Assembly (NCBI RefSeq): GCF_002885955.2
Contig: NZ_POQS01000010.1
Location: forward strand, 92,776-156,775
Length of the DNA: 64,000 nucleotides
Direction: 5' to 3'
Source of the DNA: Achromobacter pulmonis
GTDB lineage: Bacteria > Pseudomonadota > Gammaproteobacteria > Burkholderiales > Burkholderiaceae_B
The notes under the pieces are model-generated. The model was given only the letters and a program-made list of their open reading frames with translations. It had not been told where the DNA came from and ran no database searches. The position numbers were made by a program, and so were the translations under genes. Positions 1 through 64,000 of this stretch are shown one piece after another; position 1 is the first letter of the stretch, and each line of letters starts with the position of its first letter.

Positions 1-1763
1 AGGCGTTCCTGGTCGCGCGCGGCCAGCGCGGCCTGCAGGTCGGCGTGCGATTGCTCCAGCGTGCGCAGCAGCGAGGAGGAATGCTGCTCGAACGTGGCGG
101 CGGCCGCTTCCAGGGCCTGGCGGTTGTCGCCGGCCAGGCGTGCGCTGGCGGCTTCCTGGCGCGACAGCGCATCGGTCCATTGCTGCGACACGCCGTTGGC
201 GGCGGCTTCCATGCGCGCGGCCACGCCTTCGAGCAGACCCGCCTGGGTGGCGGCCTGCGCGGTGACGTCGCGCACGGTCTGCGCCAGCGTCTCGGCGATG
301 GCCTGCTGGCGCTCGGCGGCCTGGGCGCCGGCCTGCTGCCATTCCTGGCGCAGCGTCGCGCCCATGGCGCCCAGCGTCTCGGTCCAGGCCGCCAGGCGCT
401 GCTGGTCGCGCGAGGCCAGTTCGGATTGCAGCGCGCTATGCGACTGGTTCAGGGTGCGCAGCAGCGAGGCCGAGTGCTGCTCGAAGCTGGCGGCGGCCGC
501 GGTCAGCGCCTGCAGGTTGTCGCCGGCCAGTTTTTCGCTGGCCTGTTCCTGGCGCGCCAGCGCCTGGCTCCAGGCCTGCGACATATCGCCGGAAGAGGCC
601 TCCAGGCGCGCGGAGACCTGATCCAGCAGCGCGGCCGAGCGTTGTTCGAAGGTCTGGGCGTAGCGGTCCAGCGATGCGCGCAGGTCCTGGGCCAGGGCTT
701 CGCTGGCGCGCTGCTGTCCGGCCAGGGCCTGGTTCCAGATCTCGGCCACGTTGGCGGTCGAGGCCTGCAGGCCGGCGGTCAGGCCGTCGAGCTGGCGCTG
801 CACGGCCTGGGTCACGGTGTCCTGCAGGTTGGCGGTTTCGCGCGACAGGCTGGCCATGGTGGCCGCGACCACCGGCTGCAGGGCTTCGCCGGCCGAACGG
901 GCGCTGTGCGCCACGCCGTCCTTCATCGATTGCTCCATGACCGACGCCAGGCGGGCGTAGGCCGCCTCGGCCTTGCCCTGGAAGGCGTCCTGGCTGGCCA
1001 GCTGGCGGTCGTTGAGCGCCTGGTGCTGGCGCGTCATGCCGTCCATCATGGCCTGCAGCTTGTCGACCAGCGCGGGCATGGCCTCGGCCTGGCGCTGCAT
1101 GACTTCGGCCTGGCGTTGCAGCAGCTTGAAGGACTCTTCGCGCTGATAACCTTGCGAATACACGCGCAGGGCGGTGGCGGCCTTGGCGTCGAGCAGCTGC
1201 GCGGCGCGGATGCGGTCGCGCCGGCACAGGGCGGCCAGCAGCCCCAGCATCGCCGAGGTGGCCACGCCGGCGATCGAGGTGCCGAACGCGAATCCCAGGC
1301 CCTTGACCGGCGCGGCCAGCGAGGCGCGGATGGCGGCGAGGTCCGTGGCGCTCTCCAGCGCCAGGCCGGTGCCGCGCAGCGTCACCACCATGCCCAGGAA
1401 GGTCCCCAGCATGCCCAGCAGCACCAGCAGCCCCACCAGGTACGGCGTCAGCGCCGGCCCGGGCAGGCCGGCGCGCTCGCCCTCGATGCGCAGGCGCGCG
1501 GCGTTGCGCAGGCTGGCGGGCAGCTGGTCCAGCCAGCTGGCCAGGTTGCCCGGCGCCTCGGCCAGCCCGGAGAGGGCGCGGCTCAGGGCCGAGGTGGCCC
1601 GCTGGTAGCGCCACAGTTCGTACGCGCCGGCGAGATAGCAGACGCCGATGAGCAGGGTCACGGCCAGCGCCAGCGGGTTGGTGCCCGCATAGCCCAGGCC
1701 GATCCAGCCCGCAACGGCCAGGCCGGCCAGGAAAACAACGAGATTGATCAGGTATCGGGACAT
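1..1763 (-). CDS. DUF802 domain protein, MotA/TolQ-like channel with long helical tail (3' end outside window)
   Basis: At least 587 codons are visible and the gene continues past the left edge. Two hydrophobic segments lie near the N-terminus (about residues 7-24 and 31-47). A third near residues 107-125 carries the glycine-rich LLGMLGTFLGMV motif, followed by a segment ending GVATSAMLGLL, the pattern of MotA/TolQ/ExbB proton-channel proteins. The rest is long Ala/Gln/Glu-rich predicted coiled coil with internal repeats of about 130 residues. The start ATG lies 10 bases after the DUF3348 stop, with an AGGA site in the gap, so the two are co-transcribed. In related genomes this pair is usually followed by an OmpA/MotB-like gene, which would lie off the edge. 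Function unknown; an ion-driven envelope motor or force-transducing complex is inferred. Confidence 0.8.
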   Translation of the reverse strand, partial: MSRYLINLVVFLAGLAVAGWIGLGYAGTNPLALAVTLLIGVCYLAGAYELWRYQRATSALSRALSGLAEAPGNLASWLDQLPASLRNAARLRIEGERAGLPGPALTPYLVGLLVLLGMLGTFLGMVVTLRGTGLALESATDLAAIRASLAAPVKGLGFAFGTSIAGVATSAMLGLLAALCRRDRIRAAQLLDAKAATALRVYSQGYQREESFKLLQRQAEVMQRQAEAMPALVDKLQAMMDGMTRQHQALNDRQLASQDAFQGKAEAAYARLASVMEQSMKDGVAHSARSAGEALQPVVAATMASLSRETANLQDTVTQAVQRQLDGLTAGLQASTANVAEIWNQALAGQQRASEALAQDLRASLDRYAQTFEQRSAALLDQVSARLEASSGDMSQAWSQALARQEQASEKLAGDNLQALTAAAASFEQHSASLLRTLNQSHSALQSELASRDQQRLAAWTETLGAMGATLRQEWQQAGAQAAERQQAIAETLAQTVRDVTAQAATQAGLLEGVAARMEAAANGVSQQWTDALSRQEAASARLAGDNRQALEAAAATFEQHSSSLLRTLEQSHADLQAALAARDQER

Positions 1764-1773
1764 AGTGTCCTGG

Positions 1774-2541
1774 TTAGTGTGTACGGATCTGGCCGGTGCG
1801 CAGGGCGGCAAGCAGCCCCTCGACCGGTTGTAAACGGACATCCAGTTCGGCGAGCAGGACGCTGCGCATGTCCTTGCGGAACGTCTCCAGCCAGGCGCCG
1901 GCCGCGGCCGCAGGCGCCTCGGCGCCGTCGTCGCCGGCTTCGGCCAGGGCCTGCGCCTCGGCCTGGCGCAGGCGTTCGAAATGGCCTTGCAGCAGTTTCG
2001 GGATGGCGCCCAGCAGGGCGCGCTCCTTGGGCAGCAGGGCGCGGTCCATGATGGCGTCGACCACCGCCAGGCGCGTCCATTCGCCATTCCTGGCCGCGAC
2101 CATGCCGCGCAGCCGGCTGCGCAGGTTGCCCACGGCGGTTTCCATCGTGTGCTGCAACGACAGATAGCGCTGGCGGAAATTCGCGTAATCGGCCTCGGCT
2201 TCGGCCAGGGCCGCCAGCTTCTTTGCCGGCGCCTGTCCCGGCGCGGGACGCCTGGCGGCCGTGGCCGCGGTATCGCTGGCGATGGCGTCGGCCAGGGTGG
2301 CGCGCACGCGCTCGCATTCGCGCTCCTCGGCGCTGCTGAACATGCGCGCGCCCGGCGCGATCACGGGCGGGCTGGTGTTGAGCGCCGCCGAAAGGGCGAT
2401 CGCGTCCGTCCAGCCGAGCCACTGGCTCAGATGGTCAGAGAGCGATTGCCTGGATTGCGCGACATCGACATCCGTCAGGCGAGTCAGCAAGCGAATGAGC
2501 GTCGGGCCGCTTAAACCGGTGCGCTGGGGGGCCTGCAACAT
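1774..2541 (-). CDS. DUF3348 family protein
   Basis: 255 residues, matching the DUF3348 family of Burkholderiales in length and pattern. The protein is soluble and mostly helical, without signal peptide or membrane segment. A short Ala/Gly/Asp-rich linker lies in the last third (around residues 200-215). It is the first gene of an operon with the downstream DUF802 gene. Family function is not established. Constant pairing with DUF802 and an OmpA-like gene suggests a cytoplasmic accessory to that membrane complex (inference). Confidence 0.8.
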   Translation of the reverse strand: MLQAPQRTGLSGPTLIRLLTRLTDVDVAQSRQSLSDHLSQWLGWTDAIALSAALNTSPPVIAPGARMFSSAEERECERVRATLADAIASDTAATAARRPAPGQAPAKKLAALAEAEADYANFRQRYLSLQHTMETAVGNLRSRLRGMVAARNGEWTRLAVVDAIMDRALLPKERALLGAIPKLLQGHFERLRQAEAQALAEAGDDGAEAPAAAAGAWLETFRKDMRSVLLAELDVRLQPVEGLLAALRTGQIRTH

Positions 2542-2648
2542 ACCACCAGAGTCAAAAAGGGGGGAGTTTACACGGTGGCGGGCGGCGTGGCGGGCGGAAA
2601 GGGGGCGGGGCCGGGTAAACGGGGTCGTATCACCCGGCGCATGTCGCG

Positions 2649-3560
2649 CTAGGCCGCGCGGGCCAGCGGCGGTTCGGCGGCCAGCGCGGCCGCGGGCGCG
2701 TCCAGATACTCTGCCAGGAAGTCGATCAGGCGGCGGGTCTTGGCCGGCAGCAGGCGGGTCTCGGTCACGGCGTGCACGGCGACCGGTTCCAGGCTCCAGG
2801 TCGGCAGCACGCGCACCAGTCCGTCGGCGCCGCCGCCCAGCGCCGCGATGCCTGCGCCCATCTGGGCCAGCTGCCTGGCCATGCAGGCGTCGTTGGCGCC
2901 ATAGCGCAGGGACGCCGGGACGTCGCGCCGCTCGGTCCCGCGCCGCAGCCGCCAGGGGCCGGCCGGGCAGGCGCCCTGGCGCAACCCGATGCAGTCGTGG
3001 CGTTCCAGGTCTTCGGGTTCGCGCGGCGCGCCTCGCGCGGTCAGATAGGCGGGCGAGGCATACAGCCCGGCCTGCACCGCGCCCAGGCGGCGCGCCACCA
3101 GCGTGGAGTCGGGCAGCTCGCCCAGGCGGATCGACACGTCGGCGGCATCGGGCGCGCGCTCGGCGCTTTCGCGCTCGGCCACGGACAACTGCAGCCGGAT
3201 GTCCGGGTAGCGGCGCCCGAAAGCCACCATGGCTGGCATCAGCGCGTCCAGCGCATGGGCCGCCGGCAACTGCACCCGCAGCGGCCCGCTGGGCGTGTCC
3301 AAATGCTCGCGCAGCTCGGCGTGCGCCAGTTCGGCTTCGGCCACGATGCGGCGGCAGCGCTCAAAATACAGGCGGCCCGCGTCGGTCAGTTCCACGCGCC
3401 GCGTGTTGCGGTTGAGCAGGCGCAGCCCGACCGAGCGCTCCAGTTCGGCGACGTGGCGCGACACCGTGGAGGTGGGGACGCCGAGTGCGGCGGCGGCGCG
3501 GCTGAAGCTGTGCGCCTTCGCCACTTCGGCGAACAATTCCATGCCATGCAGGCGTTTCAT
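2649..3560 (-). CDS. LysR family transcriptional regulator
   Basis: 303 residues, normal for LysR. The N-terminal winged helix-turn-helix (about residues 5-62, with SFSRAAAALGVPTSTVSRHV) is followed by the periplasmic-binding-protein-like effector domain. It resembles the CrgA/AaeR-like branch. The ATG is preceded by AGGGAG at good spacing. It lies 39 bases downstream of the MipA-type gene on the same strand, so read-through transcription is possible. The target and effector cannot be told from the sequence. Confidence 0.9.
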   Translation of the reverse strand: MKRLHGMELFAEVAKAHSFSRAAAALGVPTSTVSRHVAELERSVGLRLLNRNTRRVELTDAGRLYFERCRRIVAEAELAHAELREHLDTPSGPLRVQLPAAHALDALMPAMVAFGRRYPDIRLQLSVAERESAERAPDAADVSIRLGELPDSTLVARRLGAVQAGLYASPAYLTARGAPREPEDLERHDCIGLRQGACPAGPWRLRRGTERRDVPASLRYGANDACMARQLAQMGAGIAALGGGADGLVRVLPTWSLEPVAVHAVTETRLLPAKTRRLIDFLAEYLDAPAAALAAEPPLARAA

Positions 3561-3599
3561 CTGGGATCTCCCTGGTTGCGGGCCGGCCGGCCCTGGCCG

Positions 3600-4385
3600 T
3601 CAGAATGCGTAGATGACGCCGACGTGGGCGAACGCGTTGGTCTCGCGGTCGGTCAGCGGGCTGTCGCGGGCGTCGCCGGCCAGGGTGCTGACGCCCAGCG
3701 TGGTCACCGCGGCCCAGCGGTCGTTGAAGCTGTGCGTCCAGGTGCCGAAGACCGACACGGACTTGAAGCCGGACGAGGCCGAGTAGGGTTCCAGCCCGGC
3801 GCGGCTGCGCGCGGCCTGCGACGGCGTGACGCCAAACCACGTCTGCATGTAGTCGCTGTCGGCCCATTGCGTGTTGGCGCCGATCGAGACGCGGTTGCGC
3901 GAGTCGCGCCATGCCGTGTAGGTGGCCCGCAGGTCCAGCGTGGCGCCATAGCCGCTTTTCGCGGCCTGCCGGTAGGCCGCGATCACCGAGAAGTCCCCGG
4001 GCGACCATTCGATGAAGGCGCCGTAGGTGCCGTGGAAGTCGATGTCTTCCAGTCCCTTGGTGAGGTCGGCGTCATCGGCCTTGCGTCCCAGCCCCATGCC
4101 GACGAAGGCGCCGGTGGTCCAGTCCGGCGCCAGGTCGAACTTCAGGCCCATGGCGGGCAGGCCCGCGCGCGGCGAAATGAAGAAGTGTCCGGACTGGTAT
4201 TGGATCAGCGGCACGGGCAGGGCGCGGTATTCGCTGGAGCCTTCGTACACCGGTATGGCGCCCACGCCCATGCCGATGAAGTTGCGGCGCTGTCCCTCGT
4301 TCTCGGCGCGTGCGTTGCCCGTCAGCGCCGCCAGCAGCGCGGCCGAGGCCGCCAGCGTCCTGCTTGATAAAATCAGTGGCTTCAT
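3600..4385 (-). CDS. MipA/OmpV family outer-membrane protein
   Basis: 261 residues. A signal peptide ends about residue 27 (ALTGNARA). The rest shows alternating amphipathic beta strands and ends in a C-terminal phenylalanine (VIYAF), typical of a BAM-inserted beta barrel. MipA was described as a scaffold for murein hydrolases and OmpV as a porin-like barrel; which applies here is unknown. It is divergent from a QseB/QseC-like two-component system across a 134-base AT-rich spacer, so control by that system is likely (inference). Confidence 0.85.
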   Translation of the reverse strand: MKPLILSSRTLAASAALLAALTGNARAENEGQRRNFIGMGVGAIPVYEGSSEYRALPVPLIQYQSGHFFISPRAGLPAMGLKFDLAPDWTTGAFVGMGLGRKADDADLTKGLEDIDFHGTYGAFIEWSPGDFSVIAAYRQAAKSGYGATLDLRATYTAWRDSRNRVSIGANTQWADSDYMQTWFGVTPSQAARSRAGLEPYSASSGFKSVSVFGTWTHSFNDRWAAVTTLGVSTLAGDARDSPLTDRETNAFAHVGVIYAF

Positions 4386-4519
4386 TCCATTGCTTCCTTT
4401 GTTCCCAGGCGGGCCGGCTGCCTCGCCCTACGCGAACCGCATTGTCGGCATGGGGTTTTAATAATTTTTTAAATGGGCGCCGGCATGCTTCGCCCTCGTT
4501 CGTTTGCCTTGGAGTTCTC

Positions 4520-5182
4520 TTGCGTGTCCTGTTAGTCGAAGACGACGCCATGCTGGGCGACGCCTTGCATACCGGCCTGGGTCAGTCGGGGGTGGACGCG
4601 CACTGGGTGCGCGACGTCGCGCAGGCCAGGCTAGCCTTGGTCGAACATGCTTTTCAGGCCGTGCTGCTGGACCTGGGGCTGCCCGACGGCAGCGGCCTGG
4701 CGGTCCTGAAGCAACTGCGCGCGCGCTACGACGCGACTCCGGTGCTCATCCTGACCGCGCGCGACCGGCTCAGCGAACGCGTCCAGGGCCTGGACCTGGG
4801 CGCCGACGACTACATCGTCAAGCCGTTCCAGCTCGATGAGCTGCTGGCCCGGCTGCGCGCCGTGGTCCGGCGCAGCAGCAACACGGTGGTGTCGGCGCTG
4901 CGCTGCCGCGACGTGGTGCTGGAACCCGCAAGGCGAGTGGTGACGCGCGCCGGCGTGGAGATCGGACTGAGCGCACATGAATACCGCACGCTGCTGGCGC
5001 TGATGGAGCGCATCGGCCATACCGTCAACCGCGAGCAGCTGGAGGCCGCCGTCTATGGCGACAGCGGCGCGATCGAAAGCAACACGGTGGCCGTGTACAT
5101 CCACCAGCTGCGCCGCAAGCTGGGCGACGGGCTGATCACGACGGTGCACGGCCTGGGCTATCGCATCGAAGAGGCGTCATGA
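4520..5182 (+). CDS. OmpR-family response regulator (QseB/PmrA-like)
   Basis: 220 residues from a TTG start with GGAG six bases upstream; this start gives the standard N-terminus MRVLLVEDDA. The receiver domain has acidic D8/D9, phosphoacceptor D51, T79 and K101. The C-terminal OmpR-type winged helix (about residues 125-218) ends in the wing motif TTVHGLGYRIE. The stop overlaps the kinase start by four bases (ATGA), implying translational coupling. The divergent MipA-type gene is the obvious candidate target. Confidence 0.93.
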   Translation: MRVLLVEDDAMLGDALHTGLGQSGVDAHWVRDVAQARLALVEHAFQAVLLDLGLPDGSGLAVLKQLRARYDATPVLILTARDRLSERVQGLDLGADDYIVKPFQLDELLARLRAVVRRSSNTVVSALRCRDVVLEPARRVVTRAGVEIGLSAHEYRTLLALMERIGHTVNREQLEAAVYGDSGAIESNTVAVYIHQLRRKLGDGLITTVHGLGYRIEEAS

Positions 5183-6537
5183 AGACCTTGCGCAGGCAGT
5201 TGACGGTCACGCTGCTGCTGACCCTGTTGCTGGCCTGGATCGGCGTGTCGGCCTTCCAGCAGTACGAAACCATGCGCGCCCAGACCGGCGTGCGCGACCT
5301 GTGGCTGCGCGACGCGGCCACGCAGATGCTGGCCTCGCTGCCGGTCAGCCTGCTGGGCAGCGTGGCGCCCACCGAACGCTTCGCGCCGCCCGGAGCGGAA
5401 CTGGTCGACGGCGACCGGGTGCGCTTTCATGTGTGGTCGCTGGCCGACCGGCGGCTGCTGCTGCGTTCGCCTGAGTCGCCCGAAGCGCCGCTGAGCGCGA
5501 CGCTTGCCGACGGCTACGCCGACGTGACGCTGGACGGCGCCGCGTGGCGCGTGTTTTCGCTCACCGACGCCAGCGGCCGCGTGCAGGTGCAGGTGGCCAA
5601 GCCCGAGAGCGAATGGCGCGCGCGGTCCTGGTACAGCGTCAAGCGCGGCCTCATCATCGTCTCCATTCTGTTCGTGCTGCTGGCGGCGGTGAGCTGCGCG
5701 GTGGTGTGCCGGGCTTTCCGCAAGGTGGACCAGACGGGCGCGGCGATCGCGCGCCGCGAGCCGTTCGACCTGGCGCCCGTGCCGTCGGCCGGCATGCCGG
5801 GCGAACTGCATCCGTTCATCCAGTCGATCAACCAGTTGCTGGGACGGGTGAAGGCCGGCATGGACCGCGAGCGCCGCTTCCTGGAGGACGCGGCGCACGA
5901 ACTGCGCACGCCGCTGGCCGCGCTCAGCGCGCACGCCGAACTGGTGGCGCGCAGCATCGGAACCGGCGGCGAGACGGCCTCGATCGAAAAGCTGCGGCAG
6001 GTCGCGCAGCGCACTTCGCGCCTGTCGGAGCAGTTGCTGGATCAGGCCCGCATGGATGCGTTGAGCGCAGGCGCCGACGCGCCAGAGACGATCGAACTGG
6101 ACAAGCTGGTCGTGATGCTGGCGCGGGATTGCGAATCGGACGCGACCCGCAAGCGCCAGCGCATCCTGCTCGAAGTCCGGGCCTGTACGGTCCAGGGGCG
6201 AGTCGACGCGATGGGCGTGCTGCTGCGCAACCTGCTCGACAACGCGGTCCGCTATACGCCAGAGGGCGGGCAGATCGCCGTGTCCTGTGGCCCCTTGCCG
6301 GATGGCGGCGCGTTCCTGCGCGTGGCCGACGACGGCCCCGGCATCGCGCCGGCCCAGCGCCGGCGCGTCTTCGACCGCTTCTACCGCGCCGCCGGCAGCG
6401 CCGGCGGCGGCAGCGGCATCGGCCTATCGCTGGTGGCGCAGATCGCCCGCCAGCATCACGCCGAGATCAGCCTGGACGAGGGCCTGCGCGGCGCAGGCGT
6501 GGCGCTGACGCTGAATTTCCCGCCGGCCGGTCGGTGA
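5179..6537 (+). CDS. Sensor histidine kinase (QseC-like)
   Basis: 452 residues. Transmembrane helices lie at about residues 8-26 and 157-178, flanking a periplasmic sensor region of about 130 residues. A HAMP-like linker leads to the HisKA H-box with phosphoacceptor H240 in AAHELRTPLAAL. The HATPase_c part has an N-box (NLLDNAVRYTPEGG) and G-boxes (DDGPGIAP, GSGIGLSLV). All catalytic motifs are present. It pairs with the overlapping upstream response regulator. The signal is unknown; QseC and PmrB relatives respond to metals, cationic peptides or catechols. Confidence 0.93.
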   Translation: MKTLRRQLTVTLLLTLLLAWIGVSAFQQYETMRAQTGVRDLWLRDAATQMLASLPVSLLGSVAPTERFAPPGAELVDGDRVRFHVWSLADRRLLLRSPESPEAPLSATLADGYADVTLDGAAWRVFSLTDASGRVQVQVAKPESEWRARSWYSVKRGLIIVSILFVLLAAVSCAVVCRAFRKVDQTGAAIARREPFDLAPVPSAGMPGELHPFIQSINQLLGRVKAGMDRERRFLEDAAHELRTPLAALSAHAELVARSIGTGGETASIEKLRQVAQRTSRLSEQLLDQARMDALSAGADAPETIELDKLVVMLARDCESDATRKRQRILLEVRACTVQGRVDAMGVLLRNLLDNAVRYTPEGGQIAVSCGPLPDGGAFLRVADDGPGIAPAQRRRVFDRFYRAAGSAGGGSGIGLSLVAQIARQHHAEISLDEGLRGAGVALTLNFPPAGR

Positions 6538-6581
6538 TAGATTAGGGCTTGCACACTGAATGGAGCCGCGCACGTGGCGCA

Positions 6582-7817
6582 ATGTCCATGGATTCCCTGA
6601 TCGCATCGGCGGCGCGGGCGCTGGCGGCCGGCGATCCGCTGGCCGCGCTGAATCTGGTCGCCTTGCGCGGCGACGCGCCGGCGCTCGCCCTGCGCGGCAT
6701 CGCCATGGCGCAGTTGGGCGATTTCCGCCGCGCCCGCACCCTGCTGCGCAGCGCCGCCCGCGGCTTCGACGCCAAGGACGTGCTGTCGCGCGCCCGCTGC
6801 GTGGTGGCCGAGGCCGAGATCGCGCTGGTCTCGCGCGAGCTGGCCTGGCCGGAGAAGGCGCTGGAGGCCGCGCGCGCCGCCTTGCAGGCGCACGGCGATC
6901 CGGCCAATGCCGCGCACGCCCGTCATCTGCAGGCGCGCCGGGCGCTTCTGATCGGCCGGCTCGACGACGCCGAACGCGCGCTGGCCGCGCTCGACCCGGC
7001 CGCGCTGGCGCCCGCGTCGCGCGCCATCCATGAACTGATCGCCGCCGGCATCGCCTTGCGGCGGCTGCGGATACAGCCCGCGCGCGCCGCGCTGGCCCAG
7101 GCCGAGATCGCGGCCAATCACGCCGGCATTCCGGCGCTGGCGGCCGAGGTCGAAAGCGCGTCGATGGTGCTGACCGCGCCGGCCGCGCGCCTGCTCGGGC
7201 GCGGCGGCGAACGCCTGTTGCTGCTGGACGAGGTCGAGGCGCTGCTGGCGTCCGACACGCTGGTGGTGGACGCCTGCCGCAACGCGGTGCGCGAGGCCGG
7301 CGCGGTGGTGCCGCTGGCGAGCCGGCCGGTGCTGTTCGCGCTGGCCCGCGCGCTGGCGCAGGCCTGGCCGCAGGCCGTCGCGCGCGAGGCCTTGAGCCGG
7401 CAGGCCTTTCGCAGCGCGTACTTCGACGACACGCACCGCGCGCGCCTGCGCGTGGAAATCGGCCGGCTGCGCACGGCGCTGCGGCCGCTGGCCGGCATCG
7501 TCGCCACGCGCGAAGGCTATGCGCTCGAGCCGCGGCCGGGACGCGAGGCCGTGGTGCTGGCCCGCCCGGTCGAAGACGCCGACCGCGACCACGGCGCCAT
7601 CCTGGCGTTCCTGGCCGACGGCGAGGCCTGGTCCAGTTCGGCGCTGGCGCTGGCCCTGAACGCCAGCCAGCGCACGGTGCAGCGCGCGCTCGATGCGCTG
7701 GCCGCCGCCGACAAGGTGCAGTCGCGCGGGCAGGGCCGCGCGCGGCGCTGGATCACCCCGCCCATGCCCGGATTCACGACAACCTTGTTGCTCCCGGCGG
7801 CGCTGGCGGCGGACTAG
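6582..7817 (+). CDS. Helix-turn-helix regulator with TPR-like N-terminus and two winged-helix regions
   Basis: 411 residues from the ATG at 6582; a second ATG lies two codons later and a TTG lies upstream. Residues 5-200 are Ala/Leu/Arg-rich helical pairs resembling TPR repeats. Residues about 240-317 resemble an OmpR-type winged helix (ARLRVEIGRLRTAL, then IVATREGYAL). Residues about 338-392 resemble a MarR/Lrp-type helix-turn-helix (SSSALALALNASQRTVQRALDAL). The beta-propeller gene follows 31 bases later on the same strand. No receiver domain is present, so it is not a classical response regulator. The target is unknown. Confidence 0.72.
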   Translation: MSMDSLIASAARALAAGDPLAALNLVALRGDAPALALRGIAMAQLGDFRRARTLLRSAARGFDAKDVLSRARCVVAEAEIALVSRELAWPEKALEAARAALQAHGDPANAAHARHLQARRALLIGRLDDAERALAALDPAALAPASRAIHELIAAGIALRRLRIQPARAALAQAEIAANHAGIPALAAEVESASMVLTAPAARLLGRGGERLLLLDEVEALLASDTLVVDACRNAVREAGAVVPLASRPVLFALARALAQAWPQAVAREALSRQAFRSAYFDDTHRARLRVEIGRLRTALRPLAGIVATREGYALEPRPGREAVVLARPVEDADRDHGAILAFLADGEAWSSSALALALNASQRTVQRALDALAAADKVQSRGQGRARRWITPPMPGFTTTLLLPAALAAD

Positions 7818-7848
7818 CATGGAGGCGTCTCTTTTGGAGGATACCGAC

Positions 7849-8478
7849 ATGAAACGCTCCCAAGCCCGCATCATCCGCGAATACGGTCCGTTCGAGAACG
7901 TGAGCGCCGTGCACGGCCTGACCTACGATGGCAGCCAGGTGTGGTTCGCCGTGGGCGACAGGCTGCTGGCCATGGACCCCGACAGCGGCGCCACGACGCG
8001 CGCCATCGACGTCGCGGCCAGCGCCGGCACGGCCTACGACGGCAGGCATCTCTACCAGATCGCCGACGGGCGCATCCAGAAAATCGAGCCGGCCAGCGGC
8101 CGCGTGGTCTCCACCATCGCCGCGCCGGGCGGCGGCGAGGACTCGGGCCTGGCCTGGGCCGAAGGCAGCCTGTGGGTGGGCGTGTACCGCCAGCGCAAGA
8201 TCCACCAGGTGGACCCGGAATCCGGCCGCGTGCTGCGCACGATCGCTTCGGATCGCTACGTCACGGGCGTGACCTGGGTGGACGGAAAGCTGTGGCACGG
8301 CACCTGGGAGGACGGCGCCAGCGAGTTGCGCGAACTGGACGCGCGCACCGGCGAAGTGCTGCAAAGCGTGGAAATGCCGGCCGGCACGGGCGTCTCGGGG
8401 CTCGAGTCCGACGCCGGCGAACGCCTGTTCTGCGGCGGCGGCGACAGCGGCAAGGTGAGAGTCGTGCAGAGGCCTTAG
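7849..8478 (+). CDS. Beta-propeller protein, Vgb/glutamine-cyclotransferase-like
   Basis: 209 residues. The start is set by a strong TTGGAGG eight bases upstream of the ATG. The protein is a run of about five blades of roughly 40 residues with the recurring pattern V-x-x-L-x-x-D-G-x-x-L-W, then D-P-x-S-G-x-x-x-R-x-I. This resembles the streptogramin lyase (Vgb) and glutaminyl cyclase propeller families, but it is shorter than either. No signal peptide is seen. It probably forms an operon with the preceding regulator. The enzymatic role is not established; a ligand-binding function is equally possible. Confidence 0.7.
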   Translation: MKRSQARIIREYGPFENVSAVHGLTYDGSQVWFAVGDRLLAMDPDSGATTRAIDVAASAGTAYDGRHLYQIADGRIQKIEPASGRVVSTIAAPGGGEDSGLAWAEGSLWVGVYRQRKIHQVDPESGRVLRTIASDRYVTGVTWVDGKLWHGTWEDGASELRELDARTGEVLQSVEMPAGTGVSGLESDAGERLFCGGGDSGKVRVVQRP

Positions 8479-8479
8479 C

Positions 8480-8559
8480 GCTTAAGCGTTAAGCAGTTCT
8501 AGGGTAAATCCTGACATAAAGCTGATTGTCACCGATTAGTCGGAAAGGTTTAATCAGCT
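8480..8559 (+). promoter_or_regulatory. Structured leader upstream of the TRAP operon
   Basis: Nested inverted repeats are visible. GCTTAA-3-TTAAGC lies at 8480-8494. AGCTGATT (8520-8527) is complementary to AATCAGCT (8552-8559), and the enclosed loop holds CCGATTAGTCGG, itself a perfect small hairpin. The element precedes the dctP start by about 95 bases. It may be an operator or an RNA structure in the 5' untranslated region. No known riboswitch consensus was recognised. Confidence 0.4.
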
Positions 8560-8653
8560 CACAGTTTCGCGTCATCCGCGGGCCGCTCCCGCGTCCACGT
8601 AGCAGAAGTAACTATTAGCTGGTCCATGTAGTCCTTTCAGGAGACAACACACC

Positions 8654-9781
8654 ATGCAACACGTTACAAAGCCCCGCCGCCGCAAGTTCATCTCCGGCGC
8701 AGCCGCGGCCGGCGCCGCAGCCCTGGGATTTCCGGCGGTCAGCCGGGCGCAGAATGCCCCGATTTCCCTGCGCTTCCAGAGCACGTGGCCAGCCAACGAC
8801 ATCTTCCACGAGTTCGCCCGCGACTATGCCCAGAAGGTCAACGACATGGCCGGCGGCCAGTTGAAGATCGAGGTGCTGCCCGCGGGAGCGGTGGTCAAGG
8901 CGTTCGATCTGCTGGACGCGGTGTCCGCGGGCACGCTGGACGGCGGGCATGGCGTGGTGGCCTACTGGTACGGCAAGAACACGGCCGTGGCGCTGTGGGG
9001 GTCCGGGCCGTCTTTCGGCATGGACGCCAACATGCTGCTGGCCTGGCATGAATACGGCGGCGGCAAGGAGCTGCTGGTCGAGATCCAGAAGGCCATGGGC
9101 GTGAACGTGGTGTCGCTGATGTACGGCCCGATGCCGACCCAGCCGTTCGGCTGGTTCAAGCGCCCGATCACCAAGATGGACGAGGTCAAGGGCCTCAAGT
9201 TCCGCACGGTGGGCCTGGCCATCGACATGTACACGGCCATGGGCGCGGCGGTCAACGCGCTGCCCGGCGGCGAGATCGTGCCGGCGCTGGACCGGGGCCT
9301 GCTCGACGGCGCCGAGTTCAACAACGCGTCCTCGGACCTGGCGCTGGGCTTCCAGGACGTCTCCAAGATCTGCATGCTGCAGAGCTTCCACCAGAGCGCA
9401 GAGCAGTTCGAGGTGCTGTTCAACAAGTCCAAGTACGACAGCCTGCCGGAGCACCTCAAGCACATCCTCAGCTACGCCGCGCAGGCCGCCAGCGCCGACA
9501 TGTCCTGGAAGGCGGCCAACCGCTATTCGCAGGACTACGTCAAGCTGCAGAAAGAGCACAACGTCAAGTTCTACAAGACGCCCGACGCCATCCTGCAGCA
9601 GCAGCTGAAGATCTGGGACGAGATGATCGCCAAGCGCTCGGCCGAGAACCCCCTGTTCAAGAAGGTGCTGGAGTCGCAGCGCGCCTTCGCCGAGCGGGTG
9701 GGGCGCTGGAACGGGGATACCTCGGTCAACTTCCGCATGGCCTACAACCACTACTTCTCGCGCAGCAACAAGACGGCCTGA
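8654..9781 (+). CDS. TRAP transporter substrate-binding protein, DctP family (TakP-like)
   Basis: 375 residues. The N-terminus carries a twin-arginine type signal (RRRKFISGAAAAGAAALGF) with cleavage probably after SRAQ near residue 33, so export of a folded receptor by Tat is likely. The mature part matches the TakP/YiaO-like branch that binds alpha-keto or other carboxylic acids, with the typical LDGAEFNNASSD segment. A Shine-Dalgarno AGGAGA precedes the start. It is the first gene of a dctPQM operon. The ligand is unknown. Confidence 0.93.
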   Translation: MQHVTKPRRRKFISGAAAAGAAALGFPAVSRAQNAPISLRFQSTWPANDIFHEFARDYAQKVNDMAGGQLKIEVLPAGAVVKAFDLLDAVSAGTLDGGHGVVAYWYGKNTAVALWGSGPSFGMDANMLLAWHEYGGGKELLVEIQKAMGVNVVSLMYGPMPTQPFGWFKRPITKMDEVKGLKFRTVGLAIDMYTAMGAAVNALPGGEIVPALDRGLLDGAEFNNASSDLALGFQDVSKICMLQSFHQSAEQFEVLFNKSKYDSLPEHLKHILSYAAQAASADMSWKAANRYSQDYVKLQKEHNVKFYKTPDAILQQQLKIWDEMIAKRSAENPLFKKVLESQRAFAERVGRWNGDTSVNFRMAYNHYFSRSNKTA

Positions 9782-9799
9782 ACGCAGGGCCCGTCCCGC

Positions 9800-9815
9800 G
9801 CCCGCCCAGGCGGGC
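9800..9815 (+). promoter_or_regulatory. Intercistronic GC-rich hairpin after dctP
   Basis: A perfect 7-bp stem (GCCCGCC / GGCGGGC) with a 2-base loop sits just after the dctP stop. No T-run follows, so it is not an intrinsic terminator. It more likely protects the upstream mRNA or attenuates expression of the permease genes, keeping receptor levels high (inference). Confidence 0.45.
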
Positions 9816-9917
9816 CGGGGCGCCGTTGCGCCTTGACTGATTGACACATCGTCTCATGCGTCGCGCGCTCGTCCAGGTCGCGCGGCGGGAAGCCTTGCGC
9901 CTCAACCAGGACGCCAG

Positions 9918-10541
9918 ATGATCCGAATCATACGTTTCATAGACCGCATATCCACCTTCGTCGGGCAGGCCTTCGCCTGGTTGATCGTCGTTCTTACCCT
10001 GCATGTGTGCTGGGAAGTCGCCGCCCGGTACGTGTTGAACCAGCCCAGCGCGTGGGCGTTCGACCTGCAGATGATGTACTACGGCATCCTGTTCATGATG
10101 GCCGGCGCGTACACCCTGGCCAAGAACGGCCACGTGCGCGGCGACATCCTGTACGGCTTTCTGCCGCCGCGCATGCAGGCCGGGCTCGACCTGACGCTGT
10201 ACATCGTGTTTTTCTTCCCCGGGGTCATCGCCCTGGTGTGGGCGGGCTGGTACTACGCCGGCTATTCCATCGCCATCCGCGAGCATTCCTCGCTGATGGC
10301 CGACGGGCCGCCCATCTACCCGTTCAAGGCCTTCATCCCGATCGCGGGCGCGGTCCTGCTGGTACAGGGGCTGGCCGAAGTCATGCGCTGCCTGCTGTGC
10401 CTGCGCCGCGGGGCGTGGCCGGCGCGTGAAGAGGACGTCGAGGAAGTGGACGTCGACAAGCTCAAGGAGATGGTGCACGTGAAGGACGAGGACATCGCCC
10501 GCCTGGACCGCTACGTCACGCACGAGGAGCCTCGCCAATGA
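9918..10541 (+). CDS. TRAP transporter small permease, DctQ family
   Basis: 207 residues with four predicted transmembrane helices (about 17-37, 50-70, 92-112 and 132-150), the DctQ topology. The C-terminal 45 residues are an acidic cytoplasmic extension (EEDVEEVDVDKLKEMV), longer than in many DctQ proteins. The stop overlaps the dctM start by four bases (ATGA). With DctM it forms the membrane part of a Na+- or proton-coupled TRAP system. Confidence 0.92.
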   Translation: MIRIIRFIDRISTFVGQAFAWLIVVLTLHVCWEVAARYVLNQPSAWAFDLQMMYYGILFMMAGAYTLAKNGHVRGDILYGFLPPRMQAGLDLTLYIVFFFPGVIALVWAGWYYAGYSIAIREHSSLMADGPPIYPFKAFIPIAGAVLLVQGLAEVMRCLLCLRRGAWPAREEDVEEVDVDKLKEMVHVKDEDIARLDRYVTHEEPRQ

Positions 10542-12463
10542 AAATCCACAAGGCATTGTGGTTCGGCCTGTCGTGCATCGGCCTGGTCATCCTGATGATC
10601 GTCTTCCTGACGCCCTGGGACAACCTCACCACCGGGCACATCGGGCTGCTGATGCTGGCGCTGATCGTGGTGGCGATCATGCTGGGGTTTCCGACGGCGT
10701 TTACCCTCATGGGCATGGGCGTGCTGTTCACCTTCCTGGCGTACTACATGCAGAACCCCGATCCGGCGCGCTCGATCGGGCAGACGCTGGACCTGATGGT
10801 GCAGCGCACGTACGCCACCATGACCAACGACTCGCTGATCTGCATCCCGCTCTTCGTGTTCATGGGCTACCTGGTGGAGCGCGCCAACCTCATCGAAAAA
10901 CTGTTCCGCTCCATGCACCTGGCGCTGGCGCGCCTGCCGGGCGCGCTGGCGGTGGCCACGCTGGCCACCTGCGCCATCTTCGCCACGGCCACCGGCATCG
11001 TCGGCGCGGTGGTCACGCTGATGGGCCTGCTGGCCATGCCGGCCATGCTGAAGGCCGGCTACAGCGTGCGGCTGACGGCCGGCGCCATCACGGCCGGCGG
11101 CTGCCTGGGCATCCTGCTGCCGCCTTCGGTGATGCTGATCGTGTACGGCGCGACCACCGGCGTGTCGGTGGTGCAGCTGTATGCCGGCGCGCTGTTCCCC
11201 GGCATCATGCTGGCCGGCCTGTACATGCTTTACGTCATCATCCTGGCCAAGCTGCGGCCCGACCTGGCGCCGCCGCTGCCCATGGCCGAACGCGGCGTGC
11301 CGCTGTCGCCCGAATCGAAGGCGCTGGCCTCGGGCGGACACGTGCGCGCGCTGTCCGGCATGGTGGCGGCCCTGTTCAAGGGGCGCCGCAACCGCGACGT
11401 GCCGCTGTCGGCGCTGCTGCGCTACATGGCGATGGCGCTGGCGCCGCTGGCGGTGACGGTGCTGCTGGTGGCCGTGGTCTACCAGGCCACGACGCGGCCC
11501 GAAGTGGTCTACGACGTGCCCGCGGAACTGCAGCTGGGTTCGGTGGATTTCGATTCGGGCCTGAGCGAGCCGCCGTCCGGCGGACTGGCCGAGCCGCCTT
11601 CCAATGACGCGGGCGGCCTGTCCGAACCGCCCGGCGCCCCGTCCGGCGCGCCGGCGGCGCCGTCCGCCGCGGCCGCGGCGGATGCGCCGGCCGAGGCCGG
11701 CGAGGGCATCGCCGCGCCCACCGGCTTCTGGATCTTCGCGGCGATATGCGCGGCCGCCATGCTGGCGTTCTATGGCCTGTTGACCTGGGCGCGGCTGGAA
11801 ATCTTCAAGATGCTGATGTCCTCGTTCTTCCCGCTGGCCGTCATGATCGCGGCGGTGCTGGGTTCGATCGGCTTCGGCCTGGCCACGCCCAGCGAGGCGG
11901 CGGCCATGGGCGCGCTGGGCGGCGCGCTGCTGGCGCTGGCGTACCGGCGGCTGAACATGCCGGTGCTGCGCGAATCGGTGTTCCTGACCGCAAAGACCAG
12001 CGCCATGGTGTGCTGGCTGTTCGTCGGCTCGTCGATCTTCTCGGCGGCCTTCGCGCTGCTGGGCGGACAGCGCATCATCGAGGAATGGGTGCTGTCGCTG
12101 GGGCTGTCGCAGCTGCAGTTCCTGCTGCTGGCGCAGGTCATCATCTTCCTGCTGGGCTGGCCGCTGGAATGGACCGAGATCATCGTGATCTTCATGCCCA
12201 TCTTCGTGCCGCTGCTCAACACCTTCGGCATCGATCCGCTGTTCTTCGGGCTGCTGGTGGCGCTGAACCTGCAGACGGCGTTCCTGTCGCCGCCGGTGGC
12301 CATGTCCGCCTTCTACCTGAAGGGCGTCTCGCCGCCGCACGTCACGCTGAACCAGATCTTCATGGGCATGATGCCGTTCATGGGCATCCAGGTGATCGCG
12401 ATCTTCCTGCTGTACGTGTTCCCGGAGATCGGGTTGTGGCTCCCCACGGTGCTGTATCGCTGA
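10538..12463 (+). CDS. TRAP transporter large permease, DctM family, with large internal extension
   Basis: 641 residues, about 200 longer than a standard DctM (about 425). The first 240 residues and the last 215 match the family, including GGCLGILLPPSVMLIVYG and FGLATPSEAAAMGALGG. Between them, at about residues 250-425, lies an added stretch. It has a basic cytoplasmic part, one extra hydrophobic helix (about 297-316), a soluble Pro/Ala/Ser-rich linker with GLSEPP, GLAEPP and GLSEPP repeats at about 341-365, and another helix (about 396-414). The reading frame is intact and translationally coupled to dctQ, so the extension is probably real. Confidence 0.9.
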   Translation: MKIHKALWFGLSCIGLVILMIVFLTPWDNLTTGHIGLLMLALIVVAIMLGFPTAFTLMGMGVLFTFLAYYMQNPDPARSIGQTLDLMVQRTYATMTNDSLICIPLFVFMGYLVERANLIEKLFRSMHLALARLPGALAVATLATCAIFATATGIVGAVVTLMGLLAMPAMLKAGYSVRLTAGAITAGGCLGILLPPSVMLIVYGATTGVSVVQLYAGALFPGIMLAGLYMLYVIILAKLRPDLAPPLPMAERGVPLSPESKALASGGHVRALSGMVAALFKGRRNRDVPLSALLRYMAMALAPLAVTVLLVAVVYQATTRPEVVYDVPAELQLGSVDFDSGLSEPPSGGLAEPPSNDAGGLSEPPGAPSGAPAAPSAAAAADAPAEAGEGIAAPTGFWIFAAICAAAMLAFYGLLTWARLEIFKMLMSSFFPLAVMIAAVLGSIGFGLATPSEAAAMGALGGALLALAYRRLNMPVLRESVFLTAKTSAMVCWLFVGSSIFSAAFALLGGQRIIEEWVLSLGLSQLQFLLLAQVIIFLLGWPLEWTEIIVIFMPIFVPLLNTFGIDPLFFGLLVALNLQTAFLSPPVAMSAFYLKGVSPPHVTLNQIFMGMMPFMGIQVIAIFLLYVFPEIGLWLPTVLYR

Positions 12464-12486
12464 AGGCAGGCCCGTGGTTGCAGGAT

Positions 12487-12523
12487 ATTAATTAGCCGGC
12501 GTACTATACGCCGGCTAATTAAT
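12487..12523. promoter_or_regulatory. Perfect 17-bp inverted repeat, probable MarR operator
   Basis: Two perfectly complementary 17-base arms (ATTAATTAGCCGGCGTA and its complement) are separated by CTA. The element lies 23 bases after the dctM stop and 12 bases before the MarR ATG, overlapping the probable MarR promoter. AT-rich ends with a GC core fit an autoregulatory MarR operator. A TTTT follows the right arm, so it could also terminate transcription from the TRAP operon. A dual role is possible. Confidence 0.65.
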
Positions 12524-12535
12524 TTTGGAGCGGTC

Positions 12536-13066
12536 ATGAAGGACGGACAAGCCATGCTGGAACGCAAGCACCGCGCGCTGCTGGAAATCGCGGCAAGGCG
12601 GGGGTTGCCGTCGGCCGGCGGCATCGGCTTGTGCTTTCAGTTGCTGTCGCTGGCCGCGGCCATCGATCGGGATTGCGCCGCCCGGCTCGCGCCGCGCGGG
12701 CTGTCCGAGGGCAAATTCGTGCTGCTGTTCCTGCTGCACGAACAGGCGCAGGGCCTGGCGCCGCACGAACTGGCCGCAGGCGCCGGCGTCACGCGCGCCA
12801 CGGTGACCGGCCTGCTCGACGGGCTGGAGCGCGACGGTTTCGTGGCGCGCCAGGCAGGCAAGGACGACAGGCGCAGCATCCAGGTGAAGCTGACCGTCAA
12901 GGGCCGGACGGCCGCGGCCAGGCTTTTCAAGGAGCACACCGACTGGATCGGCTCGCTGTTCGCGGGCTTCGGCGACGCGGACCGGGAGCGACTGGCCGGC
13001 CTGCTGGAGCGGGTCTGGCAAGGCACGGACGCGGGCCGTGCCGCCATTCGGGAGCCGGCGCGGTGA
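12536..13066 (+). CDS. MarR family transcriptional regulator
   Basis: 176 residues, somewhat longer than the usual 140-150 because of an N-terminal helix. The winged helix is clear at about residues 68-125 (LAAGAGVTRATVTGLLDGLERDG, then the basic wing KDDRRS). GGAG precedes the ATG. A perfect palindrome lies immediately upstream, suggesting autoregulation. The stop overlaps a GTG start of the AlkD-like gene (GTGA), so the two are co-translated. The ligand is unknown; regulation of the repair gene or of the upstream TRAP genes is an inference. Confidence 0.92.
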   Translation: MKDGQAMLERKHRALLEIAARRGLPSAGGIGLCFQLLSLAAAIDRDCAARLAPRGLSEGKFVLLFLLHEQAQGLAPHELAAGAGVTRATVTGLLDGLERDGFVARQAGKDDRRSIQVKLTVKGRTAAARLFKEHTDWIGSLFAGFGDADRERLAGLLERVWQGTDAGRAAIREPAR

Positions 13067-13848
13067 GCCCGCGCAAGGCTGCGGCGCCGAAGCCGGCCGG
13101 CAGGGGCGTGAAAGACATCGCGCCCGAGCGCCTGGCGCAGTTGAACGCCGGAGAACCGGCGGCCACGCTGACCGAATGCCTGGCGGTGGATTTCGCCGCG
13201 CTGATGCAGGCCGTGGCGCCGCAGGCCGGGGCCGCGGCGGTGGCTTCGATGCGCGCGCAGGCGGGGCTGGGCATTTCCCGGCGCATGGCGCTGGCCGCGC
13301 ACATCCTGGGCGAACGCCTGGGGCCCGACGGCTTCGAAGTCTTGAAGACGCACCGTTGCGACACGGTGCGCGGCTGGGCCTGCTTCATGGCGGGCGCCAT
13401 GCTGGCCGGGACGCTCGGCGCGCGCCTGGATCTGATCCGTCCGCTGGCCGACGACGCGCATTTCGGCGTGCGCGAATGGGCCTGGCTGGCGCTGCGCGAG
13501 CATCTGGCGGCGCAACTGCAGGAGGCGCTGCGATTGCTGCAGCCATGGACCAGTGAGCCGTCCGAGCGGCTGCGGCGTTTCGCCTGCGAGTCGCTGCGTC
13601 CGCGCGGCGTCTGGTGCGCGCACATCGCGGCGCTGAAGTCCGATCCGGGCCTGGCGCTGCCCTTGCTGGAAGCGCTGCGGGCGGACCCGGCCGTCTATGT
13701 GCAGGATTCGGTGGCGAACTGGCTCAACGACGCCAGCAAGAGCCGCCCGGACTGGGTGCGCGAAGTATGCGCGCGCTGGTCGGCGGGCCGGCCGGCGGCC
13801 GCCACCGAACGCATCTGCAAGCGGGCGCTGCGTTCCATCGGTCCGTAG
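13063..13848 (+). CDS. DNA alkylation repair protein, AlkD-like HEAT-repeat family
   Basis: 261 residues from a GTG that overlaps the MarR stop. The first 30 residues are basic and disordered. The remainder is helical HEAT-like repeats with family-typical stretches such as HFGVREWAWLALREHL, RRFACESLRPRGVWC and YVQDSVANWLNDASKS. AlkD relatives are DNA glycosylases for 3-methyladenine and 7-methylguanine. The precise catalytic residue in this branch was not assigned. Translational coupling to a MarR regulator suggests induction by a chemical signal. Confidence 0.8.
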   Translation: MSPRKAAAPKPAGRGVKDIAPERLAQLNAGEPAATLTECLAVDFAALMQAVAPQAGAAAVASMRAQAGLGISRRMALAAHILGERLGPDGFEVLKTHRCDTVRGWACFMAGAMLAGTLGARLDLIRPLADDAHFGVREWAWLALREHLAAQLQEALRLLQPWTSEPSERLRRFACESLRPRGVWCAHIAALKSDPGLALPLLEALRADPAVYVQDSVANWLNDASKSRPDWVREVCARWSAGRPAAATERICKRALRSIGP

Positions 13849-13902
13849 GCCCGGCCGTTTCGTTATAGTCCTTGCTGTACTACGACAGTCCAAAGGACGG
13901 GC

Positions 13903-14688
13903 ATGGAAGAGACGACACTGAACTGGGCATCGCTGGTCGATGACCTGAACAAGCTGCTGCGCCTGAAGACCACGGTCATCGGCATGAAGCTGTATGAGCG
14001 GGCGGAGGACATGGCGGCGGTCAAGGGCCTGCGGCGTCCGCAGGCCACGCACACCACCGACCAGATCGTCGGCATGGCGGCGCGGCTGGGCTGGACCGTG
14101 GGCATCACCGGCGACGATCTGGTGGGCGCGCAGTGCCGCGCCGTGATCGGGCTGGGGCCGCAGGACGAGGCCTGGCGGCGCGGCGAGGACTATGTCGGCG
14201 TATGGCACGCCACCCAGGCCGACGCCCAGGCCCGCCAGGAAGCGCTGTCCTGCGTGCCCGCGGGCAAGTACCAGGGCATGGTGGTGTCGCCGCTGGCCTC
14301 GGGCCGGCTGGACCCGCCCGACATCTGCCTGGTGTACGCCACGCCGGGCCAGATGATCATCCTCATCAATGGCCTGCAATGGAAGAACTACCGCCGCTTC
14401 GACTGGAGCGTGGTGGGCGAGACCGCCTGTGCGGACTCCTGGGGCAGGGCGCTGGCCACCGGCGAACCCAGCCTGTCCTTGCCCTGTTTCGCCGAGCGCC
14501 GTTACGGCGGCGTGCCGGACGAGGAAATGCTGATGGCCATGCCGCCGCGCTACCTGCCCATCGCCATCGAGGGCATGAAGGCCTTGTCGGCCAACGGACT
14601 GCGCTATCCGATCCCGCCCTACGGCATCCAGAACGACGTGCGCGCCGGCATGGGCGTGAGCTACGCGCGGCCCCCCGCCAAGTCCTGA
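13903..14688 (+). CDS. DUF169 domain-containing protein
   Basis: 261 residues matching the DUF169 family across its length, with conserved segments near the N-terminus (LRLKTTVIGMKLYE), VSPLASGRLDPPDICLVYATPGQ, and a Cys-containing central part. No signal peptide or transmembrane helix. The function of the family is unknown; members often lie near radical or anaerobic metabolism genes. It converges on the downstream LysR gene with only four bases between stops and does not form an evident operon. Confidence 0.85.
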   Translation: MEETTLNWASLVDDLNKLLRLKTTVIGMKLYERAEDMAAVKGLRRPQATHTTDQIVGMAARLGWTVGITGDDLVGAQCRAVIGLGPQDEAWRRGEDYVGVWHATQADAQARQEALSCVPAGKYQGMVVSPLASGRLDPPDICLVYATPGQMIILINGLQWKNYRRFDWSVVGETACADSWGRALATGEPSLSLPCFAERRYGGVPDEEMLMAMPPRYLPIAIEGMKALSANGLRYPIPPYGIQNDVRAGMGVSYARPPAKS

Positions 14689-14692
14689 GCCC

Positions 14693-15601
14693 TCAGCGGG
14701 CCGCGTCGCGCAGCGCGGCCGCCAGCACCCGGGCGGCCGGCCCCAGCGGCTGGTCGATGCGGTGCGCCAGATAGGTTTCGGCGGCCACCTGGCTGCCGCG
14801 GCCCAGGCTGTCGGTCGGCAGGCGCAGCAGCCGGCCTTCGGCCAGGTCGCGCTCCACCTGCCACAGCGGCAGGCGGCCCCAGCCCGCGCCGGCGACGATC
14901 AGCGCGTGCTTGGCGTCCTGCGTGTTGACGCGGCAGGTCTGCGGCGACAGCACGGCGAAGTCGCGGCCCTGGCTGAGCGCCGAGGGGTCCGACTGCACGA
15001 TCTGCACATGGTCGGCGAGGGCGGGCGGGGCCAGCGGCTCGCCCGCCGCGACGTGGCGCGCCAGCGCGTGGGCCGCGCCGACCACGGCCACCATCTGCAC
15101 CGAGGACAAGGCCTGCATGGCGATGTGCGGATGGCGGAAGTGCTCGCCCGCCACGATGCCCAGCGTATGGCTGCGCGCCAGCAGCGCCTCTATCGGCCCG
15201 CCCAGCGGCAGCACCGAAATCCGCGTGGCCACCGAAGGATAGGCCGCGCGCAGCGCGTTGATCGCGGCGCCCACCGCGGCAAGGGGAAACAGCGTGTCCA
15301 CGGCCAGCGACAGTTCCAGCTCGACGCCTTCGCCCAGCCCCTGGGCGCGGGCGCGCATGGCGTCCACGCGCAGCAGGATGTCGCGGGCGTTGGCCAGCAG
15401 CGCCGCGCCCTCGGGCGTCATGACGGGACGGTGGCCGCTGCGGTCGAACAGCCTGACGCCCAGCTGCGTTTCCATATTGGCGATGGCGTGGCTGACCGCC
15501 GACTGCACGCGCGACAGGCGGCGTGCGGCCGCGCGGAAACTGCCGGTGTCGGCCACCGCCGCGAATACGCGTAGCTGGTCCAGGGTAAGAGCGTCTATCA
15601 T
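14693..15601 (-). CDS. LysR family transcriptional regulator
   Basis: 302 residues. The winged helix-turn-helix (about residues 5-62, with SFRAAARRLSRVQSAVSHAI) is followed by the effector domain. It is divergent from an MFS transporter gene across an AT-rich spacer of about 107 bases, the classic layout for a LysR protein controlling its neighbour. The effector is not predictable. Confidence 0.92.
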   Translation of the reverse strand: MIDALTLDQLRVFAAVADTGSFRAAARRLSRVQSAVSHAIANMETQLGVRLFDRSGHRPVMTPEGAALLANARDILLRVDAMRARAQGLGEGVELELSLAVDTLFPLAAVGAAINALRAAYPSVATRISVLPLGGPIEALLARSHTLGIVAGEHFRHPHIAMQALSSVQMVAVVGAAHALARHVAAGEPLAPPALADHVQIVQSDPSALSQGRDFAVLSPQTCRVNTQDAKHALIVAGAGWGRLPLWQVERDLAEGRLLRLPTDSLGRGSQVAAETYLAHRIDQPLGPAARVLAAALRDAAR

Positions 15602-15708
15602 CGCGCCGGACGATCTAATAAATCGATCAAGTCAATCAGAAGATTATCACTTACCGGAATCGGCCGGCGATGGCATCCTGGCCGGGTTCTGACAAGGCGG
15701 AGACAGGA

Positions 15709-16887
15709 ATGGGGCAGGAAGGAACGCGCTGGGGCGCGGTGGCGGCGATCGTGGGCGCGGGCGTGGCGGCGGCGCTGCAGGTGGGCAAGCTGATCATCGC
15801 CGCGCCGTTGCTGCGCCGGGATCTGGGGCTGGACCTGGCCGCGATAGGCGCGCTGGCGGCGGTGTTCTCCGTGCTGGGCATGTTCGGCGGCATCGCGGCC
15901 GGCGGCGTCATTGGCCGCTACGGCGCGCGTCGCATGCTGCTGGCCGGCCTGGCGGCCACGGCCGTGGGCGCGGCGCTGGGCGCGATGGCGCCGGCCTACG
16001 GCCTGCTGCTGGCGTCGCGCGTCATGGAAGGGCTGGGATTCCTGATGATTTCGGTGGCGGGCCCGGCGGCGTTGCAGCGCATGGTGTCGGCCTCGAACCG
16101 CGATATCGCGTTCGCGCTGTGGAGCTGTTATATGCCGGCGGGCATGGCCATCGCGATGCTGGCCTCGCAGGCCTTCGGCGACTGGCGCGGCTACTGGTGG
16201 TGCGCCAGCGCGGCGGTGGTCGTGTCGCTGGCGAGCGTCGCGGCGCTGGCCCCGGCCACGCCGGGCGGGGCCAGCCTGTCCTGGCGCAGCCTGCGCCAGG
16301 ACACGGCGGACACCCTGGGCGCGCCCGGCCCGCGCCTGCTGGCGCTGACGTTCACGCTCTACAGCCTGATGTTCTTCGCGCTGTTCACCTTCCTGCCGGT
16401 GCTGCTGACCGAGCAGCTCGGCCTGTCGCTGGCCACGGCCGGCGTCTACAGCGCCATCGCCAGCGCCGCCAACGTGATCGGCAACCTGGGCGCCGGCGTG
16501 CTGCTGGCGCGCGGCTGGCGGCGTTCCACGCTGATCGCCTGCGCCAGCGTGGCGATGGGCGCGGTGGCGCTGCTCATCTTCCGCTCGGTGTTGCCGGCGA
16601 TGCCGACCTTTCTGCTGTGCGTGCTGTTCTCGGCGGTGGGCGGGCTGATACCGGCCACCCTGCTGGGCACCGCGCCCACGCTGGCGCCGCGCGCCGGCTT
16701 GGCGGCGGCGTCGGTGGGGCTGGTGATGCAGGGCAGCAACCTCGGCCAGGTGATCGGGCCGCTGGCGGTGGGCGGCGCGATCGACCGCTACGGCTGGACG
16801 TCGGCCTCGTTCATCGTGGCCGCGGCAGGGCTGGGCGGCGTGGCGCTGGCGTGGCGTTTGCGGCGCCTGCGCGGCGCGGGGCTGTAG
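15709..16887 (+). CDS. MFS transporter (CynX/NimT or AraJ-like)
   Basis: 392 residues with about 12 predicted transmembrane helices. The start at 15709 is preferred over the in-frame ATG at 15670 because AGGCGGAGACAGGA lies directly before it. The second-third helix loop has a degenerate MFS motif (GGVIGRYGARRM). It is divergent from a LysR gene, which probably regulates it. The substrate is unknown; relatives export drugs or sugars or take up cyanate/nitrate-like anions. Confidence 0.88.
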   Translation: MGQEGTRWGAVAAIVGAGVAAALQVGKLIIAAPLLRRDLGLDLAAIGALAAVFSVLGMFGGIAAGGVIGRYGARRMLLAGLAATAVGAALGAMAPAYGLLLASRVMEGLGFLMISVAGPAALQRMVSASNRDIAFALWSCYMPAGMAIAMLASQAFGDWRGYWWCASAAVVVSLASVAALAPATPGGASLSWRSLRQDTADTLGAPGPRLLALTFTLYSLMFFALFTFLPVLLTEQLGLSLATAGVYSAIASAANVIGNLGAGVLLARGWRRSTLIACASVAMGAVALLIFRSVLPAMPTFLLCVLFSAVGGLIPATLLGTAPTLAPRAGLAAASVGLVMQGSNLGQVIGPLAVGGAIDRYGWTSASFIVAAAGLGGVALAWRLRRLRGAGL

Positions 16888-16957
16888 GCGCGCGCGGCCG
16901 ACCTTGCGGCGTCATGCCGCCGGCCTATCATGGGGGCTTGTTTCCCACGGAGCCACT

Positions 16958-17626
16958 ATGCATACGCCTGCCCCCCGCCTGGTCATCTTCGACTGCGACG
17001 GCGTCCTGATCGATAGCGAGATCATCGCGGCGCGCGCCCAGTCGCAGGCGCTGGCCGCGCACGGGATCGCCATCACGCCCGAAGAGGCCGCGCGCCGCTT
17101 CGCCGGCATTCCCGACGCGGACATGTGGCAGACCCTGCAGCAGGAAAGCGAACGCCGCCTGCCCGACGGGTTCGCGCGGCAGTACGCCGACCGCCTGCAG
17201 GCCAGCTTCCGCCAGGAACTGCGCGCGCTGCCCGGCGCGGCCGAAACGGTGGCGGCGCTGCGCGAGCGCGGCATGCAGCTGTGCGTGGCTTCCAGCAGCC
17301 AGCCCGCCAAGCTGGAGGCGGCCTTGAGGATGGTGGGCCTGTGGGACGCGTTCGCGCCCAATGTCTTCAGCGTGGCGCAGGTGGCGCGCGGCAAGCCGGC
17401 GCCGGACGTGTTCCTGTTCGCGGCCCGGCAGATGCGCGCGGCAATCCTGGATTGCGTGGTGGTGGAAGACAGCGTGGCCGGCGTGCGCGCCGCGCGGGCT
17501 GCGCGCATGCGCGCCATCGGCTACGTCGGGGCCTCGCACAACGGTCCCGGGCAACGCCAGCGGCTGCTGGACGAAGGCGCCAGCGAGGTCATCGACGACC
17601 TGCGCCGTCTGCCGGAACGGCTGTAG
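16958..17626 (+). CDS. HAD-superfamily hydrolase, beta-phosphoglucomutase/phosphatase-like
   Basis: 222 residues. The catalytic motif FDCDGVLIDSE supplies nucleophile D12 and acid/base D14. The VASSSQP motif provides motif II, K in ARGKPAPDVF motif III, and VVVEDSVAGVRAA motif IV. The helical cap between residues 20 and 90 places it in subclass I (YniC/GPH/PGMB-like). GGAG precedes the ATG. The substrate is probably a small sugar phosphate. Confidence 0.9.
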   Translation: MHTPAPRLVIFDCDGVLIDSEIIAARAQSQALAAHGIAITPEEAARRFAGIPDADMWQTLQQESERRLPDGFARQYADRLQASFRQELRALPGAAETVAALRERGMQLCVASSSQPAKLEAALRMVGLWDAFAPNVFSVAQVARGKPAPDVFLFAARQMRAAILDCVVVEDSVAGVRAARAARMRAIGYVGASHNGPGQRQRLLDEGASEVIDDLRRLPERL

Positions 17627-17661
17627 CGGCGCGTGGATGGCCCGGGCCGGCCGGTCCCGGG

Positions 17662-17946
17662 TCAGTGGTAATCGAAGATCTCGACGTCGGCGGGGCCGTC
17701 GGCGGTCCAGACGAAGCAGATGCGCCATTGGTCGTTGATGCGTATGCTGTGCCGCCCGGCGCGCTTGCCGTCTTTCAGGTATTCCAGACGATTGCCCGGC
17801 GGGGTGCGCAGGTCCACGAGCTGGCGCGCCGCATGCAGCAGGCGCAGCTTCTTGAGCGCAGGGGCTTCGGCGTTGACCCACCTGGGGACCCGCCGCAGCT
17901 CGAACAGGGCCTGCGTATCTGCACACCGGAAGGACTGGATCGCCAT
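17662..17946 (-). CDS. HigB/RelE-like toxin without adjacent antitoxin
   Basis: 94 residues matching the HigB (plasmid maintenance killer) branch of RelE-like mRNA interferases: IQSF near the start, LRTPPGNRLEYLKDGKRAG, and HSIRINDQWRICFVW, ending in DYH. An in-frame upstream start would add 15 residues. In normal higBA loci higA follows higB directly. Here only 35 bases separate the stop from the convergent HAD gene and no antitoxin ORF is present, so this is a solitary toxin gene. Its coding frame looks intact. Confidence 0.82.
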   Translation of the reverse strand: MAIQSFRCADTQALFELRRVPRWVNAEAPALKKLRLLHAARQLVDLRTPPGNRLEYLKDGKRAGRHSIRINDQWRICFVWTADGPADVEIFDYH

Positions 17947-18051
17947 GATCGGACGGTGACGCGTTGCGGTATCGACGCAAACGGTATCCATCGCGCGTAC
18001 AGGGCGCCAGCGGGCCGGATCGGATCTAGGACGCCGCGATGGCGTCGCGCT

Positions 18052-19335
18052 TCATGTCTGCGAATTCATCTGGTCTGCGCGTTCCAGCAGCAATGCGCGC
18101 TCGCGGGCATTGCGCGTCATGCCGGCGGCGCGTTCGAATTCGGCGCGGGCCTCGGCGCGGCGGCCCAGCCTGGCCAGCAGGTCGGCGCGCACGCTGGGCA
18201 GCCAATGGTAATTGGCCAGCGCCGGGTCCTGCGCCAGCCGGTCGGCCAGGTCCAGTCCAGCCTGCGGGCCGAAGGCCATGCCCACGGCGACGGCGCGGTT
18301 CAGTTCCACCACCGGCGAGGGCTGCGCCTGCGCCAGCGCGTCGTACAGCGCCACGATGCGCTGCCAGTCGGTGTCTTCGGGCGTGCGGGCGCGGGCATGG
18401 CAGGCCGCCAGCGCGGCCTGCAGCGCGTAGGGGCCGCGTGCCCCGCCCAGCGCGTCGGCGCGGTCCAGCGCCGCCAGCCCGCGGCGGATCAGCAAGCGGT
18501 CCCAGCGGGCGCGGTCCTGGTCCATCAGCAGCACGGGACGGCCCTGCGCGTCGGCGCGCGCGCACAGGCGCGAGGCCTGCAGTTCCATCAGCGCGACCAG
18601 CCCGTGCACCTCGCTTTCCCCGGACGCCAGCTCGGCCAGCACGCGGCCCAGGCGCAACGCTTCGTCGCACAGGGCGGGGCGGGTCCAGTCATCGCCCGAG
18701 GTGGCCGAATAGCCTTCGTTGAAGATCAGGTAGATGACCTCCAGCACCGAGGCCAGGCGCGGCGCGCGCTCGTGCGCCCGCGGCACTTCGAACGGCACGT
18801 TGGCGGCCGAGAGGCTGCGCTTGGCGCGCACGATGCGCTGCGCGATGGTGGACTCCGAGGCCAGGAAGGCGCGCGCGATCTCGGCCGTGGACAGCCCGCC
18901 CAGCAGGCGCAGCGTCAGCGCCACGCGGGCCTCGGTCGACAGCAGCGGATGACAGGCGGTGAAGATCAGGCGCAGCAGATCGTCGCCGATGTCGTCCTGG
19001 CGCGCGGCGTCCAGCGCGTCGACGAAATCCGGCTCCACGTCGGCCTGCAGGGCCTCCAGCTCGCGGCCGATCTGCTCGTGCTTGCGCGTATGCAGCGCGT
19101 CCAGCCGCAAGCGGTCGCGGGCGCGGTTCTTGGCGGTGGTCATCAGCCACGCTCCCGGGTTGTCGGGCACGCCGGTCTCGGGCCAGCGTTCCAGGGCGGC
19201 GACCAGGGCATCCTGCGCCAGTTCTTCGGCCAGGCCGACGTCGCGCACCAGGCGCGCGACGCCGGCGATGACGCTGGCGGCTTCGATCCGCCAGACCGCC
19301 TCGATGGCGCGATGCGTGGCCGCCTGCGTCGTCAT
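18052..19335 (-). CDS. ECF sigma factor, ECF42-like (DUF6596 C-terminal extension)
   Basis: 427 residues, twice the size of a simple ECF sigma. Sigma region 2 occupies about residues 10-78 and region 4 about 135-178 (LSTAEIARAFLASESTIAQRIVRAK). A C-terminal helical extension of about 230 residues includes IYLIFNEGYSAT, a hallmark of ECF42/SigJ-like proteins, and TPR-like helices near the end. No anti-sigma gene is adjacent. The start overlaps the stop of the upstream VOC gene (ATGA). ECF42 factors are known to sit beside DGPF proteins, as here. Confidence 0.92.
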   Translation of the reverse strand: MTTQAATHRAIEAVWRIEAASVIAGVARLVRDVGLAEELAQDALVAALERWPETGVPDNPGAWLMTTAKNRARDRLRLDALHTRKHEQIGRELEALQADVEPDFVDALDAARQDDIGDDLLRLIFTACHPLLSTEARVALTLRLLGGLSTAEIARAFLASESTIAQRIVRAKRSLSAANVPFEVPRAHERAPRLASVLEVIYLIFNEGYSATSGDDWTRPALCDEALRLGRVLAELASGESEVHGLVALMELQASRLCARADAQGRPVLLMDQDRARWDRLLIRRGLAALDRADALGGARGPYALQAALAACHARARTPEDTDWQRIVALYDALAQAQPSPVVELNRAVAVGMAFGPQAGLDLADRLAQDPALANYHWLPSVRADLLARLGRRAEARAEFERAAGMTRNARERALLLERADQMNSQT

Positions 19336-19739
19336 GCTTCGGGCATCTCGCCGGGCACCATGTACACCAGCTCCCAGATGTGGCCGTCCAGGTCTTCGAA
19401 GCCGTGCGCGTACATGAAGCCGTGGTCCTGCGGCTGGCGCGGCGCGCTGCCGCCGGCGGCCAGCGCGCGCGCCACCAGGTCGTCGACCTCGGCGCGGCTG
19501 TCGCAGGACAGCGCGATCAGGACTTCGGTGCTCTTGTTGGCGTCGGCCACCGGCTTGCCGGTGAAGGTCTGGAAGAAGTCGGTCACCAGCAGCATGACGT
19601 AGATGTCGTCGCTGACGACCATGCAGGCGCCCTGGTCGTTGGTGAACTGGGGATTGAAGGAAAAGCCCAGGCTCTTGAAGAAAGCCTGCGATTTCTGCAT
19701 GTCGGCGATGGGCAGATTGACGAAGATCTGTTTGGGCAT
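19332..19739 (-). CDS. VOC family protein (glyoxalase/bleomycin resistance fold)
   Basis: 135 residues from the ATG giving MPKQIFVNLPI. Two beta-alpha-beta-beta-beta modules of the vicinal oxygen chelate fold are recognisable, ending in the typical DLDGHIWELVYM with a metal-ligand glutamate. It is the middle gene of a DGPF-VOC-sigma operon, overlapping the sigma gene by four bases. VOC proteins often accompany ECF42 sigma factors. The reaction is unknown. Confidence 0.88.
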   Translation of the reverse strand: MPKQIFVNLPIADMQKSQAFFKSLGFSFNPQFTNDQGACMVVSDDIYVMLLVTDFFQTFTGKPVADANKSTEVLIALSCDSRAEVDDLVARALAAGGSAPRQPQDHGFMYAHGFEDLDGHIWELVYMVPGEMPEA

Positions 19740-19790
19740 GATGTGGGTTTCCGGTGGGTCGGCTTGGGATCGGTGCAAGAGCGATGGCTG

Positions 19791-20201
19791 TCAGCGGCTG
19801 ATGGCCGGCAGGCGCCGGAACCGTTCGATCGATTCGCTGGGGCCGAGTTCGTCCAGCTCGTACATCTGGCGCACTTCGATGGAGCAGGGCTGGTCGGGAA
19901 AAGGCTCGGGAAAGCGCAAGGCCCATTGCATGGCCTCTTCGCGCGAGCGCGCCTGGATCATGGTGTAGCCGGCGATCAGCTCCTTGGTGTCGGCGAACGG
20001 GCCGTCGATCACCGAGCGCTGGCCGTGGTCGTAATGCACCCGCCAGCCGCGCGAGGAGGGCTGCAGGCCGTTGGCGTCGAGCAGCACGCCCGCCTTGGCC
20101 AGGGCTTCGTGATAGGTCGTCATCGCGGCGAACATGCTTTCGGGCGGCATGACGCCGGCTTCGCTGTCGGGCGTGGCCCGTACTAGGATCATGAATCGCA
20201 T
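19791..20201 (-). CDS. YCII/DGPF domain protein, probable ECF42 partner
   Basis: 136 residues with the YCII fold and the signature DGPFADTKE at residues 66-74. This motif defines the proteins encoded next to ECF42 sigma factors and regulated by them. It is the first gene of the operon followed by the VOC and sigma genes. The biochemical activity of DGPF proteins is not established. Confidence 0.9.
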   Translation of the reverse strand: MRFMILVRATPDSEAGVMPPESMFAAMTTYHEALAKAGVLLDANGLQPSSRGWRVHYDHGQRSVIDGPFADTKELIAGYTMIQARSREEAMQWALRFPEPFPDQPCSIEVRQMYELDELGPSESIERFRRLPAISR

Positions 20202-20428
20202 TCCTGAATCTCCTGGGTTCGGAAATCACAGCCCGTCGTGTTTTTCCGGGCTTGTACAGGCACGACGAACGACGCGGCGCCGGATCGACATCTGTGCGAA
20301 AAACCTAGGGTAAGTCCCAGGTCTGCGGGACGGCGGCGCAACACAACCAGCAGATTGTTACGAACACTCAGCCCTGGTTGCAGCGCGCCTGCCTACACTC
20401 GCAGGCGTCCACAACTTTGAATACAGAT

Positions 20429-20587
20429 ATGAAAATCCTTTGCAGCTTTGCCTTGATGGCGGCCCTGTTGTCAGGCTGCGCCGTCTATACGCCCGACGGC
20501 GCGGTGATCGTCGATCCTCACGGCGGCTACGGCGGCGGCGGCGGCGGTTTCTGTCCGCCGGGACAGGCCAAGAAAGGCAACTGCTGA
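20429..20587 (+). CDS. Small glycine-rich lipoprotein
   Basis: 52 residues. The N-terminal signal ends in a lipobox LLSGC, predicting lipidation at C17. The mature part is short, with a GGYGGGGGGF run and two more cysteines, including the C-terminal residue. It stands alone between minus-strand genes. The preceding 228-base spacer contains no other convincing gene. Function unknown. Confidence 0.7.
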   Translation: MKILCSFALMAALLSGCAVYTPDGAVIVDPHGGYGGGGGGFCPPGQAKKGNC

Positions 20588-20603
20588 AGCCGGGCCACGG
20601 CGG

Positions 20604-20957
20604 CTACATGAAGCAGGGGCCTAGCTCGCGCACCTCCACCGTGGCCCATTGCGCGGCCGGGCACTGCGCCGCCAGCGCCAACGCTTCCTCGCGCGTCTCG
20701 CAGCTCAGCAGGAAGAATCCCCCGATCATCTCCTTGGCCTCGGCATAGGGGCCGTCGAGCAGGGAGCGCTCGCCGTCGCGGATCTGCAGGCGCACCGCCT
20801 CCGAATCCGACTTGAGCGACTCCGCGCGCACCAGCAGGCCGCGCGCCTGCAGGTCCTCGGCATAGCCGACCATCTGCGCATAGGCCTTGCGGCCTTCCTC
20901 GGGCGTGCGCCGGGCGCGCTGGCCCGCCGGTTCGACGATCAATAGCAGGTACGACAT
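20604..20957 (-). CDS. YCII/DGPF domain protein (second copy)
   Basis: 117 residues with the DGPF-type motif in the variant DGPYAEAKE (residues 68-76). It is a diverged paralogue of the DGPF gene about 0.7 kb away. No sigma gene follows it, so it may belong to the same sigma regulon in trans (inference). GGAAGC precedes the start weakly. Confidence 0.87.
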   Translation of the reverse strand: MSYLLLIVEPAGQRARRTPEEGRKAYAQMVGYAEDLQARGLLVRAESLKSDSEAVRLQIRDGERSLLDGPYAEAKEMIGGFFLLSCETREEALALAAQCPAAQWATVEVRELGPCFM

Positions 20958-21094
20958 GGGAGCTTCCTGGACGGACGACGGATCGGGTCCGCCAGATTAC
21001 CGCCGATCGCGGCGGTTTCGCCATTGTTTTCGCAGCCGGATTGGGCTGGCCGTCCTGCAAGGAGGTCCGGTGCTGGACCTCGGCGGGTACGTGC

Positions 21095-21505
21095 TCAGGT
21101 TCGTGGCGCCTGAATCATTTTCCAGCCATTGCCGGCGGGATCGCGAAAGCCCGCGTCGATGCTGCCGTAGCGCTCCATCGGCTCCTGAGTGAATTCGACC
21201 CCGGCGGTCTTCAGCCGGGCATATTGCGCACGACAGTCGGAAACGTGCAAGACCAGGGGCGGCATGGCGCCCTTGGCGACCATGGCGAGCAGGGTTTGCG
21301 TGGTGGTGTCGTCGTGCACCGGCGGGCCGGGTCTGAACAGGCCGAGCTGGAAAGAGGGCTGGTCGGGATGCTGGACCGTCAGCCATCGGTACGGCCCGTT
21401 CTGCACGTCGGTATGGACCTTGAAACCGAGCTTGCCGACATAGAAGGCGAGCGCCTCGTCCTGGTCGTCGACGTACAGGCCCACCACATTGATTCCTGGG
21501 TTCAT
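21095..21505 (-). CDS. VOC family protein (glyoxalase superfamily)
   Basis: 136 residues of VOC fold, beginning MNPGINVVGLYVDDQDEALAFYVGKLGF and ending in a FRDPAGNGW motif near the last strand. Its start codon overlaps the stop of the AraC-type gene (TAATG), so the regulator and this gene are one operon. The substrate is unknown. Confidence 0.88.
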   Translation of the reverse strand: MNPGINVVGLYVDDQDEALAFYVGKLGFKVHTDVQNGPYRWLTVQHPDQPSFQLGLFRPGPPVHDDTTTQTLLAMVAKGAMPPLVLHVSDCRAQYARLKTAGVEFTQEPMERYGSIDAGFRDPAGNGWKMIQAPRT

Positions 21506-21996
21506 TAGACCTCCTGGGTTGGTGTGGGCAATGTAGTCCTGCTCTTGCGGCGGCGCTTCTCCAAAACTGCGGTTTCGAGTTCAGGCCGCAACGCGGCTTT
21601 CAGAATACAGGCCGGCACCGGGGCGAGCTGTTCATACGAAGTCCGGGCCTGGCGGCGCACGGCGCCGGGGCTGTGGCCGGTCACGTCGCGAAACACGCGG
21701 CCGAAGCTGCCCAGACTCTCCCAGCCGCTGGCGTAGGCGACGTCGGTAATGCTGAGCGCGGTGTCGCGCAGCAGGGCCGTCGCGCGTTCGATGCGCCGGG
21801 TCAGCAGATAGCGGTGCGGCGGCAGGCCGAAGGCCTGTTTGAAGCTGCGGGCGAAATGCGCTTCGGTGACGCCTGCCACCGCGGCCAGACGCTCGACCGG
21901 CCAGGCCTCGTGCGAGGCGGCGTCGATGCGGTCCTTGGCGCGCAGCAGGCGGCGCAGCAGGGCGGGGGCCATGGGTTTGGGCGTGGCGGGCGGCAT
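21505..21996 (-). CDS. AraC-type regulator, helix-turn-helix domain only
   Basis: 163 residues. Two AraC helix-turn-helix motifs span about residues 20-115 (LAAVAGVTEAHFARSFKQAFG and ITDVAYASGWESLGSFGRVFR). The usual N-terminal ligand domain is absent. A basic tail of about 45 residues follows. It overlaps and probably controls the downstream VOC gene. AraC proteins of this size include MarA/SoxS-like and Ada-like stand-alone activators. Confidence 0.88.
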   Translation of the reverse strand: MPPATPKPMAPALLRRLLRAKDRIDAASHEAWPVERLAAVAGVTEAHFARSFKQAFGLPPHRYLLTRRIERATALLRDTALSITDVAYASGWESLGSFGRVFRDVTGHSPGAVRRQARTSYEQLAPVPACILKAALRPELETAVLEKRRRKSRTTLPTPTQEV

Positions 21997-22144
21997 TTGT
22001 CCAGTTTAGGCGCTGGAAAGCGACTGAAACAGCTTATACACCCGGTATCCCAGCCAGCAGGACTGACACACGGCGGCGATGCTAATTTGGGTCCCGATCG
22101 TGCGATCCCCGTGGGGCGGGGACGCCGGCTACAGGAGAATAATC

Positions 22145-22498
22145 ATGGCCATCACCAAACGACTGATTCAAGCGGTACTTGCGGGCGCGCTGGCGCTGGG
22201 CGTCAGCGCCACGGCGTTGGCCGACCGCGAGACGCGCAACACCGTCATCGGCGCCGGACTGGGCGGCGTGGCGGGTGCGTTGCTGTCGGATGGCGATCCC
22301 TGGGTCACCTTGGGCGGCGCGGCGGCCGGCGGGGTGCTGGGCAATGTGCTGACGGACGATAACGACCACCGCCGCGGCGGCCGCCGCCACTGGAACCGCG
22401 ACCGCGGCCGCGACCATCATTCGTACCGGCGCGCCGGCTATCGCGGCGATGGCGGCTATCGCGGCCACCATCGCTCTTACGGCCGCCATCGCCATTGA
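22145..22498 (+). CDS. Glycine-zipper (2TM) envelope protein with His/Arg-rich tail
   Basis: 117 residues. The signal peptide is cleaved near ATALA (about residue 26). Residues 33-70 show a glycine-zipper pattern (GAGLGGVAGAL, then GGAAAGGVLGNVL) like the SlyB/RcnB-type 2TM family. The last 45 residues are rich in Arg, His, Gly and Tyr (repeats like YRGDGGYRGHH). AGGAGA precedes the ATG. It is probably a periplasmic or outer-membrane protein; a metal or surface role is only a guess. Confidence 0.75.
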   Translation: MAITKRLIQAVLAGALALGVSATALADRETRNTVIGAGLGGVAGALLSDGDPWVTLGGAAAGGVLGNVLTDDNDHRRGGRRHWNRDRGRDHHSYRRAGYRGDGGYRGHHRSYGRHRH

Positions 22499-22508
22499 GG
22501 ACGGCGGC

Positions 22509-23450
22509 TCAGGAACGCGGCGCGGCGGGACCCTGCGCCGCCTTCTGCGGCGCGGTGATGTCCATGATCAGTTCCACGCGCCGGTTGGCGGCGCGGCCCG
22601 CGGCGGTGTCGTTGGATTCGAGCGGGCGGGTTTCGGCGTAGCCGACCGCGCGCAGGCGCTGCGGCGCGACGCCGTCGCGCACCAGTTCGCGCAGCACGCT
22701 GGTGGCGCGGCTGCTGGACAGTTCCCAGTTCGAGGCGAACTGCCGGGTCTGGATGGGCACCGGGTCGCTATGGCCTTCGACGGACACCTGGTAATCGTTT
22801 TTGTTGAGGATGCCGGCCAGGCGCTTGATGACGTCCAGCCCGGCCGGGCTGAGGGTGGCCTGGCCGGACGGGAACAGCAGTTCGTTGCTGATGCGGAAGC
22901 TGACCGATTGTTCGTTGATGATGACGTCGACCGAGTTGCCCAGGTCGGCCAGGCCCAGCGATTCCTTGGACGGCGCGCGCAGCGGCGGCGCGGCTTCGGC
23001 CACGATCTCGCCTTCCTGCTCGGGCGCGGCGTCGGCCACGGCGGCCGCGGGCGGCGCGGCCGGGGCCGGCGGCTCGGCCCAGCTGGCCGGGATGGCCACG
23101 GCGTCGAATTCGGAATATTCGCCTTCATAGGCCGGCAGGCCGCTGGCGGCCAGCGAGCCGACCAGCTGCACCGGCTGCTCGTTGCCGAAGAAAGCCAGGC
23201 CCTGCAGGCGGGTCAGCGCCAGCAGCACGACCAGCAGCGCCAGCAGCAGCGTGATCAGATCCAGGTAGCTGAGCAGCCAGTGTTCGGATTCCGGTTCTAC
23301 GTTGTCCTCGACGTGCCAGCGGGCGTAGCGGTCCTGGCGGCCGCTTCTGCCCTGGCGCCAGGCGCCGCCGGCGGCCGCCTTGCGGGCGCGCAGCTCGGCC
23401 TGGCGGGCCTGCTCGATCCGCTCGGCCAGGGTGGGCGAGATCAGGCTCAT
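22509..23450 (-). CDS. MotB/MotD-like OmpA-domain stator protein
   Basis: 313 residues. After a basic cytoplasmic segment, the single transmembrane helix (about residues 57-80) contains D63 in the SYLDLITLLL context, corresponding to the proton-accepting aspartate of MotB. A Pro/Ala-rich linker (about 120-160) leads to an OmpA-like peptidoglycan-binding domain (about 185-300, ending NRRVELIMD). It overlaps the upstream MotA-like gene by four bases. No other flagellar genes are nearby. Confidence 0.88.
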   Translation of the reverse strand: MSLISPTLAERIEQARQAELRARKAAAGGAWRQGRSGRQDRYARWHVEDNVEPESEHWLLSYLDLITLLLALLVVLLALTRLQGLAFFGNEQPVQLVGSLAASGLPAYEGEYSEFDAVAIPASWAEPPAPAAPPAAAVADAAPEQEGEIVAEAAPPLRAPSKESLGLADLGNSVDVIINEQSVSFRISNELLFPSGQATLSPAGLDVIKRLAGILNKNDYQVSVEGHSDPVPIQTRQFASNWELSSSRATSVLRELVRDGVAPQRLRAVGYAETRPLESNDTAAGRAANRRVELIMDITAPQKAAQGPAAPRS

Positions 23451-24313
23451 TGGCGCGCGGCGGCCGGGCGGGCCAGGGGCACGGAACGGACGGCGGGCTT
23501 GGCCGCGCCGTCGGCCTTGGGCTGGGCCGGCTCCTGCAGGCCGCCGTCATGGATTTCGTCTTCGATGTGCATGACGAAGGAATTGAGCGTTTCGCGCACG
23601 ACGGCGGGGCCGCGCTTCTCGCACATCATGGCGATGCCTTGCAGCACCATGTTCATGGATTCGACGCGGCGCGCGGTGCGGCGCTCCAGTTTCAGGGCGA
23701 TGGGCTTGCACACCAGGTTGGCCAGCAGGATGCCGTAGAAGGTGGTCATCAGGCCGATGGCCAGCTGCTGGCCGATGGTCTGAATGCTGCCGTCGCCCAG
23801 CACCGACATCAGGTTGATCAGCCCGACCAGGGTGCCCAGCATGCCGAAGGCGGGCGCGAAGGTGGCCATGACGCGGAACATCTGCGCTTCGGCCTGTTCG
23901 CGGGCGCGCAGGCGCGCCACGCGCCATTGCAGCAGTTCGATGATCTGGTCTTCCGGCGTATTGTCGATGATGAGCTGCACGCCGGTGCGCAGGAAGGGAT
24001 TGGAGACTTTTTTCAGCGCCTCTTCGACCTTGCGCACGTCGGTGTTCATCCAGAGCTGGGCCATGGTCACCAGTTCGTCGATGTCGCGCTGCTGGTCGTG
24101 CTGGTCGTTGCGGAACACGGTGCGCACCAGCCTGAAGATCCGCACCACTTCGGACAGCGGATAGGCGATGAACAGCGCCGCGCAGGTGCCGCCCAGCACG
24201 ATGGCCAGCCCGGGCAGGTTGATGTAGAGGCTGGGGTCGGTGGCCGCCAGGGCCACCACGATGACCAGGGTGAACAGGCCGACGGCGGCGCCGATGAGGG
24301 TAGACGGATTCAT
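23447..24313 (-). CDS. MotA/PomA-like stator protein
   Basis: 288 residues with four predicted transmembrane helices (about 5-22, 30-50, 150-170 and 180-205). A cytoplasmic loop between helices 2 and 3 contains many charged residues and the E/R-rich segment characteristic of MotA. The sequence FAPAFGMLGTLVGLINLM matches the third helix of MotA/PomA. The C-terminal extension after helix 4 is cytoplasmic. It is translationally coupled to the MotB-like gene. The pair could be a second stator set (MotC/MotD type). Confidence 0.88.
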   Translation of the reverse strand: MNPSTLIGAAVGLFTLVIVVALAATDPSLYINLPGLAIVLGGTCAALFIAYPLSEVVRIFRLVRTVFRNDQHDQQRDIDELVTMAQLWMNTDVRKVEEALKKVSNPFLRTGVQLIIDNTPEDQIIELLQWRVARLRAREQAEAQMFRVMATFAPAFGMLGTLVGLINLMSVLGDGSIQTIGQQLAIGLMTTFYGILLANLVCKPIALKLERRTARRVESMNMVLQGIAMMCEKRGPAVVRETLNSFVMHIEDEIHDGGLQEPAQPKADGAAKPAVRSVPLARPAAARQ

Positions 24314-24558
24314 GGATCTTGCCCGATAACGAAGGCGCTCCGCGCGCGGAGTGCCGGAATTTCGGGAAATTCTAGCCAGGACCGGCGCCGCTCAATCGGC
24401 CGGAAAGCGGGGCGAAATAGGCCGTAAGCATCGGCTTGGCCTGCGCGCCCGCGCTGCCTGGCGATCCGTCAAAATGGGGGCGGACCGGCGGATATGTATA
24501 TCATGAGCGGCATCTGGCGGCGCCTCGCCCGGCGGCCGCCGCCGAACTGGAGCAAAAC

Positions 24559-25983
24559 ATGAACAACCCCAACGAAAGCGTCAGCATGGCGCTTTTCTGT
24601 GATTTCGAGAACGTGGCGCTGGGCGTGCGCGACACCAAATTCCACAAGTTCGACATCCGGCCCGTGCTGGAACGCCTGCTGCTCAAGGGCAGCATCGTCG
24701 TCAAGAAGGCCTATTGCGACTGGGAGCGCTACAAGGAATTCAAGGCTCCCATGCACGAGGCCAATTTCGAGCTGATCGAGATCCCGCACGTGCGCCAGTC
24801 GGGCAAGAATTCGGCCGACATCCGGCTGGTGGTGGACGCGCTGGACTTCTGCTACACCAAGTCGCACGTCAACACCTTCGTGATCATCAGCGGCGACTCC
24901 GATTTTTCGCCGCTGGTGTCCAAGCTGCGCGAGAACGACAAAAAGGTGATCGGCGTGGGCGTGAAGCAGTCCACCTCCGACCTGCTGATCGCCAACTGCG
25001 ACGAATTCATTTTCTATGACGACCTGGCGCGCGAAGGACAGCGCGCCGCCGAGGCCCGCCGCGACAACCGCGGCGCCAACGGCGGCCAGCGCCGCACGCC
25101 CGACGAGGAACGCCGCCGCAAGGAAGAGCAGGAGGCGCGCCGGACCCAGGCCGTCGAGATGGTGGTCGAGACCTTCGAGGCGCTGGTGGCCGAGCGTGGC
25201 GACAGCGGCAAGATCTGGGCCTCGGCGCTGAAGGACGCGCTCAAGCGCCGCAAGCCGGATTTCAACGAGTCCTACTACGGCTTCCGGGCCTTCGGCAACC
25301 TGCTGGAAGAGGCGCAGTCGCGCGGTTTCCTGGAAGTGGGCCGCGAGGAAAAATCCGGCACTTATGTGTACCGCGACAGCGCCGGCGGCGAGCCGGCCGG
25401 GCGTCCTGCGGCGCGCGCGCAAGCCAGCGACGCCGCCGAAGCGCCGTCCGCCGCCGCGGCGCCGGAAGCCGCCGGCGCCAGGCCGGCCCGCAATGCCCGG
25501 GGCGGGCGCAAGACGTCCGGCCGGGGCGCGGGCCAGAAGCCCGACGCCGCCCCGCGCGAAGAATCCGCCCCGGCTGCGGCCGAGGCCTATGCGCAGCCGG
25601 AGGCCCCCAGGCCAGCCGACGCGGCGCCCCCTGCCGTCGCCGCGCAACTGCCGCCCATCCCCAAGCCCGCTCCGCCGCAGCGCCAGCCTATGGCCGTGGT
25701 CGCACCGCCGCCCGTGGTCGACGTGACGGAATGGACCTTCGTCAAGCCGTCGCCGCAGATCGAGGAGCCGGCGGCGGAACCCGCGCCAGCCCCCGCCAAG
25801 CGCGCCCGCGGCGCCCGCAAGACCACGCCCAAGGCCGCCGAGGACAAGGCGCAATCGACCGCCGCCGAACCCGCGGCCGCCGCGCCTGCCGAGACCGAGC
25901 CGGCCGCCAAGCCCGCGCGCAAGACGGCCCGCAAGGCCGCCGCCCCGCGGCGGACGCGCAAGGCGGCCGAGGAATCCTCCTGA
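24559..25983 (+). CDS. NYN nuclease-domain protein with OST-HTH (LOTUS) domain
   Basis: 474 residues. The N-terminal NYN (PIN-like, LabA) domain spans about residues 8-155, with acidic residues at D15, D87, D113 and D115 (ALFCDFENV, SADIRLVVD, ISGDSDFSPLV). An Arg/Glu-rich helix follows. Residues 199-272 form an OST-HTH/LOTUS-type winged helix (KIWASALKDALKRRKPDFNE). The remaining 200 residues are a low-complexity Ala/Pro/Lys-rich tail. NYN-LOTUS proteins are thought to bind and cut RNA. DUF523 follows after 17 bases. Confidence 0.85.
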   Translation: MNNPNESVSMALFCDFENVALGVRDTKFHKFDIRPVLERLLLKGSIVVKKAYCDWERYKEFKAPMHEANFELIEIPHVRQSGKNSADIRLVVDALDFCYTKSHVNTFVIISGDSDFSPLVSKLRENDKKVIGVGVKQSTSDLLIANCDEFIFYDDLAREGQRAAEARRDNRGANGGQRRTPDEERRRKEEQEARRTQAVEMVVETFEALVAERGDSGKIWASALKDALKRRKPDFNESYYGFRAFGNLLEEAQSRGFLEVGREEKSGTYVYRDSAGGEPAGRPAARAQASDAAEAPSAAAAPEAAGARPARNARGGRKTSGRGAGQKPDAAPREESAPAAAEAYAQPEAPRPADAAPPAVAAQLPPIPKPAPPQRQPMAVVAPPPVVDVTEWTFVKPSPQIEEPAAEPAPAPAKRARGARKTTPKAAEDKAQSTAAEPAAAAPAETEPAAKPARKTARKAAAPRRTRKAAEESS

Positions 25984-26000
25984 GCCTGCCGGAATTGCGT

Positions 26001-26507
26001 ATGGAATACGTGCTGGTCAGTTCCTGCCTGCTGGGCAAGCCGGTGCGCTACGACGCGCGCGCCGTCTCGCACGACAACGCGGTGCTGGCGCGCTGGCTGG
26101 AGCAGGGCCGCGTGGTGGCCGTCTGTCCCGAGGTCGCCGGCGGCCTGCCCGTGCCGCGTCCGCCCGCCGAGATCGAGCCGGGCGCCGCGGCGGCGACGGT
26201 GCTGGCCGGCCGCGCCCGCATCGTGGCGGTGTCGGGAGAGGACGTGACCGCGCCCTTCGTGCAAGGCGCGCGCGAAGCGCTGGCGGCCGCGCGCCGCCAC
26301 GCCATCCGGGTCGCGGTGCTCAAGGAGGGCAGCCCGTCCTGCGGCAGCGGTTATGTGTACGACGGCCATTTCGCCGGCAACAAGATCCCCGGCTCGGGCG
26401 TGACGGCCGAACTGCTTGCGCAGGCGGGCGTGCGCGTGTTCAGCGAACACCAGTGGCGCGAAGCCCGGGACTGGCTGGCGCGCCTGGAGGCGGGCGACGG
26501 CGCTTAG
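26001..26507 (+). CDS. DUF523 family protein
   Basis: 168 residues with the family motifs SSCLLGKPVRYD near the N-terminus, VCPEVAGGLPVPRPPAEI, and LKEGSPSCGSGYVYDG. Several cysteines (C9, C46, C114) are in the family positions and could bind metal. The ATG lies 17 bases after the NYN gene stop, so the two are probably one transcript. The function of the family is unproven. Confidence 0.88.
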   Translation: MEYVLVSSCLLGKPVRYDARAVSHDNAVLARWLEQGRVVAVCPEVAGGLPVPRPPAEIEPGAAAATVLAGRARIVAVSGEDVTAPFVQGAREALAAARRHAIRVAVLKEGSPSCGSGYVYDGHFAGNKIPGSGVTAELLAQAGVRVFSEHQWREARDWLARLEAGDGA

Positions 26508-26563
26508 CGCGCCGTTCCGCGGTCGGTCATGCAGGATTGCAGCATGCGGTTGTAGGTGTCGGC
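26504..26563 (-). pseudogene. C-terminal remnant of a Gly/Tyr-rich secreted protein gene
   Basis: Read on the minus strand this stretch encodes ADTYNRMLQSCMTDRGTAR followed by a stop. It shares a 33-base identical segment with the 3' end of the Gly/Tyr-rich gene about 3.2 kb away (VDTYNRMLQSCMAAGREYTN). No upstream coding part remains before the Bug-type gene. It is the tail of a lost paralogue or a small segmental duplication. Confidence 0.6.
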
Positions 26564-26599
26564 GCCCGCAGCCGTCGCCGCAGGGCCTGCCCCGGTGCA

Positions 26600-27580
26600 T
26601 CAGTTGATCTTGATGTTGCGTTCCTTGACCAGGGCCTTCCACTGTGTGGTTTCCTTGGCCAGATGGTCGCGCAGTGCGTCCGGGCTGCTTCCGATAGACT
26701 CCGCGCCGATCGAATCCAGGGTTGCCTTCACCTTCGGTTCCACTAACGCATTGCGCATGGCTTCGTTCAGCCTGGCCACCACTTCCGGCGGGGTGCCGGC
26801 GGGGGCGAACGCCGCGAACCAGGGCATCAGTTCGTAGCCCGGCACGCCGGCTTCCCGCAGGGTCGGCACGTCAGGCAGGGCGGCGGAGCGCTTGGCCGTG
26901 GTGACGGCCAGCGCGCGCAGCTTGCCGCTGACGACGTGCGGCTTGGCGGACGTGATGCTGTCGAACATGTAGTCCACCTGGCCGCCCAGCAAATCCGCCA
27001 CGGCCGGGCCGCTGCCCTTGTAGGGCACGTGCAGCATGTCGACGCCCGTCATCGATACGAAGAGTTCGCCCGCCAGATGGATCGACGTGCCCACGCCGGC
27101 CGAGGCGTAGGTGTAGTGGCCGGGCCGGGCTTTCGCCTTGGCGATCACGTCCTGCACGCTGGTCGCGCCGGTGCGGGCCGGATTGGTGACCAGTACGTTG
27201 GGCACCACGGCCAAGAGCGAGATAGGTGCGAAGTCCTTGATGGGGTCGTAGTTCAGGTCGGCGTACAGCGCCGGGTTGACGGCCATGCCGTTGGCCACGA
27301 TCAGGATCGTGTAGCCGTCGGGCTTGGCGCGCGCGACCGAGGCCGCGCCGATGTTGCCGCCCGCGCCGGCGCGATTCTCGACGATGACTGACGTGTTCAG
27401 CTGCTTGCCCATGGATTCGCCCAGCGTGCGGGCGATGCTGTCCATGGCGCCTCCCGGCGGGAAGGGCACGATCCATTTGACCGGACGGTCAGGGTAGCCG
27501 TCGGCCAGCGCGGCGGACGCGCCGCCCAAGAGCGATAGGGCCAGGATGGCGCGGGCAAAGGGTTTGAATAGGTGGCGCAT
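26600..27580 (-). CDS. Bug/TctC-family extracytoplasmic solute receptor
   Basis: 326 residues. The signal peptide ends near ASAALA (residue 26). The mature part shows the Bug signature VKWIVPFPPGGAMD and the GGAGGNIG-like loop (ENRAGAGGNIGAASVARAKPDGYT), and ends with the family-typical LAKETTQWKALVKE. No tctAB permease genes are adjacent, as for most Bug proteins. It follows a cycloisomerase gene, so it may bind a (halo)aromatic-derived carboxylate (inference). Confidence 0.93.
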   Translation of the reverse strand: MRHLFKPFARAILALSLLGGASAALADGYPDRPVKWIVPFPPGGAMDSIARTLGESMGKQLNTSVIVENRAGAGGNIGAASVARAKPDGYTILIVANGMAVNPALYADLNYDPIKDFAPISLLAVVPNVLVTNPARTGATSVQDVIAKAKARPGHYTYASAGVGTSIHLAGELFVSMTGVDMLHVPYKGSGPAVADLLGGQVDYMFDSITSAKPHVVSGKLRALAVTTAKRSAALPDVPTLREAGVPGYELMPWFAAFAPAGTPPEVVARLNEAMRNALVEPKVKATLDSIGAESIGSSPDALRDHLAKETTQWKALVKERNIKIN

Positions 27581-27660
27581 GGTCGTCTCCGTAGTGCATG
27601 AATTATTGTGGGTGCGCCCTTCGAGGCGGGCGCGGCCGGATGTCGCGTGTCTGCGGTCCG

Positions 27661-28785
27661 TCAGCGGTCCCGCCGGTAGAAATTCAGCTTGTCTTCGTCC
27701 AGCGTCAGCCCCAGGCCGGGGCCGTCGGGAAGTTCCAGTTCGAAATCGGCGTAGCGCGGCGGATTGACGACGATGTCGTCCTTCAGCAGCAGCGGGCCGA
27801 ACAGTTCGGTGCCCCAAGACAGGCGCGGCAGGCAGGCAAAGCCGTGCGCCGACGCGATCGATCCCACCGAGCCTTCCAGCATCGTGCCGCCGTATAGCGA
27901 CATGCCGGCGGCATCGCCCACCGCCGCAGTGCGCAGCATCTCGTGCAGGCCGCCCGACTTGGCGATCTTCAACGCCAGCACGTCGGCCGCGCCTTGGCGC
28001 GCGATGTCCAGCGCGTCTTCCGGGCCATTTACGGCTTCGTCCGCCATGATCGGGACGACGAAGCGCGCGGCCAGCCGGGCCATCCCGGCCAGGTTGGCGC
28101 GGGCTATGGGTTGTTCGATCAGGTCCACGCCCGCCGCTTCCAGCCGCGCGATGGCGCCGGCCGCATCGGCCTCGTTCCAGGCCTGGTTCACGTCCACCGT
28201 CACGCGGGCGCGGTCGCCCAGCGCCTGCTTGATGCGCGACACGTGCGCCACGTCTTGCGACACGGCGCGGCGGCCGACCTTCAGTTTGAACGTGTTGTGG
28301 CGGCGGCTTTGCAGCAGCGACTCGGCTTCCTCGATGTCACGGGCGGTATCGCCGCTGGCCAGCGTCCAGAGCACCGGCAGACGGGTGCGCACGGCGCCGC
28401 CCAGCAGGGTCGACACCGGCACGTTCAGCCGCTTGCCCTGGGCGTCCAGCAGCGCGGTTTCCAATGCGGACTTGGCGAAGCGATTGCCGCGGGCCACCTT
28501 TTCCAGGTGCTGCATGGCCGCGTGGATGTTGGTGGCGTCCAGGCCGGTCAGTGCCGGAGCTAGATAGGTATCGATTGCCAGCTTGATGCCTTCGGGGCTC
28601 TCTTCACCGTAAGACAGGCCGCCAATGGTGGTGGCTTCACCGATGCCTTCGATGCCGTCGCTGCACGTCAGGCGCACGATCACGAGCGTTTGCCGCTGCA
28701 TGACCGCCATGGCCAGTTGATGGGCGCGGATGGTGGGCAGATCCACCAGAATGGCCTGAACCGAGAGAATGCTTGGCAGATTCAT
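27661..28785 (-). CDS. Muconate/chloromuconate-type cycloisomerase (enolase superfamily)
   Basis: 374 residues. The N-terminal lid domain is followed by the barrel with catalytic residues in order: the KLKVGRR motif with the KxK acid/base, DVNQAW, IEQPI and MADEAV (three metal ligands D, E, D), and K in LALKIAKSGG. It fits muconate cycloisomerase, which converts cis,cis-muconate to muconolactone; dipeptide epimerase is a less likely alternative. catA and catC homologues are not adjacent. It is divergent from a LysR gene and followed by a Bug receptor. Confidence 0.82.
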   Translation of the reverse strand: MNLPSILSVQAILVDLPTIRAHQLAMAVMQRQTLVIVRLTCSDGIEGIGEATTIGGLSYGEESPEGIKLAIDTYLAPALTGLDATNIHAAMQHLEKVARGNRFAKSALETALLDAQGKRLNVPVSTLLGGAVRTRLPVLWTLASGDTARDIEEAESLLQSRRHNTFKLKVGRRAVSQDVAHVSRIKQALGDRARVTVDVNQAWNEADAAGAIARLEAAGVDLIEQPIARANLAGMARLAARFVVPIMADEAVNGPEDALDIARQGAADVLALKIAKSGGLHEMLRTAAVGDAAGMSLYGGTMLEGSVGSIASAHGFACLPRLSWGTELFGPLLLKDDIVVNPPRYADFELELPDGPGLGLTLDEDKLNFYRRDR

Positions 28786-28892
28786 ACTTTTATTATCAGA
28801 AATGACATGACAGGGGCAGTATGACTTGCGCTTCCCGCTCGAGTCCAAGACTATATGGCTTCCTATTGATATCTATTGGGTATAAATATGCC

Positions 28893-29774
28893 ATGCAACT
28901 CAGACACCTAAGATACTTCCAGGCAGTGGCGGAAGAGGGGAGCTTCACGCGTGCCGCCGCCCGGCTGCATATTGCCCAGCCGCCGCTGAGCCGTCAGATC
29001 CGCCAGTTCGAGGAAGAACTGGGGGTGCAACTGTTCGAACGCACTACCCGCGCCTTGCGGCTGACGGAAGCCGGGCGCTTCCTGCTGGAGCAATCGCGGC
29101 TGTTGACCGCCCGGCTGGAAGAAGTGCTGGAAGGCACGCGCCGTCTGGGGCAAACGCAGCGACGCTGGTTCGGCATCGGTTTTGTTCCGTCGACCCTGTA
29201 TGGCTTCGTGCCCGAGCTGATCCGCCAATTGCGCAGCGCCGATCCCAAGGTGGAAGTCGGCTTGGCGGAAATGACCACGCTGCCGCAATTGGAAGCGCTA
29301 AAAACAGGGCGCATCGATCTAGGTATCGGCCGGATCCTGCTGGATGATCCGGCGATCGAACGCCGGGTGCTGATGACCGAACCATTGATGGCCGCCGTGC
29401 CGCTGCATCATCCATTGGCGGCGATGGGCAGCGTGTCGGCGCAACGCCTGGCTCAGGAACCGTTCGTGCTGTATCCGGCGCGGCCGCGGCCGAACTTTGC
29501 GGACCATGTGCTGGGGCTGTTCCGCGCCGCGGGCTACGCGCTGCAGGTCGAACAGGAGGCCAACGAGCTGCAGACCGCGATAGGCCTGGTGGCCGCGGGC
29601 GTGGGCGTGTCAGTGGTGCCGGCCTCGGTGCAGCGCTTGCAACGGCAGGACGTGGCCCACGTGCGGATCGAAGGCGATGCGTTCGTGTCGCCGGTGATCG
29701 TGAGCTACCGCAAGGATGACCAGTCTGCGTTTTTGCAGCGCGCGCTGGCGCTGGCTGCGGGATTGGCAACCTAG
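28893..29774 (+). CDS. LysR family regulator (CatR/BenM-like)
   Basis: 293 residues, starting MQLRHLRYFQAVAEEGSFTRAAARLHIAQPPLSRQI, the pattern of the CatM/BenM/CbnR branch, which responds to muconates. It is divergent from the cycloisomerase across a 107-base AT-rich spacer, the usual arrangement for a muconate-responsive activator. The stop overlaps that of the convergent downstream gene by two bases. Confidence 0.9.
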   Translation: MQLRHLRYFQAVAEEGSFTRAAARLHIAQPPLSRQIRQFEEELGVQLFERTTRALRLTEAGRFLLEQSRLLTARLEEVLEGTRRLGQTQRRWFGIGFVPSTLYGFVPELIRQLRSADPKVEVGLAEMTTLPQLEALKTGRIDLGIGRILLDDPAIERRVLMTEPLMAAVPLHHPLAAMGSVSAQRLAQEPFVLYPARPRPNFADHVLGLFRAAGYALQVEQEANELQTAIGLVAAGVGVSVVPASVQRLQRQDVAHVRIEGDAFVSPVIVSYRKDDQSAFLQRALALAAGLAT

Positions 29775-30358
29775 TTGGTGTACTCGCGGCCTGCTGCCAT
29801 GCAGGATTGCAGCATGCGGTTGTAGGTGTCCACCGAGACCTGCGTGGTCCATTGCGAGATGTGCGCCGGGTCGTAGCCGCTCTGGTTCATGGCCCAGCGC
29901 TGGCAATCGCTGCTGGCGCCGGCCTGGGGCGAGCCCATGGGCGCGGCCTGTTCGTATTGCGGCGGCGGCACGTATTGCGGCTGCTCGGGAGGCTGATATT
30001 GCGGCGTCTCGTACACCGAGTCCGGATAGGTCGGCGCGCCGTAGACCGGCGGGGTGGTATAGCCCACGCCCGGCGCATAGACGCCGGCCTGCGCGTAGGA
30101 AGGCCCCGAGTCCGCCGCCAGCAGCAGGCCGATCGCGGCCAGCGCGAACGCGCCGCCCACCCACCAGCCGTCGGAGCTGCTTCCGCCGCCGCCGTGATAG
30201 TGGTGATAACCGCCGCCGTAGCCGCCATAGCCGCCATAGCCGCCGTGGTGGCCGCCGCCCCAATAACCGCCGCCGTGCCTGCCGCCGGCCAGCGCGGGCG
30301 CGCTGACCACCGCCAGCGCCAAGGCCAGCGCCGTGGCGCGGACCGAAAACCGATTCAT
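29771..30358 (-). CDS. Secreted Gly/Tyr/Pro-rich protein
   Basis: 195 residues. The signal peptide ends near VSAPALA (about residue 24). A Gly/His/Tyr-rich stretch follows (repeats of GGYGGYGG), then one hydrophobic helix (about 66-82), a Pro/Tyr-rich linker, and a C-terminal cap with two cysteines (DCQRWAMNQSGYDP and YNRMLQSCM) that may form a disulfide. It resembles small envelope proteins of proteobacteria with unknown role. A 33-base piece of its 3' end is duplicated beside DUF523. Confidence 0.75.
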   Translation of the reverse strand: MNRFSVRATALALALAVVSAPALAGGRHGGGYWGGGHHGGYGGYGGYGGGYHHYHGGGGSSSDGWWVGGAFALAAIGLLLAADSGPSYAQAGVYAPGVGYTTPPVYGAPTYPDSVYETPQYQPPEQPQYVPPPQYEQAAPMGSPQAGASSDCQRWAMNQSGYDPAHISQWTTQVSVDTYNRMLQSCMAAGREYTN

Positions 30359-30475
30359 GATTCTGCTCCTGGATCGCCCCGGCCGGCATGGCGCGCGGCA
30401 AGAGGCAACATGAATACTTTACTGCTGCGCGGGCGTCACGGGTTGTCGCAAGCGCTACCGGGATTTCAAGCCGTT

Positions 30476-30937
30476 TCAGGGCCGCGGGCGCGGCGTCAGG
30501 GGCGGTTGCGCGCTGTTGCATGAGCGCGACTCGCCGGCCCGCAGGCGCACCTGCGCGCGCGGCTCGAAACCGTCAGGCTCGCGGTTCATGGTTTCGTAGG
30601 TTTCATAGCCGGTTTTTTCCACGCACCAGTTCCAGAAGTAGGTCTGCGCGCCGTGCAGCATCATCGATTCCGCGCGCCATTCGCGGATCGCGGGAAACGC
30701 CGCCGCGCCGTCGGCGGCGCTGCGCGTTTCGTTGCGAAAGCGTTCGCGGCCGTAGGGGTATGCGCTGCTGATCAGCACCACGCGGGCATCCGCCACGGGC
30801 CGCTCGGCCTCGTCCAGCACGGTAAGGCGCGCTTCGGGTTGCAGGGTCTTGTAGACGGGGTAGGGAACGCAGCCGGCGCTGGTGAGCGCGAGGGCAAGAA
30901 CGGGGGCGGCGGGCAGGATGCGTAACGGCAATCTCAT
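30476..30937 (-). CDS. Putative lipoprotein with carboxypeptidase-regulatory-like fold
   Basis: 153 residues. The signal ends with TSAGC, giving a probable lipidated C23. Residues 35-115 look like a beta-sandwich (RLTVLDEAERPVADARVVLIS), similar to carboxypeptidase regulatory domains. Two additional cysteines are present (near FWNWCVEK and SRSCNSAQ). It is on the same strand as the Gly/Tyr-rich gene but separated by about 118 bases, so an operon is uncertain. Function unknown. Confidence 0.7.
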   Translation of the reverse strand: MRLPLRILPAAPVLALALTSAGCVPYPVYKTLQPEARLTVLDEAERPVADARVVLISSAYPYGRERFRNETRSAADGAAAFPAIREWRAESMMLHGAQTYFWNWCVEKTGYETYETMNREPDGFEPRAQVRLRAGESRSCNSAQPPLTPRPRP

Positions 30938-31009
30938 CGGCTGGCCGGACGGCGGTCCGGTAGGGGGTTGGCAGTGGCTAAAACTGTTGATAGGTAGTAT
31001 TTTCTCGCG

Positions 31010-31636
31010 ATGATCACGTTACCACCTTCTCCTGCGTCGCAAGACGAGCGTCTCACCAAAGGCAAGCGCACCCGGCTGCAGCTTCTGGCGGTCGCGGCGG
31101 CGGAGTTCGCGCAACGCGGGTTCCAGCACACCCGGATCAGCGACATCGTCGCCCGCGCCGGCGTGACGCAGCCGGTCTTCTACCAGTACTTCAGCAGCAA
31201 GCAGGCCGCGTACGACGAGCTGGTGGACATGTTCATGCAGCGCTTGCGCCAGGCCATCGGCCAGGCGCGCCTGCCGGACGACCTGCCCGAGGCCGAACTG
31301 GCCGGCCGCATCCGCCAGGGCGTGGGCGGGCTGCTGGACATCCTGCAGGAAGATCCCAACCTGACCCGCATCGGCTTCTTCCAGGCGGCGTCGGCCGAGG
31401 CCCTGAAGGACGAACTGGTGGCGATGCTCGCCGACAACGTGCGGGCCGAGCAGCAGGCGGGCCTGTTGCGCACGCAGCCGCGCGCCGACTGGTTCGCGCA
31501 GTCGCTCATGGGCATCATCGAACGCTTCACCCGCCAGACCCCCGACGCCGAACAGCGCGAGCGCCTGGCGGACTTCATCACGGACCTGCTGCTGGAAGGC
31601 ATGCGAATACGGCTGCCGCCCCAGCCCGCCTCCTAG
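31010..31636 (+). CDS. TetR family transcriptional regulator
   Basis: 208 residues. The N-terminal helix-turn-helix (about residues 18-62, with FAQRGFQHTRISDIVARAGVTQPVFYQYFSSKQAAYDELV) is typical of TetR. The C-terminal helical ligand domain ends in LLLEGMRIRLPPQ. The gene is alone, followed immediately by an intrinsic terminator whose stem overlaps the stop codon. Its targets are unknown; it may be autoregulatory or act on distant genes. Confidence 0.92.
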   Translation: MITLPPSPASQDERLTKGKRTRLQLLAVAAAEFAQRGFQHTRISDIVARAGVTQPVFYQYFSSKQAAYDELVDMFMQRLRQAIGQARLPDDLPEAELAGRIRQGVGGLLDILQEDPNLTRIGFFQAASAEALKDELVAMLADNVRAEQQAGLLRTQPRADWFAQSLMGIIERFTRQTPDAEQRERLADFITDLLLEGMRIRLPPQPAS

Positions 31637-31653
31637 CAGGAGGCTTTTTTTTT
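31628..31653 (+). terminator. Rho-independent terminator after the TetR gene
   Basis: A perfect 7-bp stem (GCCTCCT / AGGAGGC) with a 3-base loop AGC is followed by nine T residues. The TAG stop codon of the TetR gene lies at the end of the left arm and the start of the loop. Confidence 0.9.
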
Positions 31654-31750
31654 CGTCCGTGGACGGCCGCGGGGAGCGCGCCGGCTGGACGAAATGCTCG
31701 TGCTTGAGGCCTCATACTTGATTGATATTCGTCTATAAACGAAAATGCCC

Positions 31751-31842
31751 ATGTATCGAATCGAGCGGGTGTACTGCGCCACGCGGATATCGAGCGCGCA
31801 GTGCAGTGCTGGCAAGACTGGCAACGGAGAACCGACGCATGA
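31751..31842 (+). pseudogene. Remnant of a HI1419-family (RelE-like) toxin gene
   Basis: Just before the antitoxin a frame encodes DIERAVQCWQDWQRRTDA and a stop, closely matching the C-terminal helix of HI1419-type toxins. Its TGA overlaps the antitoxin ATG by four bases, as in intact modules. An ATG in another frame (MYRIE) may be the old N-terminus. The core of the toxin, including the CGGDK motif, is missing. The gene is therefore internally deleted and out of frame. Confidence 0.65.
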
Positions 31843-32150
31843 AAAGCAGAGCCCATGACGAAGCAATGGCGGAGCTATACCGCAACGATCCGACGCTTGC
31901 GCTGGAAGTCATCAATGACATTCTCCAGGACGGCGAGCAGGCCGAGTTGCTGATCGTGCTGCGCCAGCTCGCGCGCGCCTACGGCGGCGTGCAGGCGGTG
32001 GCCGAGCAGGCCCGCCTGAATCCGACCCAGCTTTATCGCACGTTGTCGCCCCAGGGCAATCCGGCGTTGAGCAGCCTGATCGCCATACTCAAGGCGATGG
32101 GCCTGCGCCTGGCGGTCCAGCCGCTGTCGCCGGCGCGGTCCGCGCCCTGA
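31839..32150 (+). CDS. HI1420-family antitoxin (XRE-type DNA-binding protein)
   Basis: 103 residues. The C-terminal helix-turn-helix (about residues 48-92: AVAEQARLNPTQLYRTLSPQGNPALSSLIAILKAMGLRLAV) matches the addiction-module antidote family HI1420. The N-terminus starts MKSRAHDEAMAELYRNDP. The ATG overlaps the stop of the toxin remnant. With the toxin dead, it may persist as a regulator or anti-addiction element. Confidence 0.85.
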   Translation: MKSRAHDEAMAELYRNDPTLALEVINDILQDGEQAELLIVLRQLARAYGGVQAVAEQARLNPTQLYRTLSPQGNPALSSLIAILKAMGLRLAVQPLSPARSAP

Positions 32151-32152
32151 GT

Positions 32153-33547
32153 TCAGCGCGCCAGCGCCGGCGTGCCGCCCGCGCCCAGGTCCCAGTACAG
32201 TCCCGTCATCAATCCGAGCGCCTGGCGCAGCAGCTCCGGCGGCAGGTGTTCGTTGGGCGCGTGCTGGGAGCAGCCCGGATAGGAATGCGGCACCCAGATC
32301 GTGCGCAGGCCCAGCACGTCGGTGAAGATGTCGTTGGGCAGCGAGCCGCCCAGGTTGGGCAGCACCGCGGCCTTGACGCCGGCGGTGCGCTCCAGCGATT
32401 CCACCGCCCAGCGCACCCACGGGTCTTCCGGGTCGATGCGGGTGGCGCGGAACATGCTTTCGCGGGTGAGCGCGATCTGGACCATGGGAAAGCCCTGGCG
32501 GTCCAGGTGGCGGCGCAGGGCGGGGATGAGTTCGTCGGGGTCCACGCCGACCACGAAGCGCAGCTGGCAGCGCGCCCAGGCGCGCGGCGGGATGGCGTTG
32601 ACGGGGGTGTCGGGGTTGCCGGTCTTGTAGGCCAGCACTTCGAACGAGCACCAGCCGAACACGCGTTCGGCCGGCGACAGGCCGGGCTCGCCCCAGCCGG
32701 GTTCGATCTCCGGGCCGTCGGCGCCGCCGTCGACCTGGCAGCCGGCCAGGGCGCGGCGCACCGCCGGCGGCAGTTCCGCGGGCACCCATTCCGGCACGCG
32801 GATCTGGCCGGTGGGCGAGACCAGCGTGGAAATCGCGTGCGCCAGCTGGATGCCGGGGTTGGAGATCAGCCCGCCCCAGTTGCCCGAATGATGGCCGCCG
32901 GCGCGCGCCTCGATGCTGAGGTCGAAGTTCAGGCTGCCGCGCGCGCCCAGGAATACCGTGGGCCGCTCGGCGCTCAGGCGCGGCCCGTCGGAGGCGATGA
33001 GCAGGTCGGCCGCGAGCAGATCGCGGTGCGCTTCGCATAGTTCCCGCAGGCCCATGGAGCCGGTTTCCTCGCCCATCTCGATCAGGTACTTGGCGTTGAA
33101 TCCCAGCCGGCCGCGCGTCTCCAGCACCAGCCGCAGCGCTTCCATATTGATGCTGTGCTGGCCCTTGTTGTCGGCGATGCCGCGGCCGTACCAGCGGCCT
33201 TCGGATTCGGTCAGGCCCCAGGGCGACAGGCCTTGCTTCCATTCCCGCTCCAGCCCGCGTATGACGTCGCCGTGGCCGTAGCCCAGCACGGTGGGCAGGG
33301 CGGGGTCTTCGATGCGCTCGGCGTACAGGAACGGCGCCAGCGCCTTGGGATGCGTCAGCGTGCGGCAGGTGAAGCCCAGGGCTTCGAAGGCCGGCCGGAT
33401 TTCAGCGTCCAGGTAGTCGGCCAGCACGGCCGCGCGTTCGGGGTTCTGGCTTTCGGTGGGCATGGCCAGGCGGCGCGCCAGCAGCGCGCGGAAGGCGCCG
33501 GAATCGAAGCATTGCTGGGCCTGGGCGAGGGCGTCTGCGCGGGTCAT
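32153..33547 (-). CDS. M20 family metallopeptidase
   Basis: 464 residues, in the normal range for ArgE/DapE/carnosinase-type M20 enzymes. Metal and catalytic motifs are complete: GYGHGDVI (H92, D94), ADNKGQ (D126), EMGEETGSMG (E160, E161), D188 in ASDGPR, the dimerization histidines in AGGHHSG, and a final HAPNEH. No signal peptide, so it acts in the cytoplasm. It is the last gene of the dpp-type operon, overlapping the OppF gene by four bases, so it probably cleaves the imported peptide or conjugate. Confidence 0.92.
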   Translation of the reverse strand: MTRADALAQAQQCFDSGAFRALLARRLAMPTESQNPERAAVLADYLDAEIRPAFEALGFTCRTLTHPKALAPFLYAERIEDPALPTVLGYGHGDVIRGLEREWKQGLSPWGLTESEGRWYGRGIADNKGQHSINMEALRLVLETRGRLGFNAKYLIEMGEETGSMGLRELCEAHRDLLAADLLIASDGPRLSAERPTVFLGARGSLNFDLSIEARAGGHHSGNWGGLISNPGIQLAHAISTLVSPTGQIRVPEWVPAELPPAVRRALAGCQVDGGADGPEIEPGWGEPGLSPAERVFGWCSFEVLAYKTGNPDTPVNAIPPRAWARCQLRFVVGVDPDELIPALRRHLDRQGFPMVQIALTRESMFRATRIDPEDPWVRWAVESLERTAGVKAAVLPNLGGSLPNDIFTDVLGLRTIWVPHSYPGCSQHAPNEHLPPELLRQALGLMTGLYWDLGAGGTPALAR

Positions 33548-34518
33548 GATGGGCGGGCTCCATGCTGGGGATCGGAAGGATAGAGATTGCAGGCCACCAG
33601 GGCCTGCCCGCGCTGCGCCAGCGCGGGGCGTTCGGTCTTGCACTGGTCCATCGCATGCTGGCAGCGCGGGTGGAACGGGCAGCCCGCCGGCGGGCGCAGC
33701 GGATCGGGAAAAGACAGGCCCAGGCCCATGTCGGGGATGCCCAGGCCCGGCTCGGGCGTGAGCACCGAGGCCAGCAGCGCCTGGGTGTAGGGATGGCGCG
33801 GCTCGTGGAACAGGCGGGCGGTGGCGGCGGATTCCACCACCCGGCCCAGGTACATCACGGCCACGTGGGTGGCGATGTGCTCCACCACGGCCAGGTTGTG
33901 GCTGATGAAGACATAGGTCAGGTTGAATTCGCGCCGCAGGTCCATGAGCAGGTTCAGGATCTGGGCCTGCACCGACACGTCCAGGGCCGAGGTGGGCTCG
34001 TCGCAGATGACGATTTCGGGATGCATGACCAGCGCGCGCGCGATGGCCACGCGCTGGCGCTGGCCGCCGGACAACTGCCCCGGCGTGTTGTGCGCCAGGC
34101 GCGGCGGCAGGCCCACGCGCTCCAGCATCTCGATGGCCTTGTGCTGCCTGGGGTTGGCGATGCCGTGCACTTCCAGCGGCAGGGAGACGATGGAAGCGAT
34201 GGTGCGCCGCGGGTTCAGCGAGGAGTACGGGTCCTGGAACACCGGCTGCACGCGGCGCGCCAGCGCGCGCCGGTCCAGGCCGCGGATGTCCTGGCCGTCG
34301 AGCCGCACCGCGCCCTCGGTGGGCGGCGTCAGCCCCAGCAGCATGCGGGCCAGCGTGGACTTGCCGCAGCCCGATTCGCCGACGATGCCCAGCACCGCGC
34401 CGCGCTCGACCGCCAGGTCCACGCCGTTGACCGCGTGCAGGGTGCTGCGCGGGCGGAACATGCCGGCGCGCACCGAGAACTGGCGGCTGACGCCATCGGC
34501 TTGCAGCAACGCGCTCAT
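33544..34518 (-). CDS. Oligo/dipeptide ABC transporter ATP-binding protein (DppF/OppF-like)
   Basis: 324 residues. Walker [10 protein letters not shown] (residues 48-56), signature LSGGQRQRVAIA, Walker B IVICDEPTSALD and the H-loop HNLAVVEHI are all intact. The C-terminal oligopeptide/dipeptide domain holds the CPFHPRC cysteine motif (family C-terminal extension). It overlaps both neighbours by four bases. It powers the DppBC permease together with the DppD-like subunit. Confidence 0.94.
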   Translation of the reverse strand: MSALLQADGVSRQFSVRAGMFRPRSTLHAVNGVDLAVERGAVLGIVGESGCGKSTLARMLLGLTPPTEGAVRLDGQDIRGLDRRALARRVQPVFQDPYSSLNPRRTIASIVSLPLEVHGIANPRQHKAIEMLERVGLPPRLAHNTPGQLSGGQRQRVAIARALVMHPEIVICDEPTSALDVSVQAQILNLLMDLRREFNLTYVFISHNLAVVEHIATHVAVMYLGRVVESAATARLFHEPRHPYTQALLASVLTPEPGLGIPDMGLGLSFPDPLRPPAGCPFHPRCQHAMDQCKTERPALAQRGQALVACNLYPSDPQHGARPS

Positions 34519-35504
34519 GCCCGGCCTCCCTCTGGATGCAGCACGCAGCGCCAGCGCTGCCCCGTGTCCAGGCCATGCACCGGCACCGCCTGGCGGCAGC
34601 GCGGCTGCGCATGGGGGCAGCGTTCGAAAAAGGCGCAGCCTTCGAGCTCGCCCACCAGCGCCGGCACCACGCCGGGGATGGTGCCCAGCGCCGCGCCCGG
34701 CGGCGTGCGTCCGGGCACGGGGATGCAGCCCAGCAGCCCCTGGGTATAGGGATGGCGGGGCGCGGCGAAGAGTTCGGCCACCGGCCCTTCCTCGACGATC
34801 TGGCCGGCGTACATGACGGCCACCTGCCGCGCGATGCGCGCGACCACGCCCAGGTCGTGGGTGATCAGCACCATGGCGATGCCCAGCTCGGCCTGCAGCT
34901 CGGCCAGCAGCCGCAGGATCTGCGCCTGGATGGTGACGTCCAGCGCGGTGCTGGGCTCGTCGGCGATCAGCAGTTCGGGCCCGCACATCAGCGCCATCGC
35001 GATCATCACGCGCTGGCGCAGCCCGCCGGAAAGCTGGTGCGGATACTGGCCCAGCCGCTGCGCGGCCGAGGCGATGCCGACCTTCTCCAGCAATTCGACC
35101 GCGCGGTCGCGCGCCTGCCGCTGGCCCGCCTTGCAGTGGTGGACGTAGTGTTCGGTCAGCTGGTCGCCGATGGCGTAGGCGGGGTTGAGCGCCGTCATGG
35201 GCTCCTGGAAGATCATCGCCATCTTGCTGCCGCGCAGCGCGTTGACGCGGCGCGCGCGGGCGGCCGACAGATCCTCGCCCAGCACGGCCAGGCGCCGCGT
35301 GCGGCGCTGGGCGGCCTTGGGCAGCAGGCCCATGATGGCCAGCGAGGTCATGGACTTGCCGCAGCCCGATTCGCCGACCAGGCACAGCGTTTCGCCGCGC
35401 CTGACCTGGAAGGACACGTCGCGCACCGCATGCAGCGGTCCGCGCGGCGTGGCGATGTCGACGGTCAGCCCCTGCACGTCGAGGACGATATCCGTGCCGC
35501 TCAT
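34515..35504 (-). CDS. Oligo/dipeptide ABC transporter ATP-binding protein (DppD/OppD-like)
   Basis: 329 residues. Walker [10 protein letters not shown] (residues 45-52), signature LSGGLRQRV, Walker [13 protein letters not shown] and H-loop [10 protein letters not shown] are present. The C-terminal domain has the [12 protein letters not shown] cysteine cluster typical of OppD/DppD. The ATG follows the dppC-type stop by a single base. Confidence 0.94.
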
Positions 35505-35505
35505 C

Positions 35506-36411
35506 TCAGGACCTCTCTTCCGGCGCGAGGAGCTGGTGCAGCCCGTCGCCGGCCAGGTTGATGGCGAAGATCAGCAGCGCCAGCGCGGAGCCGGGTATGG
35601 CGATCAGCCAGAACGAGAAGAACATATAGGCCTTGGCCTCCGAGATCATCAGGCCCCAGGACGGCAGCGGCGGCTGCACGCCCAGGCCCAGGAACGACAG
35701 CGAAGCCTCCAGCAGGATGGCGCTGGCCGCCTCCAGCGTGGCGATCACGATCAGCTGCGGCACCACGTTGGGCAGCACTTCGCCGCGCACGATGCGCCAG
35801 GTGGAGGCGCCGGCGGCCTGCGCCGCGGCCACGTATTCCAGCGAGCGGACCTGCTGGGTGGCGCTGCGCATGACGACCGCGTAGCGGTCCCACTTGAGCA
35901 GCCCCAGCACCAGGATCACCACCCACAGCGAACCGCCGACGATGGCCACCGTGGCCAGCGCCACCAGGATCACGGGCATGGACAGGCGGGTGGTGATGAG
36001 GAAGGACACGGCCATGTCGGTCTTGCCGCCGAAGTAGCCGGCCGCCATGCCCAGGGCGGTGCCGATCAGGCCGGAGATCAGCGCCACGCTGACGCCGATC
36101 AGCAGCGAGATGCGCGCGCCGTAGAACAGGCGCGAGAGATAGTCGCGGCCCAGCTGGTCGGTGCCCAGCGGATGCAGCCAGGTGCCCTTGGCATACCAGA
36201 CCGGCGGCGCGGTGCGGTAGGCGAGGTCCTGGTAATACGGATCGTGCGGCGAGATCCATGGCGCCAGCAGCGCGATCAGCACGATGGCCAGCAGGATGCC
36301 GCCGCCGGCCAGCAGCGCCTTGTTGCGCCGCAGCCGCCGCCAGCGCAGGGCGGAGACGGACAGTTCCGGGGGCGCGGCGGGCACGGCGGGAGTGAGGATG
36401 GGCGCGCTCAT
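35506..36411 (-). CDS. Peptide ABC transporter permease (DppC-like)
   Basis: 301 residues with about six transmembrane helices and a longer N-terminal arm, as in DppC/OppC. The BPD permease EAA motif appears as YVAAAQAAGASTWRIVRGEVLPNV. The ATG lies one base after the DppB-like stop. The C-terminus ends GDGLHQLLAPEER, the family pattern. Confidence 0.94.
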   Translation of the reverse strand: MSAPILTPAVPAAPPELSVSALRWRRLRRNKALLAGGGILLAIVLIALLAPWISPHDPYYQDLAYRTAPPVWYAKGTWLHPLGTDQLGRDYLSRLFYGARISLLIGVSVALISGLIGTALGMAAGYFGGKTDMAVSFLITTRLSMPVILVALATVAIVGGSLWVVILVLGLLKWDRYAVVMRSATQQVRSLEYVAAAQAAGASTWRIVRGEVLPNVVPQLIVIATLEAASAILLEASLSFLGLGVQPPLPSWGLMISEAKAYMFFSFWLIAIPGSALALLIFAINLAGDGLHQLLAPEERS

Positions 36412-36412
36412 G

Positions 36413-37330
36413 TCAGGACACCCGGATGCGCGGATCGAGCCAGGCGTTGGCGATATCGGAGGCCAGCGTCAGCAGCACGTACAGCACGGACAGCAGCAGC
36501 ACGATCAGCTGCATCACCGGATAGTCCTTGTAGGTGATGCTCTGGTAGGCCAGGTAGCCCAGGCCGTCCAGCGCGAAGATGGTCTCGATGACCACCGAGC
36601 CGCCCAGCAGGTAGCCCAGCTGCACCGCCGCCAGCGCCACCACCGGCACGATGGCGTTGCGCAGCGCGTGCTTGAAAACGATCTTGCGCGCCGGCAGGCC
36701 CTTGGCCCGCGCGGTGCGGATGTAGTCGGCGGCCAGCACCTCGATCATGCCGGCGCGGATCAGCCGCATGAAGGCCGGCGCCACGTAATAGCCCAGCGCG
36801 ATGGCCGGCATCACGAAGTGCTGCCAGCTGCCGCTGCCCGAGACCGGCAGCAGGCGCAGCGTGATCGAGAACAGCATGATGAGGATCAGCGCGAAAAAGA
36901 AATTCGGCAGCGCCTGGCCCAGCACCGCCACGGCCAGGCAGAAGCGGTCGACCAGGCTGTCCTTGTACAGCGCGGCCAGCACGCCCAGCGGAATCGACAC
37001 CAGCAGCGCGAAGCCCAGCGCGGCCAGGCCCAGCATCAGCGTGGTCTCCAGCTTGGACAGGATCAGCGGCCCGGCCTCGGTCTTGAAATACACCGAGGTG
37101 CCGAAGTCGCCCTGCAGGATGTGCCAGAGCCAGTCCGCATACTGCACGGCCAGCGGCCGGTCCAGGCCGTAGGTCTTGCGGATCATTTCGATGTCGGCCT
37201 GGCGCGCGCCTTCGCCGGCCAGCGCCAGCGCCGGGTCGCCCGACAGGTGCAGCAGCAGGAACGCCAGGATCGAAACCGTCAGCGCCACCAGCAGCGCCAG
37301 GCCCAGGCGCCTGATCGTGAAATAAAGCAT
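36413..37330 (-). CDS. Peptide ABC transporter permease (DppB-like)
   Basis: 305 residues, six transmembrane helices, first at about 9-29. The EAA motif YIRTARAKGLPARKIVFKHALRNAIVPV marks the ABC-contact loop. It ends DPRIRVS as in DppB/GsiC. It is preceded by the substrate-binding protein gene and an intercistronic hairpin. Confidence 0.94.
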   Translation of the reverse strand: MLYFTIRRLGLALLVALTVSILAFLLLHLSGDPALALAGEGARQADIEMIRKTYGLDRPLAVQYADWLWHILQGDFGTSVYFKTEAGPLILSKLETTLMLGLAALGFALLVSIPLGVLAALYKDSLVDRFCLAVAVLGQALPNFFFALILIMLFSITLRLLPVSGSGSWQHFVMPAIALGYYVAPAFMRLIRAGMIEVLAADYIRTARAKGLPARKIVFKHALRNAIVPVVALAAVQLGYLLGGSVVIETIFALDGLGYLAYQSITYKDYPVMQLIVLLLSVLYVLLTLASDIANAWLDPRIRVS

Positions 37331-37362
37331 AGGACTCAGCCTCTTTCGCTTCCGTCTGCGAT

Positions 37363-37392
37363 GCGCGCCGCCGGAACCGCCCGGCGGCGCGC
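37363..37392 (-). promoter_or_regulatory. Intercistronic hairpin between dppA- and dppB-type genes
   Basis: A perfect 12-bp GC stem (GCGCGCCGCCGG and complement) with a 6-base loop fills the spacer. No U-run follows in the transcribed (minus) direction. It probably limits 3' decay or partially attenuates transcription, giving more binding protein than permease (inference). Confidence 0.55.
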
Positions 37393-37397
37393 GCCTC

Positions 37398-38972
37398 TTA
37401 CTTCCAGCTCATGTCCCAGAAGCGCACCAGTTCGTCCGAATACGGTTTGAAGTTCACGTCCTTGGTGGCGACGTAATAGGCCGGCAGCGTCCAGAGCGGC
37501 ACCGCGTAGGCCTTCTTGGCGATCAGGTCCAGCGCCTCTTTGTAGGCCGCCTTGCGGGCCTCGGCGTCTATGGTGTGGTCGCCCTTATCGAGCAGGTCGC
37601 GCACCTGCGGGTCGCGGGTGATGTCGTCGTTGCCGAACGAGAAGTACACCGGCGTGGAGGCCGACACGTCGTTGACCAGGTTGGAGCCCCAGGTCTGGTG
37701 CGTGAGCGAGGCCTTGCCGGCGCGGATCATGTCGCGCATGGCCGCGTACTGCAGGAAGTTCAGCTTGGCGCGTATGCCCACCGCCTGCAGGTAGTTGATG
37801 ATCGCTTCGGTCTGGTTGCGCTCGCGGTAGGCCACGATGTCGATGTCGAAGCCGTTGGGATAGCCGGCCTCGGCCAGCAGCTTCTTGGCCTGGGCCGGAT
37901 CGTACTTGTAGACCGGCGCGCCTTCCTGGGTACAGCCCACCTGCGACGGCGTGCAGATGGTGTTGATGAGGCCGCCGCCTTCGCCCACGATGTTCTTCAA
38001 CATGGATTCGCGGTCGATGGCGTGGATGATGGCGCGGCGAACCCGCTCGTCCTTGAGCTGCGGCGCCGGCGTGCCTTCCAGGATGTTCATCTGCATGAAC
38101 ACGATGCGCATGGTGTTGCCCGTGACCATCTGCAGCTGGGGCATGGAGCCCAGCTGCTCGGCCTGGTCCTTGGGCACGCTCATGATCAGGTCTTCGCCGC
38201 CCGAGATGACTTCGGCCATCTGCGTCTGGCGGTCGGGTATGAAGCGGATGACGACCTTGCCGATCTTGGGCTGCGCCTTGGGCGAATCCTTGAAGTAGTC
38301 GGCGTTGCGCTCCAGCGTGATGGACTTGCCGGGCTGGTAGTCCACCACCTTGTACGGGCCCGAACCCACCGGCTTGGCGTTCATGCCCTTGGGGCCGACT
38401 TCCTGGTAGTACTTGGCGGGATGGATGGCGGCGGTGGTGGACAGGTATTCCTTGGCGCCCGGGAAGGGCTCCTTGGTGGTCAGGCGCACCTTGTACTTGT
38501 CGATCTTCTCGACCTTGTCGATCCACGCAACGTTCTGCTGCGTCACGGCCTTGTTCTTGGGGTCGGCCACGTAGTTCAGGGTGTACACCACCGAGTCGGC
38601 GTCGAACTCCTCGCCGTTGTGGAATTTGACGCCCTGGCGCAGTTCGAACTCCATGGTCTTGTCGTCGACCTGCTTCCAGCTCTTGGCCAGCTGCCCCTTG
38701 TACTCGTTGGTGACCGGGTCGCGGTAGAGCAGGGTGTCCCAGACGTTGGCGGCGATGATGACGCCGATGCGCACGTTGTTGAAGTACGGGTCCACGCTTT
38801 CGGGCGCCTGGTCGTAGGCCATGCGCAGGGTGTCGTCCTTCTTGCCGGCCAGGGCCGGTTGGGCGAGGACGGCGGCGCAGGCCAGCGCGGAGGCCAGGAT
38901 CGCGAACCTGGGACGGCGGTGAGACGGGAGTGAAGCAGGAACGATACGAGGGGGGACGCGGTAATCGGCCAT
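37398..38972 (-). CDS. ABC transporter substrate-binding protein, family 5 (DppA/OppA-like)
   Basis: 524 residues. A long signal peptide is cleaved near AQPALA (residue 42). The family 5 signature region appears early (LAKSWKQVDDKTMEFELRQGVKFHNGEEFDADSVVYTLN). ACAGGAG precedes the ATG. It is the first transport gene after the GntR regulator in the operon. Ligand unknown; family members bind peptides, but also glutathione, opines and nickel. Confidence 0.93.
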   Translation of the reverse strand: MADYRVPPRIVPASLPSHRRPRFAILASALACAAVLAQPALAGKKDDTLRMAYDQAPESVDPYFNNVRIGVIIAANVWDTLLYRDPVTNEYKGQLAKSWKQVDDKTMEFELRQGVKFHNGEEFDADSVVYTLNYVADPKNKAVTQQNVAWIDKVEKIDKYKVRLTTKEPFPGAKEYLSTTAAIHPAKYYQEVGPKGMNAKPVGSGPYKVVDYQPGKSITLERNADYFKDSPKAQPKIGKVVIRFIPDRQTQMAEVISGGEDLIMSVPKDQAEQLGSMPQLQMVTGNTMRIVFMQMNILEGTPAPQLKDERVRRAIIHAIDRESMLKNIVGEGGGLINTICTPSQVGCTQEGAPVYKYDPAQAKKLLAEAGYPNGFDIDIVAYRERNQTEAIINYLQAVGIRAKLNFLQYAAMRDMIRAGKASLTHQTWGSNLVNDVSASTPVYFSFGNDDITRDPQVRDLLDKGDHTIDAEARKAAYKEALDLIAKKAYAVPLWTLPAYYVATKDVNFKPYSDELVRFWDMSWK

Positions 38973-39035
38973 GGCGAGGCTCCTGTGGAAGTCACTGCAC
39001 GTACTGCGTATCTGCTGCGTGTCCGGGCGGGCGGT

Positions 39036-39752
39036 TCAGCCGGAATCCGGCGCGGGCGGCTGCAAGGTCCTGAGGGCGGCGTCGCACTTGCGCTGCAGGT
39101 GCTGGCGCATGATGCCGGCCAGCCGGTCGGCGTCGCGCGCCTCCAGCGCCTCGGCCATTTCGATGTGCTCGCGCATGGCCAGGTCCCACTTCTGGCGGTT
39201 TTCGTTGGACACGAAACGCAGGTTCTGGATGCGCGCGTTCTGGGCGTCGTACAGCTGCTTGAGCAGGCCGTTGTGCGAGGCCAGGCTGATGCGCTCGTGG
39301 ATCTCGCGGTTGAGGCGGAAATACGAGGGCAGGTCGCGGCGCGCGTGGCTGGCCATCATCTCGTAGGTCAGCGCCCGGATCTCGGCGATCTCCAGGTCGG
39401 TGGCCCGTTCGCAGGCCAGCCGGCAGGACATGGCTTCCAGCCCGCCGATGACTTCGAAGGCTTCGCGGATATTGGCTTCGGACAGCGCCACCACCTGGGC
39501 GCCGCGGTTGGGTTCGATCTGCACCAGCCCTTCGGCGGCCAGCAGGCGGAAGGCCTCGCGCAGCGGCGTGCGCGACACGCCCAGCAGGTCGCACAGCGCC
39601 CGTTCGTTCAGGCGCGAGGCCGGCGGGAATTCGCCCTGGATGATGCGCTCGCGCAGCTGCCCGGCCACCGTGGCCGGCAGCGTGCGGCTGGCGCCGGACA
39701 ACTGCGCCGCGGGCGCGGGGTCGGCGTCGGGTAGGCTAAGCGCGCTGCTCAT
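39036..39752 (-). CDS. GntR family regulator, FCD subfamily
   Basis: 238 residues. The winged helix (about residues 20-85: LRERIIQGEFPPASRLNERALCDLLGVSRTPLREAFRLLAAEGL) is followed by an all-helical FCD effector domain with metal-binding type Asp/His positions. The start codon overlaps a GTATAC element, with no clear Shine-Dalgarno at normal spacing, consistent with autoregulation. It heads the dpp operon and lies divergent from the aminotransferase operon. Confidence 0.93.
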   Translation of the reverse strand: MSSALSLPDADPAPAAQLSGASRTLPATVAGQLRERIIQGEFPPASRLNERALCDLLGVSRTPLREAFRLLAAEGLVQIEPNRGAQVVALSEANIREAFEVIGGLEAMSCRLACERATDLEIAEIRALTYEMMASHARRDLPSYFRLNREIHERISLASHNGLLKQLYDAQNARIQNLRFVSNENRQKWDLAMREHIEMAEALEARDADRLAGIMRQHLQRKCDAALRTLQPPAPDSG

Positions 39753-39765
39753 TGGTATACAAAAA
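39752..39765. promoter_or_regulatory. Candidate GntR operator 1 (TTGGTATACAAAAA)
   Basis: A 14-base element with the GTATAC palindrome at its centre, directly overlapping the GntR start codon. The identical sequence occurs again in front of the divergent operon. FCD-type GntR proteins commonly bind TTGTATACAA-like sites. Confidence 0.6.
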
Positions 39766-39815
39766 TTCCCCTGTTTTTCCGCACTATAAACCTGCTTGCC
39801 CCTCGGCCTGATGAG

Positions 39816-39823
39816 TGTATACC
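39816..39823. promoter_or_regulatory. Candidate GntR half-conserved operator (TGTATACC)
   Basis: A third GTATAC core between the two full copies of TTGGTATACAAAAA. The flanks are less conserved, so it is a weaker candidate. Confidence 0.35.
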
Positions 39824-39913
39824 CTAGGTTAATTACGTAAAAACAATGGGATAGAGTGACGCATACCGTAGGTCCGCACGCCGGGCATACGCTGTTCGTT
39901 TGCCGGGCTTTTC

Positions 39914-39927
39914 GTTGGTATACAAAA
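39914..39927. promoter_or_regulatory. Candidate GntR operator 2 (TTGGTATACAAAAA)
   Basis: Exact copy of the 14-base element at the GntR start, placed 22 bases before the aminotransferase ATG. It would let the regulator control both divergent operons. Confidence 0.6.
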
Positions 39928-39949
39928 ACTATTCCATCTGGGGTGACAT

Positions 39950-41125
39950 ATGTTCAGCCTGAACCCGCACTCATCCGGCCGCCACTTCCTGCAGATTCCG
40001 GGCCCCACCAACGTGCCCGACCGCGTGCTGCGCGCCATCGACCAGCCCACCATCGACCACCGCGGGCCGGTCTTCGGCGCGCTGGGCCTGGAGGTGCTGG
40101 CCGGCATCCGGCAGGTGTTCCAGACGCAGGGGCCGGTGGTGATCTATCCGTCCTCGGGCACCGGCGCCTGGGAGGCCGCGCTGGTCAACACGCTGTCGCC
40201 GGGCGACCGGGTGCTGATGGCCGAGACCGGGCATTTCGCCAGCCTGTGGCGCAAGCTGGCGGGGCGGCTGGGCCTGGAGGTCGACTTCCTGGAAGGCGAC
40301 TGGCGCCATCCGGCGGACCCGGTGGCCATCGGCGCGCGCCTGGCCGCCGACGCGCAGCACCGCATCAAGGCCGTGTGCGTGGTGCACAACGAAACCTCCA
40401 CCGGCGTGACCAGCGACGTGGCCGCGGTGCGCGCGGCCATCGACCGCGCCGCGCATCCGGCGCTGCTGATGGTGGACACGATCTCGTCGCTGGGCTCCAT
40501 CGACTACCGCCACGACGAATGGGGCGTGGACGTGACGGTGGCGGGTTCGCAGAAAGGCCTGATGCTGCCGCCCGGCCTGTCGTTCAACGCCGTCAGCGCC
40601 AAGGCGCTGGCCGCGGCCGACACGGCGCGCCTGCCGCGCTCGTACTGGGATTGGCGCGAAATGCTCGGGCCCAACGAACGCGGCTACTTTCCGTACACGC
40701 CCTCGACCAATCTGCTTTACGGCCTGCACGAAGCGCTGGCCATGCTGCGCGAGGAAGGCCTGGCGCAGGTCTACGCGCGCCACCGCCGCCATGGGCAGGC
40801 TACGCGCCTGGCGGTGCAGGCCTGGGGGCTGGAATTGCTGAGCCTGGACCCGGCCGCGCACAGCCCGGCCCTGACCGCGGTGCTGATGCCGCCCGGGCAC
40901 AGCGCCGACGCCTTGCGCAAGGCGGTGCTGGAGCGCTACGACATGTCGCTGGGGCAGGGCCTGGGCAAGCTGGCCGACCGCGTCTTCCGCATCGGCCACC
41001 TGGGCCATTTCAATGACCTGACGCTTTGCGGCGCGCTGGCCGGCGTGGAGATGGGCCTGGCCGCGGCCGGGGTGCCGCATCGCGCCGGCGGCATGCAGGC
41101 CGCCATGGAATTCCTGAAATCGTAA
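39950..41125 (+). CDS. Class V aminotransferase, alanine/serine-glyoxylate type
   Basis: 391 residues. The fold-type I PLP enzyme pattern is clear: IPGPTNVPDRVLRAI at the start, the SSGTGAWEAAL cofactor-phosphate loop, VDTISSLGSI with the PLP-contact aspartate, and lysine in AGSQKGLMLPPGL. It resembles serine-glyoxylate and PucG-type (S)-ureidoglycine-glyoxylate aminotransferases. TGGGGTGA precedes the ATG. It is the first gene of an operon with a serine hydrolase; a product of peptide breakdown may be the amino donor (inference). Confidence 0.9.
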   Translation: MFSLNPHSSGRHFLQIPGPTNVPDRVLRAIDQPTIDHRGPVFGALGLEVLAGIRQVFQTQGPVVIYPSSGTGAWEAALVNTLSPGDRVLMAETGHFASLWRKLAGRLGLEVDFLEGDWRHPADPVAIGARLAADAQHRIKAVCVVHNETSTGVTSDVAAVRAAIDRAAHPALLMVDTISSLGSIDYRHDEWGVDVTVAGSQKGLMLPPGLSFNAVSAKALAAADTARLPRSYWDWREMLGPNERGYFPYTPSTNLLYGLHEALAMLREEGLAQVYARHRRHGQATRLAVQAWGLELLSLDPAAHSPALTAVLMPPGHSADALRKAVLERYDMSLGQGLGKLADRVFRIGHLGHFNDLTLCGALAGVEMGLAAAGVPHRAGGMQAAMEFLKS

Positions 41126-41142
41126 CCATAACGAGGCAAGCA

Positions 41143-42198
41143 ATGAACACCCTCATGCAGCAGGCGATCCAGTTCGCCAACGACCACGAAACCGCCTGGG
41201 ACCGCAGCGTCGACGGCGTCTTCGGCGTGCACCTGAACGATCCGCCGCCCTGGAACCGCCTGCTGGGCCCCATCCACGACCGCGGGCCGGTCTCGGGCGT
41301 GGTGGTGGTGGACGGCAAGACCGTCGCCGAGTGGGGCGAGCCCAAGCGCGCCGACCTGACCTTCAGCGTGGCCAAGTTGTACCTGGCGATCCTGGCCGGC
41401 GTGGCGCATGACCGAGGCCTGCTGCCGGACGTGGACGAGCCGGTCGGCAGGCGCGTGCCCGGCATCGGCTTCGACAGCGGCCAGAACGCCGACATTACCT
41501 GGCGCCACCTGCTGCAGCAGACCAGCGAATGGGAGGGCGAGCGCTTCGGGGTGTCCGACCAGGCGGACCGCTACCGCGCCGTCACCTTCGGCGTGCCGCC
41601 CGACGGCAAGAAGGGTGACGCGCGGCCCTTGCAGCGCCCCGGCACGTATTGGGAATACAACGATGTGCGCATCAACCAGCTGTCCTATGCGCTTCTGCAC
41701 CTGTTCCGCAAGCCGCTGCCCGAGGTTTTCCGCGAGGCGGTGATGCGCCCGATCGGCGCGAGCGAGAACTGGCGATGGGTGGGCTACGACAACGCCTGGG
41801 TCGAGATCGACGGCCAGCGCATGCCCTCGGTGCCGGGCGGCTCGCACTGGGGCGGCGGCATGTCGATCAGCGCCCGCGACCAGGCGCTGATCGGCCAGAT
41901 GCTGCTCAACGGCGGGCGCGCCAACGGCCGCCAGGTGCTGTCGGAAGATTGGATACGCGCCATGCGCACGCCCTGCGACATCGCGCCGTACTACGGCTAC
42001 CTGATCTGGCTGAACCACGAAGGCCGCGTGTTCCCCAGCGTGCCGGCCTCCAGCTTCTTCGGCGTGGGCGCGGGCAGCTCGTTCACCTGGGTCGAACCGG
42101 AACGCAAGATGGTCGTGATCGTGCGCTGGCTGGATTCGGCCCACGCCGACGCCTTGTTCGGCAGGATACTGGCGGCGGTGGACGCGGGCGGGGCGTGA
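41143..42198 (+). CDS. Beta-lactamase-family serine hydrolase (class C / esterase EstB type)
   Basis: 351 residues. The SxxK motif is SVAK (in LTFSVAKLYLAI) and the YxN equivalent is YND (in YWEYNDVRIN), with a later HWGGGMSIS stretch near the third motif. No signal peptide, so it is cytoplasmic and probably an amidase, peptidase or esterase rather than an antibiotic-resistance enzyme. GAGG precedes the ATG. It lies 17 bases after the aminotransferase stop. Confidence 0.88.
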   Translation: MNTLMQQAIQFANDHETAWDRSVDGVFGVHLNDPPPWNRLLGPIHDRGPVSGVVVVDGKTVAEWGEPKRADLTFSVAKLYLAILAGVAHDRGLLPDVDEPVGRRVPGIGFDSGQNADITWRHLLQQTSEWEGERFGVSDQADRYRAVTFGVPPDGKKGDARPLQRPGTYWEYNDVRINQLSYALLHLFRKPLPEVFREAVMRPIGASENWRWVGYDNAWVEIDGQRMPSVPGGSHWGGGMSISARDQALIGQMLLNGGRANGRQVLSEDWIRAMRTPCDIAPYYGYLIWLNHEGRVFPSVPASSFFGVGAGSSFTWVEPERKMVVIVRWLDSAHADALFGRILAAVDAGGA

Positions 42199-42265
42199 CG
42201 GGGCCGCGGCGCGCATAATCCGGGGTATGGTGTATCCAACCCCCCACAACCCAAGGAATCCACTC

Positions 42266-43276
42266 ATGAACTACCGCCGGCTGGGCAGCAGCAATCTCCG
42301 GGTATCGCCGTTGTGCCTGGGCACCATGATGTTCGGAGAGCAGACGCCCGACGAAGAGGCCGCGCGCATCGTCGCTTCGGCGCGCGACCGCGGCCTGAAT
42401 TTCATCGACACCGCCGACGTCTACAACGGCGGGCGCTCGGAAGAAGTGGTGGGCCGGCTGCTGGCCGGGCAGCGCCACGACTGGGTGCTGGCCAGCAAGA
42501 TCGGCAACGCCGTGGGCAAGGGCCCGAACCAGTCGCACTATTCGCGCCAATGGCTGATCCGTGGCGTCGAGGCCAGTCTGGTGAGGCTGGGCACCGACTT
42601 CCTGGACATCCTCTACCTGCATCGCGACTACCACGAGGAAAACCTCGAAGAAGCGCTGTGGGCGCTGGGCGACCTGATCCGCGCGGGCAAGCTGCGCAGC
42701 TACGGGCTGTCGAACTTCCGCGGCTGGCGCATCGCCGAGGTGATGCGCCTGTGCGAACGCATGGGCGTGCCGCAGCCGGTGGTGTGCCAGCCGTACTACA
42801 ACATGCTCAACCGCGGCCCCGAGGTCGAGATCCTGCCGGCCTGCGGCCATTACGGCCTGGGCGTGGTGCCCTACAGCCCGATCGCGCGCGGCGTGCTCAC
42901 CGGCAAGTACCTGCCGGGCCAGGCGCCGGCCGCCGATACCCGCGCCGGGCGCGGCGACTCCCGCATCCTGGCCACCGAGTTCCGCGAGGAGTCGCTGCAG
43001 ATCGCGCAGAAGCTGGTGGCGCACAGCGCCGCGCGCGGCGTGCAGGCGGGGCATTTCGCCACCGCCTGGGTGCTGGCCAACCCCATCGTCACCGCCGTCA
43101 TCGCCGGGCCGCGCACGCTGGCGCAGATGGAGGACTACTACGCCGCGCTGGACGTCGCCATCACGCCCGAGGACGAGGCCGTGGTCAACGGCTGGGTGAC
43201 CCCGGGGCACGCTTCATCGCACGGCTACAACGACCCCAACTATCCGTTCTACGGCCGGCCCGTGGCGGCCGGCTGA
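42266..43276 (+). CDS. Aldo/keto reductase
   Basis: 336 residues of (beta/alpha)8 AKR fold, YajO/YghZ-like. The tetrad is present: D and Y in [19 protein letters not shown] in LASKIGN and H in [14 protein letters not shown] precedes the chosen ATG. It lies 67 bases after the serine hydrolase on the same strand, so membership of that operon is likely but not certain. The 3' end overlaps the convergent MFS gene by 28 bases. Confidence 0.9.
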
Positions 43277-44583
43277 AGCGCGCGGGCCGCGGCGTCCTCG
43301 TCGGGCTGCTTGCCGCGCCCGATGAGCCACGCGCACGCCGCCGACACCACGCCCGAGAACAGCACGTACAGGCAGATCAGCCAGGGCTGGCCGCCGCCGG
43401 CCTTGAGCAGCGCGGTGGCGATGATGGGCGTGATGCCCGAGGCGAAAATGCCCGAGAACTGGTAAACGAAGGAGATGCCGGTGTAGCGCACCCGGGCGTC
43501 GAACAGTTCGCAGAACAGCGCCGCCTCCGGCCCGTACACGGCCGCGTACAGGATGCCGAACGGGATGATGATGGCTACCCAGATCAGTACCGCGCTGCCC
43601 TGGCTGTTGAGCATCAGCCAGAAAGCGGGAAACGAGGCCAGCGCGGTGATCAGCGAGCCCCAGAAATAGACGCGCGTGCGCCCGACGCGGTCCGACAGGC
43701 GGCCGAAGAACGGGATGAAGAAGCACATGACCAGGGCCGCGGCCATCACGCCGATCAGCGCCTCGGTGCGCGTGATCTTCACGGTCTGCGTGAGATACGA
43801 GATCGTGAACACGCCGAACACGTTGAAGAACACCCCGTCGATGTAGCGCGCGCCCATGCCCTTGAAGACGTTGCCCGGAAAGCGCCGGAACATGTCTGCG
43901 AAAGGGATGCGGCTTTCGGCGTTGTTCTTCTTGACCGCGGCGAACTCCGGCGTTTCCTTGATGTTCAGGCGGATGTACATGCCCACCAGCACCATCACCG
44001 CCGACAGCAGGAACGCCACGCGCCAGCCCCAGGCCATGAATTGCGCGTCGGTCAGCAGGGTGGACAGCAGGGCCACCGTGCCCGAGGCCAGGCACAGCCC
44101 GATGGCCAGGCCTATCTGCGGCAGCGACGCGTACAGCCCTTTCTTGCCGGGCGGCGCGTATTCGTAGGCCATCAGCACCGCGCCGCCCCATTCGCCGCCC
44201 AGCCCGATGCCCTGGAACACGCGCAGCAGCAGGAGCAGGATGGGCGCCCAGATGCCGATGCTGTCGTAGGTGGGCACCAGGCCGATCAGGAAGGTGGCCA
44301 CGCCCATGATCATCAGGGTCATGACCAGCATGCTTTTCCTGCCGATGCGGTCGCCGAAGTGGCCGAAGATCAGCCCGCCCAGCGGCCGGGTGACGAAGCC
44401 GACCGCGAACGTGGTGTAGGCCAGCATGGTGGAGACCAGCGGGTCCCCGGCCGGGAAATACAGCTTGTTGAACACAATGCCTGCGACGACGCCGTACAAG
44501 AAAAAGTCGTACCACTCGATGGTGGCGCCGATCAGCGACGCGGCGACGACCCGGCGCACCGCGGCTTCGTTCTGCTTGGCCAT
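43249..44583 (-). CDS. MFS transporter, metabolite:H+ symporter (MHS) family
   Basis: 444 residues with 12 predicted helices. MHS-type features are seen: TIEWYDFFLYG in the first helix region, the loop GHFGDRIGRKSML, and IGLGGEWGGAVLMAYEYAP. Relatives transport shikimate, alpha-ketoglutarate, citrate or betaine-like acids. It lies 57 bases downstream of the GMC oxidoreductase gene on the same strand, so the two form an uptake-oxidation operon. Confidence 0.93.
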   Translation of the reverse strand: MAKQNEAAVRRVVAASLIGATIEWYDFFLYGVVAGIVFNKLYFPAGDPLVSTMLAYTTFAVGFVTRPLGGLIFGHFGDRIGRKSMLVMTLMIMGVATFLIGLVPTYDSIGIWAPILLLLLRVFQGIGLGGEWGGAVLMAYEYAPPGKKGLYASLPQIGLAIGLCLASGTVALLSTLLTDAQFMAWGWRVAFLLSAVMVLVGMYIRLNIKETPEFAAVKKNNAESRIPFADMFRRFPGNVFKGMGARYIDGVFFNVFGVFTISYLTQTVKITRTEALIGVMAAALVMCFFIPFFGRLSDRVGRTRVYFWGSLITALASFPAFWLMLNSQGSAVLIWVAIIIPFGILYAAVYGPEAALFCELFDARVRYTGISFVYQFSGIFASGITPIIATALLKAGGGQPWLICLYVLFSGVVSAACAWLIGRGKQPDEDAAARALQPAATGRP

Positions 44584-44640
44584 GTCTAGTCTCCTTTGGT
44601 GTGGCGGCCGGCCCGTCTGCGCGGGCCTGGGCCGTGGGTG

Positions 44641-46278
44641 TCAGGCGGCGGCCTGCAGCGTCTGCGGATGCGCCTGGGTATGCTCCTGCAAAATGAAATC
44701 GGCCGCGCGCTCGGCCAGCATGACTGCGGGCACGTTGGTGTTGCCGGAAACCAGCGTCGGCATGATGGAACAGTCCACCACCCGCAGCCCCGCCACGCCA
44801 TGCACGCGCAGCTGCGCGTCGACGACCGCCAGGGGATCGCTGCGCGGCCCCATCTTGGCGGTGCCGCTGGGGTGGAAGATGGTGGCCCCGTACTCGCGGC
44901 AGAAATGCAGGATCTCGTCGTCGCTGCGCACCTCGGGCCCGGGGCGGAATTCGCGCTTCATCATCGCCGCCAGCGGCGCCGTGGCGGCCAGCCGCCGCGC
45001 GTACTTGACCGCCGCCACCGTCATGCGGCGGTCCAGTTCGGTGGACAGGTAGTTCGGCTGCATGGACGGCGCCTCGAAGGGATCGGCGCTGCGCAGGCGC
45101 ACGCGCCCGCGCGACGAGGGGCGCAGATGGCATACCGAATAAGTGCAGCCCGAGAACGGGTGCACCTTGCCGCCGGCCATGTCGGCCGACAGCGTGGCGA
45201 AATGGAACTGGGTGTCGGGCGTGAGGCTGGCCGGATCGACCCGGCAGAACAGCCCGCCCTGGTTGATGCCCACGGCCAGCGGTCCGCCGCGCAGCAGCAG
45301 CCATTCCAGGCCCATGCGGATGCGGCCGGGCAGCGTGCGCAGCTGGTCGTTGGTGGTGATGGGACGCGTGGTTTCGTAGATCAGCCGGATCTGCAGGTGG
45401 TCCTGCAGGTTCTCGCCCACGCCGGGCAGGTCGCGCACCACGCCGATGCCGAACTGGCGCAGCAGCGCGGCCGGCCCCACGCCGGAGAGCTGCAGCAGCT
45501 GCGGCGACTGCAGTGCGCCGGCGCACAGTATCACTTCGCGGCGCGCGCGCACGGTGCGCACCTGGCCGTGCTGGCGGTAGCGCACCCCGCAGGCGCGGGT
45601 GCCCTCGAACAGAATGGCCATGGCGTGCGCGTCGGTTTCGATGCGCAGGTTGGCGCGGCCTTGGGCCGGACGCAGGTAGGCGACGGCGGTGGAGCAGCGC
45701 CGGCCGTTGCGGGTGGTGAGCTGGTAGTAGCCCACGCCTTCCTGTTCGCCGGTATTGAAGTCGTCGACCTGGGCAATGCCCAGGTTCTGCGCGGCGGCGA
45801 TCAGGCCCTGCACCAGCGGATGCGGGGTCTTGATGGAGGTGGCGTTGAGCGGGCCGTCGGTGCCGCGCGTGGGGCCGGGGCCGAGGTCGTTGTTTTCGAG
45901 CTTGCGGAAATAGGGCAGGCAGTCGTCCCAGCCCCAGCCGGGATTGCCGGCGGCGGCCCAGGCGTCGTAGTCGCGCCGCTGGCCGCGGATGTAGATCAGG
46001 CCGTTGATGGCGCTGGAGCCGCCCAGCGTGCGGCCGCGCGGCCAGTAGATGCGCCGGTCCAGCATGTTGGGATCGGGATCGGTGTAGTAGCCCCAGTTCA
46101 CGACCTTGTGGAACATGGTCTTGCCGTAGCCGATGGGGATGTGGATCCACGGATAGCTGTCCTTCGGCCCGGCTTCCAGCAGGCAGACGGAATGCGCGCC
46201 GCTGGCGCTCAGCCGGTTGGCCATCACGCAGCCGGCCGAGCCGGCGCCTACGACGATGTAATCCACGGTATCGGACAT
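44641..46278 (-). CDS. GMC family FAD-dependent oxidoreductase (choline dehydrogenase-like)
   Basis: 545 residues. The N-terminal dinucleotide-binding motif is YIVVGAGSAGCVMANRLS, followed by the FAD motif RGRTLGGSSAING. The C-terminal catalytic histidine lies in HPSGTAKMGP, and the family ends with VSGNTNVPAVMLAERAAD. It oxidises an alcohol, possibly a sugar or polyol. It is divergent from an IclR regulator and co-transcribed with an MHS transporter. Confidence 0.93.
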   Translation of the reverse strand: MSDTVDYIVVGAGSAGCVMANRLSASGAHSVCLLEAGPKDSYPWIHIPIGYGKTMFHKVVNWGYYTDPDPNMLDRRIYWPRGRTLGGSSAINGLIYIRGQRRDYDAWAAAGNPGWGWDDCLPYFRKLENNDLGPGPTRGTDGPLNATSIKTPHPLVQGLIAAAQNLGIAQVDDFNTGEQEGVGYYQLTTRNGRRCSTAVAYLRPAQGRANLRIETDAHAMAILFEGTRACGVRYRQHGQVRTVRARREVILCAGALQSPQLLQLSGVGPAALLRQFGIGVVRDLPGVGENLQDHLQIRLIYETTRPITTNDQLRTLPGRIRMGLEWLLLRGGPLAVGINQGGLFCRVDPASLTPDTQFHFATLSADMAGGKVHPFSGCTYSVCHLRPSSRGRVRLRSADPFEAPSMQPNYLSTELDRRMTVAAVKYARRLAATAPLAAMMKREFRPGPEVRSDDEILHFCREYGATIFHPSGTAKMGPRSDPLAVVDAQLRVHGVAGLRVVDCSIMPTLVSGNTNVPAVMLAERAADFILQEHTQAHPQTLQAAA

Positions 46279-46500
46279 ATCCGCAAGCTCTCCCTGCAGC
46301 GGGCCGCCGCAAGCCCCTGACGGCGCGTTTACCCTGCTTGTCGTTGTGGGGCGCAGTTATATACGCTGTGATGCCATGCGCTGCAGTGCCTGGACCCGGC
46401 GTCGCGCGGGCCTGCGGGCACTGACGCTGAGAGCGATTCTAGGAAGCGTGCGCGCAGCGCAAAGCACAACCGGCGCAAGCGCGGAAAAGTGGAACAGAAA

Positions 46501-47313
46501 ATGCAAAACCGGTTTCAAAATCGCAGCGCAGCATCGGAGGAGCAGCAGGACACGGCGCGCTCGCTGCGGGCGCTGCTGGTGCTGGAACATCTGGCGCGGG
46601 CCCAGCATCCGCCCACGCTGGCGCAGCTCGCGCAGCGGCTGGACATGCCCAAATCATCGCTGATGCGCCTGCTGGCGGCCATGCAGCGCGCCGGCTTCGT
46701 GGCCGCCACGCCCACCGAGAACGGCTACGTGCCGGGCCCGCAGGCTTCGGCGCTGGCGCTGGCCACGCTGCGCGCCTCGGCCTTCACCCGCGAATGCCGC
46801 GCGGTGCTGGCGCAACTGGTCGGCACGCTGGGTGAAACCTGCAATCTCACCGCGCCCGACGGCGACCGCGTGGTCTATATGGAACGCGTGGAGACTGCCG
46901 AACCGCTGCGGCTGTTCTTCGCGGTGGGCAGCCATGTGCCCATGCATTGCACCGCCAGCGGCAAGCTGTTCCTGGCTTCCATGAGCCGGCTCGAGCGCAG
47001 CCGGGTGCTGGCGCGGCTGCCGCTGACCCGCAACACGCCGCGCACGCTGACCGATCCGGCGCGGCTGGAGGAAGAGCTGGAGCGCCTGGCCGCGCGGGGC
47101 ATCGGCATCGACAACGAGGAGTTCGTGCGCGGCATGAGCGCGGTGGCGGTGCCGGTGCGCGCCGCCGATGACCGCGTGGTGGCGGCGGTGGCCTGCCATG
47201 CGCCCACGGCCCGTGTGATGCTGGACGAACTGCTGCGCGCGGTGCCGGTGCTGGAGCGCGCGGCCCAAGCCATGTGCGAGGTGCTGGCGCAGCACCGCGC
47301 CGGCGCGGGCTGA
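46501..47313 (+). CDS. IclR family transcriptional regulator
   Basis: 270 residues from ATG 46501; an in-frame GTG four codons upstream is a possible alternative. The winged helix (about residues 20-75, with PTLAQLAQRLDMPKSSLMRLLAAM) is followed by the IclR effector domain (FAVGSHVPMHCTASGKLFLAS, GIGIDNEEFVRGMSAVAVPV). It is divergent from the GMC oxidoreductase across about 220 bases and likely regulates that operon. Confidence 0.9.
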   Translation: MQNRFQNRSAASEEQQDTARSLRALLVLEHLARAQHPPTLAQLAQRLDMPKSSLMRLLAAMQRAGFVAATPTENGYVPGPQASALALATLRASAFTRECRAVLAQLVGTLGETCNLTAPDGDRVVYMERVETAEPLRLFFAVGSHVPMHCTASGKLFLASMSRLERSRVLARLPLTRNTPRTLTDPARLEEELERLAARGIGIDNEEFVRGMSAVAVPVRAADDRVVAAVACHAPTARVMLDELLRAVPVLERAAQAMCEVLAQHRAGAG

Positions 47314-47323
47314 GCGGCGCGCC

Positions 47324-48040
47324 TCAGGCCGAAGGCGTGAACAGTTCGGGCGGCAGCTTCGCGACGGCTTCGTAGGTGAGGCGGATGTGGCTGGCCAGCA
47401 AGGAGCAGGCCAGGTCGGCGTCGCGCGCCAGCGTGGCGTCGAGGATGCGCTGGTGCTCGTCGTGCAGGTCGCGCGCGATGGGCTTGCGGGTGACGGTCAG
47501 GCGGCGGTAGCGCTCGGCCTGCTGGTACAGGATGCCCAGGAAGTGGTGGCGCCAGCGCGAGGGACAGGCGCGGATCAGTTCGCGGTGGAATTCGCGGTTG
47601 CGCTGTTCCCATTCCTCGAAGCGGGCTTCGGGGTCGGCGGCCAGGCGCTGCTCGGCCTTGCCCAGCCGGTGAAAGGCCGCCAGCACCGCGCTTTCCCAGT
47701 CGTCGTCGCCCACGGCGATGGACTGCCGCAAGGCCTCGGTTTCCAGCAGCACGCGGTTCTCGGTGATGTCGTGGAAATCCTCCAGCGAGATCGGGGTGAC
47801 GTGAAAGCCGCGCTGCCCGTGGGCGATGACCAGCGCGTCCGAGACCAGCAGCGCCAGGGCCTCGCGCAGCGTGCCGGCGCCCACGCCGTAATCGTCCTTC
47901 AGATGTTCGACCCGCAGGCGCGAGCCGGGCGGAAGTTTGCCCTGGATGATGTCGCGGCGCAGGTTGACGTAGGCCGTGCCCACGAGCGTGTGGGCCGAGG
48001 CGGAATGAGCGAGCGGGGGCAGGGAAGTACCGTCAGACAT
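47324..48040 (-). CDS. GntR family regulator, FCD subfamily
   Basis: 238 residues. The winged helix covers about residues 18-88 (LRRDIIQGKLPPGSRLRVEHLKDDYGVGAGTLREALALLVSDAL), followed by the FCD domain. It is divergent from a Bug receptor gene with a 136-base spacer carrying an inverted repeat and a sigma70-like promoter. It probably represses the receptor-amidohydrolase operon. Confidence 0.92.
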   Translation of the reverse strand: MSDGTSLPPLAHSASAHTLVGTAYVNLRRDIIQGKLPPGSRLRVEHLKDDYGVGAGTLREALALLVSDALVIAHGQRGFHVTPISLEDFHDITENRVLLETEALRQSIAVGDDDWESAVLAAFHRLGKAEQRLAADPEARFEEWEQRNREFHRELIRACPSRWRHHFLGILYQQAERYRRLTVTRKPIARDLHDEHQRILDATLARDADLACSLLASHIRLTYEAVAKLPPELFTPSA

Positions 48041-48065
48041 GACGCTACTTTATCATGCGCGGAAA

Positions 48066-48098
48066 AAATCTCGATAAAAATTGTTGACGCCGAGATTT
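48066..48098. promoter_or_regulatory. Inverted repeat, candidate GntR operator
   Basis: Arms AAATCTCG and CGAGATTT are perfectly complementary and separated by 17 bases. The right part overlaps a promoter -35 for the Bug gene. Confidence 0.45.
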
Positions 48099-48112
48099 GT
48101 GGTGCTTATCGT
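48084..48112 (+). promoter_or_regulatory. Putative sigma70 promoter of the Bug receptor gene
   Basis: TTGACG is followed after 17 bases by TATCGT. The position is about 65 bases upstream of the GTG start and overlaps the inverted repeat, consistent with repression. Confidence 0.4.
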
Positions 48113-48176
48113 AGAAAAGCGCGCCGCGCAGAATGACCGGCATCCAAGCCGGCGGCAGGCGCACAGGAGACATACT

Positions 48177-49187
48177 GTGACACGGCTACACGAGTCCCGC
48201 CGACGGCGGCGGCCCTTTCTGCGCCGCGCCGCGGCCGGCCTGACGGCGCTGGCCGCGCTGCTGATCGCCCCGGCGCCGCACGCCGCGGACTGGCCGAGCC
48301 GGCCGGTGACCATCCTGGTCAACGGCGGGCCCGGCAGCCTGCCCGACCTGTTCGCGCGGCCGCTGGCCGAGCGGCTGCACCGGTCGCTGGGCCAGCCCGT
48401 GGTGGTGGAGAACAAGCCGGGCGCCGGCGGCATGCTGGCGATGCAGCAGCTCAAGTCCGCGCCGGCCGACGGCCATACGCTGGCGCTGGTGACCAACGCG
48501 CACCTGGTGTGGAATCCGTATATTTTTCCGGCCCTGACCTACGATCCGGCGCGCGACCTGCTGCCGGTCAGCCCGCTGGCCATCATCCCGATGGCGCTCA
48601 CGGTCAACGACAAGCTGCCCGCGCAGTCGCTGGGGCAACTGCTGGCGCAGGCGCGCCAGCAGCCGGGCAAGCTGAACTACGCCTCGTCGGGCAACGGCAG
48701 CCCGCCGCACGTGCTGTTCGAAATGCTGCGCGAGCAGGCCGGCGTCGACATCATGCACGTTCCGTTCAAGACCGGCACCGGCGCGCTCAACTCGGTGCTG
48801 GCCGGCGATACGCAGATGTACTTCGCCGGCACCGCGCTGGTCGAACCCATGGTCAAGGACGGCCGGCTGCGGGTACTGGCCATCAGCGAGACGGTGCCGG
48901 ACGCCGCCTTCGGCAAGGCGCCGACGCTGGCCGAGCAGGACTTCCGCGGCTTCGAGGGCGCGGTGTGGCTGGGCGTGGCCGCCAGCGCCGGCACGCCCGA
49001 GGCGATCGTGCAGCGCCTGAACGCCGAGATCGGCCGCGCGCAGCAGGACGGCGCGCTCAAGCAGATGTACGCCAGCCACGGCTCGCTGCCGTACCATCTG
49101 GCGGCGGCCGACTTCGCCCGGCGCGTCGCGGCCGAACGGGACGCCTCCGGCCCGGTGCTGCGCAAGCTGGGCATCAAGCCCGACTGA
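48177..49187 (+). CDS. Bug/TctC-family solute receptor
   Basis: 336 residues from a GTG start with AGGAGA upstream. The N-terminus is unusually basic (RRRRRPFLRRAAAGLTALAALL), resembling a Tat-type signal, with cleavage near APHAA. The mature protein shows Bug features such as RPVTILVNGGPGSLPDLFARPLAE and the GAGGML loop. It is followed by an M20 amidohydrolase 58 bases later, with a hairpin in the spacer. Confidence 0.92.
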   Translation: MTRLHESRRRRRPFLRRAAAGLTALAALLIAPAPHAADWPSRPVTILVNGGPGSLPDLFARPLAERLHRSLGQPVVVENKPGAGGMLAMQQLKSAPADGHTLALVTNAHLVWNPYIFPALTYDPARDLLPVSPLAIIPMALTVNDKLPAQSLGQLLAQARQQPGKLNYASSGNGSPPHVLFEMLREQAGVDIMHVPFKTGTGALNSVLAGDTQMYFAGTALVEPMVKDGRLRVLAISETVPDAAFGKAPTLAEQDFRGFEGAVWLGVAASAGTPEAIVQRLNAEIGRAQQDGALKQMYASHGSLPYHLAAADFARRVAAERDASGPVLRKLGIKPD

Positions 49188-49216
49188 TCCCCCGCCTTCT
49201 TTTCAACCCGTTATCG

Positions 49217-49235
49217 CGGCCCCTGCGCGGGGCCG
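49217..49235 (+). promoter_or_regulatory. Intercistronic hairpin after the Bug gene
   Basis: A perfect 7-bp stem CGGCCCC / GGGGCCG with a 5-base loop lies between the Bug stop and the amidohydrolase start. No T-run follows, so attenuation or mRNA stabilisation is more likely than full termination. Confidence 0.45.
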
Positions 49236-49245
49236 GCATCGCCAC

Positions 49246-50445
49246 ATGAACCTGATCGAAGACATTGTTGAACACGCGCCTTCCATCCGCGCCATCCGCC
49301 GCGACATCCACGCCCATCCGGAGCTGGCGTTCGAAGAGAATCGCACCGCCGACCTGGTGGCGCAGCAATTGGAGAGCTGGGGCATCACGGTGCATCGCGG
49401 CTTCGGCAAGACCGGGCTGGTGGGCGTGATCCGCAACGGCAGCTCGGCGCGCACGGTGGGCCTGCGCGCGGACATGGACGCGCTGCCCATGCAGGAGGCC
49501 AACCGGTTCGACCATGCCAGCAAGCACGCCGGCGTCATGCACGCCTGCGGCCATGACGGCCATACCGCCATGCTGCTCGGCGCGGCGCAGCACCTGGCGC
49601 GCCATCGCAATTTCGACGGCACGGTCTACCTGATTTTCCAGCCGGCCGAAGAGCGCGGCGGCGGCGCGCGCGAAATGATGCGCGACGGCCTGTTCGAGAG
49701 ATTCCCCATGGAAGCGGTGTTCGGCATGCACAACATGCCCGGCATTCCGGTCGGCTGCTTCGCGTCGTCGCCGGGGCCGGTGCTGGCGTCCAACAGCGAA
49801 TTCCACGTGACCATACGCGGCAAGGGCGGCCACGCGGCCATGCCGCACCTGGCCATCGACCCGATACCGGCGGCCGGCCAGATGATCGAGGCGTTCCAGA
49901 CCATCATCAGCCGCAACAAGAAGCCGCTGGAGACCGCGGTGATCTCGGTGACCATGCTGCGCGCCGGCGAAGCGGTCAACGTGATCGCCGACACCTGCGA
50001 GCTGCGCGGCACGGTGCGCGCATACACGCGCGAAACGCTGGACCTGATCGAGCGCCGCATGGGCGAGATCGCGCGCCACGTGGCGGAGATGTTCGGCGCC
50101 GAGTGCGATTTCGTCTTCACCCGCCACTATCCGTCGACCATCAACCACGAGGCCGAAACCGCCTTCATGCGCGAGACGCTGGCCTCGGTGGTCGGCGCCG
50201 GGCGCGTGCTGGCGCAGACGCCCATCATGGCGGCCGAGGATTTTTCCTTCATGCTCGAAGCGGTGCCGGGCAGCTATTGCTTCATCGGCAACGGCGACGG
50301 CGACCACCGCGAGGCCGGCCACGGTGCCGGCCCCTGCCTGGTCCACAACACCAGCTACGACTTCAACGACGAGCTGCTGCCCATCGGCGCCAGCGCCTTC
50401 GTGAAGCTGGCCGAAGCCTGGCTGGCGCGGCCCGCGCGGGGCTGA
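49246..50445 (+). CDS. M20 family amidohydrolase (hippurate hydrolase/aminoacylase-like)
   Basis: 399 residues. M20D features: DIHAHPELAFEE, GLRADMDALPMQE, HACGHDGHTAMLLG and the catalytic glutamate in PAEERGGGA. The last metal ligand region appears near VHNTSYDFND. The cytoplasmic enzyme probably hydrolyses N-acyl amino acids or hippurate-like amides. Its pairing with a Bug receptor suggests uptake of the same acyl amide (inference). Confidence 0.93.
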   Translation: MNLIEDIVEHAPSIRAIRRDIHAHPELAFEENRTADLVAQQLESWGITVHRGFGKTGLVGVIRNGSSARTVGLRADMDALPMQEANRFDHASKHAGVMHACGHDGHTAMLLGAAQHLARHRNFDGTVYLIFQPAEERGGGAREMMRDGLFERFPMEAVFGMHNMPGIPVGCFASSPGPVLASNSEFHVTIRGKGGHAAMPHLAIDPIPAAGQMIEAFQTIISRNKKPLETAVISVTMLRAGEAVNVIADTCELRGTVRAYTRETLDLIERRMGEIARHVAEMFGAECDFVFTRHYPSTINHEAETAFMRETLASVVGAGRVLAQTPIMAAEDFSFMLEAVPGSYCFIGNGDGDHREAGHGAGPCLVHNTSYDFNDELLPIGASAFVKLAEAWLARPARG

Positions 50446-50452
50446 GGCCGGC

Positions 50453-51892
50453 TCAGTGCGGCGCGCCGGCCTCGGCCGGCACGCCGCGGTTGCGCGCACG
50501 CAGCAGCGCCGCGCTCAAGGCCGCCGCCAGCGCGGCGATGACGGCGCCTGCCAGGAAGGTGAGCTGGTAGCCGCCGTTGAGCGCCGCGGTGGCGCTTGCG
50601 CCCGCCTGCGTCAGCGTGGCGCTGCGGGCCGCGGCCAGGCTGGCCAGCACCGCCAGGCCGAGCGCGCCGCCCATCATGAAGGCGGTATTGACCACGCCCG
50701 AGGCCAGGCCCGACTGGCTGGGCTCCACGTCGTTCATGGCCGCCAGCAGCAGGGGATTGAAGGCCACGCCGGCGCCCAGGCCCAGCAGCAGCATGCCGGG
50801 CAGCACGTCGGCGGCGAAGGCGCCGTCGATCGGCGCGCGCGCGAACAGCGCCAGCCCCAGCGCCGCCAGCGACAGGCCGGCGGCCAGCGGCAGCCGGATG
50901 CCGAAGCGCATCACCAGCTTTGCCGACAGGCCCAGCGAGAAGGCCGCCATGATGAGGTTGGCCGGCAGGAAGGCCAGCCCGACCTGCATGGCCGTATAGC
51001 CCAGCACCAGCTGCATGTACAGCGCCGACACGAAGAACCACGCGAACATGGCCGCGGCCCACAGCACGCCGACGACGTTGGCGGTGGCCACGTTGCGCAG
51101 CCGGAACAGCGCCAGCGGCATCAGCGGCGATTCGACGCGCGCCTCGATCCACAGGAACAGCGCCATCAGCGCCGCGGCCACGCCCAGCAGGGTCAGGGAT
51201 TGCGCCGAGGTCCAGCCGGCCTCGTTGCCGTTGACCACGGCATACACCGCCAGCATCAGCGAGGCCGTGACGGCCAGCGCGCCGGCCACGTCCAGGCGGG
51301 CGCCGGCGGCCGTCGGCGCGGCGCGCGGGATCAGCCGCAGGCACAGCGCGTAGACCAGCACGCCGATGGGCAGGTTGACCAGGAAGATCCAGTGCCAGGA
51401 CAGCGCGCTGGTCAGCAGCCCGCCCAGCAGCACCCCGATGCTGCCGCCGCCGGCGCAGACGAAGCCGTACACGCCCATGGCGCGGGCGCGCTCGCCGGTC
51501 TCGGTGAAGAGGTTCATGATGAGCGAGAGCGACACGGCGGAGACCACCGCGCCGCCCAGCCCCTGGACCGCGCGCGCGCCGATCAGCAGCGCCTGGCCCT
51601 GGGCCACGCCGCAGGCCAGCGAGGCCAGCGTGAACAGCGTCAGGCCGGCCAGGAACATGCGGCGGTGTCCCAGCAGGTCGCCCAGCCTGCCGCCCAGCAG
51701 CAGGAAGCCGCCGAAGGTGAGCATGTAGGCGTTGACCACCCAGACCAGCGAGGTCTCGGTGAAGTGCAGGTCCTGGCGGATAGAGGGCAGGGCGACGTTG
51801 ACGATCGTGGTGTCCAGCACGATCATCAGCACGCCCAGGCATAGCACCAGCAGCGCCCACCAGCGCTGCCTGCCGTGGATTCCATGCGTCAT
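50453..51892 (-). CDS. MFS drug-efflux transporter, DHA2 (EmrB/QacA) type
   Basis: 479 residues with about 14 predicted helices. The first helix shows LVLCLGVLMIVLDTTIVNVALP, followed by GGRLGDLLGHRRMFL, motif A. The start is the ATG giving MTHGIHGRQRW, with GGAAGC upstream. It converges on the M20 amidohydrolase. A VOC gene lies upstream on the same strand. Probable proton-coupled export of amphipathic compounds. Confidence 0.93.
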   Translation of the reverse strand: MTHGIHGRQRWWALLVLCLGVLMIVLDTTIVNVALPSIRQDLHFTETSLVWVVNAYMLTFGGFLLLGGRLGDLLGHRRMFLAGLTLFTLASLACGVAQGQALLIGARAVQGLGGAVVSAVSLSLIMNLFTETGERARAMGVYGFVCAGGGSIGVLLGGLLTSALSWHWIFLVNLPIGVLVYALCLRLIPRAAPTAAGARLDVAGALAVTASLMLAVYAVVNGNEAGWTSAQSLTLLGVAAALMALFLWIEARVESPLMPLALFRLRNVATANVVGVLWAAAMFAWFFVSALYMQLVLGYTAMQVGLAFLPANLIMAAFSLGLSAKLVMRFGIRLPLAAGLSLAALGLALFARAPIDGAFAADVLPGMLLLGLGAGVAFNPLLLAAMNDVEPSQSGLASGVVNTAFMMGGALGLAVLASLAAARSATLTQAGASATAALNGGYQLTFLAGAVIAALAAALSAALLRARNRGVPAEAGAPH

Positions 51893-51921
51893 CGGGTATC
51901 GCTTCCTTGGAGAGGTCGTGT

Positions 51922-52350
51922 TCAGTGGGCCATGCGGCCGCCGCTGACCATCCAGCGGGTGCCGTAGCGGTCGATCAGCGCGCCGTAGGCCTCGGCCCAG
52001 AAGGTCTTCTGCAGCGGCAGCGTGATGTTGCCGCCGTCGGCCAGCTGGTCGAAGACGCGCTGCGCGTCGGACACCGTGGGGTAGGCCAGCGCCAGCGCCA
52101 CGCCCTGCTTGCCTGGATAGGGATGGGCGGCGGTGGCGTCGCTGCCCAGCAGCGTCTGCTGGTCCAGGCCCAGGCGCGCGTGCATGATGCGCCCGGCGTC
52201 CTCGGCCGACAAGGGCGGCATGGCGGCGTCGGGCGGCGCGTCGGCGTAGCGGATCAGCGCCTCCAGCCGCCCGCCCAGCACGCGCTCGTAGAACTGCATG
52301 GCCTCGGCGCAGTTGCCGTCGAAGCTGAGATAGGCGGATAGTTGGGGCAT
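51922..52350 (-). CDS. VOC family protein, PhnB-like
   Basis: 142 residues with the PhnB/3-demethylubiquinone methyltransferase-like pattern: YLSFDGNCAEAMQFYERVLGG at the start, QKTFWAEAYGALIDRYGTRWMV at the end. The upstream spacing to the MFS gene is 29 bases, so the two may form an operon. Enzymatic role unknown. Confidence 0.9.
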   Translation of the reverse strand: MPQLSAYLSFDGNCAEAMQFYERVLGGRLEALIRYADAPPDAAMPPLSAEDAGRIMHARLGLDQQTLLGSDATAAHPYPGKQGVALALAYPTVSDAQRVFDQLADGGNITLPLQKTFWAEAYGALIDRYGTRWMVSGGRMAH

Positions 52351-52448
52351 GTTCTCTCCGGAAGATGAGACGGAAGCGGTGCCAAGAAGGCCGCCGCCGC
52401 TCTATGATGGAAGCCCGACTCACGTAATCAGTAATCAGGAGCCAGGCC

Positions 52449-52793
52449 ATGCAAAAAGGAAGCTGCCACTGCGGACAGATCGCGTTCGAGGTCGACGGCG
52501 ACGTGTCCCAGGTCCTGGAATGCAATTGCTCGTACTGCAGCCGCAAGGGCTATCTGCTGTGGTTCGTGCCGCGCGCCAGCCTGCGCATCACTTCGTCCAC
52601 CGATCGCATGTCGACCTACCAGTTCAACAAGCACGTGATTTCGCATCACTTCTGCGCCGATTGCGGCTGCGCGCCGTTCGCTTTCGGCGTGAGCCCGCAG
52701 GGCGAGGAAACGGCCGCGGTGAACGCGCGCTGCCTGGAGACGGTGGCCCTGGACACGCTCACGCGCATTCCGTTCGACGGGCGCAGCGCGTAA
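52449..52793 (+). CDS. GFA (glutathione-dependent formaldehyde-activating) family zinc protein
   Basis: 114 residues. The zinc-binding cysteines are all present: C6 and C8 (CHC), C25, C27 and C30 (CNCSYC), and C69, C72 and C74 (CADCGC). AGGAGCC precedes the ATG. The family is related to Gfa, but most members do not act on formaldehyde and their substrate is unknown. Confidence 0.9.
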   Translation: MQKGSCHCGQIAFEVDGDVSQVLECNCSYCSRKGYLLWFVPRASLRITSSTDRMSTYQFNKHVISHHFCADCGCAPFAFGVSPQGEETAAVNARCLETVALDTLTRIPFDGRSA

Positions 52794-52908
52794 GCGGCGC
52801 GGCGCACCCGGCCGCGCCGCGGGCTCCATCATAGGGCAATGGCGGGCGCCGCGATACGACGGCCGCGTGACATGTTTTTTCAGCGTTTGCGTCCAATAGG
52901 AGGCTGCC

Positions 52909-53520
52909 ATGTCGCTGATACCGCTGTTTCCGCTATCGAACGCGCTTTTTCCCGAGGGCGTGCTGCATCTGCGCGTCTTCGAGGTGCGCTACCTGGACAT
53001 GATCCGGCGCTGCATCGCCGACGGCAGCGAGTTCGGCGTGGTGGGCCTGCTGTCGGGGCAGGAGGTGCGCACGCCGGGCGGCGGCGAGACGCTGGCGCCC
53101 GTGGGCACGATGGCCCGCATCGACGCCTGGGACGCGCCCATGCCGGCGCTGCTGGAGCTGCGCTGCGTGGGCACGGGGCGTTTCCGGCTGCTGTCCAGCG
53201 AGGTGGCAAAATACGGCCTTTGGATGGGGCAGGCCGAGCCCATCGCCGACGATCCGCCCGCGCCCGTGCCGGCGGCCATGCAGGCCAGCGCCGACGCGCT
53301 GGGGCGCCTGGTGGCCCAGTGGCAGCGCGAAGGCGTGAGCGCCGAGCGCATGCCGGTGGGGCCGCCCTTCAGGCTGGACGACGGCGGCTGGGTCGCCAAC
53401 CGCTGGTGCGAGCTGCTGCCGCTGCCGCCGGACGACAAGGCGCGCCTGCTGGCCATGACCGATCCGGTCGGGCGGCTGGCGGCGGTCCAGGACGTGCTGC
53501 GCGGCCAGGGGCTGGCTTGA
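52909..53520 (+). CDS. LON peptidase substrate-binding (Lon-N) domain protein
   Basis: 203 residues, a stand-alone Lon N-terminal domain (IPLFPLSNALFPEGVLHLRVFEVRY, then CGTG RFRLL-like strands). No ATPase or protease part is present. AGGAGG precedes the ATG strongly. It lies just upstream of the ParB-like gene on the same strand. A role in protein-quality control is assumed by family only. Confidence 0.9.
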   Translation: MSLIPLFPLSNALFPEGVLHLRVFEVRYLDMIRRCIADGSEFGVVGLLSGQEVRTPGGGETLAPVGTMARIDAWDAPMPALLELRCVGTGRFRLLSSEVAKYGLWMGQAEPIADDPPAPVPAAMQASADALGRLVAQWQREGVSAERMPVGPPFRLDDGGWVANRWCELLPLPPDDKARLLAMTDPVGRLAAVQDVLRGQGLA

Positions 53521-53542
53521 GGCAAACCTGCATTTGGACACA

Positions 53543-54364
53543 ATGGACATCAGGATAGACGAGGGCCTGCGCGCCTATATAGACCCTTTGACCGAAGACG
53601 AGTACGCGGCGCTGGAACGCAGCCTGCTGGCCGAAGGCTGCCGCGACGCGCTGGTGCTGTGGGGCGACCTGCTGGTCGACGGACACAACCGCTACGCGCT
53701 GTGCCGCAAGCACGGCATTGCCTTCCAGACCATCCAGAACACGCGCTTCCAGTCGATCGAGGATGTGCACCTTTGGATGATAGAAAACCATCTGGGCCGG
53801 CGCAGCGTGTCGGACTTCCAGCGCGGCGTGCTGGCGCTGCGCAAGAAGGAAATCCTGCAGGCGCGCGCCGCCGCCGCCGCGCCCGACGATCCGCCCTGGG
53901 ACGAGGGTTCCGATGCGCCGCCGCTGCCGGCGCAGGCCATGCCGGTCCCGAGCCGCCAGGCGCTGGCGCGCGCCGCGCGCATCAGCAGCAACACGCTGGG
54001 GCAGATAGAAAAAATCCAGAAGGCCGCCGCGCCCGAGCTGGTGCGGGCCGTCAAGGAAGGGGCGATCTCGATCAACGCGGCCGCCGCGGTGTCTTCGCTT
54101 CCGGTCGAGCGGCAGGCGGCCGCGGTGGCGGGCGGCAGAAAGGAATTGCAGCAGGCGGCGCGCGAAGTGCGCCAGGCCAAGGCCCCGCCGCGCGAGCCGC
54201 GTCCCGAGGAACCCATCGAGAACATCGCCGACATGCCGGCCGAAATCGCGCGCCTGCGCGAACTGCTGGCGCGGCTGACGGACGAGCGCGACCAGCTGAA
54301 GAAAAAAGTGATGCACCTGACGGTGGCGCTGGCCGAAGCGCGCAGCGCCGCCGGCGGCGACTGA
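53543..54364 (+). CDS. ParB/Srx-domain protein, plasmid-partition related, no ParA
   Basis: 273 residues from ATG (a TTG three codons upstream is possible). The N-terminal ParB-like motif is LLVDGHNRYALCRKHG; a helix-turn-helix-like part follows (ALARAARISSNTLGQIEKI and AVKEGAISINAAAAV). The tail is charged coiled coil (about 230-268). Similar proteins occur on plasmids and as orphans in Burkholderiales chromosomes. There is no parA or parS-like repeat here. It is 22 bases downstream of the Lon-N gene. Confidence 0.83.
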   Translation: MDIRIDEGLRAYIDPLTEDEYAALERSLLAEGCRDALVLWGDLLVDGHNRYALCRKHGIAFQTIQNTRFQSIEDVHLWMIENHLGRRSVSDFQRGVLALRKKEILQARAAAAAPDDPPWDEGSDAPPLPAQAMPVPSRQALARAARISSNTLGQIEKIQKAAAPELVRAVKEGAISINAAAAVSSLPVERQAAAVAGGRKELQQAAREVRQAKAPPREPRPEEPIENIADMPAEIARLRELLARLTDERDQLKKKVMHLTVALAEARSAAGGD

Positions 54365-54371
54365 GGCGTCT

Positions 54372-54743
54372 TCAGCCGCAGCGGATCGCGGTCATGACGT
54401 CCTTGTCGTCGACGATCAGGTTCAGGCGGGTGGCGTTGTATTCCATGGTTACGACCTGGCCCGGGCGCAGCATGCGGGCGGTGGAGCTGCCGCTGCGCGT
54501 GCGCAGGTCTTCCATCACGGACGGGGTGGCCTTCTGGCCGATCTGCGACTGCAGCGCCGCGGCGTCGCAGGTCTTGCCGCCATAGCCGGAGGCGCTGGAC
54601 ATGCCCGACGAGGAAGCGGCGCCGGACGAGGACGAAGCGCTGGAGGAGCTGGAGCCCGATGCGCTGGACGAACGCGGTGCTCCGGTGTTGGCGCATGCGG
54701 CCAGACTGGCGACCAGCAGGAAGGGAATCAGCTTGCGGATCAT
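54372..54743 (-). CDS. I78-type peptidase-inhibitor lipoprotein
   Basis: 123 residues. The signal ends in SLAAC, predicting lipidated C18. A Ser/Ala/Gly-rich linker (about residues 25-55) leads to the inhibitor I78 domain (about 58-123: CDAAALQSQIGQKAT, GSSTARMLRPGQVVTMEYNATRLNLIVD) with two cysteines, one at the start and one next to the C-terminus. The start was set at MIRKLIPFLLVASL with AGGAG upstream. It converges on the ParB-like gene. Confidence 0.83.
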   Translation of the reverse strand: MIRKLIPFLLVASLAACANTGAPRSSSASGSSSSSASSSSGAASSSGMSSASGYGGKTCDAAALQSQIGQKATPSVMEDLRTRSGSSTARMLRPGQVVTMEYNATRLNLIVDDKDVMTAIRCG

Positions 54744-54827
54744 GTAGAACTCCTTACAACAACGCGTCGAAAAAGCCATGATAGACCAGCCGCGGCGCGC
54801 TGTGCTCAGGGCGGGCGCGAGCCCGTC

Positions 54828-57800
54828 CTAATGGAAGTTGCGGCTGCGCGCGGACAGTCCGCCCAACAGCTCGGACAGATCCACCAGCCGCTGCGCCACC
54901 AGGTGGCGCACGCCGTCCACGCTTTGCCAGGAACCGTATACGCCCAGCAGCGCCGACCCCAGCAGTTCGCGGCGCTGGCGTTCTATCAGTTCGGGGCGCA
55001 CGATCACGTTGACCGGACCGGTCTCGTCTTCCAGGGTGACGAAGATGACGCCCTTGGAGGTTTGCGGGCGCTGGCGCACGGTGACGATGCCGCAGGCGCG
55101 CGCCACGCGCTTGTCGGGGTAGCCGTTGAGCACCGCGGCGGGCTGGAAATTGCGCGCCGCCAGCTCGGCGCGCAGCAGCGCCACGGGGTGGCTGCGCAGG
55201 GTCAGGCCCACGCTGCGGTAGTCCGCGGCCACGGCCTGGCTCTCGGTCGGGGCGGACAGCCGCGGCGCGGCGGTTTCGACGATGGCGGCGTCGCGCAGCA
55301 GGTCGCGGCTGTGCACGCTGGCGGCGGCTTCCCAGCTGGCCTGGCGGCGGTGGCCGGCCAGCGTGCGCAGGGCGTCGCCGGCGGCCAGGGCGTTGAGGTC
55401 GTGGCGCGTGAGCGCGGCGCGGCGCGCCAGGTCGCCGGTGTCGGCGAACGGCGCGGCGGCGCGCGCGGCCTCGATGCGCCGCACGGCGTCCTCGCGCATG
55501 CCCTGCAGCAGGCTCAGCCCCAGCCGCACGGCGGGACGCGGCGCATCGGGGGCGGGCGCGTGCGGATGCGGCGCGCGCCGCGCGCCGGGGTGGCCCGCCG
55601 GCAGGGGCTCCAGGGCCGAGTCCCAGCCGCTGACCGTGACGTCGGCCGGCAGCACGCAGACGCCGTGGCGGCGGGCGTCCTGGACCAGCTGGGCCGGCGC
55701 GTAAAAGCCCATGGGCTGGGAATTGAGCAGGGCGGCCAGGAAGGCCTCGGGCTCGTGCCGCTTGAGCCAGGAGCTGGCATACGCCAGCAGCGCGAAGCTG
55801 GCGGCGTGGCTTTCGGGAAACCCGTATTCGCCGAAGCCTTCGATCTGCCGGAACAGCGCTTCGGCGAATTCCAGCGTGTAGCCGTGGGCCAGCAGGCCGC
55901 CGACCAGCTTGGCGCGGTATTTGTCCACGCCGCCCTTGCGCTTCCAGGCGGCCATGGAGCGGCGCAGCTGGTCGGCGTCGCCCGGCGTGAAGCCGGCGGC
56001 GACCACGGCGATCTGCATGACCTGTTCCTGGAAGATCGGCACGCCCAGCGTGCGTTCGAGCACGCCGCGCACTTTTTCGCTGGGATAGCTGGCGCCTTCC
56101 TTGCTCTGGCGGCGGCGCAGGTAGGGGTGGACCATGCCGCCCTGGATCGGTCCGGGCCGCACGATGGCCACCTGCACCACCAGGTCGTAGTATTCGCGCG
56201 GGCGCAGGCGCGGCAGCATGCTCATCTGCGCGCGCGATTCGATCTGGAACACGCCGATGGTGTCGGCGTCGCAGATCATGTCGTAGGTGGCGGCGTCGTC
56301 CGGCGGGATGTCCTGCAGCCGCAAGGGCCGGCCGCGGCGCTGCCCGGCCAGCTCCAGCGTGCGGCGCAGCGCCGACAGCATGCCCAGCGCCAGCACGTCC
56401 ACCTTGAGCAGGCCCAGCGCGTCCAGGTCGTCCTTGTCCCATTGCACGACGCTGCGGTCCGGCATGGCGGCGTTTTCGATGGGAACCAGGCGCGACAGCT
56501 TGCCGCGCGCAATCACGAAGCCGCCCGGGTGCTGCGACAAATGCCGCGGAAATCCCATCAGGGTGTGCGCCAGCGCCGCCCATTGCCGCGCCACCTGCGA
56601 ATCCGGGTCCAGCCCGCAGCCGCCCAGCGTGCGCAGCATTTCCTTCTTGCTGTCCCACCATTGGTGGGCGCGCGCCACCGCGTCGATCACGCCCGGGTCC
56701 ACGCCCAGCGCGCGGCCGGTGTCGCGCAGCACGCTGCGCGGCCGGTAGGAAATGACCACGGCGGTCAGCGCGGCGCGGTGCCGGCCGTACTTGTCGTAGA
56801 TGTACTGGATGACTTCTTCGCGGCGCTGGTGTTCGAAGTCCACGTCGATGTCGGGCGGCTCGTTGCGCTCCTTGCTGATGAAGCGTTCGAACAGGCTGTT
56901 GCCGCGCGCGGGATCGACCTCGGTGATGCCCAGGCAGTAGCAGACCGCGGAGTTGGCCGCCGAGCCGCGGCCCTGGCACAGAATGCCCTGGCTGCGGGCG
57001 TACTGGACGATGTCGTAGACGGTCAGGAAATAGGCTTCGTAGCGCAGCTCGGCGATCAGGCTCAGTTCTTTCTCGATCTGCGCGGCCACTTCCGGCGGCA
57101 CCCCGCCGGGAAAGCGGCGCACGGCCCCGGCCTGCGTTTCCTGGCGCAGGTAGGTGGCCGGCGTGTGCCCGCGCGGCACGATCTCGTCCGGATATTCGTA
57201 GCGCAGCTGCTCCAGCGAAAACGCGCAGCGGCGGGCCACCACCAGCGTCTGGGCCAGCGCCTGGGGCGGATAGAGATTGGCCAGGCGCATGCGCGTGCGC
57301 AGGTGCTGCTCGGCGTTGCCGGACAGTTCATAGCCGCACTGGGACACCGGCTGGCGGGTGCGGATGCCGGTCAGCGTGTCGTGCAGCGGCTTGCGCGAGC
57401 GCACGTGCATCTGCACCTGGCCCAGCGCCACCACGGGCAGCTGCGCGGCCTGCGCCGCCTGTTCCACCGCGGCGCGGTGCAGGTCGTCGCGGCAACGGTG
57501 GAGCAGGCTCAGCCCGACCCAGGCGCGCTGGCCGAAGGCGCGCGCCAGCCAGCGCGCCTGCTGCGTCATGCGTTCGGCGTCGAGGCCGTAGGCGGGGCTG
57601 AGGATGGCCAGGCATTCGGGCATGTGACGCAGATGGGCGTAGCCCGCGGGCGGATGGGTCAGGTCTTCCGGAGCCAACCGGTATTCGCCCTTGGGGGCGC
57701 GGGTGCGCGCCAGGGTGATGAGTTCGGACAGGTTTCCATAGCCCTCGCGGGTCTGGGCCAGCAGGGTCAGGTCCAGCGGCGCGGCGTCGGGCGCGGCGCG

Positions 57801-58046
57801 CAACTGGAAGGTGGCGCCGATCAGCAGCGGCAGGTTGCGGGCCTTGGCCTCCACGTGGGCGCGGACCGCGCCCGCCAGCGAGCACTCGTCGGTGATGGCC
57901 AGCGCCGCGTAGCCCAGCTCGGCGGCGCGGGTGACCAGCTCTTCCGGATGCGAGGCGCCTTGCAGGAAGGAGAAGTTGGACTGGCATTGCAGCTCGGCGT
58001 AGCCGGGCAGGCCGGCCGCAACGGCCTCGGGGAGATCGTGTTCCAT
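54828..58046 (-). CDS. dnaE2: Error-prone DNA polymerase III alpha subunit DnaE2 (ImuC)
   Basis: 1072 residues, normal for DnaE2. The PHP domain begins YAELQCQSNFSFLQGASHPEELV. The catalytic aspartates are in PPDIDVDF (residues 397-404; D399, D401, D403). The central part includes GRGSAANSAVCYCLGITEVDPAR, and an OB fold occupies the last 150 residues. It lies 8 bases after the imuB stop in the SOS mutasome operon. It synthesises past lesions together with ImuB. Confidence 0.97.
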   Translation of the reverse strand: MEHDLPEAVAAGLPGYAELQCQSNFSFLQGASHPEELVTRAAELGYAALAITDECSLAGAVRAHVEAKARNLPLLIGATFQLRAAPDAAPLDLTLLAQTREGYGNLSELITLARTRAPKGEYRLAPEDLTHPPAGYAHLRHMPECLAILSPAYGLDAERMTQQARWLARAFGQRAWVGLSLLHRCRDDLHRAAVEQAAQAAQLPVVALGQVQMHVRSRKPLHDTLTGIRTRQPVSQCGYELSGNAEQHLRTRMRLANLYPPQALAQTLVVARRCAFSLEQLRYEYPDEIVPRGHTPATYLRQETQAGAVRRFPGGVPPEVAAQIEKELSLIAELRYEAYFLTVYDIVQYARSQGILCQGRGSAANSAVCYCLGITEVDPARGNSLFERFISKERNEPPDIDVDFEHQRREEVIQYIYDKYGRHRAALTAVVISYRPRSVLRDTGRALGVDPGVIDAVARAHQWWDSKKEMLRTLGGCGLDPDSQVARQWAALAHTLMGFPRHLSQHPGGFVIARGKLSRLVPIENAAMPDRSVVQWDKDDLDALGLLKVDVLALGMLSALRRTLELAGQRRGRPLRLQDIPPDDAATYDMICDADTIGVFQIESRAQMSMLPRLRPREYYDLVVQVAIVRPGPIQGGMVHPYLRRRQSKEGASYPSEKVRGVLERTLGVPIFQEQVMQIAVVAAGFTPGDADQLRRSMAAWKRKGGVDKYRAKLVGGLLAHGYTLEFAEALFRQIEGFGEYGFPESHAASFALLAYASSWLKRHEPEAFLAALLNSQPMGFYAPAQLVQDARRHGVCVLPADVTVSGWDSALEPLPAGHPGARRAPHPHAPAPDAPRPAVRLGLSLLQGMREDAVRRIEAARAAAPFADTGDLARRAALTRHDLNALAAGDALRTLAGHRRQASWEAAASVHSRDLLRDAAIVETAAPRLSAPTESQAVAADYRSVGLTLRSHPVALLRAELAARNFQPAAVLNGYPDKRVARACGIVTVRQRPQTSKGVIFVTLEDETGPVNVIVRPELIERQRRELLGSALLGVYGSWQSVDGVRHLVAQRLVDLSELLGGLSARSRNFH

Positions 58047-58054
58047 CTGGACTC

Positions 58055-59524
58055 TCAGGCATAGAGCCCGTGCAGGAACCAGCGGGCGTGCTCGGCGTCG
58101 CGCTCGCGGTAGATCCAGTAGCGCGCGGCGGCCTCGTCCTCGGCGACGAAGTAGTCGCGCACGGTCAGGTCCGGGTCCCACCAGCCGCTTTCGATGCGCT
58201 CGGGGCCGCGCATCAGGCGCAGCGCATGGCCGCCGTACTGCGGACGGTGGCCGGACAGCTTCAGGGGCAGCGGCGGGTCCAGCAGCCAGAACGGCCGGTC
58301 CAGCAGCTCGGGCAGCGGGGCGGGACGGGCCGCGGGAGCCAGCGCATCGCCCCAGGCGTTGGCGGCCTCGGGGCGATGGTCGGGCACGGGACAGGCGTGG
58401 CGCACCTGGCCGCGGCCCAGCCGCGCCGCCAGCAGGTCCAGCAGCCTGGCGTGGTCGGCGGCGCTGCCGCCGGGTTCGGGAAACAGCGTGGCGCTGGCGG
58501 CGGGCTGCTCCTGCGTGTCCGGCGCCAGCAGCGCGACGGCGATCACCGGCGCCTGCAGCGTGTAGCGGGCCAGTTTTTCGCGCAGCAGGCCGAGGATCTG
58601 CTGCGCCTGCCAGACCGGCTGCGCCAGGGCCAGCTCCACCTCGGCGGGCGGCCGGGCATGGCGGCCGCGCTCGTGTTCCAGGCTGAGCACCACGCGCCGC
58701 ACCGCGAGCCGGCGCGCGCTCAGCCAGCCGGCCAGTTGCTCGGCCAGGCGGCGCGCCACCGCCAGCACGGCGTCGGTGTGCTCCACGTAGTCCATGAGTT
58801 CGATGCGCCGCTCGAACCGGGGCGGCGGTTCGATCCAGCGGTAGAGTTCGGGCGCCTGGCCATAGGCCGCGTCCAGCGCCTGCAGCAGTTCGGGCGCGCT
58901 GCGCCGCTGCAGGCCGGCGCGCGGCAGGGCGCGCAGGTCCGCCAGGCTGTGGCAACCGATGTCGTCCAGCCAGTCGCGGCGGGCCTGGGCCTGCGGCAGC
59001 AGCGCCAGGGGCAGGGCGTCCAGCCGCCGGACCAGCGTGGGCAGCGTCAGCACGCGCCGGGGCGCGCGCCGGCCGGGACGGCGCGCCAGCAGCCAGGCGC
59101 CCATGGCGGTGGGGGCCATGCCCAGCGTGACGCGCAGGTCCAGCGCGCGCAGCGTGGCGGCCACCCGGCGGCTCAGGGCGCGCGGGCCGCGGAAGAACAT
59201 CAGGCTGGCGCCCACGTTCAGCAGCACCGTGTCGTCGCCCGCCAGCGCGACTTCGGGCGTGTATTGCAGCAGGGCCAGCGCCGCGCCCTGCAGGGTTTCG
59301 GCCTCGGCCAGCGGATCGCGCGCCAGCAGTTCGACCTGGGGCGCGATGGCGGCGGCGCCGGCGCGGCGCATGCCGGGCCGCACGCCGGCCAGGCGGGCGG
59401 CGGGCGTCAGGGCGGCGACGCGTTCCTGGTCCAGGACCGCGAACGCCGGCCCCTCATGCGGCCAGTGCGGGCGTATGGCGTCCAGCGGCAGGCAGCGCAG
59501 GCAGGCGGCGATCCAGAGGCGCAT
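58055..59524 (-). CDS. imuB: DNA polymerase Y-family protein ImuB
   Basis: 489 residues. The N-terminus MRLWIAACLRCLPLDA aligns with the palm of Y-family polymerases but has lost the usual acidic metal-binding pattern, as known for ImuB, a non-catalytic adaptor. The fingers and little-finger parts follow (for example GDDTVLLNVGASLMFFRG). ImuB connects DnaE2 and ImuA to the beta clamp. It overlaps imuA by 71 bases. Confidence 0.95.
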   Translation of the reverse strand: MRLWIAACLRCLPLDAIRPHWPHEGPAFAVLDQERVAALTPAARLAGVRPGMRRAGAAAIAPQVELLARDPLAEAETLQGAALALLQYTPEVALAGDDTVLLNVGASLMFFRGPRALSRRVAATLRALDLRVTLGMAPTAMGAWLLARRPGRRAPRRVLTLPTLVRRLDALPLALLPQAQARRDWLDDIGCHSLADLRALPRAGLQRRSAPELLQALDAAYGQAPELYRWIEPPPRFERRIELMDYVEHTDAVLAVARRLAEQLAGWLSARRLAVRRVVLSLEHERGRHARPPAEVELALAQPVWQAQQILGLLREKLARYTLQAPVIAVALLAPDTQEQPAASATLFPEPGGSAADHARLLDLLAARLGRGQVRHACPVPDHRPEAANAWGDALAPAARPAPLPELLDRPFWLLDPPLPLKLSGHRPQYGGHALRLMRGPERIESGWWDPDLTVRDYFVAEDEAAARYWIYRERDAEHARWFLHGLYA

Positions 59525-60158
59525 GGCGGGAAGGAGAAGTAGAGGCGGCGCCGGGCTCCAGGCCGATATACAGCGGCGTGTCGCAGGCCGGCCCGCGGCG
59601 CTTGAGTATCTGCACCGACAGCCCGCCCGGCGCGGGCGCCAGCGCCAGCCGCAAGGGCGCGGGCGTGGCGTTGCGGGCCGCCTCGGCGGGACGCAGGGCG
59701 ACGAACAGCAGGTCGCTGGCCTGGGCGGCCAGGTGCAGGCGGCGCAGGGACTCGGGCCGTACCCGGGGCAGCCAGCAGATCAGGGCCCCGCAGCTGCCGT
59801 TCTTCAGGATCTGCTCGGCGGCCCAGAGCGCATCGGCGGGTTTCTCGGGGGCCACCCACAACAGCTGGCGCGGGTCCAGCCGCCAGCTCATCCAGCTGGC
59901 GATATGCGGCGCGTGCGGCGGCTGCACCAGCGCGATGGCGCGGCGGGTTTCCAGCTGCGCCAGGGCCGGACGCAGCAGGCGGATTTCGCCGACGCCGGGA
60001 TGCGGCGCCAGCAGCTCGATCAGCGAACCCAGCGGCCAGCCGCCATCCGGCAGCTCGGCCGACAGCGCCGCATGCCCGGTGGGCAGGCAGCGGGCGGCAC
60101 CCTGAGCCAGTTGGGTGGCGCGCCATAGCGCGGGATGGATGCGTTCCGGGGACTGCAT
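59454..60158 (-). CDS. imuA: Translesion-synthesis protein ImuA (SulA/RecA-like)
   Basis: 234 residues from ATG 60158. A TTG 30 bases upstream is excluded because it lies inside the -10 element. The RecA-like core without functional Walker residues is recognisable (LWRATQLAQG, GGWPLGSLIELLAPHPGVGEIRLLRPAL, LWVAPEKPADALWAAEQILKNG). Its C-terminal 23 residues lie in the overlap with imuB. It is the first gene of the SOS mutasome operon; expression is controlled by the upstream LexA box. Confidence 0.93.
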   Translation of the reverse strand: MQSPERIHPALWRATQLAQGAARCLPTGHAALSAELPDGGWPLGSLIELLAPHPGVGEIRLLRPALAQLETRRAIALVQPPHAPHIASWMSWRLDPRQLLWVAPEKPADALWAAEQILKNGSCGALICWLPRVRPESLRRLHLAAQASDLLFVALRPAEAARNATPAPLRLALAPAPGGLSVQILKRRGPACDTPLYIGLEPGAASTSPSRHAPLDRRLPALPAAGRHTPALAA

Positions 60159-60187
60159 GGCAACACGTAGGAAAGGTCTGAGAACCA

Positions 60188-60210
60188 ATTATAGCTGTAT
60201 GAATATACAG
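60188..60210 (-). promoter_or_regulatory. LexA (SOS) box and -10 element of the imuA operon
   Basis: CTGTATGAATATACAG at 60195-60210 is a perfect CTGT-N8-ACAG LexA box. On the minus strand it is followed by a perfect TATAAT (60193 to 60188). The box therefore fills the spacer upstream of the -10, ideal for repression of the mutasome operon. Confidence 0.9.
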
Positions 60211-60328
60211 TAGTCGTCGTGGGCAGACCATCTACATTTTGCTGTGTGGCGGCGACAAGAAATCCCAATCGCGGGATATTGCAATAGCCAAGAGCTTATG
60301 GGCCGAACTTAAACGGAGTGCAACATGA
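60203..60328 (+). pseudogene. 5'-truncated HI1419-family toxin remnant
   Basis: In frame before the antitoxin is a peptide with QTIYILLCGGDKKSQSRDIA then KSLWAELKRSAT and a stop, the C-terminal half of a HI1419-type RelE-like toxin. The CGGDK motif is intact. The TGA overlaps the antitoxin ATG by four bases. The frame is closed at 60200-60202 by a TGA, inside the LexA box, with no start codon, so the N-terminal half is missing. The break lies at the imuA promoter. Confidence 0.8.
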
Positions 60329-60627
60329 CAAAGCTGCGTGATTTCGATCCGGCGAACTATCTGACCGATGACGAGACGATTGCCCACTATCTGGCAGATG
60401 CGATTCAGGATGCCGATCCGGATGCTTTCCTTCAAGCGCTGGGCGATGTGGCCCGCGCGCGCGGGATTGGCACGATAGCTGAGGAATCGGGATTGGCCCG
60501 CACCAATCTTTATCGCGTCCTCGCTCCTGGGGCCAATCCCAGCTACCGCACGCTGCGCCGCGTGATGGACACGTTGGGCGTATCCTTCACGGCGGTATCC
60601 AAAACCAGGGATACGGTACCCGCCTAA
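60325..60627 (+). CDS. HI1420-family antitoxin
   Basis: 100 residues matching the addiction-module antidote family: MTKLRDFDPANYLTDDETIAHYLADAIQD at the start, then the XRE-like helix-turn-helix IGTIAEESGLARTNLYRVLAPGANPSYRTLRRVMDTLG. CGGAG is placed before the ATG. Its stop overlaps the stop of the convergent amino-acid permease gene. The toxin partner is only a remnant. Confidence 0.9.
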   Translation: MTKLRDFDPANYLTDDETIAHYLADAIQDADPDAFLQALGDVARARGIGTIAEESGLARTNLYRVLAPGANPSYRTLRRVMDTLGVSFTAVSKTRDTVPA

Positions 60628-62159
60628 CCGCGAACGTCGGCAGCAGCGGGCCGGGCGCTCGGCGCGCCGGTTTCGCGGGCCAGGTCCACGCCGTAGAAGC
60701 GCATGTCCTGGTACCGGATCCAGCGCGATCCGCGCAGCAGCCGGTGGCCCAGCCAGAGGGCCAGGAACAGCGGAATCGCCAAGTAGGTGGAGATCACGCC
60801 GATCCAGTCGATGCGTTCTTCCAGAAAAGCCTGGTAGTTCTGGCCCAGCGTGACCAGCAGGCACAGTACGAAGGCCAGCAGCGGGCCGAAGGGGAACAGG
60901 CCGGCCTTGTAGGGCAGGTCGGCGGTGTCGTAGCCGTGCCTGACATAGCCCTGCCGGAAACGGTAGTGGCTGACCGCGATGCTCAGCCACACGATGAATT
61001 CCGTCATGCCCGCGAAGTTAAGCAGCCAGATATAGACCGCCTTGGGGCTGTAGACCAGGCTGAACAGGCACAGGCAGGCCAGCAGCGCGGTCGCCAGCAA
61101 TGCGTACAGCGGCACGCCGCTGCGGGTCAGGCGCATGAAAAGGGCGGGGGCCTGGCCTTCGCGCGCCATGTTGAACAGCATCCGCGTGGCCGCGTACATG
61201 CCGGAATTGCCCGCCGACAGCACCGAGGTCAGGATGACGGCGTTCATCACCGTGGCCGCCGACAGCAGCCCGGCATGCTGGAATACCAGGGTGAAGGGGC
61301 TGACCGCGATGTCCTCGACCTCGTTGCGCAGCAGCTGCGGATCGGTATAGGGCAGCAGCAGGCCGATGATGAGAATGGCCAGCACGTAGAACAGCAGGAT
61401 GCGCCAGAACACGTGATTGATGGCGCGCGGCACGTTGCGCCGCGGGTTCTCGGATTCGCCGGCCGCCACGGCCACCAGTTCGGTGCCCTGGAAAGAATAG
61501 GCCACCACCATGGCCACGCCGACCCAGGTGGCCGCGTTGCCCACGAAAGGCGCGTCGTCCACCGTCCAGTTTTGCAGCCCCACCGCGGGGCCGCCGTGGA
61601 TGATGCCCACCAGCATCGCCAGCCCCACGCCGATGAAGCACAGCACCGCGGCTACCTTGATGATGGCGAACCAGTACTCGGCCTCGCCGAAGCTGCGCGC
61701 CGAGAACGCGTTCAGCCCGAAGGTCAGTGCCAGGAACGCCACGCTCCAGATCCATCCCGGGGTGTCGGGGAACCAGTACGCCATGACGAGCTGCGCGGCC
61801 ACCACGTCCACCGCCACCACCGTGGCCCAGCTGACCCAGAAATTCCATCCCAGCGCGAAGCCGAAGCCCGGGTCCACGTAGCGCGAGGCGTAGGTGCAGA
61901 AAGAGCCCGAGACCGGCATGAAGGTCGCCAGTTCGCCCAGGCTGGTCATGATGAAATACACCATCAGCCCGATCGCCAGGTAGACCAGTAGCGCGCCGCC
62001 GGGGCCGGCCTGCGCGATGGCCGCGCCGGAGGCGACGAACAGGCCGGTGCCTATGGCCCCGCCTAGCGCTATCATCGTGAGGTGGCGCGCCTTGAGCACG
62101 CGGTGCAGCTGATTCTGGCCGGCCGGCGTCGCGCCGGCTTCTGTTGTGGATGTTTGCAT
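60624..62159 (-). CDS. Amino acid permease (APC family, LysP/GabP-like)
   Basis: 511 residues, 12 predicted helices. The N-terminal signature LKARHLTMIALGGAIGTGLFVASGAAI and the later SGNSGMYAATRMLFNMA-like motif (SVLSAGNSGMYAATRML) define the AAT family. It is probably a proton symporter for an amino acid such as lysine, GABA or asparagine. Start at MQTSTTEAG; a longer in-frame start exists 12 codons upstream. Confidence 0.93.
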   Translation of the reverse strand: MQTSTTEAGATPAGQNQLHRVLKARHLTMIALGGAIGTGLFVASGAAIAQAGPGGALLVYLAIGLMVYFIMTSLGELATFMPVSGSFCTYASRYVDPGFGFALGWNFWVSWATVVAVDVVAAQLVMAYWFPDTPGWIWSVAFLALTFGLNAFSARSFGEAEYWFAIIKVAAVLCFIGVGLAMLVGIIHGGPAVGLQNWTVDDAPFVGNAATWVGVAMVVAYSFQGTELVAVAAGESENPRRNVPRAINHVFWRILLFYVLAILIIGLLLPYTDPQLLRNEVEDIAVSPFTLVFQHAGLLSAATVMNAVILTSVLSAGNSGMYAATRMLFNMAREGQAPALFMRLTRSGVPLYALLATALLACLCLFSLVYSPKAVYIWLLNFAGMTEFIVWLSIAVSHYRFRQGYVRHGYDTADLPYKAGLFPFGPLLAFVLCLLVTLGQNYQAFLEERIDWIGVISTYLAIPLFLALWLGHRLLRGSRWIRYQDMRFYGVDLARETGAPSARPAAADVRG

Positions 62160-62294
62160 TGCTGGGTGGGTGATGGCCGCGCACGCGGGCCACATATCTG
62201 GGGTGTCGGACTTTCAGGGACACCGGGCCGCGCATTTTACAATGCGGCAATAGGGGGCTGCCTGAGCGGCCCCAGGCCCGTACGGAGCAGTCTC

Positions 62295-62999
62295 ATGGCG
62301 TCTTCCAGTTCTATCGAATTCCTTCCCGATCCGGGCGTCGACGTGCGCCAGCTTTTCATCCTGCTGCATGGCGTGGGCGGCTCGCCCGACAATCTGCAGC
62401 CGCTGGCCCAGGCCGTGCGCGCGGCGTTTCCGGCGTCGGCCGTGCTGATCCCCGAGGGCTTCGAGCCCTTCGACGGCGGCGGCGCGGGCCGCCAATGGTT
62501 CTCGGTGCGCGGCGTGACCGAGGAAAACCGCCCCGAACGCGTGGCGCGGGCCCTGCCGCCCCTGGAGGCCTATGTGCGCCAGGCGCAGGCCCGTTTCGGC
62601 CTGCTGCAGTCCGACACGGCGCTGGCGGGGTTCTCGCAAGGCGCCATCATGGCGCTGGAACTGGTCCAGGCCCACGACGGCATGGCCGGCCGCGTCCTGG
62701 CCTTTTCCGGCCGCTACGCCCAGCTGCCGCGCTCCGCGCCGCAATACACCACGCTGCACCTGCTGCACGGGGCCGACGATCCGGTCATGGACGTGGCCCA
62801 CATCCAGGCCGCCCAGGCGCGCCTGACCGAACTGCACGGCGATTCCACCATCGACGTGGCCACCCACGTGGGCCACGAACTGCATCCCGCCCTGATCGAG
62901 CGCGCCATCATGCGCCTGCAGACCTGCGTGCCGCTGCGCAGCTGGGAGGCGGCGCTGGGCCTGAACCAGACGCCGCCGGACGGCAGCACGGTGCACTGA
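62295..62999 (+). CDS. ypfH: Esterase/phospholipase-carboxylesterase, YpfH-like
   Basis: 234 residues of alpha/beta-hydrolase fold. The catalytic triad is visible: S114 in GFSQG, D161/D162 in LHGADDPVM and H194 in HVGHELHP. The oxyanion part is LLHGVGGSPDNL. GGAG precedes the ATG. It resembles E. coli YpfH in length. The natural substrate is unknown; short acyl esters are typical. Confidence 0.88.
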   Translation: MASSSSIEFLPDPGVDVRQLFILLHGVGGSPDNLQPLAQAVRAAFPASAVLIPEGFEPFDGGGAGRQWFSVRGVTEENRPERVARALPPLEAYVRQAQARFGLLQSDTALAGFSQGAIMALELVQAHDGMAGRVLAFSGRYAQLPRSAPQYTTLHLLHGADDPVMDVAHIQAAQARLTELHGDSTIDVATHVGHELHPALIERAIMRLQTCVPLRSWEAALGLNQTPPDGSTVH

Positions 63000-64000
63000 T
63001 TACTTCTCCCAGCCCCCGCCCAGCGCCAGGAACAGCGCGATCTGGTCGTTGCTGAGTTCGGCCTGCGAGGCCGCCAGCGCGCTTTCGTTGGTGGCCAGCG
63101 TGCGTTCGGCGTCCAGCACGGTCAGGTAGTCGGTCTTGCCCAGGCGGAACAACTGGCTGGCCTGGGAGGCGGCCTCGGCGCTCTGGTCGCGCGCGGCGCG
63201 CAGGGCGCTGTCGCGGTCGAGCTGGCGGGCGTAGACCACCAGCGCGCTTTCGGTTTCGCGCAGCGCGTTGAGCACGGTGGCGTCGAAGCGCGCGGCGGCG
63301 GCCTTGGTGCCGGCCTGGGCCTGGGCGATGCGGGCCTGCGCGGCGCCGGTGTTGGGGATGGTCCAGGAGATCAGGGGGCCGACGCTCCAGCTGAAGGTGC
63401 CGCGGTCTCCGAACATGGTGGCGGGGCCGCCCGAGGCGGCCGACAGGCCCAGCGTGATCTTGGGGTAGAGGTCCGCGGTGGCCACGCCGATGCGCGCGGT
63501 CGCGGCGGCCAGCGCGCGCTCGGCCTGGCGGATGTCGGGACGGCGGCGCAGCAGTTCGGCGCCGTCTCCCACCGGTATGGTGTCGGCCAGCCGGGGAGGC
63601 TCGGCGCATTGCAGCAGGGCGGGCGTGATTTCCGCGGGCGTCTGGCCGGTCAGCGCCGCCAGGCGGTAGAGCGCGGTGCGCTGCTGCGCCTCGAACGGCG
63701 GCAGGTTGGCCCGCAGCTGCTGCAGCTGGCTGCGCGCGCGCGTCACGTCCAGCACGGTGCCGCGGCCGGCCTGCTGCAGCCGCTGCACCGCGTCCAGCGA
63801 TTCCTGCTGCACTTTCACCGAATGCCGGGCCGAAGCCAGCTGCATGCCGGCCGAACAGACGGTGGCGTAGGCCCGGGCGGTTTCGGCGGCCACGGTGACG
63901 CGGGTGGCGTCGTAGGCGGCCTGCGCGGCCTGGGCGTCGCCGCTGGAGGCTTCGATCGCGCGGCGGATCTGGCCGAACAGGTCCAGTTGGTAGGACACGC
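63000..64000 (-). CDS. RND efflux outer-membrane factor, NodT family (5' end outside window)
   Basis: Only the last 333 codons are visible. The coiled-coil helices (AAQAAYDATRVTVAAETARAYATV, then RARSQLQQLRANLPPFEAQQ) and beta-strand SVGPLISWTIPNTG are typical of the TolC-like outer-membrane factor of RND systems. The stop directly follows that of the convergent esterase gene. Inner-membrane RND and adaptor genes would lie upstream, outside the window. Confidence 0.92.
   Translation of the reverse strand, partial: VSYQLDLFGQIRRAIEASSGDAQAAQAAYDATRVTVAAETARAYATVCSAGMQLASARHSVKVQQESLDAVQRLQQAGRGTVLDVTRARSQLQQLRANLPPFEAQQRTALYRLAALTGQTPAEITPALLQCAEPPRLADTIPVGDGAELLRRRPDIRQAERALAAATARIGVATADLYPKITLGLSAASGGPATMFGDRGTFSWSVGPLISWTIPNTGAAQARIAQAQAGTKAAAARFDATVLNALRETESALVVYARQLDRDSALRAARDQSAEAASQASQLFRLGKTDYLTVLDAERTLATNESALAASQAELSNDQIALFLALGGGWEK

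Follow-up and report, generated by a model that had tools for sequence, protein, structure and literature searches.

A probable chromosomal Zorya type III defence motor in Achromobacter pulmonis and the repeated helical tail of its ZorA protein

The zorA3 gene at the left edge of the window (the window being the whole stretch of 64,000 nucleotides analysed here, contig C2, bases 92776-156775, from the 6.94 Mb draft genome of Achromobacter pulmonis in 96 contigs) probably belongs to a complete chromosomal Zorya type III locus, which would encode an ion-driven motor for defence. The identity of the locus as Zorya III is close to certain, and as such it is a member of an already known kind of system; defence in the native host is likely. 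The features on which this reading rests are given below, where L009 denotes the region of the same genome to the left of the window, with L009 12776 being the base before window position 1.

Window 1..1763, minus strand: first 587 codons of zorA3 (DUF802 protein), comprising the motor domain (residues 1 to ~230) and then the start of the repeated helical tail; PADLOC ZorA3 E=0, Pfam DUF802 E 1e-54, open frame and motifs
Window 1236..1421, minus strand: MotA/TolQ/ExbB-like helices of zorA3, with invariant Thr121 and Thr162-Ser163
Window 1..1073, minus strand: start of the tandemly repeated helical tail of zorA3 (131-residue unit), site of the DUF802 matches
Window 1774..2541, minus strand: DUF3348 gene, type III-specific accessory; PADLOC ZorG3 E 2e-143, Pfam PF11828 E 5e-90
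L009, left of the window, minus strand: remainder of zorA3, interrupted by three one-N scaffold joins
L009 9742-10392, minus strand: zorB3, OmpA/MotB-like; PADLOC ZorB3 E 3e-118, Pfam OmpA E 2e-19
L009 9108-9752, minus strand: DUF2894 gene; PADLOC ZorF3 E 2e-80, Pfam E 1e-54
Window 22509-23450, minus strand: flagellar-type motB (MotB_plug and OmpA domains), ~25 kb from zorB

The operon runs on one strand in the order DUF3348, zorA3, zorB3 and DUF2894, with the DUF3348 gene lying 10 bases upstream of zorA. Beyond the DUF2894 gene there is a short gene, which we take to be ParD-like, and then a gene for an M24 peptidase. All four operon proteins match the PADLOC type III models at the E-values listed above. 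An earlier reading, made from the sequence alone, had described the layout of the DUF802 protein as ZorA-like; the architecture was correctly recognised, and the wording was too weak, since all four genes match Zorya type III models. The same reading had located a DUF3348 gene beside the DUF802 gene and had proposed that an OmpA/MotB-like partner would lie to the left of position 1, and both genes are found in the places given (the latter being zorB3).

According to PMC8565338, Zorya III was named in 2021 and is defined by DUF3348 (ZorF) and DUF2894 (ZorG), 6,401 instances were counted, and E. coli was protected from phage when it carried the type III system of Stenotrophomonas nitritireducens. 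The type III operon as described in that source combines a ZorA with a MotA-like domain, ZorB, DUF3348 and DUF2894, as is the case here, and no feature of the present locus excludes membership under that description. Two statements of the sequence-only reading do not survive this comparison: the function of the motor is not unstudied, and the remark that no Zorya effector gene was in view overlooked that DUF3348 is itself specific to type III, with the DUF2894 gene next door. The names of the two accessory proteins are swapped between PADLOC-DB 2.0 (PDLC00652-00658) and the 2021 paper, so that DUF3348 is ZorF in the paper and ZorG3 in the database. No structure and no identified effector of Zorya III are described in the sources cited here.

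The visible part of ZorA3 is read from a minus-strand frame of 587 residues without a stop (window 1763 to 1), as had been reported. The channel motif LLGMLGTFLGMV occupies residues 115-126 (window 1421-1386) and the second motif, GVATSAMLGLL, residues 166-176 (window 1268-1236), and the helix described as rich in Ala, Gln and Glu is borne out by residues 231-587, which are 43% Ala+Gln+Glu and contain one proline. In Zorya, the ion path has been assigned to an Asp and a ring of Ser/Thr (PMC11890865). ZorB Asp21 and ZorA Thr121, Thr162 and Ser163 were invariant in 75/75 sequences, and these residues, intact in the relatives, are of the kind expected of such a path, the correspondence being drawn here. 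In an Achromobacter relative (L041), the motor part of ZorA can be aligned with chain 8vvn_C, a ZorA of Zorya I, at E 1.6e-5, and ZorB of the same relative finds its best matches in MotB and other OmpA-like domains, with 8vvn_B at E 1e-4.

To place the operon among its relatives, the best 80 loci from a search of named genomes were compared, of which 26 are from Achromobacter and the rest mostly from other Burkholderiales; the closest named relatives are Achromobacter, with 89-94% ZorB identity among the best ten. The four genes are present in the same order and on the same strand in 77/80 loci, and the remaining three (L055, L068 and L091) are cut by contig ends. Over the loci, the median overlap of ZorA and ZorB is 4 bases and that of ZorB and DUF2894 is 8 bases, and the median gap between DUF3348 and ZorA is 10 bases. 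The operon is under purifying selection: median dN/dS among 25 of the 26 Achromobacter loci (L055 dropped; Nei-Gojobori method) lies between 0.11 and 0.39 across the four proteins or parts of them, values of which only the ranking is meaningful because codon bias was not corrected for.

The partner genes decide against the view that the protein is no Zorya component but an unrelated channel of the ExbB/TolQ type whose coiled coil arose by chance. That view could draw on the motor part being only weakly similar in sequence to the solved ZorA (E 1.6e-5) and on the Pfam name DUF802, which carries no Zorya meaning, but the ZorA3 model matches at E=0, the OmpA-domain ZorB carries the invariant Asp, and the three partner genes accompany the gene in every locus not cut by a contig end. 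We regard it as refuted and its truth as next to inconceivable.

With Zorya I/II (PMC11890865; PDB 8VVN, 8VVI) the locus has in common the ZorA/ZorB core, the ion-path Asp and Ser/Thr, the C-terminal ZorA extension and the OmpA-like ZorB domain, whose peptidoglycan binding has been shown for types I/II in the same source. Unlike those types, the operon is without ZorC/ZorD or ZorE, and no nuclease is recognised in it. EH_Signature, representing ZorC of Zorya I, has no match at E 0.001 in the genome of this strain. No PADLOC match to ZorD was obtained among the 10 flanking proteins scanned (two nearby ORFs, L009 5896-6615 and window 4310-5182, lie outside that set). As for ZorE of Zorya II, type III families give the best match for each of the four operon proteins, and the same 10 proteins have no PADLOC match at E 1e-5. 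The flagellar stator MotA/MotB likewise has MotA-like helices with Ser/Thr and an OmpA-domain partner with a membrane Asp, but the present locus differs from it in the long repeated tail and the two accessory helical proteins, and a separate flagellar-type motB lies elsewhere in the window.

The left end of the zorA fragment in the window is a scaffold join and not a real gene end, since the base before window position 1 is a lone N, flanked on its two sides by identical stretches of 308 bases. Four such one-N joins with exact duplicated ends are present, at L009 8186 (89 bases), 11861 (399 bases), 12327 (144 bases) and 12776 (308 bases); one lies in the M24 peptidase gene and three in zorA, and the three other than that at window 1 all fall within 4.6 kb of it. 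These joins are assembly artefacts at overlapping contig ends. Recent gene amplification was considered for the 308-, 399-, 144- and 89-base duplications and rejected, because at each of them a single N separates a suffix and a prefix that are perfectly identical, because one is in the M24 gene, which has no other reported repeat, and because the genuine neighbouring repeats of this genome are merely 74-77% identical. The zorA reading frame is shifted by two of the three joins inside the gene. Since these two joins break the frame in the assembly, we infer the intactness of zorA in this strain from its relatives: the gene is uninterrupted in 25/26 Achromobacter loci, and in the remaining one (L055) it stops at a contig edge.

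The tail of ZorA3 is not a random run of Ala, Gln and Glu. The part visible in the window matches itself at a shift of 131 residues (z 8.3), and the DUF802 matches lie outside the motor domain, in the tail, with four stretches in the fragment from this genome and between 2 and 7 in six relatives, one of which is without a long repeat. Tail length was analysed in 75 of 79 zorA reads, after dropping L055 (contig end), L076 and L107 (broken) and L079 (start not found). The 75 uninterrupted proteins range from 643 to 1229 residues, and tandem repeats with z >7 were detected in 59/75 tails (one shuffle of each tail gave z <=4.3). The repeat unit is 131 residues in 25 proteins, 87 in another 25, 113 and 51 in two proteins each, and 33, 102, 69, 76 and 124 (which also shows as 62) in one protein each. 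The 16 proteins without such repeats have 643-818 residues, eight of them 697 or 698, and 23 proteins are 784/785, 871/872, 959 or 1045/1046 residues long, which corresponds to ~697 plus one to four units of 87. For comparison, six ZorA1 proteins (from ten regions) have 642-778 residues. The longest of these (L164, 778 residues) also shows a tail repeat, of 138 residues or 37.9 turns, and the other five have 642-702 residues.

Of 23 sister pairs on the tree, 10 were equal in length, six differed by whole units (872/785, 1046/959, 871/784, 1207/1076, 855/702 and 871/697), one differed by 29 residues (1229/1200) and six, mostly the more distant ones, differed by other amounts; at least 36 length changes are needed on the tree of the 75 proteins (Fitch parsimony on one FastTree tree). 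The units share a common property: counted in helical turns of 3.64 residues, each deviates from an integer by no more than 0.12 (P-value = 5e-5 when the period was fitted in the null too; 2.5e-4 to 7e-4 when the unit of 102 was omitted; 1.2e-4 when the period was set to 3.65). Averaged over these tails, the hydrophobicity spectrum has its peak at 3.65, with single tails at 3.58-3.68, and the tail is nearly proline-free. Units of whole turns are what a continuous helical bundle would impose, which supports the sequence-only reading of the tail as a coiled coil, here with repeats locked in register.

Since zorA itself contains three of the four joins with exact duplicated ends, one has to ask whether the repeat arrays and length differences are themselves assembly artefacts, the more so as zorA reads are broken at two other loci (L076 and L107). 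This is very unlikely, since 75 uninterrupted zorA reads come from other genomes and 59 of them carry diverged repeat copies, several near-identical sisters differ by exactly one unit, and, leaving aside the join duplicate, the copies in this genome share 74 to 77% identity. Taking the repeats as real, we tentatively suggest that ZorA3 might be a length-tunable, register-locked shaft, with a tail of ~60 to 150 nm if the helix is continuous, in which modules of whole turns may be gained or lost without breaking the bundle and length might be selected (for reach towards DNA, or for matching to phages), and that this shaft might serve a fixed core motor of the host genera rather than a mobile defence cassette. 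A modular ZorA tail length was not found in the open-licence PMC literature, which is a weak negative. Near-identical systems that differ by single register-preserving modules (872/785, 1046/959 and 871/784) provide a ready-made length series for studying the function of the shaft.

The two accessory proteins were modelled from alignments of the window DUF3348 with 52 of 77 others and of 49 of 80 DUF2894 sequences. The AlphaFold2 models are all-helical for both, with pLDDT 79 and pTM 0.76 for DUF3348 and a poor model (pLDDT 72, pTM 0.41) for DUF2894, and neither had a Foldseek match to a known fold at E 0.001 or better. The best VIA-align match of DUF3348 was the MxA stalk (Z 7.6, rmsd 4.0, 150 aligned), from which nothing was drawn, since the score is inside the range that VIA-align warns of for helical bundles. 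DUF2894 has a basic C-terminal tail in 78/78 proteins (78 of 80 loci, L055 and L063 being dropped because of contig ends), with a net charge over the last 20 residues of median +6 and minimum +4 (e.g. L041 10641-11303), while the corresponding medians of the other three proteins are -1 to +1. If any part of the operon proteins touches DNA or membrane, this tail is the best candidate. DUF2894 is also the fastest-evolving part of the operon (median dN/dS 0.39 versus 0.11 for ZorB and 0.06 for the M24 gene, the latter in the 19 loci that have it; as above, a ranking), and its C-terminal half holds a nearly invariant core. Its fast evolution might mark the phage-facing or adapting part.

Putting the parts together, five ZorA and two ZorB would assemble in the inner membrane as a rotary motor driven by ions, with the OmpA-like domain of ZorB gripping peptidoglycan and the five ZorA tails bundled into a long stiff cytoplasmic shaft. 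The entry of a phage may disturb the envelope, upon which ion flow would turn the shaft, and the DUF3348 and DUF2894 proteins, encoded with the motor, would act at or through it, the basic tail of DUF2894 possibly contacting DNA or membrane. We infer the assembly of the motor, its trigger, the roles of the accessory proteins (here from predicted folds that gave no confident match) and defence in the native host. For types I/II, the ZorA extension and the peptidoglycan domain of ZorB are required for defence, as reported in PMC11890865.

Surveys with one genome per species revealed that the system is nearly fixed within certain genera. In 42/43 genomes of the genus there is a single full-score ZorB3 (382-398 bits), the exceptional genome being 57% complete (the search tool's own tally of 43/43 includes ordinary OmpA-domain matches), and DUF2894 is also present in 42/43. 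DUF3348 is found in 6/6 genomes of another genus of the family and in 90/97 of a genus of another family, the seven negatives including one genome that is 84% complete; at higher ranks it is found in 86/250 genomes of the family (own genus included), 17/300 of the order over the cut-off and 8/369 of the class. ZorC of Zorya I occurs in 2/43 and 6/97 genomes of the same two genera and in 9/369 of the class. DUF3348 and ZorC are thus equally rare across the class, and the contrast between them is confined to the positive genera. DUF3348 was detected in 26/72,556 plasmid records, where the 15 among the matches listed are all >0.58 Mb, and in 0/50,697 phage records. A soil Variovorax from phage-resistance evolution experiments carries Zorya type III by PADLOC, as stated in PMC11953036.

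The position on the chromosome is also conserved. Where zorB and an OmpA-domain gene of similar score share a contig (34 genomes of the genus), the two are 22.6-43.5 kb apart in 31/34 and >730 kb apart in the other three; one OmpA-domain gene per genome was picked by hand among the matches listed, 7/41 genomes with the genes on different contigs and one (G027) with no such match were set aside, and the neighbour was identified as motB from the present window alone. The M24 gene is downstream of the operon in 19/26 Achromobacter loci, and two (L055 and L063) end too early. In Achromobacter insuavis, deleyi, ASV32, ruhlandii and dolens (L060, L061, L062, L064 and L065) the operon has no M24 gene downstream in the DNA examined, which may reflect local rearrangement or relocation. 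Neither near-fixation within genera nor a fixed chromosomal position was found described in the open-licence PMC literature, again a weak negative.

Near-fixation within genera, together with a flank without defence genes (10 proteins scanned), is unusual for a defence system, and this is where a housekeeping role has to be weighed. The sequence-only reading had thought such a role at least as likely as defence. In this alternative, the motor would have a housekeeping task in the genus, in the envelope or related to motility, and defence would be secondary and seen upon over-expression in E. coli. The near-fixation of ZorB3, DUF2894 and DUF3348 against the scarcity of ZorC in the same genera, the fixed distance to the OmpA-domain gene (flagellar-type motB in this window), the absence of defence models among the 10 flanking proteins (0/10) and the absence of DUF3348 from phage records all speak for it, and the support from near-fixation is real, if indirect. 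On the other hand, the system is absent from most genomes sampled from the order and from the class (in the class it is about as rare as ZorC), it is missing in 7/97 genomes of an otherwise positive genus, and protection of E. coli by a type III system is on record (PMC8565338). Trees built from 29 genomes (30 minus L068, which is without zorA) add to this patchiness above the genus: in the tree of the ZorA motor domain and ZorB, Achromobacter is joined to Cupriavidus basilensis with support 100, and the systems of Bordetella to other ones of Cupriavidus with support 96, whereas in the rpoB tree Achromobacter groups with Bordetella (support 98). The conflict indicates that the operon moved between genera and rules out strict vertical inheritance across families. 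On balance, we consider a primarily housekeeping motor possible and rather unlikely.

The preferred reading remains a Zorya type III defence motor. Near-fixation and transfer have to be accounted for jointly: the operon is not a mobile defence cassette of the classic type, nor is it a universal housekeeping gene of ancient origin. Given near-fixation within genera, one may ask if type III serves these bacteria as a core innate defence or does a second, housekeeping job; this near-fixation and the register-locked length series of ZorA are the parts of these results most worth the attention of specialists.
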